Positions 1 through 64,000 of a stretch of DNA of 64,000 nucleotides are shown here, piece after piece. The stretch is taken from positions 558,001-622,000 of the forward strand of contig NZ_CP010070.1 in assembly GCF_000800805.1 (NCBI RefSeq), in the 5' to 3' direction. Each line of letters begins with the position of its first letter. The stretch's first letter is position 1. Below the pieces are notes generated by a model, which searched no databases, was not told the origin of the DNA, and was given only the letters and a program-made list of their open reading frames with translations. The stretch comes from Candidatus Methanoplasma termitum. Lineage in GTDB: Archaea; Thermoplasmatota; Thermoplasmata; Methanomassiliicoccales; Methanomethylophilaceae. The translations under genes and the position numbers were made by a program.

Positions 1-438
1 TCCTCCGGCACCGTCGACGCTGAACACATGGCCGCCGGTGGAGTCGTGGCCGCCCACTATCAGTCCGAGATAGAATCCGTTGCGCATGACGTTGGCGACG
101 AGTGTCGCCGCCGCTTTGACGGACATCGGGGATCCTCTTTTCATCGAATAGATGGAAACTTCGCTCTGAATGAACCTTACCATCAACTGAGCGTCGCCTA
201 CTACTCCGGCGATCGTCATTCCGAGGTTGTCTGCGAGCGGGTAGACCTTTTGAACATTGCTGTGTGCGATCATGTGGCTCATTGTCGCTCTCTGGTCGGA
301 CGCGAGGATCACACCGTCTTTTATCTTCATACCGATGGTGGTCGTTCCGGTCTTAAGCGTCTCCTCGCTGCCGGATACTTCCGGAGGCAAGGTCCTGATT
401 GTATACTCTCCAAGTTCAATTGTTTCCTCGTTGCTCAT
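1..438 (-). CDS. psmB: Proteasome beta subunit, 5' part (gene continues past window start)
   Basis: This is the N-terminal 146 codons of an archaeal 20S proteasome beta subunit, the proteolytic ring component of the cytoplasmic protein-degradation machine. The start ATG at 438-436 is followed by a propeptide of about 30 residues. The autocatalytic site reads TGTTTIG, so the mature protein would begin with the nucleophilic threonine. Downstream the conserved SDQRAT (catalytic Asp region) and QKVYP (catalytic Lys) are present, as is GVVGDAQ. The reading frame runs open to base 1, so the C-terminus lies outside. Proline and glycine usage is normal and no defect is seen. The assignment is firm. 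Whether this is the only beta subunit cannot be judged here. Confidence 0.93.
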   Translation of the reverse strand, partial: MSNEETIELGEYTIRTLPPEVSGSEETLKTGTTTIGMKIKDGVILASDQRATMSHMIAHSNVQKVYPLADNLGMTIAGVVGDAQLMVRFIQSEVSIYSMKRGSPMSVKAAATLVANVMRNGFYLGLIVGGHDSTGGHVFSVDGAGG

Positions 439-520
439 TTTTTTCCCTTCATGTAATGAAATGCAGCAAAATGCAATCTATCAGCATAACAAAGATGCTG
501 CTGACCACATTGATACTCTC

Positions 521-534
521 TCTTATATACTTTA
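521..534 (-). promoter_or_regulatory. Likely TATA box of psmB
   Basis: On the minus strand an A+T-rich block reads AAAGTATATAAGAG, a good archaeal TATA element, about 85 nt before the psmB start. This implies a 5' leader of about 55-60 nt. It is inferred from base composition and position only. Confidence 0.4.
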
Positions 535-641
535 TTAGGGTGGTTTATAGGAAACCGTCACCGTGCCGATCGGTCCTGAAGTTCACCGCTCTTTCTATAT
601 TAGCCCGAGATGAGTTGATATAACGGCGTTGTAACGGCCGC

Positions 642-701
642 TACACGGACATTTACACGGACATTTACCTGGACATTTACCTGGACATTTACCTGGACAT
701 T
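642..701. repeat. Five tandem 12-bp repeats between psmB and the cohesin gene
   Basis: Five head-to-tail 12-bp units lie here: two TACACGGACATT followed by three TACCTGGACATT. On the minus strand each later unit reads ATGTCCAGGTAA, which is a three-codon minigene. The rest of 439-853 holds no gene I can support. It contains the psmB upstream region and the 3' end of the cohesin gene transcript. Confidence 0.85.
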
Positions 702-853
702 CGAAAGTGATGAAGAGGTCATTGATGTCTGGTTATAATGGATCGTACTCCGACCAAAGCGTTTCGGCAAGCAGGAATCTTCAAAGTACAGAGACTTGAG
801 TTCAAAAAAAATGTCGGAAAAATGTTTGAGGGAAAATGTTTAGTCGGGGTCGA

Positions 854-2578
854 TCACTTGAACATTACGTTCCTGTGCACTCTCCTCTTCTCCATCTCCG
901 CGACCATCGGGAGTCCGACGGCGACTCCGGTATCCTTCGTGACGGCCGAGACGGTCACGACGGCATCTTTCTTCGCCTTGATCCTGCACTTGCCCTTCGA
1001 GTTCGTTTCCACGATACCGGACTCGGTCTTGCCGTCCTTTACTATCGTGTATGCGACCGCCGCTGCCTTCACTCCTTCGTCTCCCTGTGTCACGTTGAGG
1101 AACAATCCTCCTCTGAACCAGAACGCTATCAGGAGCAGTATCAGGAGCGCTATCAGCAACAGGGCGACCCACCAGACCCATGCACCTATGCCGCCCACAC
1201 GTTCTGTGTCAGTGGGGCCCGGTCCGGGTCCTGGGCCGGGACCAGGTCCTGGGCCTGGCTCGACGGGTTCCGCCGGAGCGGCCGTACTTTTTACCTCGAT
1301 CTTATGATCCCCGTCTACGCTGTGGAACGTGTACGAACCGGAGTTGATATCGGCTTGCGTTAAAGGCGTTACGTCCACCGTCACCGACATTATGCGGTAA
1401 CCGCTCTTCGCAGAGAAGGTGAACTTCTTATCGATGCCTCCGTTGACCGTCACCTTTCCCGATGGCGATATGGTGGAGTTGCCGTCGGCAGAGGCCGTTA
1501 TTATGTAGGTATCGGGGCCTGCCTGTATGATGTCCGGCTTCCCGCTGCCGTTGGTGTCGTATCCCCACACTGCGTAGACGGTGACGTCGGAACCGTTCAG
1601 GGTGACCGACGTTACCATGGTCGACGGAAGGGTGTCGGCCGCTCTGAGTATCGTCGATGTCTGAGTTGTGCTCCAGCCCACCAGCAGCACGTCCTCGCCG
1701 CCGACCTGCGCGTGCGTCGGGTCGGCGTAATTCGCGTCTTCCGCCTGCAGGGATGCCTCGTCGAGGTTGTAGGTGCTGTCGGGCAGGTTCGCTATGGTGT
1801 ATGAGGTGGCGCTGACGCCGAAAACACCGCCGTTCGCATTCAAGATAAGATCGTCGTAGCCGGCGTTATTGATTATGCCCCAGCCGTTGGTTGTCAGACC
1901 GGTCGTGGGGTTAATGCCGGCAATATCCGCGAACGGAATCGGAAGCCTGTAGTCACCGCCATATGAATTGAGAGTGCCGTTCCCCCCTGCGCCGACCAGC
2001 GACCAATCCTCGGTGGTTGCGGGAATGTTGGGGATGGGTGCGATCAGCAGATCGACGGTCCCATCGTAAATAGATGTTATTGGACCCATGAACGCATCGC
2101 CCCTATAGTTGTTGTCGATGAACCCTTGCTTGATCGTGAAGTTCAATATGAGCGTTACTTCACCTGCCGGATTGCCGATAGAGTTGCGCCCTACAGCGAA
2201 GTTGAGCAGCAGTGTATCGGATCCGGTGATCGGCGTATTCCAAACAACGCCCGAGGGAGCCGAATAGTTTGCCTGGGGAGTCAGTGCACCAAAGCCGGCA
2301 AAGCTCAGTTGTGTATTGTTATATACAACATACATGTTAATTCCATAAATGCCGTCCCCTTGAGGCGCATCGAACGTTGCCATGAGCGATACCGAGTCAC
2401 CTACATTCAACAACGGAGCGTGCGGTACCTGTTCTAATGTTATACTGCCTCCGTCCCCCTGGGCCGCCTGGGACTGGTGGGTGCTTATGATCCCCGCCAG
2501 TGATATGCTGAGTATTACTGCCAGTGCCGCTACGAGCACAATGGGCAGGATCTTTTTTGAATTCATTTTTTTCCTCAT
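854..2578 (-). CDS. Membrane-anchored surface protein with cohesin-like domain
   Basis: A 574-residue exported protein. Order of parts: signal peptide (residues 1-40, hydrophobic core PIVLVAALAVILSISLAG); a cohesin-like beta-sandwich at about 41-180 with the typical pattern NVGDSVSL, then IYGINMYVVYNNTQLSF; a Listeria-Bacteroides/InlB-type repeat at about 230-345 (LVGWS, then VTVYAVWGYD); an Ig-like region to about 435; a Gly-Pro linker (about 439-456); one transmembrane helix at 467-488; and an 85-residue C-terminal beta-rich domain predicted inside the cell. Start: ATG at 2578 gives MRKKMNSKK. The ATG at 2566 is an equal alternative. It lies 64 nt after the giant dockerin-bearing gene and is probably co-transcribed with it. 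The domain call is by pattern recognition and needs a profile search. The ordering suggests a cell-surface anchor for dockerin proteins. Confidence 0.65.
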   Translation of the reverse strand: MRKKMNSKKILPIVLVAALAVILSISLAGIISTHQSQAAQGDGGSITLEQVPHAPLLNVGDSVSLMATFDAPQGDGIYGINMYVVYNNTQLSFAGFGALTPQANYSAPSGVVWNTPITGSDTLLLNFAVGRNSIGNPAGEVTLILNFTIKQGFIDNNYRGDAFMGPITSIYDGTVDLLIAPIPNIPATTEDWSLVGAGGNGTLNSYGGDYRLPIPFADIAGINPTTGLTTNGWGIINNAGYDDLILNANGGVFGVSATSYTIANLPDSTYNLDEASLQAEDANYADPTHAQVGGEDVLLVGWSTTQTSTILRAADTLPSTMVTSVTLNGSDVTVYAVWGYDTNGSGKPDIIQAGPDTYIITASADGNSTISPSGKVTVNGGIDKKFTFSAKSGYRIMSVTVDVTPLTQADINSGSYTFHSVDGDHKIEVKSTAAPAEPVEPGPGPGPGPGPGPGPTDTERVGGIGAWVWWVALLLIALLILLLIAFWFRGGLFLNVTQGDEGVKAAAVAYTIVKDGKTESGIVETNSKGKCRIKAKKDAVVTVSAVTKDTGVAVGLPMVAEMEKRRVHRNVMFK

Positions 2579-2642
2579 CGATCTTCTCTTTACTTTTCCT
2601 TGATTATGTTTCAACTTATGCTTAGTGTGATCTTTACCTCTG

Positions 2643-5600
2643 TTACGACCATCCTGACGTGTCCCTGGAGAACAGCGGCGATGTGATGTATGCGTTGATC
2701 GCCGAGTAGTCCGCCACGGTGACGCTCCCGCTCCTGTTGATATCGGCCAACAAGAGCGTGTACTGATCATTCACAACAAATCCGGAAGTATCCCGGCTGA
2801 ATGCCGGAGATGTTATGTACGCATTAAGCGCGGACATGTCCGCCACGGTGATGCTTCCGTTCCTGTTTACGTCTCCTGGCACGACCACGATAACTTCCGC
2901 AAACACAGTCGGGTCTGCCTTCAGTGACACTGTCACCTTGGCCACTCCAGACTTGGCGCCGTGGATGTCAAGACCGTTCATCGTCAGGGTATCGGCGAGC
3001 GTTCCGACGCTCTCGAACCCGGCGATGTCAGTGAATGTGATGTTCACATCTGCGAGAGTGTATGCCAACAATCCGTCCGCAGTCGTCGGTGCGAGGGTGA
3101 AGAAGTTGCTGCGTGCGACACGGTTCTGTACGCCGGATGTGAATGTCTCCTTGATATCCGTCGTGCCGTAGCTCGCGCCTGCGCCGAACTTCTGCTGGAT
3201 GATCACGATGCTCGGAAGGTTGAGGGTCATGTCCAACGCTTCTAGGACATCGGGAGTGCCGTTGCCGTTGCGGTCGTATCCCCATACGGCGTAAACGGTA
3301 ACGTCACCGGCGATGTCCACGGATGTCACCGTCGCGGGAAGGGCGTTCCCCTTCTCCAATATCGTTGCGACGGCGGACCCTTCGGTCCATCCGACGAACA
3401 GAACGTCGGTGAGAGTGGTGTTGTACATCTCTTGTGCGTGTGTCGGCGTGTTGGTGACGTCGAGGGGATATCCTGTCTGCACAGGCAGGTTGTTCACAGG
3501 ACTTACCATCGCCGAGTCAAGCGTTCCGCCGTTCGGATCGTAGGTTAAAGTATATGTGTTATCGAAGACCGCGGTCAAGGTGTAGTCGGCGTCCGTGGTG
3601 AACGCGGGGTTGTTCGCAACGTTCACGTTGAATCCCGTCGGGTACGACGCTCCGGTCCAGTTATAGAACCATGATATCGAACCGTCAACTGCGGTCACGG
3701 TCACCTGATCAGTCGGCGTGAAATATCCGGTGTACGGGAGTATCGCCGTGAAGCTGGGTCCTCCTGTCACCGCTACGGTTATCGAACCGTCTCCGCCTGT
3801 GACATCCGTCTTATCCAAGGTCAGGGTCGTCGCCGTCGAAGAGTCTATGAAGCGCGCCGTCAGGGTGTAGTCGGTGTCCGTGGTGAACACCGAGTTGTTG
3901 GCGATTCCTGGGTTGAAGCCCGTTGGGAATGCCGCTCCGGTCCAGTACGAGAATACCGATGCGGACCCGCTCACCGCTGTCACGGTCACCTGGTCGGTGG
4001 GCGCGAACTTCCCCGTATAGGGGAGTATCGCAGTGAAGGTGGGTCCTCCGGTCACCGCTACGGTTATGGAACCGTCTCCGTTTGTGATATCGACCTTATC
4101 CAAAGTGAGGGTTGTCGCCGTCGAAGACTTGACAAAGCACGCCGTCAGAGTATAGTCGGTATCCATGGTGAAGGTTGAGTTGTTTGCTATTCCTGGGTTG
4201 AAGCCTGTCGGGAATGTCGTTCCGTTCCAGTACGAGAATACTGATGCGGATCCGCTTACCGCGGTCACGGTCACCGTATCTGTGGATACGAAGTGTCCCG
4301 TATATGGCAGGGTAGCTGTGAAAGTAACGCTTCCGTTTACCGCAACGGTAATGGAACCGTCTCCGCCGGTGATGTCTGTCTTATCCAAGCTCAAGGTCTT
4401 GGTCGTTGACGAGGCAAGGAAGTTCACAGTGATGGTGTCATTCGCGGCTATTGTGAGGGAAGCGGGGCTGTATGCCAATATAACGTTGGCCGGCGTCTGG
4501 ATCATGTTGCCAAAGTAGTATCCCGAGTCGGGTGTCGCCGTGAACACGGTCGCTCCGCGTTCGCGGCCACGGTGTAAGTTCCGGCCGTGAACGTTCCGGT
4601 GACGCCGGACACGGTCGCGGAACCGCCTGCGGTGACCACGAGGGTGAAGTTGATCGTCGTTCCGGTTGGTCCCTCGGCGGCGAATGTTACCGTTACGGAT
4701 GTCATTCGCGGCTACTGTGAGGGTGGCCGGACTGTATGCCACGGTGGCCGAAGCGGAACCGGACTGTACTATGCTTATAAGATCCTGTCCGGTGCCTGGG
4801 GTAGCCGTAAACGTCAGATTATATCCGGACGATACAGGTATCGAGACAATAGACGATGTTGTTACCGTCGCTATGGTCGTTATGCCTGCCGCTACTCCGA
4901 CCGATCCGGCTCCGGAGACGTTAACTGTTATGTTGTAAGTCAGCGTTGCGTTACCCTCGAACACAGCGTAGATCGTGTCGCCGTTGGCCACGGTGTATGT
5001 GACGGGGCTGACGTTCGATAACGTTCCTGAGTTCTGCTGGAAGCTGACGAAGACGTTCGGTGATACCGCCGTTGCCGTGAAGGTCAGGCTGTATCCCGAC
5101 GCTACGGGTATAGCGACCGTAGATGTCGTTGTGACAGTCGCGACGGACGCCGCACCTGCGCTGACATTCACGGACCCTGTTCCGGTGACGTTGACGGTTA
5201 TGTTGTATGTCGTTGTCGCGCTCGAGTCGAATACCGCCTTGATCGTGTCGCCGTTGGCCACGGTGTATGTGACGGGGCTGACGTTCGATAACGTTCCTGA
5301 GTTCTGCTGGAAGCTGACGAAGACGTTCGGTGATACCGCCGTTGCCGTGAAGGTCAGGCTGTATCCCGACGCTACGGGTATAGCGACCGTAGATGTCGTT
5401 GTGACGGTTGCGACGGACGCCGCACCTGCGCTGACATTGACTGAACCTGTTCCGGTGACATTGACGGTTATGTTGTATGTCGTCGTAGCGCTCGAGTCGA
5501 ATACCGCCTTGATCGTGTCGCCGTTGGCCACGGTGTATGTGACGGGGCTGACGTTCGATAACGTTCCGGAGTTCTGCTGGAAGCTGACGAAGACGTTCGG

Positions 5601-8045
5601 TGATACCGCCGTTGCCGTGAAGGTCAGGCCGGTGCCTGCCGATACGGGCACAGCCAATGAGGTTGTGACAGATACTGTCTGCGAATATCCTGTTCCAGCT
5701 ACCGTCACGCTGCCTGTCCCGGTAATTTGGACAGTTATGTTTGTGTAAGCGGGGTCCCAGGTCATCTCCATGTTCTGGCCGGTGAGATCGGATGTCACGG
5801 TCGTGTTGATGTACGTGGACGTTACGCCGAGGTATCCTGTGTGTGTCAGGTCTGTGACGGCGACTGTTGCTCCGTAGGGTATGCCTGATATGGTGTATGC
5901 CCCTCCGGCCGTTGTGGAGACCGTCGGCTGCGCCGTTCCGTCAATTGTGTGAGTTATTACAACGCCTACTAACGGATTCTTCGCTGTGGTGTCATCGGTG
6001 ACGATACCGGATATCGAGACCTCCGTGAGCTTCACCGGCAGATATCCGTCGCCCGGGCTTGCGCTGTGGGCGTCGTAATCGCTCTGTGCGTTCATCGAAT
6101 AGATCTCGGGCTGGTCGTCCGCCACCCGTACCACCGGGTGCAGGACCGTTCCGTTCGACAGGTACACGTTGTAATCTTCCTGAGAGGCCATGCCTGGGAG
6201 CATGAAAGCGAAACTCCTGTAGCCTGCCGGCAGTTCGAGTGATGTCAACACCGTGGTGGTGTCTCCGTTGCCGTAGACGCGGAGCGTCGATGCCGACGAT
6301 GAGGAGATCGCTCTGTTCAGAACGGCGTTGACGTAATAGCCGTTGCCGTTGTTGCCTGATCTGCCAGTATGGATCGCGGGCATGTTCCCGTTCGAGTATG
6401 CCGTTACGGTCGCTGTGCTGTCGATGGTTATGTTCCCGTCAATTGCCGCGCCGCCGATAGCGGTTGCGGTCAATATGCCGCCGATTACGGATATGTTGCC
6501 GCCGATTTCACCGGACGCGCCGCCTATTCCGGCACCGGCGCTGCTTGTTGCCGTGACCGTAAGCTGGCCGTTGCCCTTTCCGACGGATGCTGCGCTGTTG
6601 ACAGTAAGAGAAGAGGTCTTTCCTCCCGCGTGCTCGGCGACGTTGATGCCGCCGTGGACGAAGCTGCCCACCGTTGTGTTGCTTACGAGATATGTTGTAT
6701 CCATAGCAAGCAGCAGAGTAACGTCCGCATTGCCTTGCAGCGTTATGTCGCCGATGAGATCTATGCTGTCGAAGACCAGAGTAACGTTCACGCCGTCCTG
6801 TATTATGATCTGGTTGAATATGGACGTGCCGTTCTTAGGCTCATTGGGATCTCCCGGCGAGCGCAGACCGCTCTGTGTGATGAGGAATACCAGACCGTCG
6901 GCGTTCGAATCGAATGTCAGCGTGCGGTCCGGGCCCGGCACTGCGCCGCCGGCATAGCCGCCGGTGCTGTACGGTTGGGTCGAACCTGCTACTGTGTACC
7001 CCACTGTCGGGTCGCTCAGTGTTGTCTCTGAAAGATCGATGGTGCCGGCGATGTCGAAGTAATATTGGAACACTACCGTATCCAACACCAGCTTGTCCAG
7101 GGGTACCGACACAGTGGCGGGAGGTACGATCGTCAATCCCGATACGGCCTTCGCCGTCACGTTGAAATGAGCGTTCGTTCCCATCTCTTCGATGATACCG
7201 TCGGAGGTGCTCTTCAGGATCGTCGTTCCGTTGAAGTCCAATGCTATGCCTGCCTTCTCGGTCATGTTGGGAATGGGTTCGTCATAGTATGTTATGGCGG
7301 GGTTGTCCCTGTCCACTCCCTTGTAGTCGCCGGTTACCTGTGTATAGACGTTGTCGATCGTATAGGATTTCACATATGTCCTTTCGATGCCTTTGCCGTC
7401 GATGTAATACACTCTCACCCAATACGTCCCGTTCTTGCTCACGTCCATCTTGTAGTTGCGTAGGTCCTGAGTGCCGCCGGGCTGTTCCGGCATGCTGTTG
7501 GTCAGGCCGGTTATTCCGGTCTTGGTATAGTTGGCGCCTCTGTCGCTGTTCGCCGCTGCGGTGAAGCCTGCGGTGAAGGTGGTCCTGCCATAGGTCGTGT
7601 CGGTCGTTCCGACTCTGTACCACTCTATGCCCTTGATATCCCTTTGAGGATACGTGATGTACTTGTTCTCCACCTTAGCGTAGAAGGTCACCGGGTCTGC
7701 GTCCGTATCCGTTATGAACGCGACGCCTGACGGGTCGGATGACAACGTCATCTTTATACCCAGAACTATAGTTAATTTGTTATCGTTGTTGGTCAGTACG
7801 TTGAAGTCCTCCACTCCGTATCCGTACATCTCGTTCTCGGCCTCGAATGTCCGCGTTCCCGAGGGCACCCATATCCAGGCCCTTCCTGTGGAATCGGTGT
7901 ATGCCTCGTAGGTGTAGCCGTCACCGGGAAGGTTCGCGACCGTTACGAGCTGATCGGGGACGATGGCGCCTTCCACTGTCTTAACGGTCACTTCCACGCA
8001 GTATACCTGCAGTGTGCCGTGGGCCGAAGTAAGCAGAGGGGTCAT
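2643..8045 (-). CDS. C-terminal part of giant adhesin-like protein, with dockerin-like pair
   Basis: An 1800-codon frame without signal peptide or ribosome binding site, so probably the 3' part of the giant gene rather than an independent gene. It contains carboxypeptidase-regulatory-like segments, a short beta-helix section with NITINGG-style repeats relatives, three 90-residue tandem repeats (nt about 4930-5740), three 95-residue repeats ending in FNPGIANNS-like tails (nt about 3555-4410) and an InlB-type repeat (FVGWTEG, VTVYAVWGYD). The last 75 residues hold two calcium loops, DVNRNGSITVAD and DINRSGSVTVAD, each followed by a helix SALNAYI or SAINAYI. This is the dockerin type I pattern. 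The stop is TAA at 2643-2645. Between about 4706 and 4555 the frame reads 48 residues of Arg/His-rich nonsense before returning. Confidence 0.7.
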   Translation of the reverse strand: MTPLLTSAHGTLQVYCVEVTVKTVEGAIVPDQLVTVANLPGDGYTYEAYTDSTGRAWIWVPSGTRTFEAENEMYGYGVEDFNVLTNNDNKLTIVLGIKMTLSSDPSGVAFITDTDADPVTFYAKVENKYITYPQRDIKGIEWYRVGTTDTTYGRTTFTAGFTAAANSDRGANYTKTGITGLTNSMPEQPGGTQDLRNYKMDVSKNGTYWVRVYYIDGKGIERTYVKSYTIDNVYTQVTGDYKGVDRDNPAITYYDEPIPNMTEKAGIALDFNGTTILKSTSDGIIEEMGTNAHFNVTAKAVSGLTIVPPATVSVPLDKLVLDTVVFQYYFDIAGTIDLSETTLSDPTVGYTVAGSTQPYSTGGYAGGAVPGPDRTLTFDSNADGLVFLITQSGLRSPGDPNEPKNGTSIFNQIIIQDGVNVTLVFDSIDLIGDITLQGNADVTLLLAMDTTYLVSNTTVGSFVHGGINVAEHAGGKTSSLTVNSAASVGKGNGQLTVTATSSAGAGIGGASGEIGGNISVIGGILTATAIGGAAIDGNITIDSTATVTAYSNGNMPAIHTGRSGNNGNGYYVNAVLNRAISSSSASTLRVYGNGDTTTVLTSLELPAGYRSFAFMLPGMASQEDYNVYLSNGTVLHPVVRVADDQPEIYSMNAQSDYDAHSASPGDGYLPVKLTEVSISGIVTDDTTAKNPLVGVVITHTIDGTAQPTVSTTAGGAYTISGIPYGATVAVTDLTHTGYLGVTSTYINTTVTSDLTGQNMEMTWDPAYTNITVQITGTGSVTVAGTGYSQTVSVTTSLAVPVSAGTGLTFTATAVSPNVFVSFQQNSGTLSNVSPVTYTVANGDTIKAVFDSSATTTYNITVNVTGTGSVNVSAGAASVATVTTTSTVAIPVASGYSLTFTATAVSPNVFVSFQQNSGTLSNVSPVTYTVANGDTIKAVFDSSATTTYNITVNVTGTGSVNVSAGAASVATVTTTSTVAIPVASGYSLTFTATAVSPNVFVSFQQNSGTLSNVSPVTYTVANGDTIYAVFEGNATLTYNITVNVSGAGSVGVAAGITTIATVTTSSIVSIPVSSGYNLTFTATPGTGQDLISIVQSGSASATVAYSPATLTVAANDIRNGNIRRRGTNRNDDQLHPRGHRRRFRDRVRRHRNVHGRNLHRGRERGATVFTATPDSGYYFGNMIQTPANVILAYSPASLTIAANDTITVNFLASSTTKTLSLDKTDITGGDGSITVAVNGSVTFTATLPYTGHFVSTDTVTVTAVSGSASVFSYWNGTTFPTGFNPGIANNSTFTMDTDYTLTACFVKSSTATTLTLDKVDITNGDGSITVAVTGGPTFTAILPYTGKFAPTDQVTVTAVSGSASVFSYWTGAAFPTGFNPGIANNSVFTTDTDYTLTARFIDSSTATTLTLDKTDVTGGDGSITVAVTGGPSFTAILPYTGYFTPTDQVTVTAVDGSISWFYNWTGASYPTGFNVNVANNPAFTTDADYTLTAVFDNTYTLTYDPNGGTLDSAMVSPVNNLPVQTGYPLDVTNTPTHAQEMYNTTLTDVLFVGWTEGSAVATILEKGNALPATVTSVDIAGDVTVYAVWGYDRNGNGTPDVLEALDMTLNLPSIVIIQQKFGAGASYGTTDIKETFTSGVQNRVARSNFFTLAPTTADGLLAYTLADVNITFTDIAGFESVGTLADTLTMNGLDIHGAKSGVAKVTVSLKADPTVFAEVIVVVPGDVNRNGSITVADMSALNAYITSPAFSRDTSGFVVNDQYTLLLADINRSGSVTVADYSAINAYITSPLFSRDTSGWS
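3555..4410. repeat. Three 285-bp tandem repeats in the giant gene
   Basis: A 285-bp (95-codon) unit recurs three times. The landmark TGTAGTCGG (TATAGTCGG in the last unit) occurs at 3581, 3866 and 4151. The units encode beta-rich modules containing GDGSITVAV and AILPYTG-like segments. Copies have diverged at many synonymous and some coding sites. Confidence 0.85.
4553..4706 (-). other. Compensated double frameshift inside the giant gene
   Basis: Read in the main frame this stretch gives an Arg/His-rich run unlike the rest of the protein. Shifted by one base it gives SVTVTFAAEGPTGTTINF and a normal Thr/Gly/Val-rich module that ends in YTVAAN. The first shift lies near 4700-4705 (one extra base or two missing). 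The second lies at CC 4555-4556, where one missing G on the coding strand would restore the frame. The net effect is zero, so the long frame survives. Confidence 0.8.
4930..5740. repeat. Three near-identical 270-bp tandem repeats in the giant gene
   Basis: The block starting CCGTTGGCCACGGTG occurs at 4981, 5251 and 5521, giving a 270-bp (90-codon) period. The copies are almost identical at the DNA level, which implies recent duplication or gene conversion. Copy number is therefore likely to vary between strains and to be hard to assemble. Each unit encodes a module containing ITVNVTGTGSV and VANGDTIKAVF. Confidence 0.9.
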
Positions 8046-8102
8046 GTTGTTGTTCGTCCTCGTGTTTCCCGTCGTCCGTCGAGAGTCCCGGAAGCTGAAT
8101 GG

Positions 8103-14725
<6,623 letters not shown>

Positions 14726-14743
14726 AATTAAACAACTCCCCAC

Positions 14744-15601
14744 TTAATGTTTTTAAAGAAATAAACACCGGCATACGCGGCCGGTCTCGCATAAGATCTT
14801 TGTGGAAAAGGTTTTGTAAAAAAAGGGTCATCGCGACCCTTTGTAATGTAATACTATGATCTGCTTTCGGCGGGTGCGCCGGCCGCAGTATCGCGGCCGT
14901 TCGGCGCTCGCATGACGGTCTTAAGATATCCGATGCGAGACGGGAAAGAACATACAGACAGAATAACCATTCGAAAATCTGCCGTACAGCCGTACGCCTG
15001 AGCGGTTCAGGAACGATGTGTTCCTCCTTGATCACGCTTAGATTTTCCTCTTTGCCGACAGTCCCCGCTTCCGTATTTACGGAAATATAACTGTGCGCCT
15101 TATGACTCGGCGGGACCGCCGTGTCACTATGCCGCAAAACAGGTAAGAAGCATGGCTCCCCCTCCACCGATTGTAAACCCCCTATCAGAGTCTCCTCCTC
15201 TCTCCGACCCGCACATTAAGTAGACCATAATAAACATTTCTCATACACCTATATCTTTGTCAACATAGTATCAAAAACATACTATTAAATATATATCCTA
15301 CATATATGAAATCGATATGGCCGGTTTTGCGGCGGGCTGCGGTCCGGTTCTGCGTCGTTATTGACGGCAACAACATTTGGGTCCGCGCTTCCGCCATACT
15401 GAGGACGCCGCATAACGTACTTCCGCTCCGCCGCCGCAGCCGGAGAAGGCGGCAAAAAAATGTAAAAATAACTACCGAAAACATCTGGTTTTGTAACAGC
15501 TTTTTATACTGTTTTTCGGGAACGGAAAAATCGATCCATCCAACTTTGGGAGGTTTAATTATGGTGAACGTCATCCTGTTTTAAGATGGGAGTTAGACCA
15601 C
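14744..15601. other. Long intergenic region with GC-rich island and A+T-rich flanks
   Basis: No gene I can support lies here. The left part holds an exact hairpin GGCCGC-AGTATC-GCGGCC near 14880-14920. 15190-15310 is A+T-rich. 15325-15460 is a G+C-rich island in which GGCTGCGG near 15340 can pair with CCGCAGCC near 15435, so a structured RNA is possible. TTTTTATAC at 15501-15509 is a plausible TATA box for nrdJ. Confidence 0.4.
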
Positions 15602-17863
15602 ATGGAAATAGGGGAATGGTTGGGCGAAGATAACCAACTCGGTATAGATATTTGGCAGAAGAAATACTGCTACAACGGAGAAACGTTCGAACACTGGCTG
15701 GATCGCGTCAGCGACGGTAACGCTGACATCAGACAAATGATCGTCGAGAAAAAGTTCCTGTTCGGGGGAAGGATACTTGCAAACCGAGGCCTTCACAAGA
15801 CCGGACTGAAGATAACACTCTCGAACTGCTACGTCGTGACGCCGCCCGAGGACTCGATAGAATCCATATTCGAATGCGCCGGGAAACTTGCGAGAACATT
15901 CAGCTACGGCGGAGGCGTGGGGATAGATCTTTCCAAGCTTGCTCCGCGCGGTGCGAAGATCAACAACACCGCATCCGAGACATCGGGTGCTGTATCGTTC
16001 ACCGATCTGTACTCAATGGTGACTGGTCTGATCGGGCAGCACGGAAGGAGGGGGGCGCTTATGCTCTCGCTCTCCTGCGAACATCCCGATCTCGAAGAAT
16101 TCACCGGTGTCAAGACCGATGTCGACAGAGTGACGAAAGCGAACATGTCCATCCGGGTGACCGACGAGTTCATGGATTGCGTTCGGGAAAAGAAGAACTT
16201 CGTACAGAGATTCATGAGGCCGGAGACAAAGGACAAGGTGGAAAAGAATCTCAACGCATATGAATTCTTCAAAAAACTGTGTTATGCGAACTGGGATTAC
16301 GGCGAGCCCGGATGTCTTTTCTGGAACCGCATCGAATCGTGGAACCTTTTGAGCGAGTTCCCCGATTACCATTTCGCGGGTACCAACCCGTGCGCGGAAG
16401 AACCTCTGCCGGCGGGCGGAAGCTGTCTTCTCGGAAGCATGAATCTTTCTGTTTTCGTTAAGGAGGGGGAATTCGACGAGGAGGACTTCAGACGCACCGT
16501 CGGAATATGCGTGAGAGGATTGAACGATGTCCTCGAAGAGGGGTTGCCTCTTCACCCGCTGCAGGAGCAGAGGGACTCCGTCAGGGATTGGAGGCAGATC
16601 GGCCTCGGGATAATGGGTCTTGCTGATATGCTGATCAAGATGGAGCTGGAGTACGGGACCAAGGAAGCGATGGATTTCTGCCACATGCTCGGGTTCATCA
16701 TGGCGGATGCCGCGATAAGGGAATCCGCGCTGATCGCCAAAGAAAAAGGGAAATTCCCTAAATGCAACATCGAGCAGATCATGAGCTCCCCTTATTTCTT
16801 GGAGAACACTTCCGAGGAAACAAGAGAACTGGTAAAACAGTACGGGGTAAGGAACTCGCAGCTGCTTACGATCGCACCGACCGGAACACTTTCGACGATG
16901 ATCGGGATCTCCGGCGGCATCGAACCCATATTCGCCAACTCATACGAAAGAAGGACCGTCTCCCTCTCGGACCGCGATGAGTATTACAAGGTGTATACTC
17001 CCGTAGTAAAGGAGTACATGGACAAACACGGCGTGACCGACGAAAAGGCTCTTCCGCGTTTCTTCGTCACGGCTCAGAACTTGGATTACAAACAGCGCCT
17101 GAATCAGCAGGGGACCTGGCAGATGCACATTGACGCATCGATCAGTTCGACCGTGAACCTTCCCGCTGATTTCCCGGAGAACGAGGTATACGACCTATAC
17201 CTGTATGCCTGGCAGATAGGCTGCAAAGGAGTGACCGTGTTCAGGGACGGATGCAAGCGTCTCGGCATACTTTCCGCAGAAAAGGCGGAAAAGGAACAGA
17301 AGAAGACGGACGAGCACGAGAACGGTAACGGCAACGGAAAGAAGAAAAAGAGAGGATTTGTTGAGAACGTTGCCGATGATGTGGTCGGAAAGAAGAGGAA
17401 ACTTATGACCGGATGCGGAAGCCTACACTGCACAGCGTTCTTCGACCCCCACAGCGGCGAACTCCTGGAGGCATACCTGAACAAGGGCTCCACCGGAGGA
17501 TGCAACAACTTCATGATCGGATTATCCAGGATGATATCGCTTGCCGCGAGGAGCGGCTGCGACATCAACTCTATCGTGGATCAGCTGAAGAGCTGCGGCT
17601 CGTGTCCGTCGTATGTCGTGAGAACATTCACGAAAAGAGATACCAGCAAAGGATCGTGCTGCCCGATGGCGGTGGGCTGGGCGCTTCTCGATATGAACGC
17701 GGAGATGCAGAGAGAAGTGAAGGGCATATCCTTTGAGGCGGAGAAAGAGACCGTAGCAAAGACCAGGGCCGTCATCAACCCCTGCCCGAAATGCGGCGAC
17801 GAGCTGCAATTCCAGGGCGGATGCAACATCTGTAAGACATGCGGATGGACCAAGTGTGATTAA
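15602..17863 (+). CDS. nrdJ: Adenosylcobalamin-dependent (class II) ribonucleotide reductase
   Basis: A 753-residue class II ribonucleotide reductase that makes deoxyribonucleotides with an adenosylcobalamin-derived radical. This suits a strict anaerobe rich in corrinoids. The first redox cysteine is in LSNCYVV (about residue 79). The catalytic N-x-C-x-E motif is NPCAEEPLPAGG (about 260-271), holding the thiyl-radical cysteine. APTGTLSTMIG (about 425-435) is the substrate phosphate-binding region. A Lys-rich linker at about 560-590 precedes the C-terminal domain, which ends in a four-cysteine zinc ribbon (CPKCG, then CKTCGW). The gene is full length. It overlaps the end of the convergent DUF2085 gene by four bases. 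Confidence 0.95.
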   Translation: MEIGEWLGEDNQLGIDIWQKKYCYNGETFEHWLDRVSDGNADIRQMIVEKKFLFGGRILANRGLHKTGLKITLSNCYVVTPPEDSIESIFECAGKLARTFSYGGGVGIDLSKLAPRGAKINNTASETSGAVSFTDLYSMVTGLIGQHGRRGALMLSLSCEHPDLEEFTGVKTDVDRVTKANMSIRVTDEFMDCVREKKNFVQRFMRPETKDKVEKNLNAYEFFKKLCYANWDYGEPGCLFWNRIESWNLLSEFPDYHFAGTNPCAEEPLPAGGSCLLGSMNLSVFVKEGEFDEEDFRRTVGICVRGLNDVLEEGLPLHPLQEQRDSVRDWRQIGLGIMGLADMLIKMELEYGTKEAMDFCHMLGFIMADAAIRESALIAKEKGKFPKCNIEQIMSSPYFLENTSEETRELVKQYGVRNSQLLTIAPTGTLSTMIGISGGIEPIFANSYERRTVSLSDRDEYYKVYTPVVKEYMDKHGVTDEKALPRFFVTAQNLDYKQRLNQQGTWQMHIDASISSTVNLPADFPENEVYDLYLYAWQIGCKGVTVFRDGCKRLGILSAEKAEKEQKKTDEHENGNGNGKKKKRGFVENVADDVVGKKRKLMTGCGSLHCTAFFDPHSGELLEAYLNKGSTGGCNNFMIGLSRMISLAARSGCDINSIVDQLKSCGSCPSYVVRTFTKRDTSKGSCCPMAVGWALLDMNAEMQREVKGISFEAEKETVAKTRAVINPCPKCGDELQFQGGCNICKTCGWTKCD

Positions 17864-18390
17864 TCCCTCTTAAAAACCACTTTTTCATATTCTTTTGTTA
17901 TGAAATATTGAAAGATCAATGCTATGCCCGCTCCCGCCAGCAAGCCAGTGGCGACCCTTCCGGCAAGGAGATCGACATTGAAAACAAACTCGATGCCCCA
18001 TTCGATAAGGGTCGAAACGATCATCAGAACTCCTATCAACGGGATCGTTTTGTTCTTAATCGGGATCACAGATATTTTTTCATCTGTCGCAATAAGGCCT
18101 ACGATCGCCCCTGTCAAAATGGAAACGTCCCTCTGGCAGAAGGCCATCTGCGAACCGTTGATAATGAATGATCGCGATGTCTCCTGATGGCAGAACAGGT
18201 CGCCCAAGAAATAAACGCCTCTCGAAAGAGGGTCGGCAAAGGAAAGTTTGCTCCAATTGTCGATCACCCCCGCCCTGCCGTCCAGATCCGTGAAGGAACC
18301 GTACGGATGCAGCAAAGGCAGCAGTATCATCAGCAGTAGGAAAACTGCCAGGAACAGGAGTATAGCTCTGCCCGGCGATGATACTTTCAT
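17860..18390 (-). CDS. DUF2085 membrane protein
   Basis: A 176-residue integral membrane protein. An N-terminal helix (ILLFLAVFLLLMILLPLL), a central segment with FCHQ...RSF and QMAFCQRD, then three more hydrophobic helices follow. The FCHQ/FCQRD pair is the hallmark of DUF2085, a family of unknown function in archaea and bacteria. ATG at 18390 is preferred. A TTG three codons upstream is possible. It converges on nrdJ with a four-base overlap at the stop codons, so the two transcripts must overlap. No function should be assigned. Confidence 0.75.
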   Translation of the reverse strand: MKVSSPGRAILLFLAVFLLLMILLPLLHPYGSFTDLDGRAGVIDNWSKLSFADPLSRGVYFLGDLFCHQETSRSFIINGSQMAFCQRDVSILTGAIVGLIATDEKISVIPIKNKTIPLIGVLMIVSTLIEWGIEFVFNVDLLAGRVATGLLAGAGIALIFQYFITKEYEKVVFKRD

Positions 18391-18476
18391 GCCGTTCAAT
18401 TGGTCTTGCTGTATTTATTGTTGATTGACGGGCGGAACCGCCGTTCCGCCCGAAATAATAACAAAGTTTTGACGTA

Positions 18477-19877
18477 TCACAACCCGATGCTCGAACACAG
18501 CACGAACACTATCAGAGACACCGGAAGCATGAATCCCAATCTGTATGCGATGTCCCTGATATCCACTTTCCCGTTCAGGAACGATGTCAGTATCGACACG
18601 AGTATGCACAGCTCGATCAGATATACCGAAAGTATGGCCGATGTGTTCCCAAAGTCAACCCCGTCCATCACTCTGGATATGGGCCCGAGCATTGTCACGC
18701 TCATACCGAGGACCAAGGGTGCGAATATCGCCGCGGTCCCCGTCATCATGTCGGTCATGCTCTTCAGTTTGTTCCTTATCCCCTTTCTGACGATGTCCTG
18801 GTCCTGTATCTGTCTCCCCACCGATACCGCAAGCCTTCCCGCGTCCCTCACATCCTTCTGAGAACATCTGTAGACGTCACAGAATACTCCGGAAATGCGG
18901 GTTGATATTTTCCCGACCGATGCTCTGATCGCCGAACACGCATCGCCTCTGCATATCCCCATCTCTCTGTAAACGCTCTCCGCAACAGTTGCACACTCCG
19001 CCCTCGCACCTATCGCCCTGACGATAGAGGTCTCGAAGTTCTCACCCGCTATCAAACGGTTCCCCAATTCGAATACGGAATCCTGAAGGCACAGCTCCTG
19101 CTTCTCCCTTGTCCTTTCGGACCTTATGTACGGCGCGGCGTATATCAGGATCGCAGCACCCGCGGCCAATGCCGCTGCGGTGAGAGATAACTGAAGGTCC
19201 CCGGTCACCTGATAGGTGATGAATGCTACTGGCACCGAAGCAAGGCCGGGGAGGATGTATTTCGGATCGAGATTCGATGACGGCTTCATAAAGGGGTTCT
19301 TTTCTTTTATCGAAACGATCAAAACGAGTATCACCGCGGGTATGAACACCAAGGTCGCGACCATGATCGGCATGCTTCCTATTGAGGAACTTCCGAATAT
19401 CCCCCCTAAACTTAGCATCGGAAGTATCGACATAAGCACCATCGGCACCATTATACCCAGACCGAAGATCATCATGCATGGGAGGTTCAGGGACGTGCTG
19501 TAATTCTCACCGATCTCCTTGAGCCCGTTCATTGCTATCTCCGATGCCTCGTTGAGCATCCTTTTCCTTTCGGCTTGGTCCGACGAGGCTGCGGATGCGA
19601 CCACCATTTGTATCGAGCGTCTGAACGCCGCCGCCTCTGCCGGGACGGAGGCCAACATCTCGGATAACCCGTGAGATATGTCCCTTATCTGTCTGGTATC
19701 CGCCCTGACAACGATCGCACCGAACATCGCCGCAGACCTTTCGGGCCCGTTCTTTGCCACATCCCTTACCGCCGAATCTATGGAACCTCCTCCCTCGATC
19801 ACGGCATACATCATACCTATCACCGTAGGCGTTTCGTTCAGCAGAACATTCGGGTTCTTCATCTTCTTTACGGCCAT
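18477..19877 (-). CDS. Archaeal type IV pilus membrane platform protein (TadC/FlaJ/T2SF family)
   Basis: A 466-residue inner-membrane protein of the type II/IV secretion F-domain family, the platform on which the assembly ATPase acts. The first third is a soluble helical domain (IEGGGSIDSAVRDVA, then GLSEMLASVP). Two paired hydrophobic segments follow (around MIFGLGIMVPMVLMS), then a second F-like domain containing NRLIAGENFETSIVRAIG and a C-terminal membrane block. ATG at 19877 begins one base after the TGA stop of the ATPase gene, so translation is coupled. GTG at 19886 is an alternative start. It is the last gene of the three-gene pilus operon. Whether the operon makes an adhesion pilus or a motility filament cannot be told; no archaellin is seen. 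Confidence 0.85.
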   Translation of the reverse strand: MAVKKMKNPNVLLNETPTVIGMMYAVIEGGGSIDSAVRDVAKNGPERSAAMFGAIVVRADTRQIRDISHGLSEMLASVPAEAAAFRRSIQMVVASAASSDQAERKRMLNEASEIAMNGLKEIGENYSTSLNLPCMMIFGLGIMVPMVLMSILPMLSLGGIFGSSSIGSMPIMVATLVFIPAVILVLIVSIKEKNPFMKPSSNLDPKYILPGLASVPVAFITYQVTGDLQLSLTAAALAAGAAILIYAAPYIRSERTREKQELCLQDSVFELGNRLIAGENFETSIVRAIGARAECATVAESVYREMGICRGDACSAIRASVGKISTRISGVFCDVYRCSQKDVRDAGRLAVSVGRQIQDQDIVRKGIRNKLKSMTDMMTGTAAIFAPLVLGMSVTMLGPISRVMDGVDFGNTSAILSVYLIELCILVSILTSFLNGKVDIRDIAYRLGFMLPVSLIVFVLCSSIGL

Positions 19878-19878
19878 A

Positions 19879-21765
19879 TCAAACACTTATCCCGGTCAGG
19901 TCGCGGAACTTCACCTTGAATGAATTCAGAACATCCTCCGCTGTCTTTCCGTTGGATCTCGATGTATGCTCATTGGCGATACCGATCCATTCGGGGCCGA
20001 GGTATTCCTCGCTCTGGATCTTTCCCATTTCCGCCAAGAACGATCGTATCACGGCCCTTGCTCTGATCTCTTTCATTATATCCGCTTTGCTCATTTGCGA
20101 CGATGCCAATATGCGCCTCATTACAGGCGACAGGAAAAGCGTCGAATTATCGGTCGCATCGACGAACTCTCCCGCCGTATCTGATGTTGCGACAAGTTCG
20201 TTCACTCTTCTCAGCTGGTTCCCCGTTCTCCGGTCCCTTATCGTTCCCAGCGTTACGAGTATGTCCGTTGCCATGAAAGCTTCCGGCGAGATGTTCATAT
20301 CGTGAACCACTCTTTCGTAAACCGATCTGGCGGAGTCTCCGTGTATCGTCCCCATGATCGAACTTCCGGCACGGCCTGTCCTCATGCTCTGATACAGCGT
20401 CTTCGCTTCCTCGCCCCTTACCTCTCCGAGAACGATCGCGGACTCTCCCATCCTCAAAGACACTCTGAGCGCCTCATTCGACCTGGAGAGACTGTCGCCC
20501 CCCATTCTGTCGTCGATGAGCATCGACTGCACCTTGTATCCCATCTTCCTCATCAGCGCCGTGGGGAGTTCCATTGTGTCCTCGATGGTCAATATCCTCT
20601 GTGAAAGAGGGAATTCGAACATAAGCGAAGATAAAAGCGAACTCTTTCCCGCACCCCTCGCACCGCATATCAGGAATGTTGCCCGGTTATCGACCAAAAA
20701 TGACAATATGCCTGCTATCCTCGGGTCCATCGTACCGTTCGCGATCAATCTTGTCAGCGTCCACGGTCTAACGGAGTGCTTCCTTATCGCAACGGCATCC
20801 CCGTTCGGACTCAAAGGATACCCGACGACCGTCGCCCTTGCGTCATGACTTTTTATATCCGTTTCCAAAATAGGATTGGACTCGCAGAACTGCAGCCCGC
20901 TGTCCCTTTTCAGTATGTTGAGGAGGTTCATCACCTCCTTCTTGTCCACAACAAGGTTCGTCCTGCATTTGATGTGCGAATTGTTCCCTTCTATGCCGTT
21001 CATCGTTACGTGGATCCTGTTCCTGTCGCACGGCGCGTCGATGTAAATGTCCTCCAGTTTCGGATCCGCAAGCAGTACTTCGAAGACTCCCATCCCTACC
21101 GTATACCTGTAAATTATCCCGCACATATCCTCTATGACCTTCTCCACGGTCTCCGTATCCCTTCCGAAGACCGCTTCGATCGTGTCAGAATGATCGATAA
21201 GCATGCCTCTGGCGGTGCCTATCACACTTTGTTTATCCATCCTCCCCCCGAATGTCCTGTACTTCTCCCTGATGCCGTTTATGACCGCTTCGATCACAGC
21301 GTTCACCGAATCCGGGAAGGAGTATTCGGAAGGCGTGAGATTGTATTCGATCTCGCCGTCCGCCGCCGTCCCGATAGCGACCTTTCCGCCCGGCGAACTG
21401 TATTCGAGCATGTTCTCGAGATCGCCTTTCTTTCCGACCAGCCAGCAGTCCGAGTATATCGGTTTGAACCTGACATTTCCTTCGGAAAGGGCGATGAGTC
21501 CTTCAAGCAAGGATTTCCTGTCGGTCAGCTGGGGAATGCTCCTTTCTTGTTTCGGAACGTCTACCTGCCTCGGCCGGATCGGTATCTCGCATTGATATGA
21601 TGCGTTGTCGTCATTCACCGGGCCCGGTTCTTGGAATGGTGCTCTGGTCTGCATGCTGTTCTCGACGTCGCTGTAATCCGTTATTATGAGTCTGTCGTTG
21701 TAGCTCACTTCTTCGATATTCCTTCTGTTGATCCTCCCCCTGACCCCGGACAATATCCTGGGCAT
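19879..21765 (-). CDS. Archaeal type IV pilus assembly ATPase (TadA/GspE/FlaI family)
   Basis: A 628-residue secretion-type ATPase that powers pilin polymerisation at the cytoplasmic face. Walker A is GARGAGKSS (about residue 370), followed by RILTIEDTMELP, the Asp-box/Walker B region GESAIVLGEVRGEEA, and the His box GTIHGDSARSVYERV. The first 120 residues are a divergent leader rich in charged residues. ATG at 21765 overlaps the upstream stop (TGATG), and GGTGGTG lies just before it, so this start is preferred over upstream in-frame codons. Operon order is Cys-rich protein, ATPase, platform. Confidence 0.9.
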   Translation of the reverse strand: MPRILSGVRGRINRRNIEEVSYNDRLIITDYSDVENSMQTRAPFQEPGPVNDDNASYQCEIPIRPRQVDVPKQERSIPQLTDRKSLLEGLIALSEGNVRFKPIYSDCWLVGKKGDLENMLEYSSPGGKVAIGTAADGEIEYNLTPSEYSFPDSVNAVIEAVINGIREKYRTFGGRMDKQSVIGTARGMLIDHSDTIEAVFGRDTETVEKVIEDMCGIIYRYTVGMGVFEVLLADPKLEDIYIDAPCDRNRIHVTMNGIEGNNSHIKCRTNLVVDKKEVMNLLNILKRDSGLQFCESNPILETDIKSHDARATVVGYPLSPNGDAVAIRKHSVRPWTLTRLIANGTMDPRIAGILSFLVDNRATFLICGARGAGKSSLLSSLMFEFPLSQRILTIEDTMELPTALMRKMGYKVQSMLIDDRMGGDSLSRSNEALRVSLRMGESAIVLGEVRGEEAKTLYQSMRTGRAGSSIMGTIHGDSARSVYERVVHDMNISPEAFMATDILVTLGTIRDRRTGNQLRRVNELVATSDTAGEFVDATDNSTLFLSPVMRRILASSQMSKADIMKEIRARAVIRSFLAEMGKIQSEEYLGPEWIGIANEHTSRSNGKTAEDVLNSFKVKFRDLTGISV

Positions 21766-22298
21766 CAGACACCACCGGTCCTTGCCGTCTCGATCGATAT
21801 CCTTTTTTTGAGGTTGTTGACGCCGTGTTCCGCTTGGTCCAATGCTCTGTATGTCTTTTGGATGCAGGACAGACACTTATTATCCGAAGGACGGAAGTTC
21901 GCCAGTCTCCCCCTTACCGTATCAAAGTTCGGATCCGGGAATCCCGTCCAAACGGCATCCATTATCTTTGAACCGGAGTTGTTGCAGTCCGCACACGATC
22001 TGCCTTCTTCTTTGTGAGAGCTCAACGCAGTCGAATTATAGAAAACGGCCAGCTCGCAGAGTGTCTCCGCCGCCGGTCCGAATATCTCAATGTCCTTACT
22101 GGTCCTCAGCCGTATCCTTTCCGCATTGCCCTGCTGTGAGATGTGCTGTATGATGCACTTCAGACAGCTCGGCGATCTGAAATCCGGCGCCAATTTGCAT
22201 TTTCTGCAATTTATCGACAGAACATCCTCGTCTAATTCGGCATCTGCCGTTTCGGGTTTCTTTTTACTTATCGCTGAAATTATAGATTCTAACTCCAT
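21765..22298 (-). CDS. Cysteine-rich protein of the pilus operon, function unknown
   Basis: A 177-residue soluble protein that opens the pilus assembly operon. It carries seven cysteines in pairs: CRKCKLAP, CLKCIIQH, CADCNNSG and CLSC, which suggests two or more zinc or iron-sulfur sites. Between the pairs lies a helical segment (SKDIEIFGPAAETLCELAVFY). I do not recognise the family. Its place first in the operon, directly behind the shared pilus promoter block, and its coupled stop/start with the ATPase gene imply a role in pilus assembly or its control. Confidence 0.7.
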   Translation of the reverse strand: MELESIISAISKKKPETADAELDEDVLSINCRKCKLAPDFRSPSCLKCIIQHISQQGNAERIRLRTSKDIEIFGPAAETLCELAVFYNSTALSSHKEEGRSCADCNNSGSKIMDAVWTGFPDPNFDTVRGRLANFRPSDNKCLSCIQKTYRALDQAEHGVNNLKKRISIETARTGGV

Positions 22299-22320
22299 GA
22301 TTGATGATTTTTCTCAAAGA

Positions 22321-22364
22321 GTATTAAACGAGCAGCGTACACGTAGACTACGTTTTCATTTTTT
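22321..22364 (-). promoter_or_regulatory. Shared pilus promoter block, copy A (pilus assembly operon)
   Basis: On the minus strand: AAAAATGAAAACGTAG, then a TCTACGTGTAC segment, then TATA-like TTTAATAC ending 22 nt before the ATG at 22298. The distance from AAAAATG to the end of the TATA element is 43 nt, exactly as in copies B and C. The short leader implies leaderless or near-leaderless mRNA. Confidence 0.8.
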
Positions 22365-22434
22365 GTTCGTTCGGAACGAAAAACAAGCGCAACGATACTG
22401 AGGGATTTTAAACCTTGAGGAAATAGGTTAAGGC

Positions 22435-24339
22435 GTGGAGATACTTTCGCCCGCGGGCTCGCCGGAAGGACTGGTCGCCTCGATCAAAGGAGGCTGTGAC
22501 GCCGTCTACCTAGGAGGTAAAGCGTTCGGAGCGAGAGCTTTCACTCAGAATTTCACCGACGGCGAACTGGAAGGCGCCGTGAATTACGCTCACGACAACA
22601 ACGTCAAGGTTTATGTTACGGTCAATACCCTTATCAAAGACAGCGAGATGAACGATGCGATATCGTACGTCGGTTTCCTTAACGACATAGGCGCAGATGC
22701 CATACTGATCCAAGATCTGGGGCTTTTGAAGAGTCTTCACAGATTCGAGATCAAGAAACATGCTTCCACCCAAATGGGGATCCATTCGGCTTCCGGCCTC
22801 GAATGGTGCTACGAGAACGGCATCGACAGAGCCGTTCTGGCAAGAGAACTTACTTTCGACGAGATATCTTCTGTTATCAAAGATTCGAAGATAGAGACGG
22901 AAGTGTTCGTTCAGGGCGCAATGTGCTACTGCATCTCCGGAGGATGTCTGTTCTCCAGCATAGCCGGCGGGAGGAGCGGCAACCGCGGCCAATGCGCCCA
23001 GCCGTGCAGGAAATCATATCTTATGAAGGACGAAGAAGGATTCTTCCTGAGCAACGCGGACCTTTACGGTGTGGATTGGATGGAACGCCTTAAGGCGGCA
23101 GGCATATCCGCCGTTAAGATCGAGGGAAGGATGAGAAGTCATGCCTACGCATACCTTGCCACCAAGGTCTACTCCATGCTTAACAACGGGGAACCGTGGG
23201 AAAAGATTTCCGATACGGCCGACCTTCTGAAAACGGTATTCAACCGCGGATTCTGCGAAGGGTATTTCCCCGGAGTGTCCAGCTTGGTCCAGCCCAAATA
23301 TGCCGATAACAGAGGTTTCCTTTTGGGTTCCGTCTCTATATCGGACAGAAAGTTCGACCTGTCCGATCTGAAGGAGAAAGTGAACATAAGGGACGGGCTC
23401 TCGATATTCAAAGGAAAAGATAAGATCGGAGGGTTCAAGGTCAGCTCTCTCGGGAAAGTGACCGCTCCGTTCAAGATACCTGACGGAACATATGAGGTGT
23501 ACAGAACATTCGACCCACGCATAGACGAAATAAAGAATCTGGTCGGCGACCCCCCTAAGTTAAAGGGAGAGACAAAAAGGAGATCGTATCAGAAAGAGCT
23601 TAAACCAAGCGACAGGAAGGCGACAGTCCCGAAGATATCCTTCTACGTAAGTTCGGTCAAAGTTTTGGATTCGGTGATCGGGAATGCCGACAGGGTCTAC
23701 TACGACCTCAACGACAGTACGGAGGCCGCGGGGAAGATGTGTGAGGAGAATGATGTGGAGTTCGTTGTCAACCTTCCGCGTTTCAGGCCGCTTATGGATC
23801 TGAATGTGGGCGAATACGCCGTGATGGTGAACACCCCGGACCAAATGCATCATTTCAAACAAAGGAAAATGTTCGGAAGCTACCACATGAACATGTTCAA
23901 CTCTTACTTCCCGCCGGCCATGTCCCAGACAACTGTTTCCGTGGAACTTTCAAAGCCCGAGATAAAGAATTTGGCAGAATATCACAGCGGGCGGATCGAA
24001 CTGATGGTGTTCGGAAGGACCGAACTTATGTGCACGCGCGATACCGGACTGACTGCCGGAACCATAAGGGACGAACTCGAGCATGATTTCCCCATATACA
24101 GAGATAATTTCGGTCTTGCCCATGTTTTGAATTCGTCCGATCTGCTCCTGCTGCAGTATCTGAACGAGCTGGGTTCGATGGGTATCGACTCGTTCGGCAT
24201 CGACCTGAGAAAAAGACCCGCTTCCCTCGCAAAGATAGTTGCCGAGGCATATAGGAACAGGGATATAAGCAAAAAAGGAAAGATAACTGAGATGTGCGGG
24301 TTGATCAACTACGGCCATTATCTCCGCGGCGTAGAGTGA
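22435..24339 (+). CDS. U32 family peptidase-like protein (YhbU/RlhA type)
   Basis: A 634-residue protein of the U32 family. The N-terminal TIM-barrel-like domain starts MEILSPAGSPEGLVASI and contains GADAILIQDLG and the U32 signature EVFVQGAMCYCISGGCLFS. GNRGQCAQPCRKSY adds further cysteines; in relatives such cysteines hold an iron-sulfur cluster used in RNA hydroxylation or related chemistry. A second domain follows from about residue 290. Start is GTG at 22435. The gene is divergent from the pilus operon. The substrate is unknown; a role in tRNA or rRNA modification is a family-level inference only. Confidence 0.85.
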   Translation: MEILSPAGSPEGLVASIKGGCDAVYLGGKAFGARAFTQNFTDGELEGAVNYAHDNNVKVYVTVNTLIKDSEMNDAISYVGFLNDIGADAILIQDLGLLKSLHRFEIKKHASTQMGIHSASGLEWCYENGIDRAVLARELTFDEISSVIKDSKIETEVFVQGAMCYCISGGCLFSSIAGGRSGNRGQCAQPCRKSYLMKDEEGFFLSNADLYGVDWMERLKAAGISAVKIEGRMRSHAYAYLATKVYSMLNNGEPWEKISDTADLLKTVFNRGFCEGYFPGVSSLVQPKYADNRGFLLGSVSISDRKFDLSDLKEKVNIRDGLSIFKGKDKIGGFKVSSLGKVTAPFKIPDGTYEVYRTFDPRIDEIKNLVGDPPKLKGETKRRSYQKELKPSDRKATVPKISFYVSSVKVLDSVIGNADRVYYDLNDSTEAAGKMCEENDVEFVVNLPRFRPLMDLNVGEYAVMVNTPDQMHHFKQRKMFGSYHMNMFNSYFPPAMSQTTVSVELSKPEIKNLAEYHSGRIELMVFGRTELMCTRDTGLTAGTIRDELEHDFPIYRDNFGLAHVLNSSDLLLLQYLNELGSMGIDSFGIDLRKRPASLAKIVAEAYRNRDISKKGKITEMCGLINYGHYLRGVE

Positions 24340-25027
24340 AAAGATCCTTCTCTGTTTCGTATGGATCCCTATAGATAACTCTGATACCATTCGTTAAACA
24401 ATGGGAATTCCGGGACGCGGCCCGGCCGGAAGATTCATAGAAAATCGTCGGCGCAGATTACGGGGATACGGAGAACCCGATCCCGATGTGCTGTCCGGTA
24501 AGCGTTCAGAAAAAGATTTGGAAAAAGCCTAAAGACCTTAATTTGTCCGATCACTACCGAATGGGGTATTTCTACTGCTGGCTATATCAATTTGAAGTGT
24601 ATAATGAAAAGTGCCCGAGGATGGGAAGCCGGACGTACCGGTTCTCCAAACCGCGGCACGTCCGGACCATCCGGGTAGGGGGTGGTAATATTACCGCCAA
24701 CAAGACCGGCTACGTCCGACTCAGGATATGCTTAGGTCCTTTGGTGATCGAGATCATTCTCGAACCACCGTAAAGCGGAAGCAGGAATGATCCCGCCTTA
24801 TGGGTCCGTCTTCTCCCTTCGGGGAGAGGACGTTAAACCACCTTCCTGATTTCATAAGATTGATCGAGAATATAAACCTATGTTGCAAAAACACATTCCT
24901 CGCTTAAGAGGGCCCTTTGCTCAGATCCTTCCCTATTCGTGTGGAATGGCCGACATGTACGGACACAGTGTGTAAGACATCTCCGTTGCGGACTCGGCCC
25001 GCATCGGTTCCCGCTCAGAACAGAACC
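24340..25027. other. Intergenic region rich in strong inverted repeats, possible ncRNA
   Basis: About 690 nt without a credible gene. It holds several strong hairpins: CCGGACGT/ACGTCCGG at about 24640-24673, the near-palindrome GGTGGTAATATTACCGCC at about 24681-24700, and TCTCCC-TTCG-GGGAGA at 24812-24828 inside a larger stem GCAGGAA/TTCCTG. I could not match it to RNase P, SRP or other known archaeal RNAs. Confidence 0.35.
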
Positions 25028-25072
25028 GTAAAAATGGAAACGTAATATAACTGTAGTACTCCCTTTTAATAC
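25028..25072 (+). promoter_or_regulatory. Shared pilus promoter block, copy B (pilin operon)
   Basis: AAAAATGGAAACGTAATATA and ACTGTAG, then TTTAATAC ending 22 nt before the ATG at 25095. Spacing is identical to copies A and C. Confidence 0.8.
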
Positions 25073-25094
25073 ACTTTAAGAAAAATCATCATAC

Positions 25095-25502
25095 ATGAAG
25101 TTCAACAATAAAGGGAGCCTCGGATTCCCCGAGGCCATAATGGCGGCGATGATCGTCACCCTTGTGCTGACGATGTACATGGGATTGTTCGTTCTCAATG
25201 CCGCGAACGAGAAGAGTGACCCAGAAGTGAACATCGACCACAGGGTCTTTGAAGGTCTGATACTGGAAGACGGAAAAATAACCGGCGATATCGAACAGCA
25301 ACTTATATCGGAGTCGGAAAGACACGGATACAAAGGGGTATCTTTTACATGCGAGGTTCCTGGGGAGTTCGGGTTCGAGGCCAGACATATTTTGGTCGGA
25401 GAGATGACAGGTAAGATCAGCAGCGAGAGGTTCGTTATGCCTCTGAGGTCTTCCGACGGCAGGACCGTTCCGACAGTGATGGAGGTGGCAGTATGCATCT
25501 GA
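25095..25502 (+). CDS. Pilin-like protein with class III signal, first of pair
   Basis: A 135-residue predicted minor pilin or pseudopilin. The N-terminus MKFNNKGSLGF is a short basic leader ending in Lys-Gly, followed by EAIMAAMIVTLVLTMYMGLF, the hydrophobic helix typical of archaeal type IV pilins. The Glu after the cleavage site is at the expected place. The mature part is small and acidic with no recognisable domain. The ATG at 25095 follows the TATA-like element by 27 nt. The gene overlaps the next pilin gene by 10 bases. Confidence 0.75.
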   Translation: MKFNNKGSLGFPEAIMAAMIVTLVLTMYMGLFVLNAANEKSDPEVNIDHRVFEGLILEDGKITGDIEQQLISESERHGYKGVSFTCEVPGEFGFEARHILVGEMTGKISSERFVMPLRSSDGRTVPTVMEVAVCI

Positions 25503-25933
25503 AAAATAAGAGAGGGATGACGGCAATGGTCGATGCGATGATATTCATCGTCATCATCGGATTGGCCGTCACCGCGATGTTCTCTTTCAACAACAATGAA
25601 AAAGGAACAAACGACGCCTCCTCAATGTTGGAAAGTATTTTCACCGCGAAAATAAGAACGAACGACCTTATCGAGGCCGATGAGTCCGGGCTTGTGGGTA
25701 TTCCGGACATGGTCGCAGTCTTCATCCTCACGGGAGAAGGGACAGTTATTGATTATATCAAGGAAATACTGGACTCGGCGATGCAACGCGACGGCGCATA
25801 TTATATGGAGATAGAGTATCAGGGCAGGACCGTCTCGATCGGGACCGATAAAGGTGATCCTATATCCGGTTCTGTGAAGGAATTCACCGTTACATACGGA
25901 GGTTCGATCAGGACATCGCTTATGCTGTATTGA
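25493..25933 (+). CDS. Pilin-like protein with class III signal, second of pair
   Basis: A 146-residue pilin-like protein. The leader MHLKNKRGM is followed by VDAMIFIVIIGLAVTAMF, a hydrophobic pilin helix with an acidic residue near its start. Its ATG lies inside the end of the preceding gene (ATGCATCTGA), so translation is coupled. The rest is a small alpha/beta domain with TVSIGTDKGDPISG. The TGA stop is immediately adjacent to the convergent apgM stop, with no bases between them. Confidence 0.72.
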   Translation: MHLKNKRGMTAMVDAMIFIVIIGLAVTAMFSFNNNEKGTNDASSMLESIFTAKIRTNDLIEADESGLVGIPDMVAVFILTGEGTVIDYIKEILDSAMQRDGAYYMEIEYQGRTVSIGTDKGDPISGSVKEFTVTYGGSIRTSLMLY

Positions 25934-27172
25934 TCATGCGCCGAACTTCTCCGTGCGTTCGGCAAGGTCCATGCACATCTGCACGATGTACTTTCCTCTG
26001 ATGCGGCCGATGCGGCCGCGGGAGCACCCCGACTCGCTGAATTTGACCGCTTCATCCATTACGTTCCCGGGTGTATAAACAGCGATCGGGACCGGATCTC
26101 CGCTGTGGTCGCCGAGAGAACACGGAGTGCTGTGGTCAGCGGTGAAAACAATGACAAGGTCATCCCTGAAGTTGTCTTTGATATAACCTGCCATTTGGTC
26201 CAGACGCTTCACGACTTCACATTTCCTTATGGGGTCGCGGTCATGACCGCACACATCCGGCGCTTTCACATTCATGAGGATGAAATCATATGTTTTCAGG
26301 GTCTCCATCGCAACTTTCGCTTTTGCGATAAAGTCCGAATTATATCCTCCCGTGCAAGATGGGGGAAGATCGATAACGTCCAATCCGCATATCGCACATA
26401 TTCCTTTGATCATTCCCACACCGGCCACACATGCGGCCTTTAGATCGTACTTCTCGGGAAAAGGTTGTATGTTGGGGAAATCGCCGGCGCCTCTGGGAAC
26501 AATGATGTTCGCCGGGAGCAACCCTTCCTTTACTCTCCTTTTGTTCACCGGATGGTCCTTTAATCTTTTATAGGACTCTTTGACGAATTTGTTGATCACA
26601 TTTGCGGTGAACTCCGCTTCCTTTGTCTTTCCTTTTGCCTTATTCAGCGGGCCGAGGTCGTGGGAATCCACATCGGTCACATCCGGGCTCAGGCCCTTTC
26701 CTCTCAGTATCAGCGCCGCCCTGTGTTCCGTACCCTCTTTAATGATCACTTCGACGCCGTCGATGGTCATTCCGCTGAGCGCTTTGACCAATTCCGTTGT
26801 GTCGGGTTTGTCTATCCTTCCCGCACGTCGGTCTGTGATATTCAGATCGCTGTCGCAGGTCGAAAAATTGCACCTGAACGCAACATCGCCGTATTTCCCG
26901 ATAAGACCTATTCCTGCGGCTTCGAACGGCCCTCTTCCCGTGTAAACCTCAAGCGGATCATATCCCAGTATGGATAAGTGGGACGTGTCGCTTCCCGGAC
27001 GTATCCCTATGTCGACGGTATCGCACGTTCCGGCGATGCCATTCTTTGTGAACCAGTCTAAGTTGGGAGTATCTGTTGCCTGAAGAGGAGTGAGGCCGTT
27101 CAGTTCTTTGCAACCCCTGTCGCCGAGTCCGTCCATCACAACAATGAATATCTTTTTCTTTGTTGCGGACAA
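25934..27172 (-). CDS. apgM: 2,3-bisphosphoglycerate-independent phosphoglycerate mutase (archaeal)
   Basis: A 412-residue archaeal-type phosphoglycerate mutase interconverting 3- and 2-phosphoglycerate in glycolysis/gluconeogenesis, a metal-dependent enzyme of the alkaline-phosphatase superfamily. The first metal ligand is in FIVVMDGLGDRG. PGSDTSHLSILGYDP holds the catalytic Ser region, and the C-terminal metal ligands are in KAPDVCGHD and VIVFTADHSTPCSLGDHSG. Start: TTG at 27172 follows the TGA of the upstream flavoprotein by two bases and has AAAGAGG upstream. A longer frame to 27226 overlaps that gene and is less likely. Confidence 0.9.
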   Translation of the reverse strand: MSATKKKIFIVVMDGLGDRGCKELNGLTPLQATDTPNLDWFTKNGIAGTCDTVDIGIRPGSDTSHLSILGYDPLEVYTGRGPFEAAGIGLIGKYGDVAFRCNFSTCDSDLNITDRRAGRIDKPDTTELVKALSGMTIDGVEVIIKEGTEHRAALILRGKGLSPDVTDVDSHDLGPLNKAKGKTKEAEFTANVINKFVKESYKRLKDHPVNKRRVKEGLLPANIIVPRGAGDFPNIQPFPEKYDLKAACVAGVGMIKGICAICGLDVIDLPPSCTGGYNSDFIAKAKVAMETLKTYDFILMNVKAPDVCGHDRDPIRKCEVVKRLDQMAGYIKDNFRDDLVIVFTADHSTPCSLGDHSGDPVPIAVYTPGNVMDEAVKFSESGCSRGRIGRIRGKYIVQMCMDLAERTEKFGA

Positions 27173-27174
27173 TT

Positions 27175-27753
27175 TCAATCCTCTTTGATCTTTTTGAGGA
27201 TCCAGGCCATGTTCTCTCCGAGACATTTCATGGTCTTTAGGCCTTCTTCATCTTTCTCGAATTCGCCTTCCGCCCTGGCCGTGCTTACGTTCCAATAGGA
27301 TGAGCCGATCGTTATCATCTCATTTACCGAGAAGAAGTGATTGATGGTGTCGAATGCATGTATACCGCCGGCGCGCCTCATAGGAACGACCGCCGCCCCT
27401 ACTTTCCTTCTGAGGGCCATTCCGTTCGGCCTTGTGACATACCCGGAACGGTCGATGAGTGCTTTCGTCTCCGCTGTGACATCGGCGAAATATGTGGGAG
27501 AACCTATGATTATACCATCGGCATTGACCATTTTCTGTATGCACATATTGAGGACGTCGTCGTCCATGATACAGCGCATGTTCTTGTTCTTCCCGCATGC
27601 GCCGCAGGCTCTGCATCCGTGAAGATCCTTTCCGCCTACCTGTATCATCTCGGTCTCTATTCCTTCCGCATTCAGAACCTTGAATACTTCCTTGATCATG
27701 TGGCTGGTGTTGCCCTCTTTTCTGGGGCTGCAGTTAAAACCTACTACCTTCAT
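27175..27753 (-). CDS. Iron-sulfur flavoprotein (NADPH-dependent FMN reductase family)
   Basis: A 192-residue flavodoxin-fold protein. The N-terminus MKVVGFNCSPRKEGNTS is the FMN phosphate loop. HGCRACGACGKNKNMRC is the compact four-cysteine motif of Isf-type iron-sulfur flavoproteins, which in methanogens pass electrons from ferredoxin to small acceptors, including oxygen or peroxide in some studied members. GSPTYFADVTAETKALIDR is the second flavin-binding stretch. GGTGA precedes the ATG. It is in an operon with apgM. Confidence 0.85.
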   Translation of the reverse strand: MKVVGFNCSPRKEGNTSHMIKEVFKVLNAEGIETEMIQVGGKDLHGCRACGACGKNKNMRCIMDDDVLNMCIQKMVNADGIIIGSPTYFADVTAETKALIDRSGYVTRPNGMALRRKVGAAVVPMRRAGGIHAFDTINHFFSVNEMITIGSSYWNVSTARAEGEFEKDEEGLKTMKCLGENMAWILKKIKED

Positions 27754-27962
27754 TTAATCACCTGATATTAACTGCCTAAATACCTTACAAATAAATAAAA
27801 GGCTCTTGCAAAAATTGAGTGGAAACTGTGCGTGTCGATTCCGCACAAAGGCTATGGATCCACGCCGTTCAAAACAATCTCCGAGGCCGTATACGGAATC
27901 GTCATCAAGCTCCTCCGCCTGCTCAGGAACTCATTTTTCGTTGCCGTTCATTGCGACGACGA

Positions 27963-28499
27963 TCATATTATCGCAACCATCTGGTTCAGTTCTTTGTCTA
28001 AATTCTTCCTGATGAACGTGAACCCGCAGGAATCGTAATAATCAATCAAACTGTCCCTGCAATCGAGTCTGACAACTCTGCACCCGAACATCTCTTTACC
28101 TTTTGCGAAAGTATGGAAAGCTTGTTTGATCATCTCTCTTCCGAATCCTCTCTCGACGCCGTCCGCCTTCGCCAGTTGCCCCAGGAGGTAGGCTTGTGCA
28201 ATATTGTCGCTGACATTCATCAGTTTGAATGTCTTTTTAGACACACTCTCTTTTTCCACTGATAAACATTTGATCGCCAGTGTGAAGAATCCATTGATCA
28301 CATCTGCGCCGGTTGCGTCCTGCCCTAACGCAAGATGCGTTCTGGATATGCTTTCGCTGTCGTGTCTTATCGCACTTCTTTTCAAAAATTGTTCGGCAGC
28401 GGGTTCTGCCGAACATTTGAACGAGGACAAGAATGCGTGAAGATTCTCTTCACCGATCTCGGCCTTCAACTTGTCAAGTCTGGTGACGTATAAGCTCAT
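27963..28499 (-). CDS. GNAT-family toxin of toxin-antitoxin module 1
   Basis: A 178-residue GCN5-related acetyltransferase. LGQLAKADGVERGFGREMIKQA is the acetyl-CoA-binding segment and SLIDYYDSCGFTFIRK is the typical C-terminal motif of GNAT toxins of the TacT/AtaT group, which acetylate aminoacyl-tRNA in the bacterial cases studied. It overlaps the upstream antitoxin gene by four bases (ATGA). A second, similar module lies about 900 bp upstream on the same strand. Toxicity is inferred from arrangement. Confidence 0.75.
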   Translation of the reverse strand: MSLYVTRLDKLKAEIGEENLHAFLSSFKCSAEPAAEQFLKRSAIRHDSESISRTHLALGQDATGADVINGFFTLAIKCLSVEKESVSKKTFKLMNVSDNIAQAYLLGQLAKADGVERGFGREMIKQAFHTFAKGKEMFGCRVVRLDCRDSLIDYYDSCGFTFIRKNLDKELNQMVAII

Positions 28500-28720
28500 T
28501 CAGGGACACTCTCCCCGAATTGCTCCGCTTTCTTCCTCTGTCTTTCAAGCCTCTCTTTGAGTTCGGGAATACGTTTTTCTCCCTCCTCGAGTACTTTCAT
28601 TATGTCGTATTCGGGAACGAACGGGCCTCTCCTTTCCGCGGCCTCGAAAGCTTCCTCTAATCTCTTCCCCTGTTCACGGGTCTCTATCACCAGCATCTCA
28701 TAGAACGATTCTATCGGCAT
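28496..28720 (-). CDS. Antitoxin of GNAT module 1
   Basis: A 74-residue, highly charged helical protein upstream of and overlapping the GNAT gene. It begins MPIESFYEMLVIETREQG and carries RRGPFVPEYDIMKVLEEGE, which recurs nearly unchanged in module 2. No ribbon-helix-helix is obvious by eye, but size, order and four-base overlap fit an antitoxin. AGGTG lies upstream of its ATG. Confidence 0.65.
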   Translation of the reverse strand: MPIESFYEMLVIETREQGKRLEEAFEAAERRGPFVPEYDIMKVLEEGEKRIPELKERLERQRKKAEQFGESVPE

Positions 28721-28759
28721 GTTTTTGTCACCTCTTTCTCAATTTACGTTCCGAGTATT

Positions 28760-28786
28760 TAGTGCAGATATACTACAGGTATACTG
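28760..28786 (-). promoter_or_regulatory. Probable operator upstream of TA module 1
   Basis: An imperfect palindrome, ATATAC-N5-GTATAC, lies within about 100 bp that are nearly identical upstream of both modules. Autoregulation by the antitoxin or complex is the usual reason for such a site; this is inference. Confidence 0.45.
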
Positions 28787-28865
28787 ACTTCCTTTCAGTA
28801 GTTAAAATTTGTTGCGCAGAGGGCTGTCAGTAAATCTTTTTTGGTGCCGTTCATTGCGACAACGA

Positions 28866-29405
28866 TCATATTATCGCGACCATCTGGTTCAGTTCTTTGT
28901 CAAAATTCTTCCTGATGAACGTGAACCCGCAGGATTCGTAATAATCGATCAAACTGTCCCTGCAGTCCAGACGAGCAACTCTGCATCCGAACATCTCATT
29001 GCCTTTAGCGAAGTAGTGAAAAGCGCGCTTGATCATTTCTCTTCCGAATCCTTTCTCGACACCGTCCGCTTTTGCAAGCTGTCCCAATAGGTAAGCCTGT
29101 GCGATCTTATTATTGACATTCATCTGTTCCAATATATCTTTGGGAATGGGATCGTATTCTTCGACCGAGATACACTTTATTGCAAGTGTGAAGAAACCTT
29201 TGATTGTGTCCAACCCAGATTCGTCCTCTCCTACTGCAAGATAAGTTCTGGATATGCTCTCTCTATCGTGTTTGATGGCTGTTTTCTTAAGAAAGCGTTC
29301 AGCTGCAGGTTCGGCTGAGCATTTGAATGTGCTAAGGAGATTATTAAGATCATCCTCTCCGATGTCTGCCCTTATTTCATCAAGCTTTCGTACAGAGAGA
29401 TTCAT
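28866..29405 (-). CDS. GNAT-family toxin of toxin-antitoxin module 2
   Basis: A 179-residue paralogue of the module 1 toxin, alike along its whole length. It has LGQLAKADGVEKGFGREMIK and YYESCGFTFIRKNFDK. The last 60 or so codons are closest to module 1 (RKN-DKELNQMVAII). It overlaps its antitoxin gene by four bases. Divergence in the N-terminal half suggests the two toxins may now differ in partner specificity. Confidence 0.75.
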   Translation of the reverse strand: MNLSVRKLDEIRADIGEDDLNNLLSTFKCSAEPAAERFLKKTAIKHDRESISRTYLAVGEDESGLDTIKGFFTLAIKCISVEEYDPIPKDILEQMNVNNKIAQAYLLGQLAKADGVEKGFGREMIKRAFHYFAKGNEMFGCRVARLDCRDSLIDYYESCGFTFIRKNFDKELNQMVAII

Positions 29406-29626
29406 TGAGACTCGCTCTCCCTTCTCTGTTCAAATTCTGCTCTCCGCTTTTCGAGTCTCTTCTTAAGCTCGGGGTTGTCCTTCCTGTCTTCTTCGAGCAA
29501 CTTCAAAACGTCGTACTCCGGGACGAACGGCCCCCTCTTTTCCGCTGCCCTGAAAGCTGCCACTAAATTCTCCGCTGCTTCCTTGGTATCTATCACCATC
29601 ATCTCATAGAACGATTCTATCGGCAT
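29402..29626 (-). CDS. Antitoxin of GNAT module 2
   Basis: A 74-residue paralogue of the module 1 antitoxin: it begins MPIESFYEMMVIDTKEAAE and has RRGPFVPEYDVLKLLEED. The N-terminal 12 residues and the GPFVPEYD core are the conserved parts, while the C-terminal tail (where antitoxins usually bind the toxin) differs most. Confidence 0.65.
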   Translation of the reverse strand: MPIESFYEMMVIDTKEAAENLVAAFRAAEKRGPFVPEYDVLKLLEEDRKDNPELKKRLEKRRAEFEQRRESESQ

Positions 29627-29669
29627 TTTTTGTCACCTCTTTCTCAATTTACGTTCCGAGTATTTAGCA

Positions 29670-29695
29670 CGGGTATATTACATGTATACTAACTT
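29670..29695 (-). promoter_or_regulatory. Probable operator upstream of TA module 2
   Basis: GTATAT-N5-GTATAC, the counterpart of the module 1 site, sits at the same distance from the antitoxin start. Confidence 0.45.
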
Positions 29696-29949
29696 CCTTT
29701 CAGTAGTTAAAATTTGTTGCGCAGAGCCCCGGTCTTTGAGTAGGTAAAAATGCGGTTCGGATCGATGTGACTGTGATAATTCATGGGATATCTCTGCAGT
29801 GATGGCCACTGATGGTTCGATCGTCAACTTATCGGGACGATGGTCACGAACGATCCCCGCCCTCTTAGGGGTCGGACGGGATCATTCGAACATATTGTAA
29901 AACATTGCCGCGGCTGTACTCTCTGTGTATGAACTTGAAATGAAAATGA

Positions 29950-29967
29950 ATGGGAGCCTGCTCCCAT
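29950..29967 (-). terminator. Hairpin terminator after the acyl-CoA synthetase operon
   Basis: A perfect 8-bp stem, ATGGGAGC-CT-GCTCCCAT, lies 60 nt past the synthetase stop. On the minus strand it is followed by a T-rich run. The rest of 29731-30027 holds a second inverted region around 29850-29890 and no gene. Confidence 0.5.
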
Positions 29968-30027
29968 GTTAAGATGAGGTTTTGTTCTGAATTATGTCTC
30001 GTGATCCGTTTGGACCGTGCGACCTTA

Positions 30028-31677
30028 TTATTTCGCCCACATCTTTGCCGCCGTCTCTCTGAGCTTGAATTTCATTATCTTGCCGCTTGCCGTCATAGGA
30101 TACTCTTTAACGAAGGCGACATAGACCGGGGTCTTGTATCTCGCTATCTTCCCGCGGCAATAATCCTTGATATCGTCTGCGGTCAGGTCGTATCCCTCTT
30201 TCAGTATTATGAAAGCGCCGGGTACCTCTCCGTATTTGTAATCCGGTACACCGACCACCTGCACATCTTTGACCCCTTCGACGTGGTGAATGAAATCCTC
30301 CAATTCCTTCGGATAGATGTTCTCCCCGCCCCTGATGATCATATCTTTTATCCTTCCGGTGACCGCAAAGTATCCGTCCTTATCCTTCACTCCGATGTCC
30401 CCGGAGTGCAGCCATCCATCCTCGTCTATTGCTTTGGCGGTCTCTTCCGGCATTTTATAGTACCCTTTCATAACATTGTGTCCGCGGCAGCAGAATTCTC
30501 CGGGTACACCGACCTCGCATATCTTTCCTGTCTCATTGTCGATTATCTCCACTTCTATCCCGGGTATCGCCTTTCCGACGGTAGAGCACTTCTTTTCGAT
30601 GCTCGGCTCGTCGTACATCGATTGGGTCATTGCAGGAGAGGATTCCGTGAGACCGAACACGATCGTCACTTCTCTCATGTTCATCCTTCTTACCGCTTCC
30701 TCCATCGTCTTTGTGGGGCAGGGAGAACCGGCCATTATTCCCGTCCTGAGGGTGCTGAAGTCGAATTTATCGAACATTTTGTTCTCCATTATCGATATGA
30801 ACATGGTCGGCACTCCGTATAAGGCGGTGCATCTTTCTTTTTCGATCGACATCATCACTATCAAAGGATCATATTCTTCGACTATCACCATCGCCGATCC
30901 GTGGTTGATGCATGCCATCACCCCCAGGCTGCATCCGAAACAGTGGAACAGCGGGACAGGCAGGCAGACCCTGTCATTCGAATCGAAATTTTGATTTATC
31001 CCCACCCAGTAGCCGTTGTTCCCCAGATTGAAGTGGGTAAGCATGACGCCTTTGGGGAAGCCGGTGGTACCGGATGTGTATTGCATATTCACTGTGTCGT
31101 TCGGGGTAAGTTCTTTCTGCCTTTTTTTGTATTCTTCATCGGTGATCTGACATGCCATCAGCATCACCTCTGGCATCGAGAACATTCCGCGGTGTTTTTC
31201 CGAACCGAGGAACATCACTCTCTTGAGGTGCGGGTAATTCTCCGACTTCAGCATCCCTCTGGGCTGGACCTTGAGTTCCGGTACCAGCTCATAAAGGATC
31301 GCCACATAATCGGAATCCCTGCTGCCGTTGATGATGAATATATTCTCTGTTTCCGATTGGCGGAGAATGTAATCGATCTCTTTTGATTTGTTATTTGTAT
31401 TAATTGTAAGCAGTATGGCGCCGATCTTCGCTGTGGCGAACTGCAAAGCTACCCAGTGCGGTACGTTCGTTGCCCAGAGAGCGACCTTCTCGCCTCTTTT
31501 GACACCCATGGCCATAAGTCCTTTGGCAATGGTGTCAACGGTCTCCTTGAACTCCTTCCACGTCTGCCTGTAATCTCTGTCGACATACACAACAGCGTCG
31601 TTGTCCGGGTACTTGGCGACGACCTCGTCGAGCAGCTGACCCAGCGTCGCTTCCCTGGTTATATTTTCCCTCGGCAT
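30028..31677 (-). CDS. AMP-forming acyl-CoA synthetase
   Basis: A 549-residue member of the adenylate-forming ligase family that activates a carboxylic acid to its acyl-CoA. The P-loop-like motif is YTSGTTGFPKGVML (about residue 195), A5 is FGLTESSPAMTQ, A7 WLHSGDIG, A8 GRIKDMIIRGGENIYP, and the A10 catalytic lysine is in TASGKIMK. It is the last gene of the vor operon, nine bases after the cupin regulator, with TGAGGTC before its ATG. Together with VOR this suggests that imported branched or aryl acids are activated and then reductively carboxylated to 2-oxo acids for amino-acid synthesis. The true substrate cannot be read from sequence. Confidence 0.88.
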   Translation of the reverse strand: MPRENITREATLGQLLDEVVAKYPDNDAVVYVDRDYRQTWKEFKETVDTIAKGLMAMGVKRGEKVALWATNVPHWVALQFATAKIGAILLTINTNNKSKEIDYILRQSETENIFIINGSRDSDYVAILYELVPELKVQPRGMLKSENYPHLKRVMFLGSEKHRGMFSMPEVMLMACQITDEEYKKRQKELTPNDTVNMQYTSGTTGFPKGVMLTHFNLGNNGYWVGINQNFDSNDRVCLPVPLFHCFGCSLGVMACINHGSAMVIVEEYDPLIVMMSIEKERCTALYGVPTMFISIMENKMFDKFDFSTLRTGIMAGSPCPTKTMEEAVRRMNMREVTIVFGLTESSPAMTQSMYDEPSIEKKCSTVGKAIPGIEVEIIDNETGKICEVGVPGEFCCRGHNVMKGYYKMPEETAKAIDEDGWLHSGDIGVKDKDGYFAVTGRIKDMIIRGGENIYPKELEDFIHHVEGVKDVQVVGVPDYKYGEVPGAFIILKEGYDLTADDIKDYCRGKIARYKTPVYVAFVKEYPMTASGKIMKFKLRETAAKMWAK

Positions 31678-31686
31678 GATACGACC

Positions 31687-32238
31687 TCAGAAGGGAACGT
31701 ATATCACGGCCAGTATCTCGGCCGGACGATTGTCCGCTGCGCTTACCTTATGAGGCACGAGAGAATTATAGTACACTGTGTCCCCCGGTCCGAGAGTATG
31801 CTTCTCTTTGCCGTATGTCAATTCGATCTTTCCCGAAAGGACCATGATGAATTCCTCTCCTTCGTGCGATGATAATTTCTCTCCGCATGCCGGGTCGATC
31901 CTTATGAACATGGGGTCCATGCTTCTGTCGATCTTACCTTTACCCAGAGGGAAATAATGGTAGTGGGATTTCCCCTTCGATCCCTCTTCCTCTTTCTTCG
32001 AGGCTTTTGTTATCAAAGGATCCTTCACTTCAATATCGTCTGTGAATGTCCCGAGGCGTTTGCCCAATGCTCTTGACAGCTTGATCAACATTCCCACGGC
32101 CGGGTATGTTCTCCCCTCCTCGACATCTTTGATAAAGGCAACATCCAGCCCTGCTCTTTCGGCAAGTTCCTCCTGTGTGATGCCCAGCCTCTCTCTGTAC
32201 ATCCGGATCCTTGAGCCAACCTTATTTGTTTCTTCCAT
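31687..32238 (-). CDS. XRE-family regulator with C-terminal cupin domain
   Basis: A 183-residue transcription factor. Residues 8-62 form a helix-turn-helix (RERLGITQEELAERAGLDVAFIKDVEEG). Residues about 110-180 form a cupin barrel (SSHEGEEFIMVLSGKIELTYG, then LGPGDTVYYNSLVPHKV). Proteins of this layout bind small metabolites in the cupin and control nearby genes. Its place between vorA and the synthetase suggests that it senses an acid or CoA-ester and regulates this operon. AGAGGAAG precedes the ATG. Confidence 0.85.
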   Translation of the reverse strand: MEETNKVGSRIRMYRERLGITQEELAERAGLDVAFIKDVEEGRTYPAVGMLIKLSRALGKRLGTFTDDIEVKDPLITKASKKEEEGSKGKSHYHYFPLGKGKIDRSMDPMFIRIDPACGEKLSSHEGEEFIMVLSGKIELTYGKEKHTLGPGDTVYYNSLVPHKVSAADNRPAEILAVIYVPF

Positions 32239-32251
32239 TGTTCTTCCTCTT

Positions 32252-33664
32252 TCAGTTTATATTATCCGATATCCATTTTTTAGCAGCCTCGAACACCCTC
32301 ATGTTCGGTTCCACCAGTGCGGGCTTTGCAGAGAAGCTTTCCGCAAGTGCATCCTTGATATTCTTTTCGCTGAATGGTAAGAGGCCCAACCCCGTCATCG
32401 CCCCAAGGAAAGCGGTATTGCTTGCTTTGGGAACACCGCTCTCGTTCGCGACAGCCGAGGCGGGGAAGGGTATCACTCTTACTCCGGGTGGAGATTTTAT
32501 ATCGGCTTTTATTGACGCCTCAAAAAGTAAAGTGCCCCCCTTTGCTACGGTGGGGGCGAATCTCTCCAGCGACGGCTGGTTCATGGCGATCAGCACATCC
32601 GGGTCATCAACGGTGGGCGACCCGATCTCTTTGGCCCAGACCCTGACGGCGCAGGAGGCGGAACCGCCCCTCTGCTCGGGGCCGTAACTCGGCATCCAGG
32701 AAACGAATTTTCCTTCCGATGCGGCCGCTTCCGCTACTACCAGTCCAAGGCTCAGGATGCCCTGCCCTCCGAAGCCGGAGAATTTGAACCTCCTTTCTCT
32801 GAATGAAGGATTATACTTCATGGGTACCGTTTCTTTACCGCCGGCCATCAGTTCTTTCACGGTCTTATGAGGAACATTCTTAGGTACCGGTGCCGCTTTT
32901 TCCGATCTGTCCTTGAAATTCCCGAGGGGGTAGGTCTTCTCCATTATTTGGGTGAATGACTCCGCCGCTTTGACCGGGTCCTCCCTCATGTTGTTCGGAC
33001 ATGGGGAGAGTATCTCTACGAATGCGAAACCTTTCTTCTCTTTTTGGATCTCGAGAGCTTTCCTTATCGCTTTCTTTGCCTGCATTATCCTTTTGGTATC
33101 GGCGACCGATACTCTTTCTATGAACACCGGCGCTTCCAGTGTTTCGAATACCTCGCAAACCCTCAGAGGATACCCTGCCGCAACGACATCCCTTCCATAT
33201 GGGGTTGTTGTTGTGACCTGGCCTTCCAGTGTGGTCGGTGCCATCTGCCCGCCGGTCATAGCGAAAAGTGCGTTGTTCACAAAGAATAACGCGAAATTCT
33301 CCCCTCTGTTCGCTGCCTGGAAAGCGTTGTTGAACCCTATCGCTCCCAGATCTCCGTCTCCTTGGTATGCGATCACCGGTTTATCCGGCAAGACCCTGGA
33401 AAGGCCTGTGGCAACTGCGGATGCCCTTCCGTGAGGTGCGGAAATATGCCCGCAGTCGATATAATAATAACAGAATGTGGCGCATCCGACCGGCCCCACA
33501 AATACGGAATCATTCTGTATGCCGAGGTCGGCCATCGCCTCTCCTATGAGTTTAAGGATTATTCCGTGTCCGCAGCCGGCACAATAGTGTGTTGCACGAT
33601 CGTCGCCGGCTTCCCTCCCATTGCGGGAAAAGTGCTCGTACATGCCTGTAGCTCTTTTTATCAT
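32252..33664 (-). CDS. vorA: 2-Ketoisovalerate ferredoxin oxidoreductase, fused TPP and gamma subunit
   Basis: A 470-residue fusion of the thiamine-diphosphate (beta) and gamma subunits, as in methanogen VorA. Residues 1-270: THYCAGCGHG and the TPP motif GDGDLGAIGFNNAF ending in FVNN. Residues about 300-470: the gamma domain, FSGFGGQGILSLG and SYGPEQRGGSASC. The enzyme interconverts branched 2-oxo acids with acyl-CoA, CO2 and reduced ferredoxin. Indolepyruvate or 2-oxoglutarate specificity is possible in this superfamily. It overlaps the vorB stop by four bases, with GGGAGGG upstream. Confidence 0.85.
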   Translation of the reverse strand: MIKRATGMYEHFSRNGREAGDDRATHYCAGCGHGIILKLIGEAMADLGIQNDSVFVGPVGCATFCYYYIDCGHISAPHGRASAVATGLSRVLPDKPVIAYQGDGDLGAIGFNNAFQAANRGENFALFFVNNALFAMTGGQMAPTTLEGQVTTTTPYGRDVVAAGYPLRVCEVFETLEAPVFIERVSVADTKRIMQAKKAIRKALEIQKEKKGFAFVEILSPCPNNMREDPVKAAESFTQIMEKTYPLGNFKDRSEKAAPVPKNVPHKTVKELMAGGKETVPMKYNPSFRERRFKFSGFGGQGILSLGLVVAEAAASEGKFVSWMPSYGPEQRGGSASCAVRVWAKEIGSPTVDDPDVLIAMNQPSLERFAPTVAKGGTLLFEASIKADIKSPPGVRVIPFPASAVANESGVPKASNTAFLGAMTGLGLLPFSEKNIKDALAESFSAKPALVEPNMRVFEAAKKWISDNIN

Positions 33665-34710
33665 GCTTTCCCTCCCGCTGCTTTTTCGGCGGTCTCCACA
33701 AGTTCGGAGACCTTGGGCAGGTTCCCGCCCATCCTGTTGAACAATATGACCTGCTTCTTCTTTTCAAGGTGCATGATTATGTCGTCCCTGTACTGCCCGT
33801 TGCTCATTTCCACAACGATTATCTTTTTCCCGGAAGCGCAGGAGTTCAATTTGCCGGTCGGGAACGGAGACAATGTTATCGGGCGGAAAAGACCTGCCTT
33901 GACCCCTTTCTCTCTTAGGGCATCCACAGCCGATCTCGCTATCCTGGCGCTGGTGCCGTAACCTGTCAGGATTATTTCCGCATCCTCCGTAAGGTATAGC
34001 TCGGCCCTCGCTTCTTTTTCCATCTCTTTATATTTTTTATCCAGACGGACGTTGTGCATCTCCTGCCTGTCCGCATCAAGGAATATCGAGCATATGAGAT
34101 TGTTCTTTGTTTTTGCCGTGCCTTTCACCGACCACGCATCTGTTTCGTATGTTCCGGAGACCTTTTCGGGCACTGTTATGGATTCCATCATTTGACCCAG
34201 CACCGCATCTGCCAGGACCACTGCGGGATTCCTGTATTTGAATGCGAGATCGAAAGCAAGAATGGTGAGGTCGCACATTTCCTGGACCGAGGCCGGCGCC
34301 AGAGTTATGGGTTTGTAGTTACCGTGACCGCCTCCCTTTACAGCTTGATTATAATCGCCCTGTTCGGGGAATATGTTGCCGAGTCCGGGGCCGGCGCGCA
34401 TAATATCGACGATGACCGCAGGTAACTGTGATCCCGCCATATATGACAGGCCCTCCTGCATAAGGCTCATTCCCGGTCCGGATGATGCGGACATGACCTT
34501 TTTTCCGGCGCTTGCGGCACCGTACATCATGTTTGCGGACCCTGTCTCGCATTCCGCCTGAAGGAACACTTTCCCGAGACATGGAAGATGTTCCGCCGCC
34601 GCATGTGCTATCTCGCTCGCCGGCGTGATAGGATATCCGAAATATGCATCGACCCCGGCATAGATCGCACCGATCATCACCGCATCATTCCCTTTCATAA
34701 ATTTGCGCAT
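33661..34710 (-). CDS. vorB: 2-Ketoisovalerate ferredoxin oxidoreductase, alpha subunit
   Basis: A 349-residue alpha subunit. It begins with GNDAVMIGAIYAGVDAYFGY, followed by the conserved PITPASEIAHAAAE, SGPGMSLMQEGLSY and the C-terminal transketolase-like domain with ILTGYGTSARIARSAVDALR. It matches VorB of methanogens in length. AAGGGGG lies before the ATG, and the start is one base after the vorC stop codon. The gene order vorC-vorB-vorA matches the arrangement known from Methanothermobacter. Confidence 0.87.
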   Translation of the reverse strand: MRKFMKGNDAVMIGAIYAGVDAYFGYPITPASEIAHAAAEHLPCLGKVFLQAECETGSANMMYGAASAGKKVMSASSGPGMSLMQEGLSYMAGSQLPAVIVDIMRAGPGLGNIFPEQGDYNQAVKGGGHGNYKPITLAPASVQEMCDLTILAFDLAFKYRNPAVVLADAVLGQMMESITVPEKVSGTYETDAWSVKGTAKTKNNLICSIFLDADRQEMHNVRLDKKYKEMEKEARAELYLTEDAEIILTGYGTSARIARSAVDALREKGVKAGLFRPITLSPFPTGKLNSCASGKKIIVVEMSNGQYRDDIIMHLEKKKQVILFNRMGGNLPKVSELVETAEKAAGGKA

Positions 34711-34711
34711 T

Positions 34712-34939
34712 TCAATCCCCCTTCCCGGGTTTATACACTTCTATAGCATAGGGTTCAGGACAGTTGTAGAAGCAAATGAAACAGCCTGTACATCCTTCTC
34801 CCGTGTATTTTGAATATTTGAACCCTCTCTTGTTCAAAACCTCTGACATCTTAAGAACTTTTTTCGGACATGCCGCAACACATCTGCCGCAGCCTTTGCA
34901 TTCGTCCGCTGTTATTGTCGGAAAAGGTCTGTCTTCCAC
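34712..34939 (-). CDS. vorC: 2-Ketoisovalerate ferredoxin oxidoreductase, ferredoxin subunit
   Basis: A 75-residue polyferredoxin-type subunit with two 4Fe-4S motifs, [12 protein letters not shown] (residues 14-25) and [12 protein letters not shown]. It carries electrons between the TPP subunit and free ferredoxin. The start codon is GTG at 34939. It is the first gene of the vor operon. Confidence 0.87.
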
Positions 34940-35431
34940 TTTATTTCACACGCCTGATATGTATAATGAAAGGGGACGAAGATACTTAAAGATTATAACG
35001 ACAGATACTGCGACTGCCGAGAGAATGTATCATGTTTGTCTGATACACACCCTTTTTGCGGCTTAGCACCGAAAGCGGCACTTGCACTTAAATTAGGTTT
35101 TCTGCTCCAAGATCTGATTTTTGCATTTAAAACCACCAGAACGGATACTGGTGCACTTAATGGCACCCCGAGTGTGCCTGATTTATTCTTTATTAGGTCG
35201 AAAAATATGAATATTGTGGGAAAAAGGTTCTATTTTGATTTGAGTGGGACCCGATGCGAGCCATACCCGCAGTGAAGATATTTACACGTATCATCCGTGG
35301 ACCGGCCCGTGTCGAAGAGCCTGTTAAGAGCAAACGGAGCCGATCTATACATCATCTGAGAATTACATAGGCGATGGTATCAGAAACTGTCTTCGTGCGA
35401 CCCACTCAAATCGGAATAGGATCGTGAGAGA
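34940..35431. other. Intergenic region with 12-bp inverted repeat and a degenerate repeat array
   Basis: About 490 nt with no gene I can support. GATTTGAGTGGG at 35237-35248 has its exact complement CCCACTCAAATC at 35401-35412. At 35083-35155 several TGCACTTAA or TGCATTTAA words resemble, in inverse orientation, the repeats of the 127-bp element, so a decayed copy is possible. Confidence 0.35.
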
Positions 35432-35558
35432 GGCTTTGCACGTAAAGTCGTTTTTTCGGTACCTTTTAAGTGCAAACATGCCACTTTAGGTGCAGATTTG
35501 TTACTTTAGGTGCAGTGATTGTCCTTTGTGTGCAACAGACACTTTAGGTGCAAAGCCC
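35432..35558. repeat. 127-bp repeat, left copy, with internal 20-bp periodic sites
   Basis: Identical to 37328-37454 except for one base. Each copy is bounded by GGCTTTGCAC and GTGCAAAGCC and carries related words CTTTTAAGTGCA, ACTTTAGGTGCA (three times) and CTTTGTGTGCA. TGCA falls at 35471, 35491, 35511, 35531 and 35549, a 20-bp rhythm typical of arrays of protein-binding sites such as transposon ends. Confidence 0.9.
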
Positions 35559-35684
35559 CCCTTTCCATAGCATTTAAATAGTTTTTTATCATAATTTATT
35601 GCGCGGTATCGGATAACCCCCTGCTTTGATACAGAGGGCCCGGACCGCAGCAATCTATTATTATTCCATTAAAAGTTGGTCTGT

Positions 35685-35998
35685 CACCACTATAGCCACT
35701 CGTTTTTGATAAAGGTTGTTACCGCATCCGCTGATCCTACCCATAAAAACAACCTAAGGTCGTCCCCATGTTCCGATGCCGACCGTGGAGGCATCGGTCT
35801 GTGATATCCATTAACCCATGCGGTCGGGTCCCCCGCAGTTCCGCATCATCGATTTATTGCCCGGCCCCGAAGGCCATTTCCGCGTTCCCGATATGCCCGA
35901 CGATACTGTATCGATTTTCTAAGCGACCACGAAGGCCAAAAAGAAGCCGACATCCTTTCCCGTCCGGCTGTGCTTCACCGCATCCCGATCGTTCATGA
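35685..35998 (-). ncRNA. Candidate bridge (seek) RNA of the IS110/IS1111 element
   Basis: IS110-family recombinases use an RNA encoded in a non-coding end to choose target and donor DNA; for the IS1111 group it lies 3' of the transposase. Here the 3' region contains an 8-bp stem AGGTTGTT/AACAACCT (35714-35756) enclosing a 27-nt loop, and a second stem CGATGCC/GGCATCG near 35774-35800. The structure is what is seen; RNA identity is inference. Confidence 0.45.
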
Positions 35999-37132
35999 TC
36001 ATTCTGTCTGCGCTGCCTCCATCTCATCCTCTATCTCGTCGGAATCGGCGAGATATCTTGTCACAGCCATCACTGTCGGGTCTGCGGAATACTTCCTGTC
36101 CCGGGTCACCATGGCCCAGATCATACGGGCCATGGAATTCGCACATGCCACCAACGCCTCGTTGTGATGTTTGCCGTTGGCCTTCAGACGTTTGTATTTC
36201 TCGGATATGAACGAGTCCGCATGGTTTATGTGAACGAACGTTGCCTGGCACAACAGCCTCCTGAGTTCTGGGTCCCCTCTGCGGCTGATCCCGCAGTTCT
36301 TCGGTCTGTCGGCGGATTCGTCAAGTTTGGGAGTTATACCGGCAGATGCGGCGAATGCCCGCCCATCCACGAAACGTGTCATATCATCGGCCATGCACGT
36401 GACATACGCCGCAGACAGGATACCGAATCCGGGGACCGACCAAACGATATCGAACATCCTGTTGCCTTCCATCCTGTATCGGATCATCTTCTCCGTCTGA
36501 GACTTCCTCGCTTTGATACTCTCGGCCTTCGCCGCATCCAGAATGAGAATGTGGTCCCCCGTTGCCTTCAGCTCCCTGAGGGCAAGAACACAGGTGATGT
36601 CGGAGTAATCGCGGGACAGCTTCATTCCTCTTATCAGAAGATGGGATCTGATCTGTTTTTTCAAAGCGGTCAGATCGTTCCTGTCGTTGATATCGAACCT
36701 GCACAATTCCCTCTGCACCAGCACCTCCCGCGAAGGCATATGGGCGACGGCGAACTCGATCTCCCCCATCAGCCGCCTGCGCATATACCCCGCCAGTTCA
36801 GCAGCGTCGTTATCATCGTTCTTTGTTTTGGACCTGGTTATCCTGTACAGGTCGGCGGCATGGGCCACCGTCACTCTGAACCCGAGATTGGTCAGCATCC
36901 AATAGACGTCGTGAGACTTGGTCGAATTCTCTATCAGAATATACGCATCCTGACCGTGAAGACGGTTCGTCAGTCCTACCATTCCCGCAGCGTCCGAAGG
37001 GAACCTCCGGAAATCGGCGTTGAATCTTTCCAAAAAATCCAGGTTCTTCTTTCTCGGCTCTTCTTTGCCTGCGTACACTGCAAACGCCGCACATTTTTCC
37101 TTATGCACATCTATCCCGATCGCTATTTTCAT
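35999..37132 (-). CDS. IS110-family transposase
   Basis: A 377-residue DEDD recombinase. The N-terminal RuvC-like domain starts MKIAIGIDVHKEKCAAFAVY (first catalytic Asp) and contains ILIENSTKSHDVYWML and the third/fourth acidic residues in KNDDNDAAELAGYM. The C-terminal Transposase_20 domain is around VWSVPGFGILSAAYVTC and FAASAGITPKLDESAD with the catalytic serine segment. It is full length with no frameshift, so it may be active. It ends TGA at 35999. Confidence 0.92.
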   Translation of the reverse strand: MKIAIGIDVHKEKCAAFAVYAGKEEPRKKNLDFLERFNADFRRFPSDAAGMVGLTNRLHGQDAYILIENSTKSHDVYWMLTNLGFRVTVAHAADLYRITRSKTKNDDNDAAELAGYMRRRLMGEIEFAVAHMPSREVLVQRELCRFDINDRNDLTALKKQIRSHLLIRGMKLSRDYSDITCVLALRELKATGDHILILDAAKAESIKARKSQTEKMIRYRMEGNRMFDIVWSVPGFGILSAAYVTCMADDMTRFVDGRAFAASAGITPKLDESADRPKNCGISRRGDPELRRLLCQATFVHINHADSFISEKYKRLKANGKHHNEALVACANSMARMIWAMVTRDRKYSADPTVMAVTRYLADSDEIEDEMEAAQTE

Positions 37133-37327
37133 CTATGCGTTCCTCCTCCAAAACAGAGGACCGCTTCCGTACGCACCGGAAATCGGTTATTTTATAACCT
37201 TGCCGCCCATCATACATACGGTCTGTGGTTTTCTGTTGTGGTAAACTAATATCACAGACCAACTTTTAATGAGGGCGGATTTTCTTCATTTGAGATTTAT
37301 TTTTATTTAAGATAAGACGCTTTCTAT

Positions 37328-37454
37328 GGCTTTGCACGTAAAGTCGTTTTTTCGGTACCTTTTAAGTGCAAACATGCCACTTTAGGTGCAGATTTGTTAC
37401 TTTAGGTGCAGCGATTGTCCTTTGTGTGCAACAGACACTTTAGGTGCAAAGCCC
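37328..37454. repeat. 127-bp repeat, right copy
   Basis: A direct repeat of 35432-35558 with one T-to-C difference. It ends at the inner edge of the 9-bp duplication CGTGAGAGA. 37133-37327 between transposase and this copy holds the IS right end and a short A+T-rich spacer. 37463-37590 shows nothing I can name. Confidence 0.9.
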
Positions 37455-37590
37455 GTGAGAGAACGAATGATATATACTACCATCACCATGAGATATTGTC
37501 CAAGAGTAAGTCCTGAACGGGGTCGTTACAATTACGCGGCGACTTTCCTGCTCATGGCGGGTCAAAAACCCTTCAGGCCGTGGGCTCTCT

Positions 37591-37731
37591 TTATTTCTCA
37601 ACGATCTCTCTGATCTTCTGGGCTATTATCGCAAAGCGTTCGTGGTATGCGTTCTCGGCATCTTTCTTGTGCTCTATGTGCCCCCCAATCATACTGGCGA
37701 TACTTTCAGGCCCACATCCGATACCCTCCAT
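37591..37731 (-). CDS. Small hypothetical protein, 46 residues
   Basis: A short frame starting MEGIGCGPESIASMIGGH and ending in a charged helix (KIREIVEK). GGAGGA sits four bases before the ATG, a clear ribosome binding site, and the sequence has normal soluble-protein composition, which is why I keep it. It could be the remnant of a longer gene because no promoter is evident and the region is next to a mobile element. I do not recognise the family. Confidence 0.45.
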   Translation of the reverse strand: MEGIGCGPESIASMIGGHIEHKKDAENAYHERFAIIAQKIREIVEK

Positions 37732-37969
37732 GGATCCTCCAGATCAAGGAGGCGTTCCCAAAACCCAATAAGATCCGCAAACAAGAATCAGAGTCCGTCT
37801 ACATGATATCCAATCAAATCAGAATAGGGCCGGGAAAAAAGATAATGTTATCGCTGTATACGGTGGCATTTCTGTAAAATGTGATGAGGACTAAGCGCAA
37901 CCTTTGGCATTACATTTTTGTAGAAGGTGTCCAATCTTGGGGAATATCTTACCTATCGGAGAACGAAAA

Positions 37970-38755
37970 ATGCCTAAAGAATCCCTCAGACAGATCAAAA
38001 TGAATTACGAGGTCAGAGGTAACGGGGAACCTATAGTATTGATAACCGGGCTGGGAGGAGATATTTCTTTCTGGCGCAGTATGGTCCCTCTCCTTTCGGA
38101 CAGATTCAAGGTGATCACTCTCGACGCCAGAGGGTCCGGCCTTACGGAATGCCCGGACGGGCCGTTTGACATAAAGATGTTGTGTGAAGATGTCGTTGAG
38201 CTGTTGGATAAACTTTCAATAAAAAAAGCGCATATCTTGGGGTGGTCTATGGGCGGGAATGTCGCCCAAGAGATGGCTCTGGGTCATCCGGAAAGGGTCG
38301 CATCTCTGATATTGGTCTCCACATACATGAGACGCCCTTCCAGGTCGAGTTACATGATGAACACGATGGCGGAATCCGTTCGTTCCGGGGGGGACCTCAT
38401 CTACGTTTTTAAGATCATGCAGGCACTCTGCATGACCGAGGAATCCTACAGAAAAATGGAGGAAAGAGGATCGTACTCTCCGGCGAAGGCAGAACTTACT
38501 CTTGAACGATTCGAATATCAGATGGCGGCTGTGGACGGGTTCGACAGCAGAGACAGAGCAAAGAACATCCGAGTGCCGACCAGAGTCATACACGGAAAAG
38601 ACGATATAATGGTCCCTCCGCGCATGGGGGAAGAGCTTGCGGCGGAGATCGACGGAGCTGACTTCGTGTTAATCGAAGGGTGCGGACACACAATGCCTTC
38701 GAAAGAGTATGCGTGGGCTGTCGTGGAACACGTGTTGAAACATCCGATCGGATAA
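37970..38755 (+). CDS. Alpha/beta hydrolase
   Basis: A 261-residue alpha/beta-hydrolase-fold enzyme. The oxyanion region is LITGLGGDISFW, the nucleophile elbow GWSMGG holds the catalytic Ser, Asp is in IHGKDDIMVP and His in EGCGHTMP. It is closest in style to 3-oxoadipate enol-lactonase or esterase-like hydrolases; the substrate cannot be given. ATG at 37970 is preferred over an upstream in-frame start because GGAGA lies seven bases before it. Confidence 0.85.
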   Translation: MPKESLRQIKMNYEVRGNGEPIVLITGLGGDISFWRSMVPLLSDRFKVITLDARGSGLTECPDGPFDIKMLCEDVVELLDKLSIKKAHILGWSMGGNVAQEMALGHPERVASLILVSTYMRRPSRSSYMMNTMAESVRSGGDLIYVFKIMQALCMTEESYRKMEERGSYSPAKAELTLERFEYQMAAVDGFDSRDRAKNIRVPTRVIHGKDDIMVPPRMGEELAAEIDGADFVLIEGCGHTMPSKEYAWAVVEHVLKHPIG

Positions 38756-38802
38756 AGCATTGATACTGCCTGTTCGGAATAGACTGTCCCAAATATCATT
38801 GA

Positions 38803-39327
38803 TCAAGGCTGCAGTTCTCTTGACTTTCTTGCCTCATTTATTTTCTCTGATACAGTGCCTCTGATCACCTTTGTGCACGGCCATGTCTCGTCCATGTACT
38901 CAGTGAGTTTGATAATATCTGCATTTTCATCTGTGAGCGCGATGTAGGCCCTGCTCATGAACATCGATACCGCATAAGGAAAATCCCTGCACACTTCGGG
39001 CCTGTCCTTCCATATCTTACATCTGTTATCTACACTAAGGAAGGCACACGGATCTGTTTTCGCAAAAAGCATTCTCCCGTCGGATGTCCTTACGAGGTAC
39101 TTTGAAACGAATTCGTGAAGGGGTATCTTCGCTGCGGACGAGATCCTGTCGACCTCTTCCGGGAGCACCAGAATATTCGGCTGGCGGCAGCATTTCCCGC
39201 ACATCTCGCATGGGAAATTGTCATTATAGCTCATACATATCTCATATGCCAGATCGAGATCCTTCTTCATCTCTGGAGTGATCTCTTTCAGACCCTGCAG
39301 TACGTATTTTCCTCTGTATACGGCCAT
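38803..39327 (-). CDS. YkgJ-family cysteine cluster protein
   Basis: A 174-residue protein with the YkgJ signature: CEMCGKCCRQPNI (residues 40-52), then DPCAFLSVDNRCKIWKDRPEVCRDFPY, which supplies the remaining cysteines of a predicted iron or zinc site. The family is widespread and of uncertain function. It is followed on the same strand (upstream) by a small membrane protein gene, nine bases away. Confidence 0.85.
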   Translation of the reverse strand: MAVYRGKYVLQGLKEITPEMKKDLDLAYEICMSYNDNFPCEMCGKCCRQPNILVLPEEVDRISSAAKIPLHEFVSKYLVRTSDGRMLFAKTDPCAFLSVDNRCKIWKDRPEVCRDFPYAVSMFMSRAYIALTDENADIIKLTEYMDETWPCTKVIRGTVSEKINEARKSRELQP

Positions 39328-39336
39328 TTGAACACT

Positions 39337-39666
39337 TTACGATACCATGTATGCGAAGCCTAACATGAAAGCCATCACCGATGCGATCAACCCAGCTCCC
39401 GCAAGGACCATATATTGCACCCTGCTCCTGCCGGGGAAGTGGTTCGCCACGCCGATCGCATATCCTCCCACGACCAATCCAACTCCTCCCAAGGCGACCG
39501 CCGCTATGGCGTAATCCCTGAGTATGAACAATATCGCCACTCCCACTATTCCGCAGAACAGAGAGGTCAACGCATATCCGAGAGGGTTTTTGGGGATGTC
39601 GTTGTAGTCATCCAATAGATTATCCATGAACACTGAACAGGCTATCCCGATAAAGATATTTCTCAT
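39337..39666 (-). CDS. Small multi-pass membrane protein
   Basis: A 109-residue protein with four predicted membrane helices (ALTSLFCGIVGVAILFIL, IAAVALGGVGLVVGGYAIG, VLAGAGLIASVMAFMLGFA, and a weaker N-terminal one). A conserved-looking acidic patch DNLLDDYNDIPKNP sits after the first helix. I do not recognise the family. ATG at 39666 is chosen over the TTG before it. It is in a likely operon with the YkgJ-family gene. Confidence 0.65.
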   Translation of the reverse strand: MRNIFIGIACSVFMDNLLDDYNDIPKNPLGYALTSLFCGIVGVAILFILRDYAIAAVALGGVGLVVGGYAIGVANHFPGRSRVQYMVLAGAGLIASVMAFMLGFAYMVS

Positions 39667-39834
39667 CAAAAAGGTGTGTTGGTGAGAGGATGGGAAGCAT
39701 TATTCTCGCAGCGTTTCTGTCATTTACAGGAATGAACGATGCCTAAAACATATATTATCTATCAATAAAAAGCCTCGGCCAGACAATAGCCTGTTGCGCA
39801 TATTATTCCTAAGACCATCCTGAAATTCAACACT

Positions 39835-40458
39835 TCAGCGCGGCAGACGGAAAAGACATTCGATCTTCACTCTCACCGCACCGAAGAGCATCGTCTCGTC
39901 TTTCCTTTCAGAGCTTATCAGCTCGAATCCCCTGAAGATGTCTTTCATCTCCTCTTCCGTGAAGTATCTGTATTCGATCCCGTTGCCTCTCGTGTTCCTG
40001 TTCTCGCCTTTGGCCCTCATATCCTCCACGGCGAAAACTCTTACGAACACGAGCCCGCCGGGGACCAGCACCCTCGATATCTCTTTTACCGTATCTCTCA
40101 ACTGAGTGTCGTCCAGATGTTCCAAGATGTGAACGGCCGCGGCAGCGTCGAAATGATCGTCTGGGAACGGCATCTTGTCACATTCCGCTATTATGAATTT
40201 TGCCTTATCCCCGAAAACACTGATGCATTGGCTTATCGCAGACGGTGAGAAGTCCAATCCTGTGACATCCGCCCCTGATTTCAGAAGAGCCGCTGTCGTC
40301 TTCCCGGTGCCGCACCCGACATCCAATACCTTAGAACCCGGCCCTATATCGAGGGCCACCTTCCCTATCCCTCTCCACGGACGTTTATGCTCTGTATAGA
40401 ACCTTTCCCAGTGGTCGGCCTGTCTGCCGCCTTCCGGTTCCTCCCGCCCGTCACTCAT
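39835..40458 (-). CDS. Class I SAM-dependent methyltransferase
   Basis: A 207-residue methyltransferase with motif I VLDVGCGTGKTTAALL (about residues 44-59), motif II GLDFSPSAI, FDAAAAVHILEHLDD and LVPGGLVFVRVF. It is a Methyltransf_11/25-type enzyme; the acceptor is unknown. ATG at 40458 is chosen because a TATA-like TTATTATTTAT lies about 25 nt upstream, giving a leaderless mRNA. The longer upstream frame has no support. Confidence 0.85.
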   Translation of the reverse strand: MSDGREEPEGGRQADHWERFYTEHKRPWRGIGKVALDIGPGSKVLDVGCGTGKTTAALLKSGADVTGLDFSPSAISQCISVFGDKAKFIIAECDKMPFPDDHFDAAAAVHILEHLDDTQLRDTVKEISRVLVPGGLVFVRVFAVEDMRAKGENRNTRGNGIEYRYFTEEEMKDIFRGFELISSERKDETMLFGAVRVKIECLFRLPR

Positions 40459-40548
40459 AGGGAGAATATGACACTCATAAATAATAAGACCAACATTAGG
40501 ATAGAATAGGATAAGTGTGCTCAAAATGCAATTGTAGGAGTGTTGAAC

Positions 40549-41847
40549 ATGTATTGGAATAAAGATGTCGAATGTATGCCCGCCAAAGACCTGAAGAAGC
40601 TTCAATATCGGAGTTTCAAAACTCTTATAGAGAAACTTTACGCTTCCAACCGATTCTACCATGACAGGATGAAAAGTGTTGGAGTGCTTCCCTCCGACAT
40701 CGCTTCGCTGAAGGATGTTCAAAAGCTTCCATTCATGTACAAGCAGGACCTGAGGGAGAATTATCCCACAAAGCTGTTCAGCGTGCCCAACACCGAAATG
40801 ACAAGATATCATGTTTCATCGGGGACCAGCGGAAAACCTACTGTTGTGGGGTACACACCAAACGACATCGATTATTGGAGCGACGCTCTCGCCAGATCCC
40901 TTACCTCGATCGGCGTCGGTAAAGAAGATACTCTGCAGGTCTCTTACGGTTATGGACTTTTCACCGGAGGTTTGGGACTCCACTACGGAGCAGAAAGGGT
41001 CGGGGCCACCGTTTTACCCACCAGCACCGGCAACACCGAAAGGCAGATCGAACTTATGCAGGACCTGGGCGTGACCGTGATAGCCTGCACGCCATCGTAT
41101 CTGATGTACCTGATGGGCGTGGCGGCGAAAATGGGTATAGATTTCAGGCGGGATACATGCTTGAAAAAAGCCGTCCTCGGCGCCGAGCCTTGGTCCGAAA
41201 GCATGCGTACAAAGATGGAAGAAACAATGGGCATCAAAGCGTATGACATCTACGGCACATCGGAACTGGCCGGTCCGATGTTCACAGAATGCGAGGAGAG
41301 GAACGGCATCCACATCTGCGGGGACATAATGTATGTGGAGATATTGGATCCGGATACCGGCGAAGTGCTGGAGGACGGCGAGAAGGGTGAAATGGTGGTG
41401 ACTATGCTCAAAAAGGAAGCTCTCCCCATTGTAAGATTCCGGATAAAGGATGTCTCGTCGATCTTAAAGGGAGACTGTCCCTGCGGAAGAACATCGCCGA
41501 GGATTACCAGAATCAGCGGCAGGACCGATGATATGCTGATCATCCGCGGGATCAACGTCTTCCCGTCGCAGATCGAATACACACTGATGAGGATCCCAGA
41601 GATCGGCGATCAGTATATGATAGAAGTGACCAGGGAAGGACCTCTCGACAACATGAAGATACAGGTCGAGCTGAAACCGGAAATGTTCAGCGACAGCGTC
41701 ACTGATATGGTGAAACTAAGAGCGCGCATAGAGACAGAGTTGAAGAAACATCTGGAGATAGCGGCCGCGGTAGAGCTTAAAGCCCCCGGCGAGCTTCCCA
41801 GATTTGAGGGTAAAGCAAAAAGAGTGATTGATAAGAGGGTGATCTGA
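40549..41847 (+). CDS. Phenylacetate-CoA ligase family protein, first copy
   Basis: A 432-residue PaaK-type adenylate-forming ligase. HVSSGTSGKPTVVGYT is the nucleotide-binding loop, DIYGTSELAGPMFTECE the A5-like motif, and GRTDDMLIIRGINVFPSQIE the hinge region with the usual C-terminal aryl-ligase domain. It makes aryl-CoA from aryl acids; in methanogens such enzymes are thought to work with 2-oxoacid oxidoreductases to assimilate arylacetates for aromatic amino acids. AGGAGT precedes the ATG at 40549. It overlaps the ACT gene (TGATG). Confidence 0.87.
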   Translation: MYWNKDVECMPAKDLKKLQYRSFKTLIEKLYASNRFYHDRMKSVGVLPSDIASLKDVQKLPFMYKQDLRENYPTKLFSVPNTEMTRYHVSSGTSGKPTVVGYTPNDIDYWSDALARSLTSIGVGKEDTLQVSYGYGLFTGGLGLHYGAERVGATVLPTSTGNTERQIELMQDLGVTVIACTPSYLMYLMGVAAKMGIDFRRDTCLKKAVLGAEPWSESMRTKMEETMGIKAYDIYGTSELAGPMFTECEERNGIHICGDIMYVEILDPDTGEVLEDGEKGEMVVTMLKKEALPIVRFRIKDVSSILKGDCPCGRTSPRITRISGRTDDMLIIRGINVFPSQIEYTLMRIPEIGDQYMIEVTREGPLDNMKIQVELKPEMFSDSVTDMVKLRARIETELKKHLEIAAAVELKAPGELPRFEGKAKRVIDKRVI

Positions 41848-42275
41848 TGGAAAATGAGAATATTATCACACAGCTTTCGATATTCGTAAGCAATGAGCCG
41901 GGGCGGTTGGCCGCCATAGCGAGCGTATTAGGTGATTTCAAGATCAACATCAAAGGATTCAATCTCGCCGAGTCATCGGAATTCGGAATATTGAGAACGA
42001 TTGTGGATGAACCGGACAGAGCGTTCGAACAGATACGGTCAAAAGGTATGATCGTAAAAAAGACTGACATGATAGCGGTCGCCCTCGGCGATTCCCCCGG
42101 CTCTTTCTTTGTGGCTGCCGATGTGCTAGGAAGATCGAAGATAAATGTGGAATATGCGTATGCGTACAGCGGCAAGAACCTCAATTATCTTTTTGTGAAG
42201 GTAGATGACATCGATAAAGCGATCAAGGTGCTGAAAGAGGCTAAAATAAGGCTGATCAAGAGATCGGAGATATGA
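41847..42275 (+). CDS. ACT-domain regulatory protein
   Basis: A 142-residue protein made of two ACT domains: QLSIFVSNEPGRLAAIASVLGD and a second from about residue 70 (VALGDSPGSFFVAADVLGRS). ACT domains bind amino acids. Such proteins usually accompany PaaK-type ligases and indolepyruvate oxidoreductase, which suggests feedback control by an aromatic or branched-chain amino acid. Translation is coupled to the preceding ligase. Confidence 0.88.
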   Translation: MENENIITQLSIFVSNEPGRLAAIASVLGDFKINIKGFNLAESSEFGILRTIVDEPDRAFEQIRSKGMIVKKTDMIAVALGDSPGSFFVAADVLGRSKINVEYAYAYSGKNLNYLFVKVDDIDKAIKVLKEAKIRLIKRSEI

Positions 42276-42279
42276 TCCG

Positions 42280-43242
42280 ATGGGGAACCTGAACGTTGCG
42301 GTACTCGGGGCAAAAGACCTCGCCGAGAAAATAGGAAAGAAAGGTACCGTCACGGATGTCACGTTCTTCGAGATAAAAAGAGGGAACGATTCCGCAACTC
42401 TGATAGAGCCGTCGAAGTATCCGGAGAAGCTCTCGTCGCTTTTCTATTCTGTGGGTATGTCCGAGTTTGCGATATTGGTAGTGGATAAGATAGACTCCTT
42501 CCTGGGAGAATCCATCCTGATGGCAGATATATTCAAAATAAGGAACGGGTGGATAATCCTCAGGAATTACATTCAAAAAGAGCAGCTTGCTCCTTTGATC
42601 GCAGGCACTTCTCTTGAAAAATTTGTTTATATAGAAGAAGACCACGTAAAAATGAGAGAAGATATCCTCGATATCGCTCAGAAAGAGGCCCGCAAGCCCG
42701 GCGACGGTACCTGCGGGTCTTGCCCGGTCGACAGCCACTTCAACGTTAAGGGCGTCGGAACAGTGGTCCTCGGGTCGGTCATCGACGGATATTTCAGGAA
42801 ACATGACAAGATGCAGGTGTTCCCGATAAAAAAAGAGGTCGTGCTGAAGTCTATACAGAAACACGACATCGATGCGGATAACGGCGTAAAGGGAGATCAT
42901 GTCGGATTGGCCCTGAGAGGGATAGAATCCGAAGAACTGGACAGAGGGTATGTTCTCACAACGGATCCGAAAATGAAAATGACCAAAAAGGTAGTCGGAA
43001 AAGCGGAGCTGATAAAATATTGGCCCGCACCTCTGAAGGAAGGAATGGTCCTTCATCTGGGTCATTGGATGCAGATGATCCCCTGCCGCATCACCGGCGT
43101 CGATAACGGAAGCGATTTCAGGAACCCTTCCCTTACGATAGAGATGGAAACGGAAATGATACACAAACCCGGCGATACATCGGTCATGATGTATCTGGAA
43201 GGCGGGAAGCTGAGGATCGTCGGATCTGTAAAGTTAGAATGA
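42280..43242 (+). CDS. SelB-like elongation factor paralogue lacking a GTP-binding loop
   Basis: A 320-residue protein whose second half matches translation-factor domain 2: HFNVKGVGTVVLGSVIDGYF, KHDKMQVFP, then KGDHVGLALRGIESEELDRG, followed by a domain-3-like barrel. The N-terminal 140 residues occupy the place of the G domain but have no GxxxxGK[ST] loop: the start is NLNVAVLGAKDLAEKIGK. This fits the archaeal SelB-like family described as having lost GTPase motifs. Its position between two PaaK genes, four bases after the ACT gene, is odd for a translation factor. Confidence 0.75.
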   Translation: MGNLNVAVLGAKDLAEKIGKKGTVTDVTFFEIKRGNDSATLIEPSKYPEKLSSLFYSVGMSEFAILVVDKIDSFLGESILMADIFKIRNGWIILRNYIQKEQLAPLIAGTSLEKFVYIEEDHVKMREDILDIAQKEARKPGDGTCGSCPVDSHFNVKGVGTVVLGSVIDGYFRKHDKMQVFPIKKEVVLKSIQKHDIDADNGVKGDHVGLALRGIESEELDRGYVLTTDPKMKMTKKVVGKAELIKYWPAPLKEGMVLHLGHWMQMIPCRITGVDNGSDFRNPSLTIEMETEMIHKPGDTSVMMYLEGGKLRIVGSVKLE

Positions 43243-43251
43243 TGTGATACA

Positions 43252-44556
43252 ATGGATTTTTGGAACAAAAAAATAGAGACGATGCCGCGCAGAGAGCTTG
43301 AGAAGCTGCAGATGAGCCTTCTAAGGAAACAATTGCGCACAATGTACGATTCCTCGAAATTCGTGCACGACGGCATGAAGGCCACAGGCATACTCCCCGA
43401 GGACGTGGTCGACCTCGATACCTTCCGGAAGATCCCGTTCATGGACAGGAAGGACTTCACCAAGAATTATCCAGATCACCTTTTTGTCAGACCCTACGAT
43501 GAACTTGTGAGACTGCATGTATCATCCGGAACAACGGGGAAGCCGAAGATCGTCGGGTATACGAGGAACGATCTCGACGATTGGGCAGAATCACTGGCAA
43601 GAGGAATGATATCATTCGGAATGTCCCGCAGGGACATCGTGCAGAACTCGCACGGGTACGGACTTTTCACCGGCGGTCTGGGAATTCACTACGGAGCGGA
43701 GAAGATAGGCGCTACGGTGATCCCGGCAAGCACGGGTAACACAGACAGACAGATCCAGCTTATGAGGGATGTTCCCGTGACCACATTCGTGGGAACCCCG
43801 TCATATCTGTTCCACATCGCAGACGAATGCGACAGGATCGGCGTAAACCTTCAAAGGGATACAAAGGTCAGGCTTGCGATCGCAGGCGGCGAGCCGTGGT
43901 CAGAAAGTATGAGGGTGAAGATCCAAAATAAAACAGGGCTTCGCGTCCACAACTGCTACGGTGCGAGCGAGCTATACGGACCGTCCTTCCTTGAATGTGA
44001 AAAACAAGCGGGCGTCCATGTCTGGGCCGATATATGCTTGATGGAAATATTGGATGATAACGGCGACCCTTGTGCGGATGGCGAAAGAGGGGAAATGGTC
44101 TTCACCATGCTGAAAAAAGAGGCGTTCCCGCTCATAAGATACAGAATAGGGGACATATCATCTCTCGTTTGGGAAAAATGCGAATGCGGAAGGACGCACC
44201 CGCGCCTGATGAGGATATCCGGAAGGACTGATGACATGCTGTCGATACGCGGCATAAATGTGTTCCCGTCGCAGATAGAGAGCGTCATCGGCGAGATGCC
44301 TTTCCTGAGCACATTCTACCACATTACCGTAGAGAACAAAGACTACAGGGATGATATGATCGTAGAGATAGAACTCAACGAGTCGTCTCTGAAGGACGAC
44401 ATGGTGGATCTTGTGAAAATGGTCAGACAGGTCGAAGAACGTATGAAAAGCGTTCTTAATCTGACCATTAAGGTCAAACTTGTCCTGCCTGGAACATTGA
44501 AGAGGTTTGAGGGAAAATCACAGCACGTAACGGACAACCGCAGATACGATTGGTGA
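43252..44556 (+). CDS. Phenylacetate-CoA ligase family protein, second copy
   Basis: A 434-residue paralogue of the first ligase, similar over its full length: HVSSGTTGKPKIVGYT, NCYGASELYGPSFLECE and GRTDDMLSIRGINVFPSQIE. It ends next to the convergent flavoprotein gene with no spacer. Two divergent copies around one ACT protein suggest two different aryl or branched acids. Confidence 0.87.
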   Translation: MDFWNKKIETMPRRELEKLQMSLLRKQLRTMYDSSKFVHDGMKATGILPEDVVDLDTFRKIPFMDRKDFTKNYPDHLFVRPYDELVRLHVSSGTTGKPKIVGYTRNDLDDWAESLARGMISFGMSRRDIVQNSHGYGLFTGGLGIHYGAEKIGATVIPASTGNTDRQIQLMRDVPVTTFVGTPSYLFHIADECDRIGVNLQRDTKVRLAIAGGEPWSESMRVKIQNKTGLRVHNCYGASELYGPSFLECEKQAGVHVWADICLMEILDDNGDPCADGERGEMVFTMLKKEAFPLIRYRIGDISSLVWEKCECGRTHPRLMRISGRTDDMLSIRGINVFPSQIESVIGEMPFLSTFYHITVENKDYRDDMIVEIELNESSLKDDMVDLVKMVRQVEERMKSVLNLTIKVKLVLPGTLKRFEGKSQHVTDNRRYDW

Positions 44557-45114
44557 TCATCCGAGGATCTTTGCGGCGAATTCCTTCAACTCCAGTTCAT
44601 ATTCACCGGAAGATATCTTTTCCTTCTCGGCAAAGGGTATTCTGAGATCTCCTTTGTAATCGATCAGGAAATATTCGCAGAAGTCCTTCATTGCGTTCAC
44701 GGCATAGTCTGCGATCTCTTCTTCATCACCCAATGTAATGAGCAGGGCAATCTTTTTTCCTTCCATGTGATTATACGGTGAATCTTTTGAATGTGAACAA
44801 AGGGCATGTAACCTGTTCAAAAATGCCAGAGTACAGGGGGTGAGCTGCCACATATATATGGGAGATGCCAAGATTATCATGTCCGATGACAAGAACTTTT
44901 GATAAAGGATGGACATGTCATCCTTCATTGTGCAATGATTTCTGATCTCACCCCGTTGGCAAGAGCCGCAGTTGCTGCAGCCTTTGATGTTCATTTCGAA
45001 TATCCGCACCTCTTCGATCTTTGCTTTGTCATCCGCCTCTTTCAGGAATTGTTTTACGAGTTCGGACGTGTTGCCGTTGGGGCGGGGAGAACCGTTCATT
45101 ACAGTTATCTTCAT
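44557..45114 (-). CDS. Flavodoxin-fold NAD(P)H oxidoreductase, iron-sulfur flavoprotein-like
   Basis: A 185-residue protein with the FMN loop MNGSPRPNGNTSE and the cysteine cluster CSNCGSCQRGEIRNHC, the compact Isf-like spacing. SDMIILASPIYMWQLTPCTLAFLNR is the second flavin segment. It starts 31 nt after pylD on the same strand, so it may be read through from the pyl operon. No firm role in pyrrolysine synthesis is known. Confidence 0.82.
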   Translation of the reverse strand: MKITVMNGSPRPNGNTSELVKQFLKEADDKAKIEEVRIFEMNIKGCSNCGSCQRGEIRNHCTMKDDMSILYQKFLSSDMIILASPIYMWQLTPCTLAFLNRLHALCSHSKDSPYNHMEGKKIALLITLGDEEEIADYAVNAMKDFCEYFLIDYKGDLRIPFAEKEKISSGEYELELKEFAAKILG

Positions 45115-45145
45115 TTTTATCGTAACTGTATCGATATGCCGCCCC

Positions 45146-45964
45146 TTATAGATTTTTGAGTCTTGTGAAAGATGCGCTCTGCACCGCCATGACAACAACC
45201 CCTATGTCCAGGGGGTCGTTGATTATTGTCTCCGCCCTTTTGATCCCCAGCCCATCAAAGGGGAACGGTATCCCCGGAGATGATATTATTGCTCCTTTTT
45301 TCACAAATCTCCCGTCTATCGCACCCGGGCATGCGTTGAGCACAAGCAGATGCGATGACAGGGCCGCATTAGCATCGTCTGCGATCTTTATCGGAACACG
45401 GAGAGAAAGTTCTTCCGCAGCCTTTCTGTCTATATCGTAAACTGTCACTGCCGCACCCATCTCGTTCATGAGTTCGGCGGCGATGCTTCCCACTCTCCCC
45501 GCCCCAAGTACAAGGACATCTTTCCCTTTGAGTCCTTTTGCCGCTCCTTTGAGTGCCGAGACGTACCCTGCAGCCGTTGCGAACGAATTGTCCGAATATC
45601 TTCCGTCTTTAGTGTTGACTGCGATGAATTTGATATCGTCTGCCATAAAAACAATATCCGCCTTGGCGGAGAGGGCTTCTGCGAGGCCGTTCACATCGGT
45701 CCCGTTTGTGACGAACGGTTCCATCCCTATCCTTCTGACTATTTCCGCAACAGATTCGGAGAATTTTGAAATAGTTCCTTTACCGGCCGTGATAGGCACT
45801 ACTCCCACCTTGATCCCGTCAAGGTCGATCATATCGGGCGTGATGCCGATCGCATCGCACGCCAGCTCTATCGTATCCATGCCCGTCAGGGTTATCAGCA
45901 TCTCGTTGGCACTGTCCAGGGACCTGATGATATCCTTGACCATTCCGTCGGTAAGTCTTGTCAT
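45146..45964 (-). CDS. pylD: Pyrrolysine biosynthesis dehydrogenase PylD
   Basis: A 272-residue enzyme that oxidises the PylC product so that the pyrroline ring closes to give pyrrolysine. The Rossmann loop is VLVLGAGRVGSIAAELM (about residue 150), with the second half containing VYDIDRKAAEEL. The N-terminal helical domain starts MTRLTDGMVKDIIRSLD. Length and cluster position match known PylD. The ATG overlaps the pylC stop (TAATG). Stop is TAA. Confidence 0.93.
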   Translation of the reverse strand: MTRLTDGMVKDIIRSLDSANEMLITLTGMDTIELACDAIGITPDMIDLDGIKVGVVPITAGKGTISKFSESVAEIVRRIGMEPFVTNGTDVNGLAEALSAKADIVFMADDIKFIAVNTKDGRYSDNSFATAAGYVSALKGAAKGLKGKDVLVLGAGRVGSIAAELMNEMGAAVTVYDIDRKAAEELSLRVPIKIADDANAALSSHLLVLNACPGAIDGRFVKKGAIISSPGIPFPFDGLGIKRAETIINDPLDIGVVVMAVQSASFTRLKNL

Positions 45965-47124
45965 TATACCATCCTCGGAGACCTGTCGACATATTCATCC
46001 AGTTCGCATTCGTCCATCACGTTCCTGATGAACTTCTTCCTCTTTTCGAGGACCTCGGCCGGGGTCTTTCCCTTTGTCATCACCGTTGCCCTCCATACAT
46101 CTTTGCCCGGGGCGTAGTCGGTTATCGCCTCGTCCGCACCGAAAAGCCTCTCTTCGAACCTCGGTCCGTTCACTTTTCCGAAGACCTTTTCACCGGAGGT
46201 GCATAAGCGTCCGTTCTCGACTACATAATGTTCATATGCGGAACATTCGTTTCTGTTCTTCCTTCCCGTGCTTTTGTCCATGAATGAGAACGCAAGCTCT
46301 TCCAGGATATTTATGTCGGTGGCGGCCCATATCGCCGCCGGGGTCTGACTGGGGATACGGGCATCAACCTCCAACACCCTGAGCCCTTTTTTCGTGTATA
46401 TCGCTTCCACATCCATCAGCCCCTTCAGTTCGATGGCCTTTGCAATGTTCTGTCCGATATCCTTGAACAGGTCGTCATCTTCTTTCGGTAAAATGTTCGG
46501 TCTGCATTCTACCATCTTACAGTCGTAATTATAGTCGAGTATGACCTCGGTCGTGACGAAGGATCTTGCCGCAACCCCCTTTCCGACCACCTCGATGGAA
46601 ACACTTTTTCCGGAAACGAACTCCTGCATTATCGGTATATCACCGAGATCTTTGACGATCTTCAGCGCGGCTTTCATTTCCTGTTCGTCGTTGACCGCGG
46701 AAACTCCTACGCTTCCGCTCTGAGAAGATGGTTTGACTATTATGGGGAACCCGCATTCCGGCCACGGCTGCGGCATCGGTACGCCTATTTTTTCCATGAC
46801 ATCGTTGGTCCTCTTCTTTGAACAAGAAAATCTATAGGCATGAAGATCGAAAAGGAACGGGATGTCCGATCCTTTCATCATTTTGTCCAACACGGTCAGA
46901 GCGTCGATCTCTTCGCATGCGGGGATCACAACATCACAGTCATGAAGGACCTTTCTCGCTTTTTCGGTATCCTTGGTCACATCCAGTATCTCGTGTGAGT
47001 CTGACAGCGACAGTGCGGGAGCGGTGCCTTTCCTGTCGATCACCATTGTTTCAAATCCCGCTTTCTTTGAAAGGAACGCCGCCTCCATCCCCTGCAGAGC
47101 CCCGCCTACGATTCCGATCTTCAT
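45964..47124 (-). CDS. pylC: Pyrrolysine biosynthesis ligase PylC
   Basis: A 386-residue ATP-grasp ligase that joins 3-methylornithine to lysine. KIGIVGGALQGMEAAFLSKKAG is the N-terminal Rossmann-like fold. FPIIVKPSSQSGSVGVSAV is the ATP-grasp region, and LMDVEAIYTKKGLRVLEVDARIPSQTP contains the metal ligands. It overlaps pylB by four bases and shares one base with pylD's start, so all three are translationally coupled. Confidence 0.94.
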   Translation of the reverse strand: MKIGIVGGALQGMEAAFLSKKAGFETMVIDRKGTAPALSLSDSHEILDVTKDTEKARKVLHDCDVVIPACEEIDALTVLDKMMKGSDIPFLFDLHAYRFSCSKKRTNDVMEKIGVPMPQPWPECGFPIIVKPSSQSGSVGVSAVNDEQEMKAALKIVKDLGDIPIMQEFVSGKSVSIEVVGKGVAARSFVTTEVILDYNYDCKMVECRPNILPKEDDDLFKDIGQNIAKAIELKGLMDVEAIYTKKGLRVLEVDARIPSQTPAAIWAATDINILEELAFSFMDKSTGRKNRNECSAYEHYVVENGRLCTSGEKVFGKVNGPRFEERLFGADEAITDYAPGKDVWRATVMTKGKTPAEVLEKRKKFIRNVMDECELDEYVDRSPRMV

Positions 47125-48182
47125 CCTACCACCGGCTGTTGTTCCTTCAATTTTTTCAGAAGACTTTCATATTCTGTGTTTGAGGCGGCCTTCTTTCCCA
47201 TCTCATCAAGGAGGTGCATCACGTGTGCGACCGACCTGTGACCGTTCTCGATGTCCAATTCATGCTGAGCCACTCCGGCGAGATCCTGATGGGGCGGAAC
47301 TATCGATGTTATCACATTGGCCCCGGCATCCAATCTGCTCTTTAACCCCGCGATCCCTTCCACATCAAGGGAAGCGGGGATCAGCCTGTCTGGGTATATA
47401 AGGCGCATGACTGCGATCGCAATAAGTTCATCAATTGGTCTGGACGGTTTCATTTTCTCCATCGGCGTCCCTTTCTGCGGGACGAACGTCATTGCCCTGA
47501 TCTGTTCGCAGCCGAGTGACCCCATTTTTATTATGGAATCCGCTCTGTCCTTAAGGCTCTCTCCGAGACCGACCATGATCCCGTCCTCCGCCAGAATGCC
47601 GGCCTCCCTTGCCCATATCTTCTGACTCAATCTGTTGTCAAAATTCTGTTCGAGGCGAAGTTTATTGAAAAGTTCTCGATTGTATGTCTCTTGGTAACAG
47701 GCGAACCAATCTGTTCCAGCTTCCTTGAATTTTACGAAAGAACCGCTAGGAACGGCTCCCGGAGATGCCATTACAGATATATCGATCTCATCCTTGATCG
47801 TCCTTGTTATATCCAAGAACTCCTCATAATCGTTAGCGCACATGAACGGGTCCTCGCCCATTGTCAGATCCACAAGATTTATCCCGGCATCCTTGAGGCT
47901 TGCCGATAACGCCAGAACCTCTTCTTTTGTCTTCCTGTACCTGGGAAGATCGTTTGTTCTTCTGTAGTAGCAGAACGCACAGTTGTTCCTGCAATGGGTC
48001 GAAAAATAAACGAACCCGTACATAAACACCTTTTTCCCGAAGAACCTGTCTCTTACAGAGGCTGCCGCCGAGAACAGTCTGGATATGTCATCTTCGCTCC
48101 GAACGGAGAGGAGCTCTGCAACATCTCCCGTCGATGCGCTTCCGCCCATTTCTATTTGCTCTATTATATCAGAAACACTCAT
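47121..48182 (-). CDS. pylB: Methylornithine synthase PylB (radical SAM)
   Basis: A 353-residue radical SAM mutase that converts lysine to 3-methylornithine, the first step to pyrrolysine. The cluster-binding motif is CRNNCAFCYYRR (C-x3-C-x2-C, about residue 65). DLTMGEDPFMC and FACYQETYN follow, and VPPHQDLAGVAQHELD lies near the C-terminus. ATG at 48182 with AAGGGAAA upstream is preferred to the GTG just before it. It begins about ten bases after pylS. Confidence 0.94.
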   Translation of the reverse strand: MSVSDIIEQIEMGGSASTGDVAELLSVRSEDDISRLFSAAASVRDRFFGKKVFMYGFVYFSTHCRNNCAFCYYRRTNDLPRYRKTKEEVLALSASLKDAGINLVDLTMGEDPFMCANDYEEFLDITRTIKDEIDISVMASPGAVPSGSFVKFKEAGTDWFACYQETYNRELFNKLRLEQNFDNRLSQKIWAREAGILAEDGIMVGLGESLKDRADSIIKMGSLGCEQIRAMTFVPQKGTPMEKMKPSRPIDELIAIAVMRLIYPDRLIPASLDVEGIAGLKSRLDAGANVITSIVPPHQDLAGVAQHELDIENGHRSVAHVMHLLDEMGKKAASNTEYESLLKKLKEQQPVVG

Positions 48183-48192
48183 CACTTTCCCT

Positions 48193-49017
48193 TCAGTTTA
48201 TTTTCGCACCGTTCAAGTAACTCAGGCTCCTGCCAGTCTTCTTAACTGTACTTTTTTCGTTCATTATCATAAGTAATCTTTCTAACCCGAATCCGATGCC
48301 GGACCACGGTTCGTGTATATCGTGCGCATTATCGAGTACATGCGGACCGACGGCGCCTGAAGCTACTTCGCCGCCGTCGATCTCCACATCAAGGGTCTCG
48401 ACATATACATCGGACTCCTCCCTGACAAGAGTATATTCAAGGCCCGTGACCTTCATCACAGCACCAATATGGTCTTTCAGGGCTTCGGTAGCGTCGCCCT
48501 CCGGCCCGAGCTCGACAAGATTCAGCATTGTGAACTCTTCCAGGTGGGAACCGCTGTGAGATTCTTTCCTAAAACATGAACCGATCTCGAATATCTTCAC
48601 AGGACCGTCTGTGTGGTCCCTGAGCTTTCTCATCACATAATACAGGTTCATTGCGTGCATCGGGCGCAGACATCGTTTGTCGTCTATCATGAAGACCTGT
48701 TTGTACAGTGGGTGTTCCGGCGTTATCGTCATTTTTTCAAGGGAAGCGACAGAAACAAAAGCCGGGGTCTTCACTTCGATGAACCCTCTTGCAATAAGCG
48801 CTGCGGCAAGATCCTCTTCAAGTGCGGCAAGCTGATGTCTTGAAGGCGACCTTAACATTCCGGCTATCTCTTTTTCGTTCGATGAGACCAGGTCGGACAT
48901 TAATTTTGAGAATGCCTTATCCCTCTGCTCAACATTTTGATATGTGGAATTGTCTCTCGGGTCTTCTCCGAACTCCCTTAACTTCTGGATCTGAGAAGGG
49001 GTGAATCCTATACTGAT
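48193..49017 (-). CDS. pylS: Pyrrolysyl-tRNA synthetase, catalytic domain only
   Basis: A class II synthetase of 274 residues that charges tRNA-Pyl. GSCFRKESHSGSHLEEFTMLNLVELG is split between motif 2 and the amino-acid pocket, and EPWSGIGFGLERLLM is motif 3. There is no N-terminal tRNA-binding domain, as in other Methanomassiliicoccales. The frame upstream of the first ATG (48900) encodes conserved sequence FTPSQIQKLREFG that aligns with the N-terminus of the M. alvus enzyme, so the true start is upstream. No ATG, GTG or TTG exists there in frame. The codon at the aligned first position is ATC (49017-49015), five bases after GGTGGTG. Confidence 0.9.
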   Translation of the reverse strand: MSIGFTPSQIQKLREFGEDPRDNSTYQNVEQRDKAFSKLMSDLVSSNEKEIAGMLRSPSRHQLAALEEDLAAALIARGFIEVKTPAFVSVASLEKMTITPEHPLYKQVFMIDDKRCLRPMHAMNLYYVMRKLRDHTDGPVKIFEIGSCFRKESHSGSHLEEFTMLNLVELGPEGDATEALKDHIGAVMKVTGLEYTLVREESDVYVETLDVEIDGGEVASGAVGPHVLDNAHDIHEPWSGIGFGLERLLMIMNEKSTVKKTGRSLSYLNGAKIN

Positions 49018-49036
49018 AGTAACACCACCCTTGTCC

Positions 49037-49106
49037 TGGCGAGAGACCGGGGGATCGAACCCCGCTGGTTGAGCTTTAGAGGCCTACTGGTCCCAGACCG
49101 TCTCCC
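49037..49106 (-). tRNA. pylT: tRNA-Pyl (CUA anticodon)
   Basis: A 70-nt tRNA including an encoded CCA. A 7-bp acceptor stem (GGGAGAC with GTCTCTC, one G-U) is followed with no linker by a D stem GGTC/GACC closing a loop of only three bases. The anticodon loop is CTCTAAA with CUA. The anticodon stem is imperfect. The T arm is CGGGG-TTCGATC-CCCCG. These odd features match the tRNA-Pyl type of Methanomassiliicoccales, and the gene lies 19 nt upstream of pylS on the same strand. Confidence 0.95.
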
Positions 49107-49137
49107 TTCACATTGATCGTACATCATGATTGTTTCT

Positions 49138-49156
49138 CCTGAATATTTTATTTCTG
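49138..49156 (-). promoter_or_regulatory. Likely TATA box of the pyl operon
   Basis: On the minus strand AGAAATAAAATATTC lies about 35-45 nt before the tRNA-Pyl 5' end, a suitable place for one promoter driving pylT and pylSBCD. Confidence 0.45.
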
Positions 49157-49603
49157 TGAACATCTGGGTTTCAGCTTGAAAGGGGTTTTTCCTGTCCGCA
49201 TATCTTTCTATTTATAGGAGGAGGAGTAGAGCGCCCGTATGCAGACAGGGTCCCCGAATGAGAGTCAGACGAGGTCGATCCTTAACGGGATAGATCTGCA
49301 GCGGCATTCTGCTCATATGCCACCTAATAATAATATCTTAGTGTTTGTATATAAATATTACTATTATTATTTGATATTTGTATAAAGTTATATTTAAAAG
49401 TAATTAATTGCCATAAACAAGTTGTAGAATACTATTAAATACTGTGAATGCAGGCAGACCATATTTTTTGGATCGGCACAGGATGCACAGATAAGATCGG
49501 CCCCTCGGCCGAAACTGCCGTCGGCTCAACAATGTTCGGTATTTTTGACATCGAGTGATTCCGACTCCGGATCAAAGAAAAAAGAAGCATCTATTAAAGA
49601 GAT
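49157..49603. other. Intergenic region between the pyl cassette and a hypothetical gene
   Basis: About 450 nt. The left half is mixed sequence with GGAGGAGGAG at about 49217. 49320-49440 is very A+T-rich with several TATA-like words (TATATAAATATT), so divergent promoters are likely. I see no further tRNA or gene. Confidence 0.4.
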
Positions 49604-50044
49604 ATGTTTAATATCCAGGAAACAATCAAAAACAATGTGAGGAACACTCAACCCCCGATCATAGGCAGAATAGATTCGTTCCTTTCTCGTTCTGATGCGA
49701 AAACGCTCAGGGGAGACAGAAGAATGGGGACGGGGGCGCTCTTAGATATGATAGCCGATCGGATATCCATCGACGATTCTGTGAACATCATTCGTGTAAC
49801 AGAAGAGCATGAGAAGAACTCGTTGAATTATATCCATTCAATGATTACAATGAAGAAAAATAACTTCATACTCCTTTATGTCGATATTGACGCAGCGAAC
49901 ATAATTGCCGCATTTCCCGACGCAAAGGTGCTCAAAGCGAAAGAGATCTGCCACCAAGTGCCTGTCTGTTTTAAAGAACCTGTCTTGAATAGTTTCGGCG
50001 GGCTCAGTTGTTCTGCATTTGTTGACGAGAATTTGTCTGATTGA
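49604..50044 (+). CDS. Hypothetical protein between the pyl and mtm genes
   Basis: A 146-residue soluble protein that I do not recognise. It has GTGALLDMIADRISIDDSVN and a hydrophobic strand-rich middle (NFILLYVDIDAANIIAAF), then ICHQVPVCFKEPV. An alpha/beta fold is likely. It has no membrane helix or signal. It lies between pylT and mtmB1 on the mtmB1 strand but with its own 150-nt spacer, so it is probably a separate unit. Confidence 0.6.
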   Translation: MFNIQETIKNNVRNTQPPIIGRIDSFLSRSDAKTLRGDRRMGTGALLDMIADRISIDDSVNIIRVTEEHEKNSLNYIHSMITMKKNNFILLYVDIDAANIIAAFPDAKVLKAKEICHQVPVCFKEPVLNSFGGLSCSAFVDENLSD

Positions 50045-50135
50045 GTCGCAGTATGTTCAAAAATTCAGATAACAATATATAGTAATTTCTTTTAAAAAAT
50101 CATTGCGAAAAACATATTATAAAAACATATTCCAT

Positions 50136-50150
50136 ATGTTTATATATCAA
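50136..50150 (+). promoter_or_regulatory. TATA box of mtmB1
   Basis: TGTTTATATATCAAT lies about 50 nt before the mtmB1 start, giving a leader of about 25-30 nt. Confidence 0.5.
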
Positions 50151-50197
50151 TAACCACGTCAAGGATATATTAAAAAAGAATGTTATTCGGTGATAAG

Positions 50198-51580
50198 ATG
50201 GTGGCGGCAAAACCTATAACAATATTCGAAGCATACGACCGATTTCTAAATGGAAAAAAAGAGCGCGAGGACACTTGGGACTATGTGACAATTCCGAACA
50301 ATGCCACAAAGATGAAAGAAAAATACAAGATAGAGTTCGGAAAGAACATTATCCCGGAAGACAAGGATGAGATGAACAGACTCTTCCTCGCAGGAGTAGA
50401 AATGCTTGTCGAGACCGGATTCTTCAATCCCGATCTGGGAAGGGTCATGTATGTCACTGAGTCTGAAGTACTTGAGGGCATAAAAAAAGCTCCGAAATAT
50501 CTGAGATTGGGGAGCGGTAGAGATGAAGTTATGTGCCAACGGCGCCGCGGGAACGCTCCTACAAAGCCTATCATTCAGGGAGGGCCGACGGGTGCCCCCG
50601 TGTCGGAAGAGGTATTCGTTCCGATGATGCAGGGGTACGCTCAAGAATCGACTGTTGATACATTGGTCAGCGGCGTTATGTCTACGGTGGGCGGTCATGC
50701 ACCGACCGTCAATACTCCCTGGGAGATCAAAGCTACTTTAGCTGAGATCCGTGCAGTGAGAGAAGGAATGACGCTGGCAGAACGTCCCGGTATGGCCATA
50801 TAGGGACCGAATACCCCGCTGTCCGCTGCCGGACGACTCGTTTCGAGCCTTCATTCCGGTCTGGAAAAGACCGATCTTCATGAATGCTCTCAGCTTAACG
50901 AGATGAAATTGGACATGACGGGATTGAACATGCTATCCGGCTGGGCCGTAAATGGGGACACGATCCTGATGGAACAGATGCCCATTTTCGGAGGGTATTG
51001 CGGCGAAGCGGAAGAAACGGCGATATGTGACGTCGCAACCACCCTTGCTTCATTCGTAATGTTCGGATCGCACATCCATTTGGACGGCCCGATACACATC
51101 AGATGGGGAATAACGACGGCGAGAGAGACCCTCCAGATATCATCCCATGTTGGGGCCGCATTGGATCTGAACACAGACCTTTTGCTCTCGAACCAGTATT
51201 ATCCTTTGGCGGGACCGTGCACAGAAATGTGTCTGCTCGAGACCGCAGCGCAGTCGATAGCGGATACCGCCTCGGGAAGAGAACTGATATCCGGGTCAGC
51301 GGCATCTAAGGGTGTCGCGAGAGACAAAGTAACACCGCTCGAAGCGAGGATCATGGGAGAGGCTGCGATCGCCACCGCCGGTATGAAGATCACAGATGTG
51401 AATGAGATCTTAGACCGCCTTATCGGAAGCTACGAGACGGAATTCCACCACCCTCCAAAGAGCAAACGTTTCCAGGATTGTTATGATCTTAAGACGATCA
51501 CGCCTTCCGACGAATACCTCGGAGTGTATGAGAACAGCATCAATCTGCTCAGCGAGTTGGGCCTGTACATAAAAAATTGA
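50198..51580 (+). CDS. mtmB: Monomethylamine methyltransferase with in-frame amber (pyrrolysine), copy 1
   Basis: A 460-residue methyltransferase that transfers the methyl group of monomethylamine to the corrinoid of MtmC. A TAG at 50801-50803 interrupts the frame at codon 202, the known Pyl position of MtmB, and is read as pyrrolysine; the frame continues GPNTPLSAAGRLVSS and runs to TGA at 51580. The start is ATG 50198 (MVAAKPITIFEAYD) with GGTGAT just upstream. An in-frame ATG six codons earlier has no such site. There is no mtmC directly beside it; ramA follows after 112 nt. It must not be split into two genes. Confidence 0.96.
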
Positions 51581-51692
51581 GGCGGTGTTATGATCGAACT
51601 TTTCACAGAAAAAAAAGTTTTTACAAACATTTTCTCATATTAGGTGTCGGAGCTTAAGGCAGGCTCTGCACAGTTATTAGGTCGGTGATAAG

Positions 51693-53309
51693 ATGTAGTA
51701 TGGAATAGCTTTGGATATTGGAACAAGCGGATTGAGGTGCCAGGCGATTGATCTTGAAACAAAAGAGACCTTATCGTCGGCAATGACCTCCCGTCATCCC
51801 ATCCCGGGGATGAATGTAATAGACCATGTGAATTTTGCAATGGATGCCGGCAGGGATGTTGCGAACAAACTTATGATCGGGGCGATCAATAATCTCTTTA
51901 AACTTTTAGAAGTGGATCTTTCAAAAGTATGCAGGATCGCAGTTTGCGGGAATCCGTTCCAGATGTCATTGTTCCAGAACATTGAGATCAGGGACCTCGC
52001 GTTTGCAGGAAAATCCATGATAAAAAAACTTGGCATTACTCCTCCCGACAGGAACGGTGCGGTCATAAAAACCTCCCTTCTGGGGATCGAGGGCATTGAC
52101 GCCGATGTGATCATACCTCCGGCTGTGACACATGAGATCGGCGCTGACGCAATGGCCATGCTTACAGAGACAGGCGTCCTTGAGAAAGAAGGGATCAGGA
52201 TCGTGGTCGACTATGGGACCAACGCCGAAATGGCATTGATCCATGGGGACAATATATTGACCGGTTCGGCTGCGGCCGGTCCCGCACTGGAGGGCCAGCA
52301 GATAAAGGACGGTATGCTTGCGGCACCCGGTGCCATTTCGAACATTGAGATAAAAGAAAATGGGTGGCTCTGTTATGTTCTTGACGATGCACTCACTCCG
52401 CAGACGGGCGATCTGATCGACCCGGTCTCCGGAAAGATCGTTTCAAAGGGCAAGATGGACGGAAAAGCGGTCGGGATCACCGGCACAGGAGTCGTTGCGG
52501 CAATAGCATGCGGTTTCGAATCGGGTCTCGTTTCGGGTTCCAAGATACTCACCCCGGACGGCACGCTGCATCTGCAGGACGGTGTGAACATAACATCAAA
52601 AGACATCGATGAGGCCGGAAAGGCCATCGGCGCCTTACGTGCCGGATATCTTACGCTGATGTTGGAAGCCGGCATTTGGGTCGATGATGTAAAGACCGCA
52701 TATATGTCCGGCGCTTCCGGCCTTTATGTCGATGCCAAAAAGGCACAGAAGATAGGTATGGTGACCCCTGGTGCAACGGAGATAGTGCAGTATGGGAACA
52801 CTTCGATCATGCTGGCAAGAAAGATGGTGACTGGAGAGAAAACGCTGGATGAACTTAGGGATATGACAAAGAAGCTGAGAGCAAAACACTGCATGTTCGC
52901 CTCGTCCGACGCTTTTAAAGACATCTATTCGGTAGAGATATCCCTGTGGTCATATGGGATGCCGTGGTCAGCATACAATGAGATGATGGATGTGTATGGT
53001 CTTAAGCACGTGCCTGCAGAGCCTGAGAGATCGACATCCGAGCGCAGGTCTGCCACCGATCTCCCGGAACTGAGGGGGAAAAAGGTATCGATCCTTGAGA
53101 ACGCGGGTGTGGAGCTCTCCGGCCTGGTTCAAGGTTGTATCTCGTGCAGAAAATGCGTCAAAGAATGTCCAGAGTCGGCGATAAGTGTGGAAAAAGCCGC
53201 TATCACGATCAAGTCGGACAGATGCATGGGCACTGCGTGCAAACGCTGCGAGATGATATGTCCCGAAAAGGTGCTGCAGATAAAAACACTGAGAATAAAA
53301 GAAAATTAA
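51693..53309 (+). CDS. ramA: Corrinoid protein reductive activator RamA, with amber as codon 2
   Basis: A 538-residue protein that uses ATP to reduce inactive Co(II) corrinoid proteins of methylamine methanogenesis. The N-terminal part is an ASKHA-like ATPase fold (YGIALDIGTSGLR, VVDYGTNAEMAL, GASGLYVDAKKA). The last 60 residues carry two 4Fe-4S motifs, CISCRKCVKECP and CMGTACKRCEMICP. GGTGATAAG lies directly before ATG 51693, exactly as in mtmB1, and the next codon is TAG (51696-51698), then TAT GGA ATA GCT, giving the expected conserved N-terminus. The nearest other start, TTG 51711, would cut that strand off. TAG here is therefore probably read as pyrrolysine. Confidence 0.9.
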
Positions 53310-53341
53310 GATGTGCGCCCTCTGGGCGCACTGTTTATTTT

Positions 53342-54589
53342 TTATTCGGCTGGTTTTTCGCTCTTGATAAAGTCGGCATCATCGCTGAACATGTGCTCAT
53401 CGGGGAACTTTCCGCGGGTGAGCTTGAGTACGAACCCTATCACGATACCAAGTGCTATCGAAATGGCGAATACGCCTATCGCACCGACGAGATTCGTCAG
53501 AGAGTCAGCACCATCGATTCCGTACAGCGGTATTGCTATTACTGCCACGATCGCACCGAACCATCCTGCCACTCCGTGCAGGTTGTGTACGCCCATGACA
53601 TCCAACGCGCCGATCGCCTTTGTAAGCCTCGGATGCAGGTATATGAAACTCAGTGCCGAGATCACTCCTGCGATCAGACCGATTACGAGTGCCGCCCACG
53701 GACCGATCATCAGCAAAGGCGCACCGATCGCGACCGGACCGGCAAGCATCGCATATGTGTATATCAGCGGGTTGACCTTCTTCTGTATCGCGGTGCACAC
53801 TATCCATGCGCTTATTATCGATCCGATTCCGGCAAGGTAGCACACCATCATTCCCCAGAACACCTGGTCTGCGGGCAGCAGTGCGGTAACGAAAGACGGC
53901 CAGAGGACCCACAGCAGCATTGATGCCAGCCATACGAACGATACGCTGTGCGTCGTCGTATACATGGGTTCGTTGAACGCTCTCTTTTCTCTCAGTGCTA
54001 TTGCTACACCAAGGCCGAAGTATGCCGCACACATGTGGACCAGCATCGATCCTCCGGCATCCGAAGCATTGAATCCGAAAACCATGTGGAGCAAGCCTTC
54101 GTGTTCCAGGCCTATGCCGAACAGGAACCATTCAACTATCAGGAACACCGGTGCGAACAAAATACCTGCAACGAAGTATTGCCACATCTTCAGTTTTCCG
54201 AGGAAGCATCCTATCGCAATGACCACAGTGATCGCGCATATCACGCCCATCAGCATCAGATCCTGATTCCAAGCTTCCTCTATGGACACTCCGAACAGGA
54301 ACTGCTTTATTGCCAAGTAGACAACAAAGCTGCCGGCTGCGGACAGAAGCACCGCAAGTGCGACTCCCCACTCATATTTCTTAATGAAGAGCATCAAGAA
54401 TGCGACCAGCATCAACATGAACCAGATCATTATATTCTTTACAAACTTGAAGTTCTCCAGGCCGGTATCGCCGGTGGTAGTATAACCCGACGAAGCAGAA
54501 GAATCGCCGGATAAGAACAGTACAAAAGAAATGACTGCTACCATCAGGAAGGCCGCCAGAGCCACCACAGTCTTTACATACATTTTCAT
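53342..54589 (-). CDS. Rh/Amt-family ammonium transporter
   Basis: A 415-residue channel with about eleven membrane helices and an N-terminal signal-like helix. SMLVHMCAAYFGLGVA and DVMGVHNLHGVAGWFGAIVAV are the twin histidine regions, and their wording is closer to Rh proteins than to bacterial AmtB. It is the third gene after mtmC and mtmB2, 55 nt downstream, with GGGGTGAAAAG before its ATG. Methylamine use releases ammonium, and Amt/Rh channels pass methylamine as well, so it probably serves substrate uptake or ammonium handling. No GlnK gene is seen. Confidence 0.88.
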   Translation of the reverse strand: MKMYVKTVVALAAFLMVAVISFVLFLSGDSSASSGYTTTGDTGLENFKFVKNIMIWFMLMLVAFLMLFIKKYEWGVALAVLLSAAGSFVVYLAIKQFLFGVSIEEAWNQDLMLMGVICAITVVIAIGCFLGKLKMWQYFVAGILFAPVFLIVEWFLFGIGLEHEGLLHMVFGFNASDAGGSMLVHMCAAYFGLGVAIALREKRAFNEPMYTTTHSVSFVWLASMLLWVLWPSFVTALLPADQVFWGMMVCYLAGIGSIISAWIVCTAIQKKVNPLIYTYAMLAGPVAIGAPLLMIGPWAALVIGLIAGVISALSFIYLHPRLTKAIGALDVMGVHNLHGVAGWFGAIVAVIAIPLYGIDGADSLTNLVGAIGVFAISIALGIVIGFVLKLTRGKFPDEHMFSDDADFIKSEKPAE

Positions 54590-54644
54590 CTTTTCACCCC
54601 TTTTCTCTAATAAAGGAAAATAAAAGGTTTGGGTAAGGGGATAC

Positions 54645-56030
54645 TCAGTGCTTTATGTCCAGACCGGCTTCCCTCAGCTTCTTGACTGCACCTGCGTATA
54701 CCTTCAGGTATTCGGCGGTCGGCTTGACGGTTAATACGTCATAACACTCGCTGAATGTCTTTCCGGGAGGCGCTTTGGTGTAGTTCTTCTCGTAGCCTGA
54801 GACAAGCTTCTCAAGAACCGCATTGACATCGGGTATCTTCATGCCGGCAGTGGCTATTGCAGCCTCTCCCATGATCCTGGCTTCCATACCTGTTGTCTTA
54901 TCCATTGCCACACCCTTTGCGGCAGCGGAACCGGAGAGAAGCTCTCTTCCTGATCCCGTGTCGGCAATTGCCTGTGCGGCCGTCTCGAGGAGACACATCT
55001 CTGTGCAGGGTCCTGCGATCGGATAGTACTGGTTTGCCAGAAGCAGGTCGGTGTTTGCATCGATCGCTGCCGCCGCGTGCGCGGCTATCTGCAAGGTCTC
55101 CCTTGCCGTGGTTATTCCCCACCTTATGTGGATAGGTCCGTCGAGGTGGTAGTTCCCCGAGAACAGAGCGAAGGATGCGAGTGTTGTTGCAACGTCGCAG
55201 ATCGCTGTCTCTTCGATACCGCCGCAATATCCTCCGAAAATCGGCATCTGCTCGATCATGATGGTGTTACCGTTGGCGGTCCATCCTGCGAGCATGTTCA
55301 GTGCGGCCATGTCCACTTTCAATTCGTTCAACTGCGAGCATTCGTGTGAGTCGCACGGTCTCATTCCCGTGTATCTCATGTCAGAGGCGAGACGTCCAGC
55401 TGCGGACAGCGGCGTCTCCGGTCCCTACATAGCCATATATGGCCTGCCTGCCCTTGTCCTCGCCTCATCCACTCCCCTGATCTCTGCCATCATGGCGCGT
55501 ATCTCATAGGGGGTGTTCGTTAGCGCAGGGTGTCCCTCGATCGTTGACATAACACCGTTGACGAGTGTGTCGACGACCGACTCCTGTGCATAACTCTGCA
55601 TGACTTGAACAAATATCGTTTCCGTAACCGGGGCACCTGTGGGTCCTCCCTGGATTATCGGCTTAACTGGACTGTTACCTCTGCGGGGGTAGAAGCGCGC
55701 GCAGTCTCTTCCCTCTCCGAGTATCAATTGTTTGGGGGTCTTTTTTATTCCTTCCCATACTTCCTCTTCGGTAATTTTCAATACCCTCTTGAGGTCCTGG
55801 TTGTAGAATCCGGTCTGAACCAGCATTTCCAAACCGGCGTTGAACAAGTTGTTCATCGTTGTTTTGTCTTCCGGTATGATCTTCTTGCCGAAGTTCAGCT
55901 TGTATTTTTCTTTAAGTTTTGTCGCGTTGTTCGGAATTGTCGAATAGTCCCACTCTTCTTCGGAGACTTTCTTTCCGGCGATGAACCTATCATACACGTC
56001 GCATATGTTAAGCGGTCTTTCTGCTGCCAT
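54645..56030 (-). CDS. mtmB: Monomethylamine methyltransferase with in-frame amber (pyrrolysine), copy 2
   Basis: A 461-residue paralogue of copy 1. TAG at 55427-55425 is codon 202 when translation starts at ATG 56030 (MAAERPLNICDVYD), which has GGGGTGA six bases upstream. The ATG two codons earlier is less well placed. The context around the amber (ATG TAG GGA CCG) differs from copy 1 (ATA TAG GGA CCG) by one codon. The downstream half holds GGYCGGIEETAICDVATTLASF and HIRWGITTARETLQIA, conserved with copy 1. It is in an operon with mtmC and amt. It is one gene, not two. Confidence 0.96.
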
Positions 56031-56036
56031 TTTCAT

Positions 56037-56687
56037 TCACCCCTTCATTTTTGCCATTAGTTTGTTCACGAGCTCAACGATCTCGGCACCGTTCTCAGAG
56101 TATCCGTCGGCTTTTATCTCGTCGCACCACTTTTGTGTAACCGGTGCGCCACCGATGATCACCTTGAAAGCCGCTTTTGCTTCTTTCACCGCTTTGACCA
56201 TTTCGCCCTGTACAATCATGGTCGTTGTCATAAGCGCCGAACCGCCGAGCACCTGTGCACCGTGTTCTGCGCCTGCTTCCATGAACGCCTCCGGCGATAC
56301 ATCGGGTCCCAGATCATAGACCTTGTAACCGGCCCCACGGAGCATTGCGCAACAAACGTTTTTGCCAATCTCGTGGATATCCCCCTGAACGGTCCCCATT
56401 ATTATGGTACCCTTCATCACATTGTTACCGGCGGTCATGAGCGGTGCGAGTATTGCAAGCCCCTTTTCCATTGCTTTCGAAGCCGCAACTACCTGCGGGA
56501 GATAGATCTCTGCTTTGTCGAAACGCTCACCGATCGTTTCCATTCCTTTTCCAAGACCGTCCTGTACTATCACTTTGGGATCGATCTTGGCCTCGATTGC
56601 CGCTTTTGTGGCACTCTCAGCAAGTTTAAAATCCCACGTTTCGACGGCCTTTTTGAGGTCTGCTATTATTTTTTCTTTTCCACTCAT
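56037..56687 (-). CDS. mtmC: Monomethylamine corrinoid protein MtmC
   Basis: A 216-residue corrinoid protein that accepts the methyl group from MtmB and passes it to the MtbA-type coenzyme M methyltransferase. The helical cap domain spans residues 1-88. The B12-binding domain has the DxHxxG motif in GTVQGDIHEIGKNV, whose His is the cobalt ligand, then GGSALMTTTMI and VIIGGAPVT. GGTGAT lies three bases before the ATG. It is first in the mtmC-mtmB2-amt operon. It is the only mtmC in the window, so both MtmB copies may share it. Confidence 0.95.
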   Translation of the reverse strand: MSGKEKIIADLKKAVETWDFKLAESATKAAIEAKIDPKVIVQDGLGKGMETIGERFDKAEIYLPQVVAASKAMEKGLAILAPLMTAGNNVMKGTIIMGTVQGDIHEIGKNVCCAMLRGAGYKVYDLGPDVSPEAFMEAGAEHGAQVLGGSALMTTTMIVQGEMVKAVKEAKAAFKVIIGGAPVTQKWCDEIKADGYSENGAEIVELVNKLMAKMKG

Positions 56688-56852
56688 CTAATCACCACTT
56701 TGCCAAATCCTGATCCATAAACGTTGTTTGTCGCTCGGGTTTCGGATTTAGGCTGTCAAGGAAAGACAATAGAGCCTCTCATCGAAACCTGCAACAATGC
56801 CTATTCGGATTTGGGACTCATCATACAAACCTTGCCGAAAAAATATCTGCTT

Positions 56853-56908
56853 ATAATGTATATAAAACTATCTTACAATTTTTCATCAATTTATGTTCAT
56901 ATATAAAA
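56853..56908 (-). promoter_or_regulatory. Promoter region of the mtmC-mtmB2-amt operon, with long leader
   Basis: The nearest strong TATA-like blocks on the minus strand are TTTTATATACATTATAAG (56854-56872) and a TTTATATATG block near 56900. They lie 165-215 nt before mtmC, implying a leader of about 140 nt or more. 56909-57240 is A+T-rich and holds no gene. Confidence 0.45.
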
Positions 56909-57297
56909 ATACAACGTATACAGTCAGCAAGAACCTTTAAATTATAATACAAATTTATTTAAAAAAAGACCCTTTCTATGAGTTATATTTTTACTATATT
57001 ATTCCTATAAGAGGTCTCAGAATACTGCTATTTTTTTTACAACTTTTCAAATGTCCGCACTTCGTATTTGAAAAAAAAATGATCTTCGGATCGGACATCT
57101 TACCCGGTATCCGGGATGGATGCGAATCCATCCAACATTTAACTTTCATTTTATGGTGCTCATTTAAGAAAAGAGGTCATCCTGCCATGGTAGTTTATCG
57201 TTTGTATAATGCACACAATCGATCGGTTTTTCATTAGAGGTGTTCGGACGTCTTTTTTTACACACAGCTTTATACCTTAATGACCATTCAAGTGCTC

Positions 57298-57414
57298 ATG
57301 GCAGACACCTTCAAAAAAACAACGGGATCGAGATTGATGAATGCTTTTCCCGCAATAGCGTTCGCGATCGTATTGGTAATGATCGTTGTTGTTTACTTTG
57401 AGATCATCAAATAA
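57298..57414 (+). CDS. Small membrane protein, 38 residues, probably leaderless
   Basis: A 38-residue protein, MADTFKKTTGSRLMNAF and then one hydrophobic helix (AIAFAIVLVMIVVVYF) with a short charged tail. There is no ribosome binding site, but TTTATA at 57269-57274 is centred 26 nt before the ATG, the spacing of archaeal leaderless genes, which supports it. It converges on the Sel1-repeat gene. A role as a small subunit or regulator of a membrane complex is possible but unsupported. Confidence 0.6.
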   Translation: MADTFKKTTGSRLMNAFPAIAFAIVLVMIVVVYFEIIK

Positions 57415-57425
57415 ACATATGGATC

Positions 57426-59249
57426 TCAGACCTTGTCCAGGCGTTCCTTGTTCCTGAAACGGAGCATTGCTTTCTTCGCACCGAAGTGTCCAAGCGATGC
57501 GGCCTTATTATACCACTTTTTCGCCTCGTTGATATCTTTCTCAACACCGATGCCTTCTTCATAATATCTTGCAAGAATGAACATCGCTTCTGGATCGTTG
57601 TTCTCTGCCGCATATTTGTATGATTCGAATGGTGACGCTTCTCCTTTTACGACCACAGCGTTGCCTGTGTACTCTTCGACGATATTCTTTGACACTGTGT
57701 GCCCCTTTTCTGCGGCACGAGTATACCAGAGGAGTGCTTTCTTCTCATCGGCTTTCACGCCGATGCCGTTCGCATAACAGTATCCCAAATAGTACTGGCA
57801 TATCGGGTTGGAGTTCTCTGCGCCTTTTGTGAACCATTCAATGGCCTTCTTATCGTTTCCTTTAACTTCTCTGTTATCAAAATAATAAGAACCTACATAG
57901 AGCTGGGATTTACCGTAACCTTTCTCTCCCAGGAATGAATGAAGCTCGAACGCCTTTTGAGGATCCTTTTTCACCCCTCTGCCCTTGGCGTAGCATTCCG
58001 CTATTATGAATTGTGATTTTAGATACCCGTCATCCGCAGATCTGGAACACCAGTCGAATCCTTTTTTCTCGTTCTTTTCCACCCCATTCCCGGACATATA
58101 GGCACTGCCTATCATGTGGCATGCGGTGGTGTTCCCGTGATTAGCGGACCTTTCAAAGTAATACGCTGCTTTCTTCGGATTCTTCCTTACCCCTATTCCG
58201 TCGGTATAGTTCATGCCTGTCGTATACTCTGCATACGGGTCGCCCATATCTGCCGCTTTTCTGAACCATTCCGCCGAAGCGGTATCGCTCTTTGCGACCT
58301 GGCCTCCTTTTGCGTAGAGGTTGCCGAGCATGATCATGGCATCTGTCTGCCCTTTCTCTGCGGCGTCTTTCAGTCTTTTCAGGCCTTCGTCCCTGTTCTT
58401 ATCGACACCTATCCCGCCCATATAACATCTGGCAAGCCCGAATTCTCCGTCAATAGAGCCGTTCTTTGCCGCCACTGTGAACCAACTGTTCGAGAAGATC
58501 GGGTCTTTTTCGACGGCGATGCCGTCCATGTAGCATCTTCCCAAATGATATTGCCCCATTGGCGATCCCGCATCGGCCATCTTTGAATATATATCAAATG
58601 CCGCTTTCATATCCCTCGGAACGCCTATCCCATGCTCATAGCATCTTGCATACTCGCATTTTGCTCTTTCAGAGCCTTTGTCTGCGCATATTTTCAGCAA
58701 TGATGCACCTTTGTTTCTGTCACGGGCGATCCCGTTGCCTTTGAGAATACATAGTGCGGTCGAGTACTCCCCATCGATGTTTCCTTTCTCCGCAGAAGAG
58801 GAGAACATTTGGAACGCCTTTTCCGCATTCCAATCGGTGCCGATGCCGAGGTCATAGAACACACCAAGCATGTACATTGAGCTGGGAGAACCTTCCCCGG
58901 CCTTCTTTGAATGGTATTCAAAAAGTTTTTTGTCCCTGGGGACATCTGTTTCTTTGAAAATGATGTTCAATTCTCTGACTGCCTCATGGTAGCCTTTCAG
59001 AGCGGCTTTCGAGAACCACATAATGGATTCGTCGACATCTTTTGTGACTGCAATACCCTCGGCATAGCATTTTCCAATGATGAATTCCGAGTCCGTGTGC
59101 CCTAATGATGCGGCCTTCATGTACCATCTGAATGCTTCCGCCTCGTTAACATCCAGGCCGTCGCCGATTGCGTATTTCTGCCCCAGTTTGAAGCAGGAAT
59201 TTACATCGTTCGCTTCAGCTTTGGAAATCATTTCTTCCAGAATTTCCAT
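57426..59249 (-). CDS. Sel1-repeat protein
   Basis: A 607-residue protein made of about fifteen Sel1-like repeats, each about 36 residues, with the usual G-x-G-V and A-x-x-W-[FY]-x-K-A-A pattern (for example FRWYMKAASLGHTDSEFIIG and LLWYTRAAEKGHTVSKN). It lacks a signal peptide, so it should act in the cytoplasm as a protein-interaction scaffold. Partners are unknown. The repeats are divergent, and the frame is intact. Confidence 0.92.
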   Translation of the reverse strand: MEILEEMISKAEANDVNSCFKLGQKYAIGDGLDVNEAEAFRWYMKAASLGHTDSEFIIGKCYAEGIAVTKDVDESIMWFSKAALKGYHEAVRELNIIFKETDVPRDKKLFEYHSKKAGEGSPSSMYMLGVFYDLGIGTDWNAEKAFQMFSSSAEKGNIDGEYSTALCILKGNGIARDRNKGASLLKICADKGSERAKCEYARCYEHGIGVPRDMKAAFDIYSKMADAGSPMGQYHLGRCYMDGIAVEKDPIFSNSWFTVAAKNGSIDGEFGLARCYMGGIGVDKNRDEGLKRLKDAAEKGQTDAMIMLGNLYAKGGQVAKSDTASAEWFRKAADMGDPYAEYTTGMNYTDGIGVRKNPKKAAYYFERSANHGNTTACHMIGSAYMSGNGVEKNEKKGFDWCSRSADDGYLKSQFIIAECYAKGRGVKKDPQKAFELHSFLGEKGYGKSQLYVGSYYFDNREVKGNDKKAIEWFTKGAENSNPICQYYLGYCYANGIGVKADEKKALLWYTRAAEKGHTVSKNIVEEYTGNAVVVKGEASPFESYKYAAENNDPEAMFILARYYEEGIGVEKDINEAKKWYNKAASLGHFGAKKAMLRFRNKERLDKV

Positions 59250-59286
59250 CGATACCCATTATCAGCCTACATTATATTAATCTAAC

Positions 59287-60642
59287 TTATGTCCCAACAA
59301 GGGGGTCGCTATCTTTCTTTTCTACAGAGAGCGCTATCATAATCAGCGCTACGACCGTCGCAATGAACATTATCCCCCAAACCAAGGCGAAGTTGCCCAG
59401 TGTGTAAGAGGCCTTTATTATCGGATCGGTAATCAGTGTGAAAACTCCTGCTCCCAGGAAAAGGAAGAAATTCAACGCAGACACCGACGTTCCTGATATC
59501 GCTGTCGGATACCACTCCCTCACCTGAGTGTAGGACAATGTCATGAATCCTCCGGAGAACCCAAAAACGAAACATATGGCCATCCAGAACCAGTAGTTGT
59601 CCATTTCTCCTGCGAATCCCCATATTATTCCCCATGTGGCTGCGAACAACAGAGTTCCCCAGAACATCGCTGTACGTTTTGATTTAACGATGCCTCTCCC
59701 ATTCAAAATACCTATTATCGCCGAGCTCAATATCTTTCCTATACCCAAAGCAAGAATCAGCCACGATGCCGCCAAAGCGAAATCGTACACCTCGTTGAAG
59801 TAAATTGTTGCCCATGTGCTTTGAAAGACCATTATCGATCCGTAGACAAAGAAGTATGCCATTGCCATGGTCCAGAACTTCCTGCCGCTCATAAAAACGG
59901 TGATCAGTCCTTTGACCACAGAGATCTTTGCATTTGTTGCATCCGTTGTATGTGTTCCCTGCTCCTCTTTTTCTATCTCTTCGATGGCGGGAAGACCCAT
60001 TTTATGCGGGTGGTCCCTAACGAACGCATAACAAAGCAACGCTATTGTCAAGGTCACCAGTCCCAGGAGCAGGAACACATTTCTCCAACCCACTGCGTCC
60101 GCAAGAATATCCAGTGGTGCCGTTGCAGCTATCGCCCCCACATTGCCTACTGCGACCACTATACCAGCGAGTTGTGGGAAATCCTTCTTTCCAAACCAGA
60201 CAGAAATGATCTTCATCAATGGGATATAAATGACCGCCATTCCGGCAGCGATCATAATTTTTCCCAATAAGATCATCCAGAATTCTGTTCCTAAGAATGT
60301 CAGGAATGAACCCACTGTTGCGATCATCATGAATATGAAGGCTGCTTTCCTGGGACCCAGATGATCTGCGAGCAGTCCGCTTGGTATCTGCATCGCCGCA
60401 TATACCCAAAAATAGGTCGTGCTCAGTAGTCCCACTGTACCGCCGACATCTGCCACTATTTCCTTGCCGACAGTGCCGACGGAGATCCTGTGGAAATAGA
60501 CAAAGAAGTACGCTGTGGTAAGTATGATGAATATGACCCAGCGATATCTGTACAGAGTCCTTTTCAGTTCCTGTGGCGTTTTTGAGCTTTGACTTTTTAC
60601 GTCAGCGAAAGTATCTTTTTTGAATAGTGCTGTAATCTTCAT
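59287..60642 (-). CDS. Major facilitator superfamily transporter
   Basis: A 451-residue permease with twelve predicted helices and a central cytoplasmic loop containing EEIEKEEQGTH. The motif A-like loop is GLLADHLGPRKAA after helix 2. YFFVYFHRISVGTVGKEI in helix 1 resembles the oxalate/formate and sugar-phosphate antiporter branches. The substrate cannot be assigned. It lies seven bases downstream of the DUF362 gene, on the same strand and probably in one operon. Confidence 0.85.
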   Translation of the reverse strand: MKITALFKKDTFADVKSQSSKTPQELKRTLYRYRWVIFIILTTAYFFVYFHRISVGTVGKEIVADVGGTVGLLSTTYFWVYAAMQIPSGLLADHLGPRKAAFIFMMIATVGSFLTFLGTEFWMILLGKIMIAAGMAVIYIPLMKIISVWFGKKDFPQLAGIVVAVGNVGAIAATAPLDILADAVGWRNVFLLLGLVTLTIALLCYAFVRDHPHKMGLPAIEEIEKEEQGTHTTDATNAKISVVKGLITVFMSGRKFWTMAMAYFFVYGSIMVFQSTWATIYFNEVYDFALAASWLILALGIGKILSSAIIGILNGRGIVKSKRTAMFWGTLLFAATWGIIWGFAGEMDNYWFWMAICFVFGFSGGFMTLSYTQVREWYPTAISGTSVSALNFFLFLGAGVFTLITDPIIKASYTLGNFALVWGIMFIATVVALIMIALSVEKKDSDPLVGT

Positions 60643-60649
60643 GATGGGC

Positions 60650-61765
60650 TCACTTGACCTCTATGAGCTCATAATCAGATGAACCGAGTTTCATTTTTTC
60701 AGCGTGTTCGAACGTTGACTGCCATTTTGTGTTGGGATGTACACACCTGAAGATGTCGGCCGGCCTCTTTCCTTTGGAATTGACATACAGCCTGCTTCCG
60801 ACTATCATTGGCTGTTTCTGGGAGAGATCTACGCATGCCTTATCCAAAGCTACCGGATCGAAGGATGCCAGCATCCCGACGTTCGGTATTATCGGAAGAT
60901 CGTTCTCTTTGTGACAATCGCAGAAGGGCGAGACATCCGCTATTATCGAAACATGGAAATTGGGTCTGTCCTTCAAGAGTGCTGCGGAGTATTCCACTAT
61001 CTTACAGCAGATTATGTCCATTGCCTCGTCCATATTGGCGCTGATCGCGTCAAAGGGGCACATGCCGATGCATCTTCCGCACCCGACGCAGATGTTGTGG
61101 TCGATCGATGCTTTTTTGTTGACTGTTATTGCGGAATGAGCGCATGCCTGAAGGCACTTTTTGCAGCCTCTGCATTCCTCCTGGTCCACGCTCGGCTTGC
61201 CGGAAGTATGGAGTTCCATCTTCCCTCTTTTTGATGCGCAGCCCATACCTATGTTCTTTAATGCGCCGCCGAACCCCGTGAGTTCATGGCATTTGAAGTG
61301 ATTGAGCGTTATCAGAACGTCCGCATCGTATATCTCGCGGCCGATCTTTGCGGTTTCCACGTAATCGCCGTTGATCGGAATTTCAACATCGTTAGTTCCT
61401 TTCAGTCCGTCCCCGATAACTATCTGGCAGCCTGCGGACATTGTGTTAAAACCGTTGTAGTTCGCCGTGTTGAGATGCTCTATCGCATTCTTCCTCTTCC
61501 CCGGATACAGCGTGCTGCAGTCCGTCAGGAACGGTACCCCTCCTTTCTCCGAGACCTTGTCGGCAATGACCTTTGAATAATTCGGTCTCAAAAAGGCCAG
61601 ATTTCCCATTTCGCCGAAGTGCATCTTGATTGCGACGAACTTTTTATCCATTTTGATGCTTTTTATGCCGGCTGCATCGATCAATCTTCCGAACTTGTCC
61701 AAAAGACTGTCCTCTAATTCTGTGTGCATGCTCGTGTAATACACTTTTGGTGTTCCCTTGGGCAT
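60650..61765 (-). CDS. DUF362 protein with two 4Fe-4S clusters
   Basis: A 371-residue DUF362 family protein: AIKMHFGEMGNLAFLRP at the start, LITLNHFKCHELTGFGGALKN in the middle and, inserted in the C-terminal half, a ferredoxin unit CRGCKKCLQACA and CVGCGRCIGMCP (about residues 195-245). Members are common in anaerobes and are of unknown function, probably electron transfer or metal-centre assembly. It is upstream of an MFS transporter in the same operon. Confidence 0.87.
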   Translation of the reverse strand: MPKGTPKVYYTSMHTELEDSLLDKFGRLIDAAGIKSIKMDKKFVAIKMHFGEMGNLAFLRPNYSKVIADKVSEKGGVPFLTDCSTLYPGKRKNAIEHLNTANYNGFNTMSAGCQIVIGDGLKGTNDVEIPINGDYVETAKIGREIYDADVLITLNHFKCHELTGFGGALKNIGMGCASKRGKMELHTSGKPSVDQEECRGCKKCLQACAHSAITVNKKASIDHNICVGCGRCIGMCPFDAISANMDEAMDIICCKIVEYSAALLKDRPNFHVSIIADVSPFCDCHKENDLPIIPNVGMLASFDPVALDKACVDLSQKQPMIVGSRLYVNSKGKRPADIFRCVHPNTKWQSTFEHAEKMKLGSSDYELIEVK

Positions 61766-61934
61766 CAGACCAGTATCTCGGTTTACTATAAATAGGGTTT
61801 GCGACCGGAGATGGAATGTCGAAAAAGAATAGCAAAAATCGCATTTGAGACAGTTTGCCTGCCCTTATGTCTCTTGTCGGATATCGGTCAATTTGTAGCG
61901 GCAAATACTTAAAATACTGAAAATGAACTTAGTC

Positions 61935-61942
61935 TTTAAATA
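61935..61942 (+). promoter_or_regulatory. TATA box of the SpeD-like gene
   Basis: TTTAAATA is centred about 24 nt before the ATG at 61962, consistent with a leaderless transcript. The rest of 61766-61961 holds no gene. Confidence 0.5.
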
Positions 61943-61961
61943 GAAATCAGAGTGGATTCCA

Positions 61962-62387
61962 ATGGAAATAATGAGTTCTAAGAACGGCAACCTCGCTTCG
62001 GACGAGGAGATAATGAAAAGATATGACAAAGAGAAGAAATGGGGGCTTGCCATATGCATCGACCTCGGCGAATGCGATCACGCTAAGGTCTCGTCCAAAG
62101 AGCACATTACTAAGTTCGCTATCGACCTTGCCGACGAGATCAAAATGAAGAGGTACGGCGATCCGATAGTCGTATTCTTCGGAGCTGAGCCCAAAGTGCA
62201 GGGGTATTCCCTGGTACAGCTGATCGAGACGTCTCAGATCTCTGGACACTTTGCCGAGGACACGAACAGAGCGTTCATAGATGTGTTCTCATGCAAAGGA
62301 TTCCCAGCGAAAAAGACTGCGGAGTACGTCAAAAAGTACTTCGGCGCAAAGAAGATGGAATTCTCATTCTGCTTCAGGGACATTTAA
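61962..62387 (+). CDS. S-adenosylmethionine decarboxylase-like protein, altered active site
   Basis: A 141-residue protein with the SpeD/AdoMetDC fold pattern: GLAICIDLGECDHAKVSSKE as the first strand-helix and YSLVQLIETSQISGHF in place of the pyruvoyl-forming ESHISIHT motif, followed by AFIDVFSCKGFPA, close to the family's DvFtCG segment. The self-cleavage serine is present, and the neighbouring His is replaced by Gln. It is either an active decarboxylase for another substrate or a non-enzymatic paralogue. It stands alone after a TATA box. Confidence 0.65.
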   Translation: MEIMSSKNGNLASDEEIMKRYDKEKKWGLAICIDLGECDHAKVSSKEHITKFAIDLADEIKMKRYGDPIVVFFGAEPKVQGYSLVQLIETSQISGHFAEDTNRAFIDVFSCKGFPAKKTAEYVKKYFGAKKMEFSFCFRDI

Positions 62388-62486
62388 ACTTCAATGCCGG
62401 CAAAGCCGGCGATTTTTAACTTACGGGCCGGACGGCCTTTTTCTGTATTACAATAAAATATTATTACAGAATGTATACGGGAGGAT

Positions 62487-63035
62487 ATGGGCTTAGAGGA
62501 GGTCCTCTCAAAGATCTGCGCGGACAAGAATGTGAATTCGGCATTCCTGTTAGAAGGGGAATTTTATGAAGAGGTCATTGAAGAAGAAAGCAGCATCATA
62601 GAATGCACCTTCGGAATGCCTTTAGATAACAGGGCGCTGAAAGAGATCAAAACAAAAGAGATGGCCATTTGTATTTTCTGCTACGGCTCCTTCGAGCCCC
62701 CTTCGGACCACGTCATGGTAATGGAAGATTGCTGCGGTAATTGGATCGGGCACGATGTTCCTTCCTGCAAGATGCACCAGTACAAGAAGGACGATCCCGA
62801 TATCATTTGGCTTTGCGATGATTTTGCGATATACCCCAACAGGGCGGTATCACATGAAATGGTGATGGCCATGCTTCCTCTGAGGGTAAAATGCGTAGGC
62901 GAGAGCGAAGGGGTGAAAGACCCCGTAATAATGTATCCCGCGACATCGACCGACATTATGCTCAGAAAACATTTCGGGATCCCTCTCGGGGATGCGAGGA
63001 TCGCATCGGCGATCATGGCTTTCAACATCCTGTAA
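62487..63035 (+). CDS. Hypothetical cysteine-containing protein
   Basis: A 182-residue soluble protein that I do not recognise. It has conserved-looking clusters MAICIFCYGSFEPP, EDCCGNWIGHDVPSCKMH and IIWLCDDFAIYP, which could bind a metal. GGGAGG lies just before the ATG. The TAA stop overlaps the upstream edge of the pilin promoter block, so it is transcribed towards the pilin operon. Confidence 0.6.
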   Translation: MGLEEVLSKICADKNVNSAFLLEGEFYEEVIEEESSIIECTFGMPLDNRALKEIKTKEMAICIFCYGSFEPPSDHVMVMEDCCGNWIGHDVPSCKMHQYKKDDPDIIWLCDDFAIYPNRAVSHEMVMAMLPLRVKCVGESEGVKDPVIMYPATSTDIMLRKHFGIPLGDARIASAIMAFNIL

Positions 63036-63076
63036 AAATGAAAACGTAGTATAACTGTACTATACTCATTATATAC
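63032..63076 (+). promoter_or_regulatory. Shared pilus promoter block, copy C (second pilin operon)
   Basis: AAAAATGAAAACGTAGTATA and ACTGTAC, then TTATATAC ending 24 nt before the ATG at 63101. It has the same 43-nt spacing as copies A and B. Confidence 0.8.
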
Positions 63077-63100
63077 ACTCATGCAGACAATCAATGAAGC

Positions 63101-63568
63101 ATGAGAAAAACAGAACGTCTCATTAGGAAATTGAACAAGAATAAGAAGGGGAGTATCGAGGGGCTGCCGCTGCAGCTGATGATAATGATCATCATTGCGA
63201 CGATAGGTACCGCCATCCTCGTCGGATGGATGGGGAACATCGATTCTCCGAAGAGCATCGGTTCGGTCGAGGTCGTCTCGGGAGACATAATACTTGACGG
63301 CAACAGCACTACCGACGGGATGATAGAAGTATACGTCTCCGATCAGGACGGTAATCCTCTGAGCGGTGCGACGGTCGTGCTTTCAGGCCTCGGAGTAAGC
63401 GACAAGAACGGAAAGACCGCATATGCCAACACAGACAGCAAGGGGTACGCAAAGTTCGATGGGTTATGTCTGACGCTGAGGGGCGCCGATATAGGTTTCA
63501 TTACCGTCAACGTATCGATGTCGGAATATGGTGAGAACAACTCCACAAGGGTGGCGGTGATCTCATAA
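63101..63568 (+). CDS. Pilin-like protein with Ig-like domain
   Basis: A 155-residue protein with a class III leader, RLIRKLNKNKKGSIEGL, followed by LQLMIMIIIATIGTAILVGW, the pilin helix. Residues about 50-150 form a carboxypeptidase-regulatory or big-Ig-like beta domain (VYVSDQDGNPLSGATVVL, AYANTDSKGYAKFDGL), unusual for a simple pilin and suited to a tip or surface-contact role. Its TAA stop overlaps the start of the next pilin gene. Confidence 0.78.
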   Translation: MRKTERLIRKLNKNKKGSIEGLPLQLMIMIIIATIGTAILVGWMGNIDSPKSIGSVEVVSGDIILDGNSTTDGMIEVYVSDQDGNPLSGATVVLSGLGVSDKNGKTAYANTDSKGYAKFDGLCLTLRGADIGFITVNVSMSEYGENNSTRVAVIS

Positions 63569-64000
63569 AATTAAACAGAAAAGGTGTGATCGACCTGCCT
63601 ATCTGGCTGGTCGTGACCTTTTTGATTTTAGCTGTTTTCGTGCCGGTAGCCCTCAATATGATGGGTGATCTGCAGGATGACTCTGCCGTATCTGCCGCAA
63701 GGGCTGAATCGGAAAAGATCGAGGATGCCGTGAAGAGGACATACTATTCCGGCGCCGGAAGTACCGATACGGTCTCGATATCTCTATCCGGAGGAATGTG
63801 TCTGTTGCTGGGAGGGGGAGGTTCCGATTCATACTGCATTTCGATAATGCACGACGACACGGTCGTAGAGAAGAACTATCTCCAAAGACCTTCGGTGAAG
63901 TTCCTGGGAGACCCGCTCTATGTCATGGGAAATAGAACGCTTTCCATTGAGTGCGTGATAGTTGGAGGCGTCTACGGCGTGGAGGTGAGCGTGATTGATT
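63565..64000 (+). CDS. Pilin-like protein, partial, apparent ATA start
   Basis: The frame ATA AAA TTA AAC AGA AAA GGT GTG ATC encodes (M)KLNRKGVIDLPIW and then VVTFLILAVFVPVALNMM, a class III leader and pilin helix. It stays open to the window end (145 codons). The only start-like codon that keeps the leader is ATA at 63565, with GGTGAT just upstream and overlapping the previous stop as ATAA. An ATG there would make the usual ATGA overlap. Confidence 0.65.
   Translation, partial: MKLNRKGVIDLPIWLVVTFLILAVFVPVALNMMGDLQDDSAVSAARAESEKIEDAVKRTYYSGAGSTDTVSISLSGGMCLLLGGGGSDSYCISIMHDDTVVEKNYLQRPSVKFLGDPLYVMGNRTLSIECVIVGGVYGVEVSVID

Follow-up and report, generated by a model that had tools for sequence, protein, structure and literature searches.

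A probable pyrrolysine codon directly after the start codon of ramA in Candidatus Methanoplasma termitum

For Candidatus Methanomethylophilus alvus, 16 further pyrrolysine (Pyl) proteins have been predicted, TAG accounts for 1.6% of stops, and a new amber in such a low-TAG background has been argued to be a stable mutation (PMC4153887). For ISO4-H5, 46 genes with in-frame ambers have been counted (PMC5011839). The gene ramA is absent from the alvus Pyl-protein table of PMC4153887 and is not named in the passage of PMC5011839 considered for ISO4-H5; our literature search found no paper naming ramA as a Pyl protein. In PMC4153887, coding sequences that end in TAG were screened after being fused to the sequence that follows them, and the predictor of PMC3639795 scores candidates down when the part before the amber is short. 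Both designs would therefore tend to miss ambers at codon 2.

Among methylotrophic methanogens, RamA is known from M. barkeri, as cited in PMC2933860 and PMC9842639. A start codon followed directly by a stop triplet is likewise found in the start-stop (AUG-stop) elements of eukaryotic leaders (PMC8172242). Those elements lie outside the coding part of the main frame and repress, whereas the AUG and TAG described here are codons 1 and 2 of ramA itself.

Here, we analysed a 64,000-nucleotide stretch of the Ca. Methanoplasma termitum genome (the window) in which ramA carries TAG as its second codon. As in the putative non-methyltransferase Pyl proteins of alvus and ISO4-H5, the in-frame TAG is lineage-specific, homologs lack it and about 2% of stops are TAG, but in ramA the TAG directly follows the start codon. 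A neutral Pyl residue was reportedly described by Heinemann et al. in 2009 for Thg1 of Methanosarcina; Thg1 and RamA would both carry Pyl at a dispensable site through neutral evolution, although Thg1 is a different protein and its site is internal. We know of no earlier case of suppression immediately after initiation, nor of any paper on the proteome of Methanoplasma termitum.

The 5' end and reading frame of ramA

The 5' end of ramA, from 51684, consists of GGTGATAAG followed by ATG-TAG-TAT-GGA-ATA-GCT-TTG-GAT-ATT, with sequence and coordinates exactly as given in a first-pass annotation of the window. The Shine-Dalgarno sequence and spacer, GGTGATAAG (51684..51692, + strand), are identical to those of mtmB1 (50189-50197). 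The ATG (51693..51695, +) aligns with the ATG of orthologs (GTG in L200), and where ramA has the TAG (51696..51698, +), its nearest orthologs have AGA, AGG, AAG or ACA. Read through this TAG, the gene (51693..53309, +) would encode a corrinoid protein reductive activase of 538 residues with Pyl at residue 2, ending at TAA, as identified by profile, domain and fold. The same twelve bases, GGTGATAAGATG, precede both mtmB1 (50189) and ramA (51684) and occur in exactly two copies in the window, which agrees with the annotation's statement that the two genes share ribosome binding site and spacing; with at most one mismatch, four matches were found versus 0.37 expected by chance. The orthologs L200, L202 and L217 have GGTGATA equally far upstream of their start codons. 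Among 1104 coding ORFs called in the genome, ramA alone has a Shine-Dalgarno-led ATG directly before its upstream bounding stop, which makes a chance origin of the arrangement unlikely.

In a profile search, the RamA frame matched TIGR04270 with 706 bits over positions 5-533 of 534 (curated cut-off, 500 bits), which identifies the frame as RamA; its conserved N-terminus, YGIALDIGTSG, follows the TAG. Pfam RACo domains and 4Fe-4S motifs (Fer4 matches) were also detected. Across 30 homologs, Tyr3 and the C-terminal 4Fe-4S cysteine columns are invariant, and the ATPase residues are kept. The AlphaFold model has a mean pLDDT of 87.5 (93 for residues 1-10), and AlphaFold together with Foldseek assigned it the RACo fold. 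RACo, which serves as corrinoid activator in the acetyl-CoA pathway (PDB 3zyy, 4c1n), shares this ASKHA-type fold and ranked first in both the Foldseek and the profile comparison, the alignment beginning at residue 3; it carries additional domains at its N-terminus and lacks an amber, whereas RamA has C-terminal 4Fe-4S motifs. With its full-length TIGR04270 match, its ATPase and 4Fe-4S motifs and its position beside mtmB, the protein resembles RamA of methylotrophic methanogens but differs in the codon-2 amber, which was absent from all other TIGR04270 5' ends that we inspected in the order. Its predicted function is the ATP-dependent reduction of methylamine corrinoid proteins.

Without suppression, the codon-2 amber would prevent any RamA from being made, and ramA might then be a pseudogene that the TAG has recently silenced. 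We find this barely credible and reject it on dN/dS: against two full-length genus orthologs, dN was 0.11-0.12 and dS about 1.8, giving a dN/dS of about 0.06, and the ramA branch showed no acceleration. Moreover, the Fe-S cysteines, the ATPase residues and the mtmB-ramA gene order are all kept.

Alternatively, RamA might be initiated downstream of the TAG, with or without reinitiation, at TTG 51711 (codon 7, 51711..51713, +) or at a codon outside the canonical set, for example ATA 51705. No canonical start precedes this TTG in the open frame, and the annotation is right that no ATG, GTG or TTG lies between it and the TAG. In addition, pylS of the genus seems to start at a non-AUG codon, so this lineage could use unusual starts. 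However, the Shine-Dalgarno sequence is placed for ATG 51693, a placement kept in orthologs, and none lies at a usable distance for TTG 51711. Codons 3-6 (YGIA) are under purifying selection, being conserved in relatives with synonymous changes, and are therefore translated. Strand 1 of the AlphaFold model spans residues 3-9, and the phosphate-1 motif with its preceding strand (YGIALDIGTSG) is present only when the TAG is read through. The first-pass claim that a TTG start would delete the first strand holds in part: the TTG lies inside strand 1 and would cut it, but the loss of residues 1-6 takes away four of the seven strand residues, not all of them. We rejected the TTG 51711 start on Shine-Dalgarno distance, the invariant Tyr3 and strand 1, and consider initiation anywhere downstream of the TAG improbable. 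Ortholog 5' ends, selection, Tyr3 and the modelled strand 1 all point to ATG 51693 as the real start of ramA and to the TAG as a codon inside a working gene.

Pyrrolysine machinery and ambers in the genome

The genes for tRNA-Pyl and PylS and the pylB- and pylC-like ORFs lie just upstream of mtmB1-ramA on the opposite strand. The tRNA-Pyl gene (49037..49106, - strand; CTA anticodon at 49077-49079) was recognised by eye; it does not have the standard tRNA shape and was missed by ARAGORN. Sequence and genus comparison placed pylS at 48193..49017 (-), with an apparent ATC start at 49017-49015. The pylB-like ORF (47121..48185, -; radical SAM methylornithine synthase) and the pylC-like ORF (45964..47124, -; ATP-grasp ligase) were named from sequence and position.

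The pylS start is a separate observation. In the genus, the conserved N-terminus of pylS contains no ATG, GTG or TTG, one genome having a chance upstream ATG. ATC occupies the aligned start codon in 13 of 13 genus genomes (loci L167-L179; 49017-49015, -, in the window), and GGTGAT stands three bases before it in most of them; outside the genus, all 17 loci have ATG at the same or the next codon. In L177, stop codons close the stretch before the ATC within a few codons, leaving hardly any other place for the start. From these comparisons, PylRS probably has a genus-wide AUC start, and initiation of pyrrolysyl-tRNA synthetase at AUC would have a direct bearing on Pyl supply.

Two mtmB genes, identified as ORFs with homology, carry ambers in the window: mtmB1 (50198..51580, +; in-frame TAG 50801-50803), directly upstream of ramA, and a second mtmB (54645..56036, -; in-frame TAG 55425-55427). 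No Rfam match to PYLIS was found up to E = 1 at ramA, nor at mtmB1, and PYLIS-type elements are not obligatory (PMC4153887). At the amber of the second mtmB, PYLIS_1 gave a weak match (55325-55427, -; 31.7 bits versus a gathering score of 70).

The genome is a single contig of 1,488,669 bases, rated 99.96% complete. TAG ends 22 of 1104 called ORFs (2.0%) versus 17% of stop triplets being TAG, the ORFs having been called from sequence pieces no longer than 20 kb and from the window, independently of any curated annotation, with loss of those crossing a border. Besides the two mtmB, about four TAG-split genes show homology or coding signal on both sides, a situation also described for other Methanomassiliicoccales (PMC4153887, PMC5011839). 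These are a CfbC/NifH-like reductase gene with two in-frame TAGs (L111:4849-5676, -), recognised by homology or coding signal; an adjoining double CfbA-like chelatase gene with one (L111:4062-4934, -); an IS1634-type transposase gene with one inside the family match (L095:3660-5195, +); and an uncharacterised gene with one and coding signal on both sides (L136:6166-7179, +). We considered the two-amber CfbC-like gene as proof of a constant Pyl supply and rejected it, because the genome encodes a second CfbC homolog (47% identical); it also has further CfbA homologs. The other amber genes are likewise accessory or have paralogs, and therefore give no such proof. Possible early ambers before a GT2 glycosyltransferase gene and a glutamine synthetase-like gene (MKO..) are candidates only.

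In ramA, the in-frame TAG is followed by conserved coding sequence in frame with the start, and the genome has tRNA-Pyl and PylRS genes, the features by which Pyl proteins are recognised. Because tRNA-Pyl and pylS are present, TAG is a rare stop and other genes are interrupted by TAG, reading the TAG as Pyl is the simplest account. Pyl at residue 2 of RamA is thus the best reading of the sequence, and probably the right one.

Codon 2 across relatives

The ramA 5' end reads ATG-AGA-TAC-GGA-ATA in L198/L053 and L202, ATG-AAG-TAC-AGA-ATA in L199/L054, ATG-AGG-TAC-GGA-ATA in L217 and GTG-ACA-TAT-GGA-ATA in L200, so that residue 2 of these relatives is arginine, lysine or threonine. Codon 2 varies across orthologs generally (AGA, AGG, AAG, ACA, AGC, GAA and others). 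The alignment of ramA 5' ends across the order, which the first-pass annotation had proposed as a check, gave no conserved amber: TAG precedes the conserved Tyr in 1 of 147 genomes, this one alone, in a degenerate pattern search (TAG then Tyr-[Gly/Cys]-Ile, two mismatches; 5' ends read from about 75 loci). The near matches in this search had TCG, GAA, AAC, AGG, GAG, AAG or ATG before the Tyr. When 102 genomes of the family were searched for ATG-TAG with the motif behind it, the result agreed, this genome alone being found. AAG is one substitution away from TAG, and the commoner AGA and AGG are two or more away.

In a different genus of the family, a RamA homolog (L163; G379:C23:1800-4400) has an internal in-frame TAG (..GQSIOCGMLAAPG..), which aligns with a Lys of the RamA of this window and is independent of the codon-2 amber. 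With an amber at a Lys site in this homolog, the family evidently tolerates ambers.

The ramA TAG rests on a single assembly, and a lone occurrence, one substitution from the codon of a relative, is also what a sequencing or assembly error would leave if the true codon were AAG or similar. We judge such an error quite improbable, as the genome is a single contig of 99.96% completeness and other in-frame ambers occur in it.

Origin and meaning of the codon-2 amber

Other members of the genus also have mtmB followed by ramA. In this genome, the two mtmB, both needing Pyl, are the only methylamine methyltransferase genes detected, and searches revealed no dimethylamine or trimethylamine methyltransferase of the Pyl type. 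A corrinoid protein of the MtmC type, named by eye from its sequence, is encoded by an ORF next to the second mtmB (56037..56687, -) and is the likely client of RamA. The genome has a second RamA homolog, which is amber-free and adjoins mtaB- and mtaC-like genes, named from sequence. RamA therefore probably serves the MtmB system only, with MtmC as its sole client. As this system is itself Pyl-dependent, RamA would be of no use without Pyl, and the amber would cost little.

The annotation had inferred that RamA is gated by Pyl supply. One part of this claim stands: a functional ramA contains the TAG, Pyl at residue 2 is its best reading, and synthesis of RamA would depend on Pyl-tRNA. However, the gate would add little control, because the only methylamine methyltransferases are the two Pyl-requiring mtmB products. 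A regulatory use of the amber, the second part, is a different matter. ATG-TAG could be a selected start-stop element at which the ribosome senses Pyl-tRNA before making the activator and otherwise terminates, fixed in this lineage. The amber stands at the first possible elongation codon, where failed readthrough wastes almost nothing, and it occurs in the methylamine-linked RamA but is absent from the methanol-linked paralog. Such a selected element nevertheless seems unlikely to us: the amber is found in 1 of 147 genomes of the order, at a variable codon one step from AAG; the likely only partner pathway of RamA needs Pyl anyway; and unrelated ambers occur elsewhere in the genome. These observations argue against the amber as a regulatory device.

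Taken together, we consider it likely that ramA starts at ATG 51693, that its TAG is read through as Pyl, and that the amber is a tolerated neutral point substitution whose Pyl dependence is a by-product. In the proposed sequence of events, initiation would occur at ATG 51693 and tRNA-Pyl would read the TAG, so that RamA would begin Met-Pyl-Tyr-Gly-Ile-Ala. The amber probably arose in this lineage by a point substitution (Lys AAG to TAG) at a codon without a conserved residue, and would be neutral. It would have been tolerated, TAG being already rare as a stop and RamA being useful only with the Pyl-requiring MtmB. The dependence of RamA on Pyl would then be a by-product and not an evolved switch.

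This reading would add the activator of the methylamine pathway to the probable Pyl proteins, at an unusual site, codon 2, and would make ramA a natural test of tRNA-Pyl against termination straight after initiation. If the amber is cost-free because the pathway needs Pyl, genes used only for methylamines should gather ambers more readily than others.
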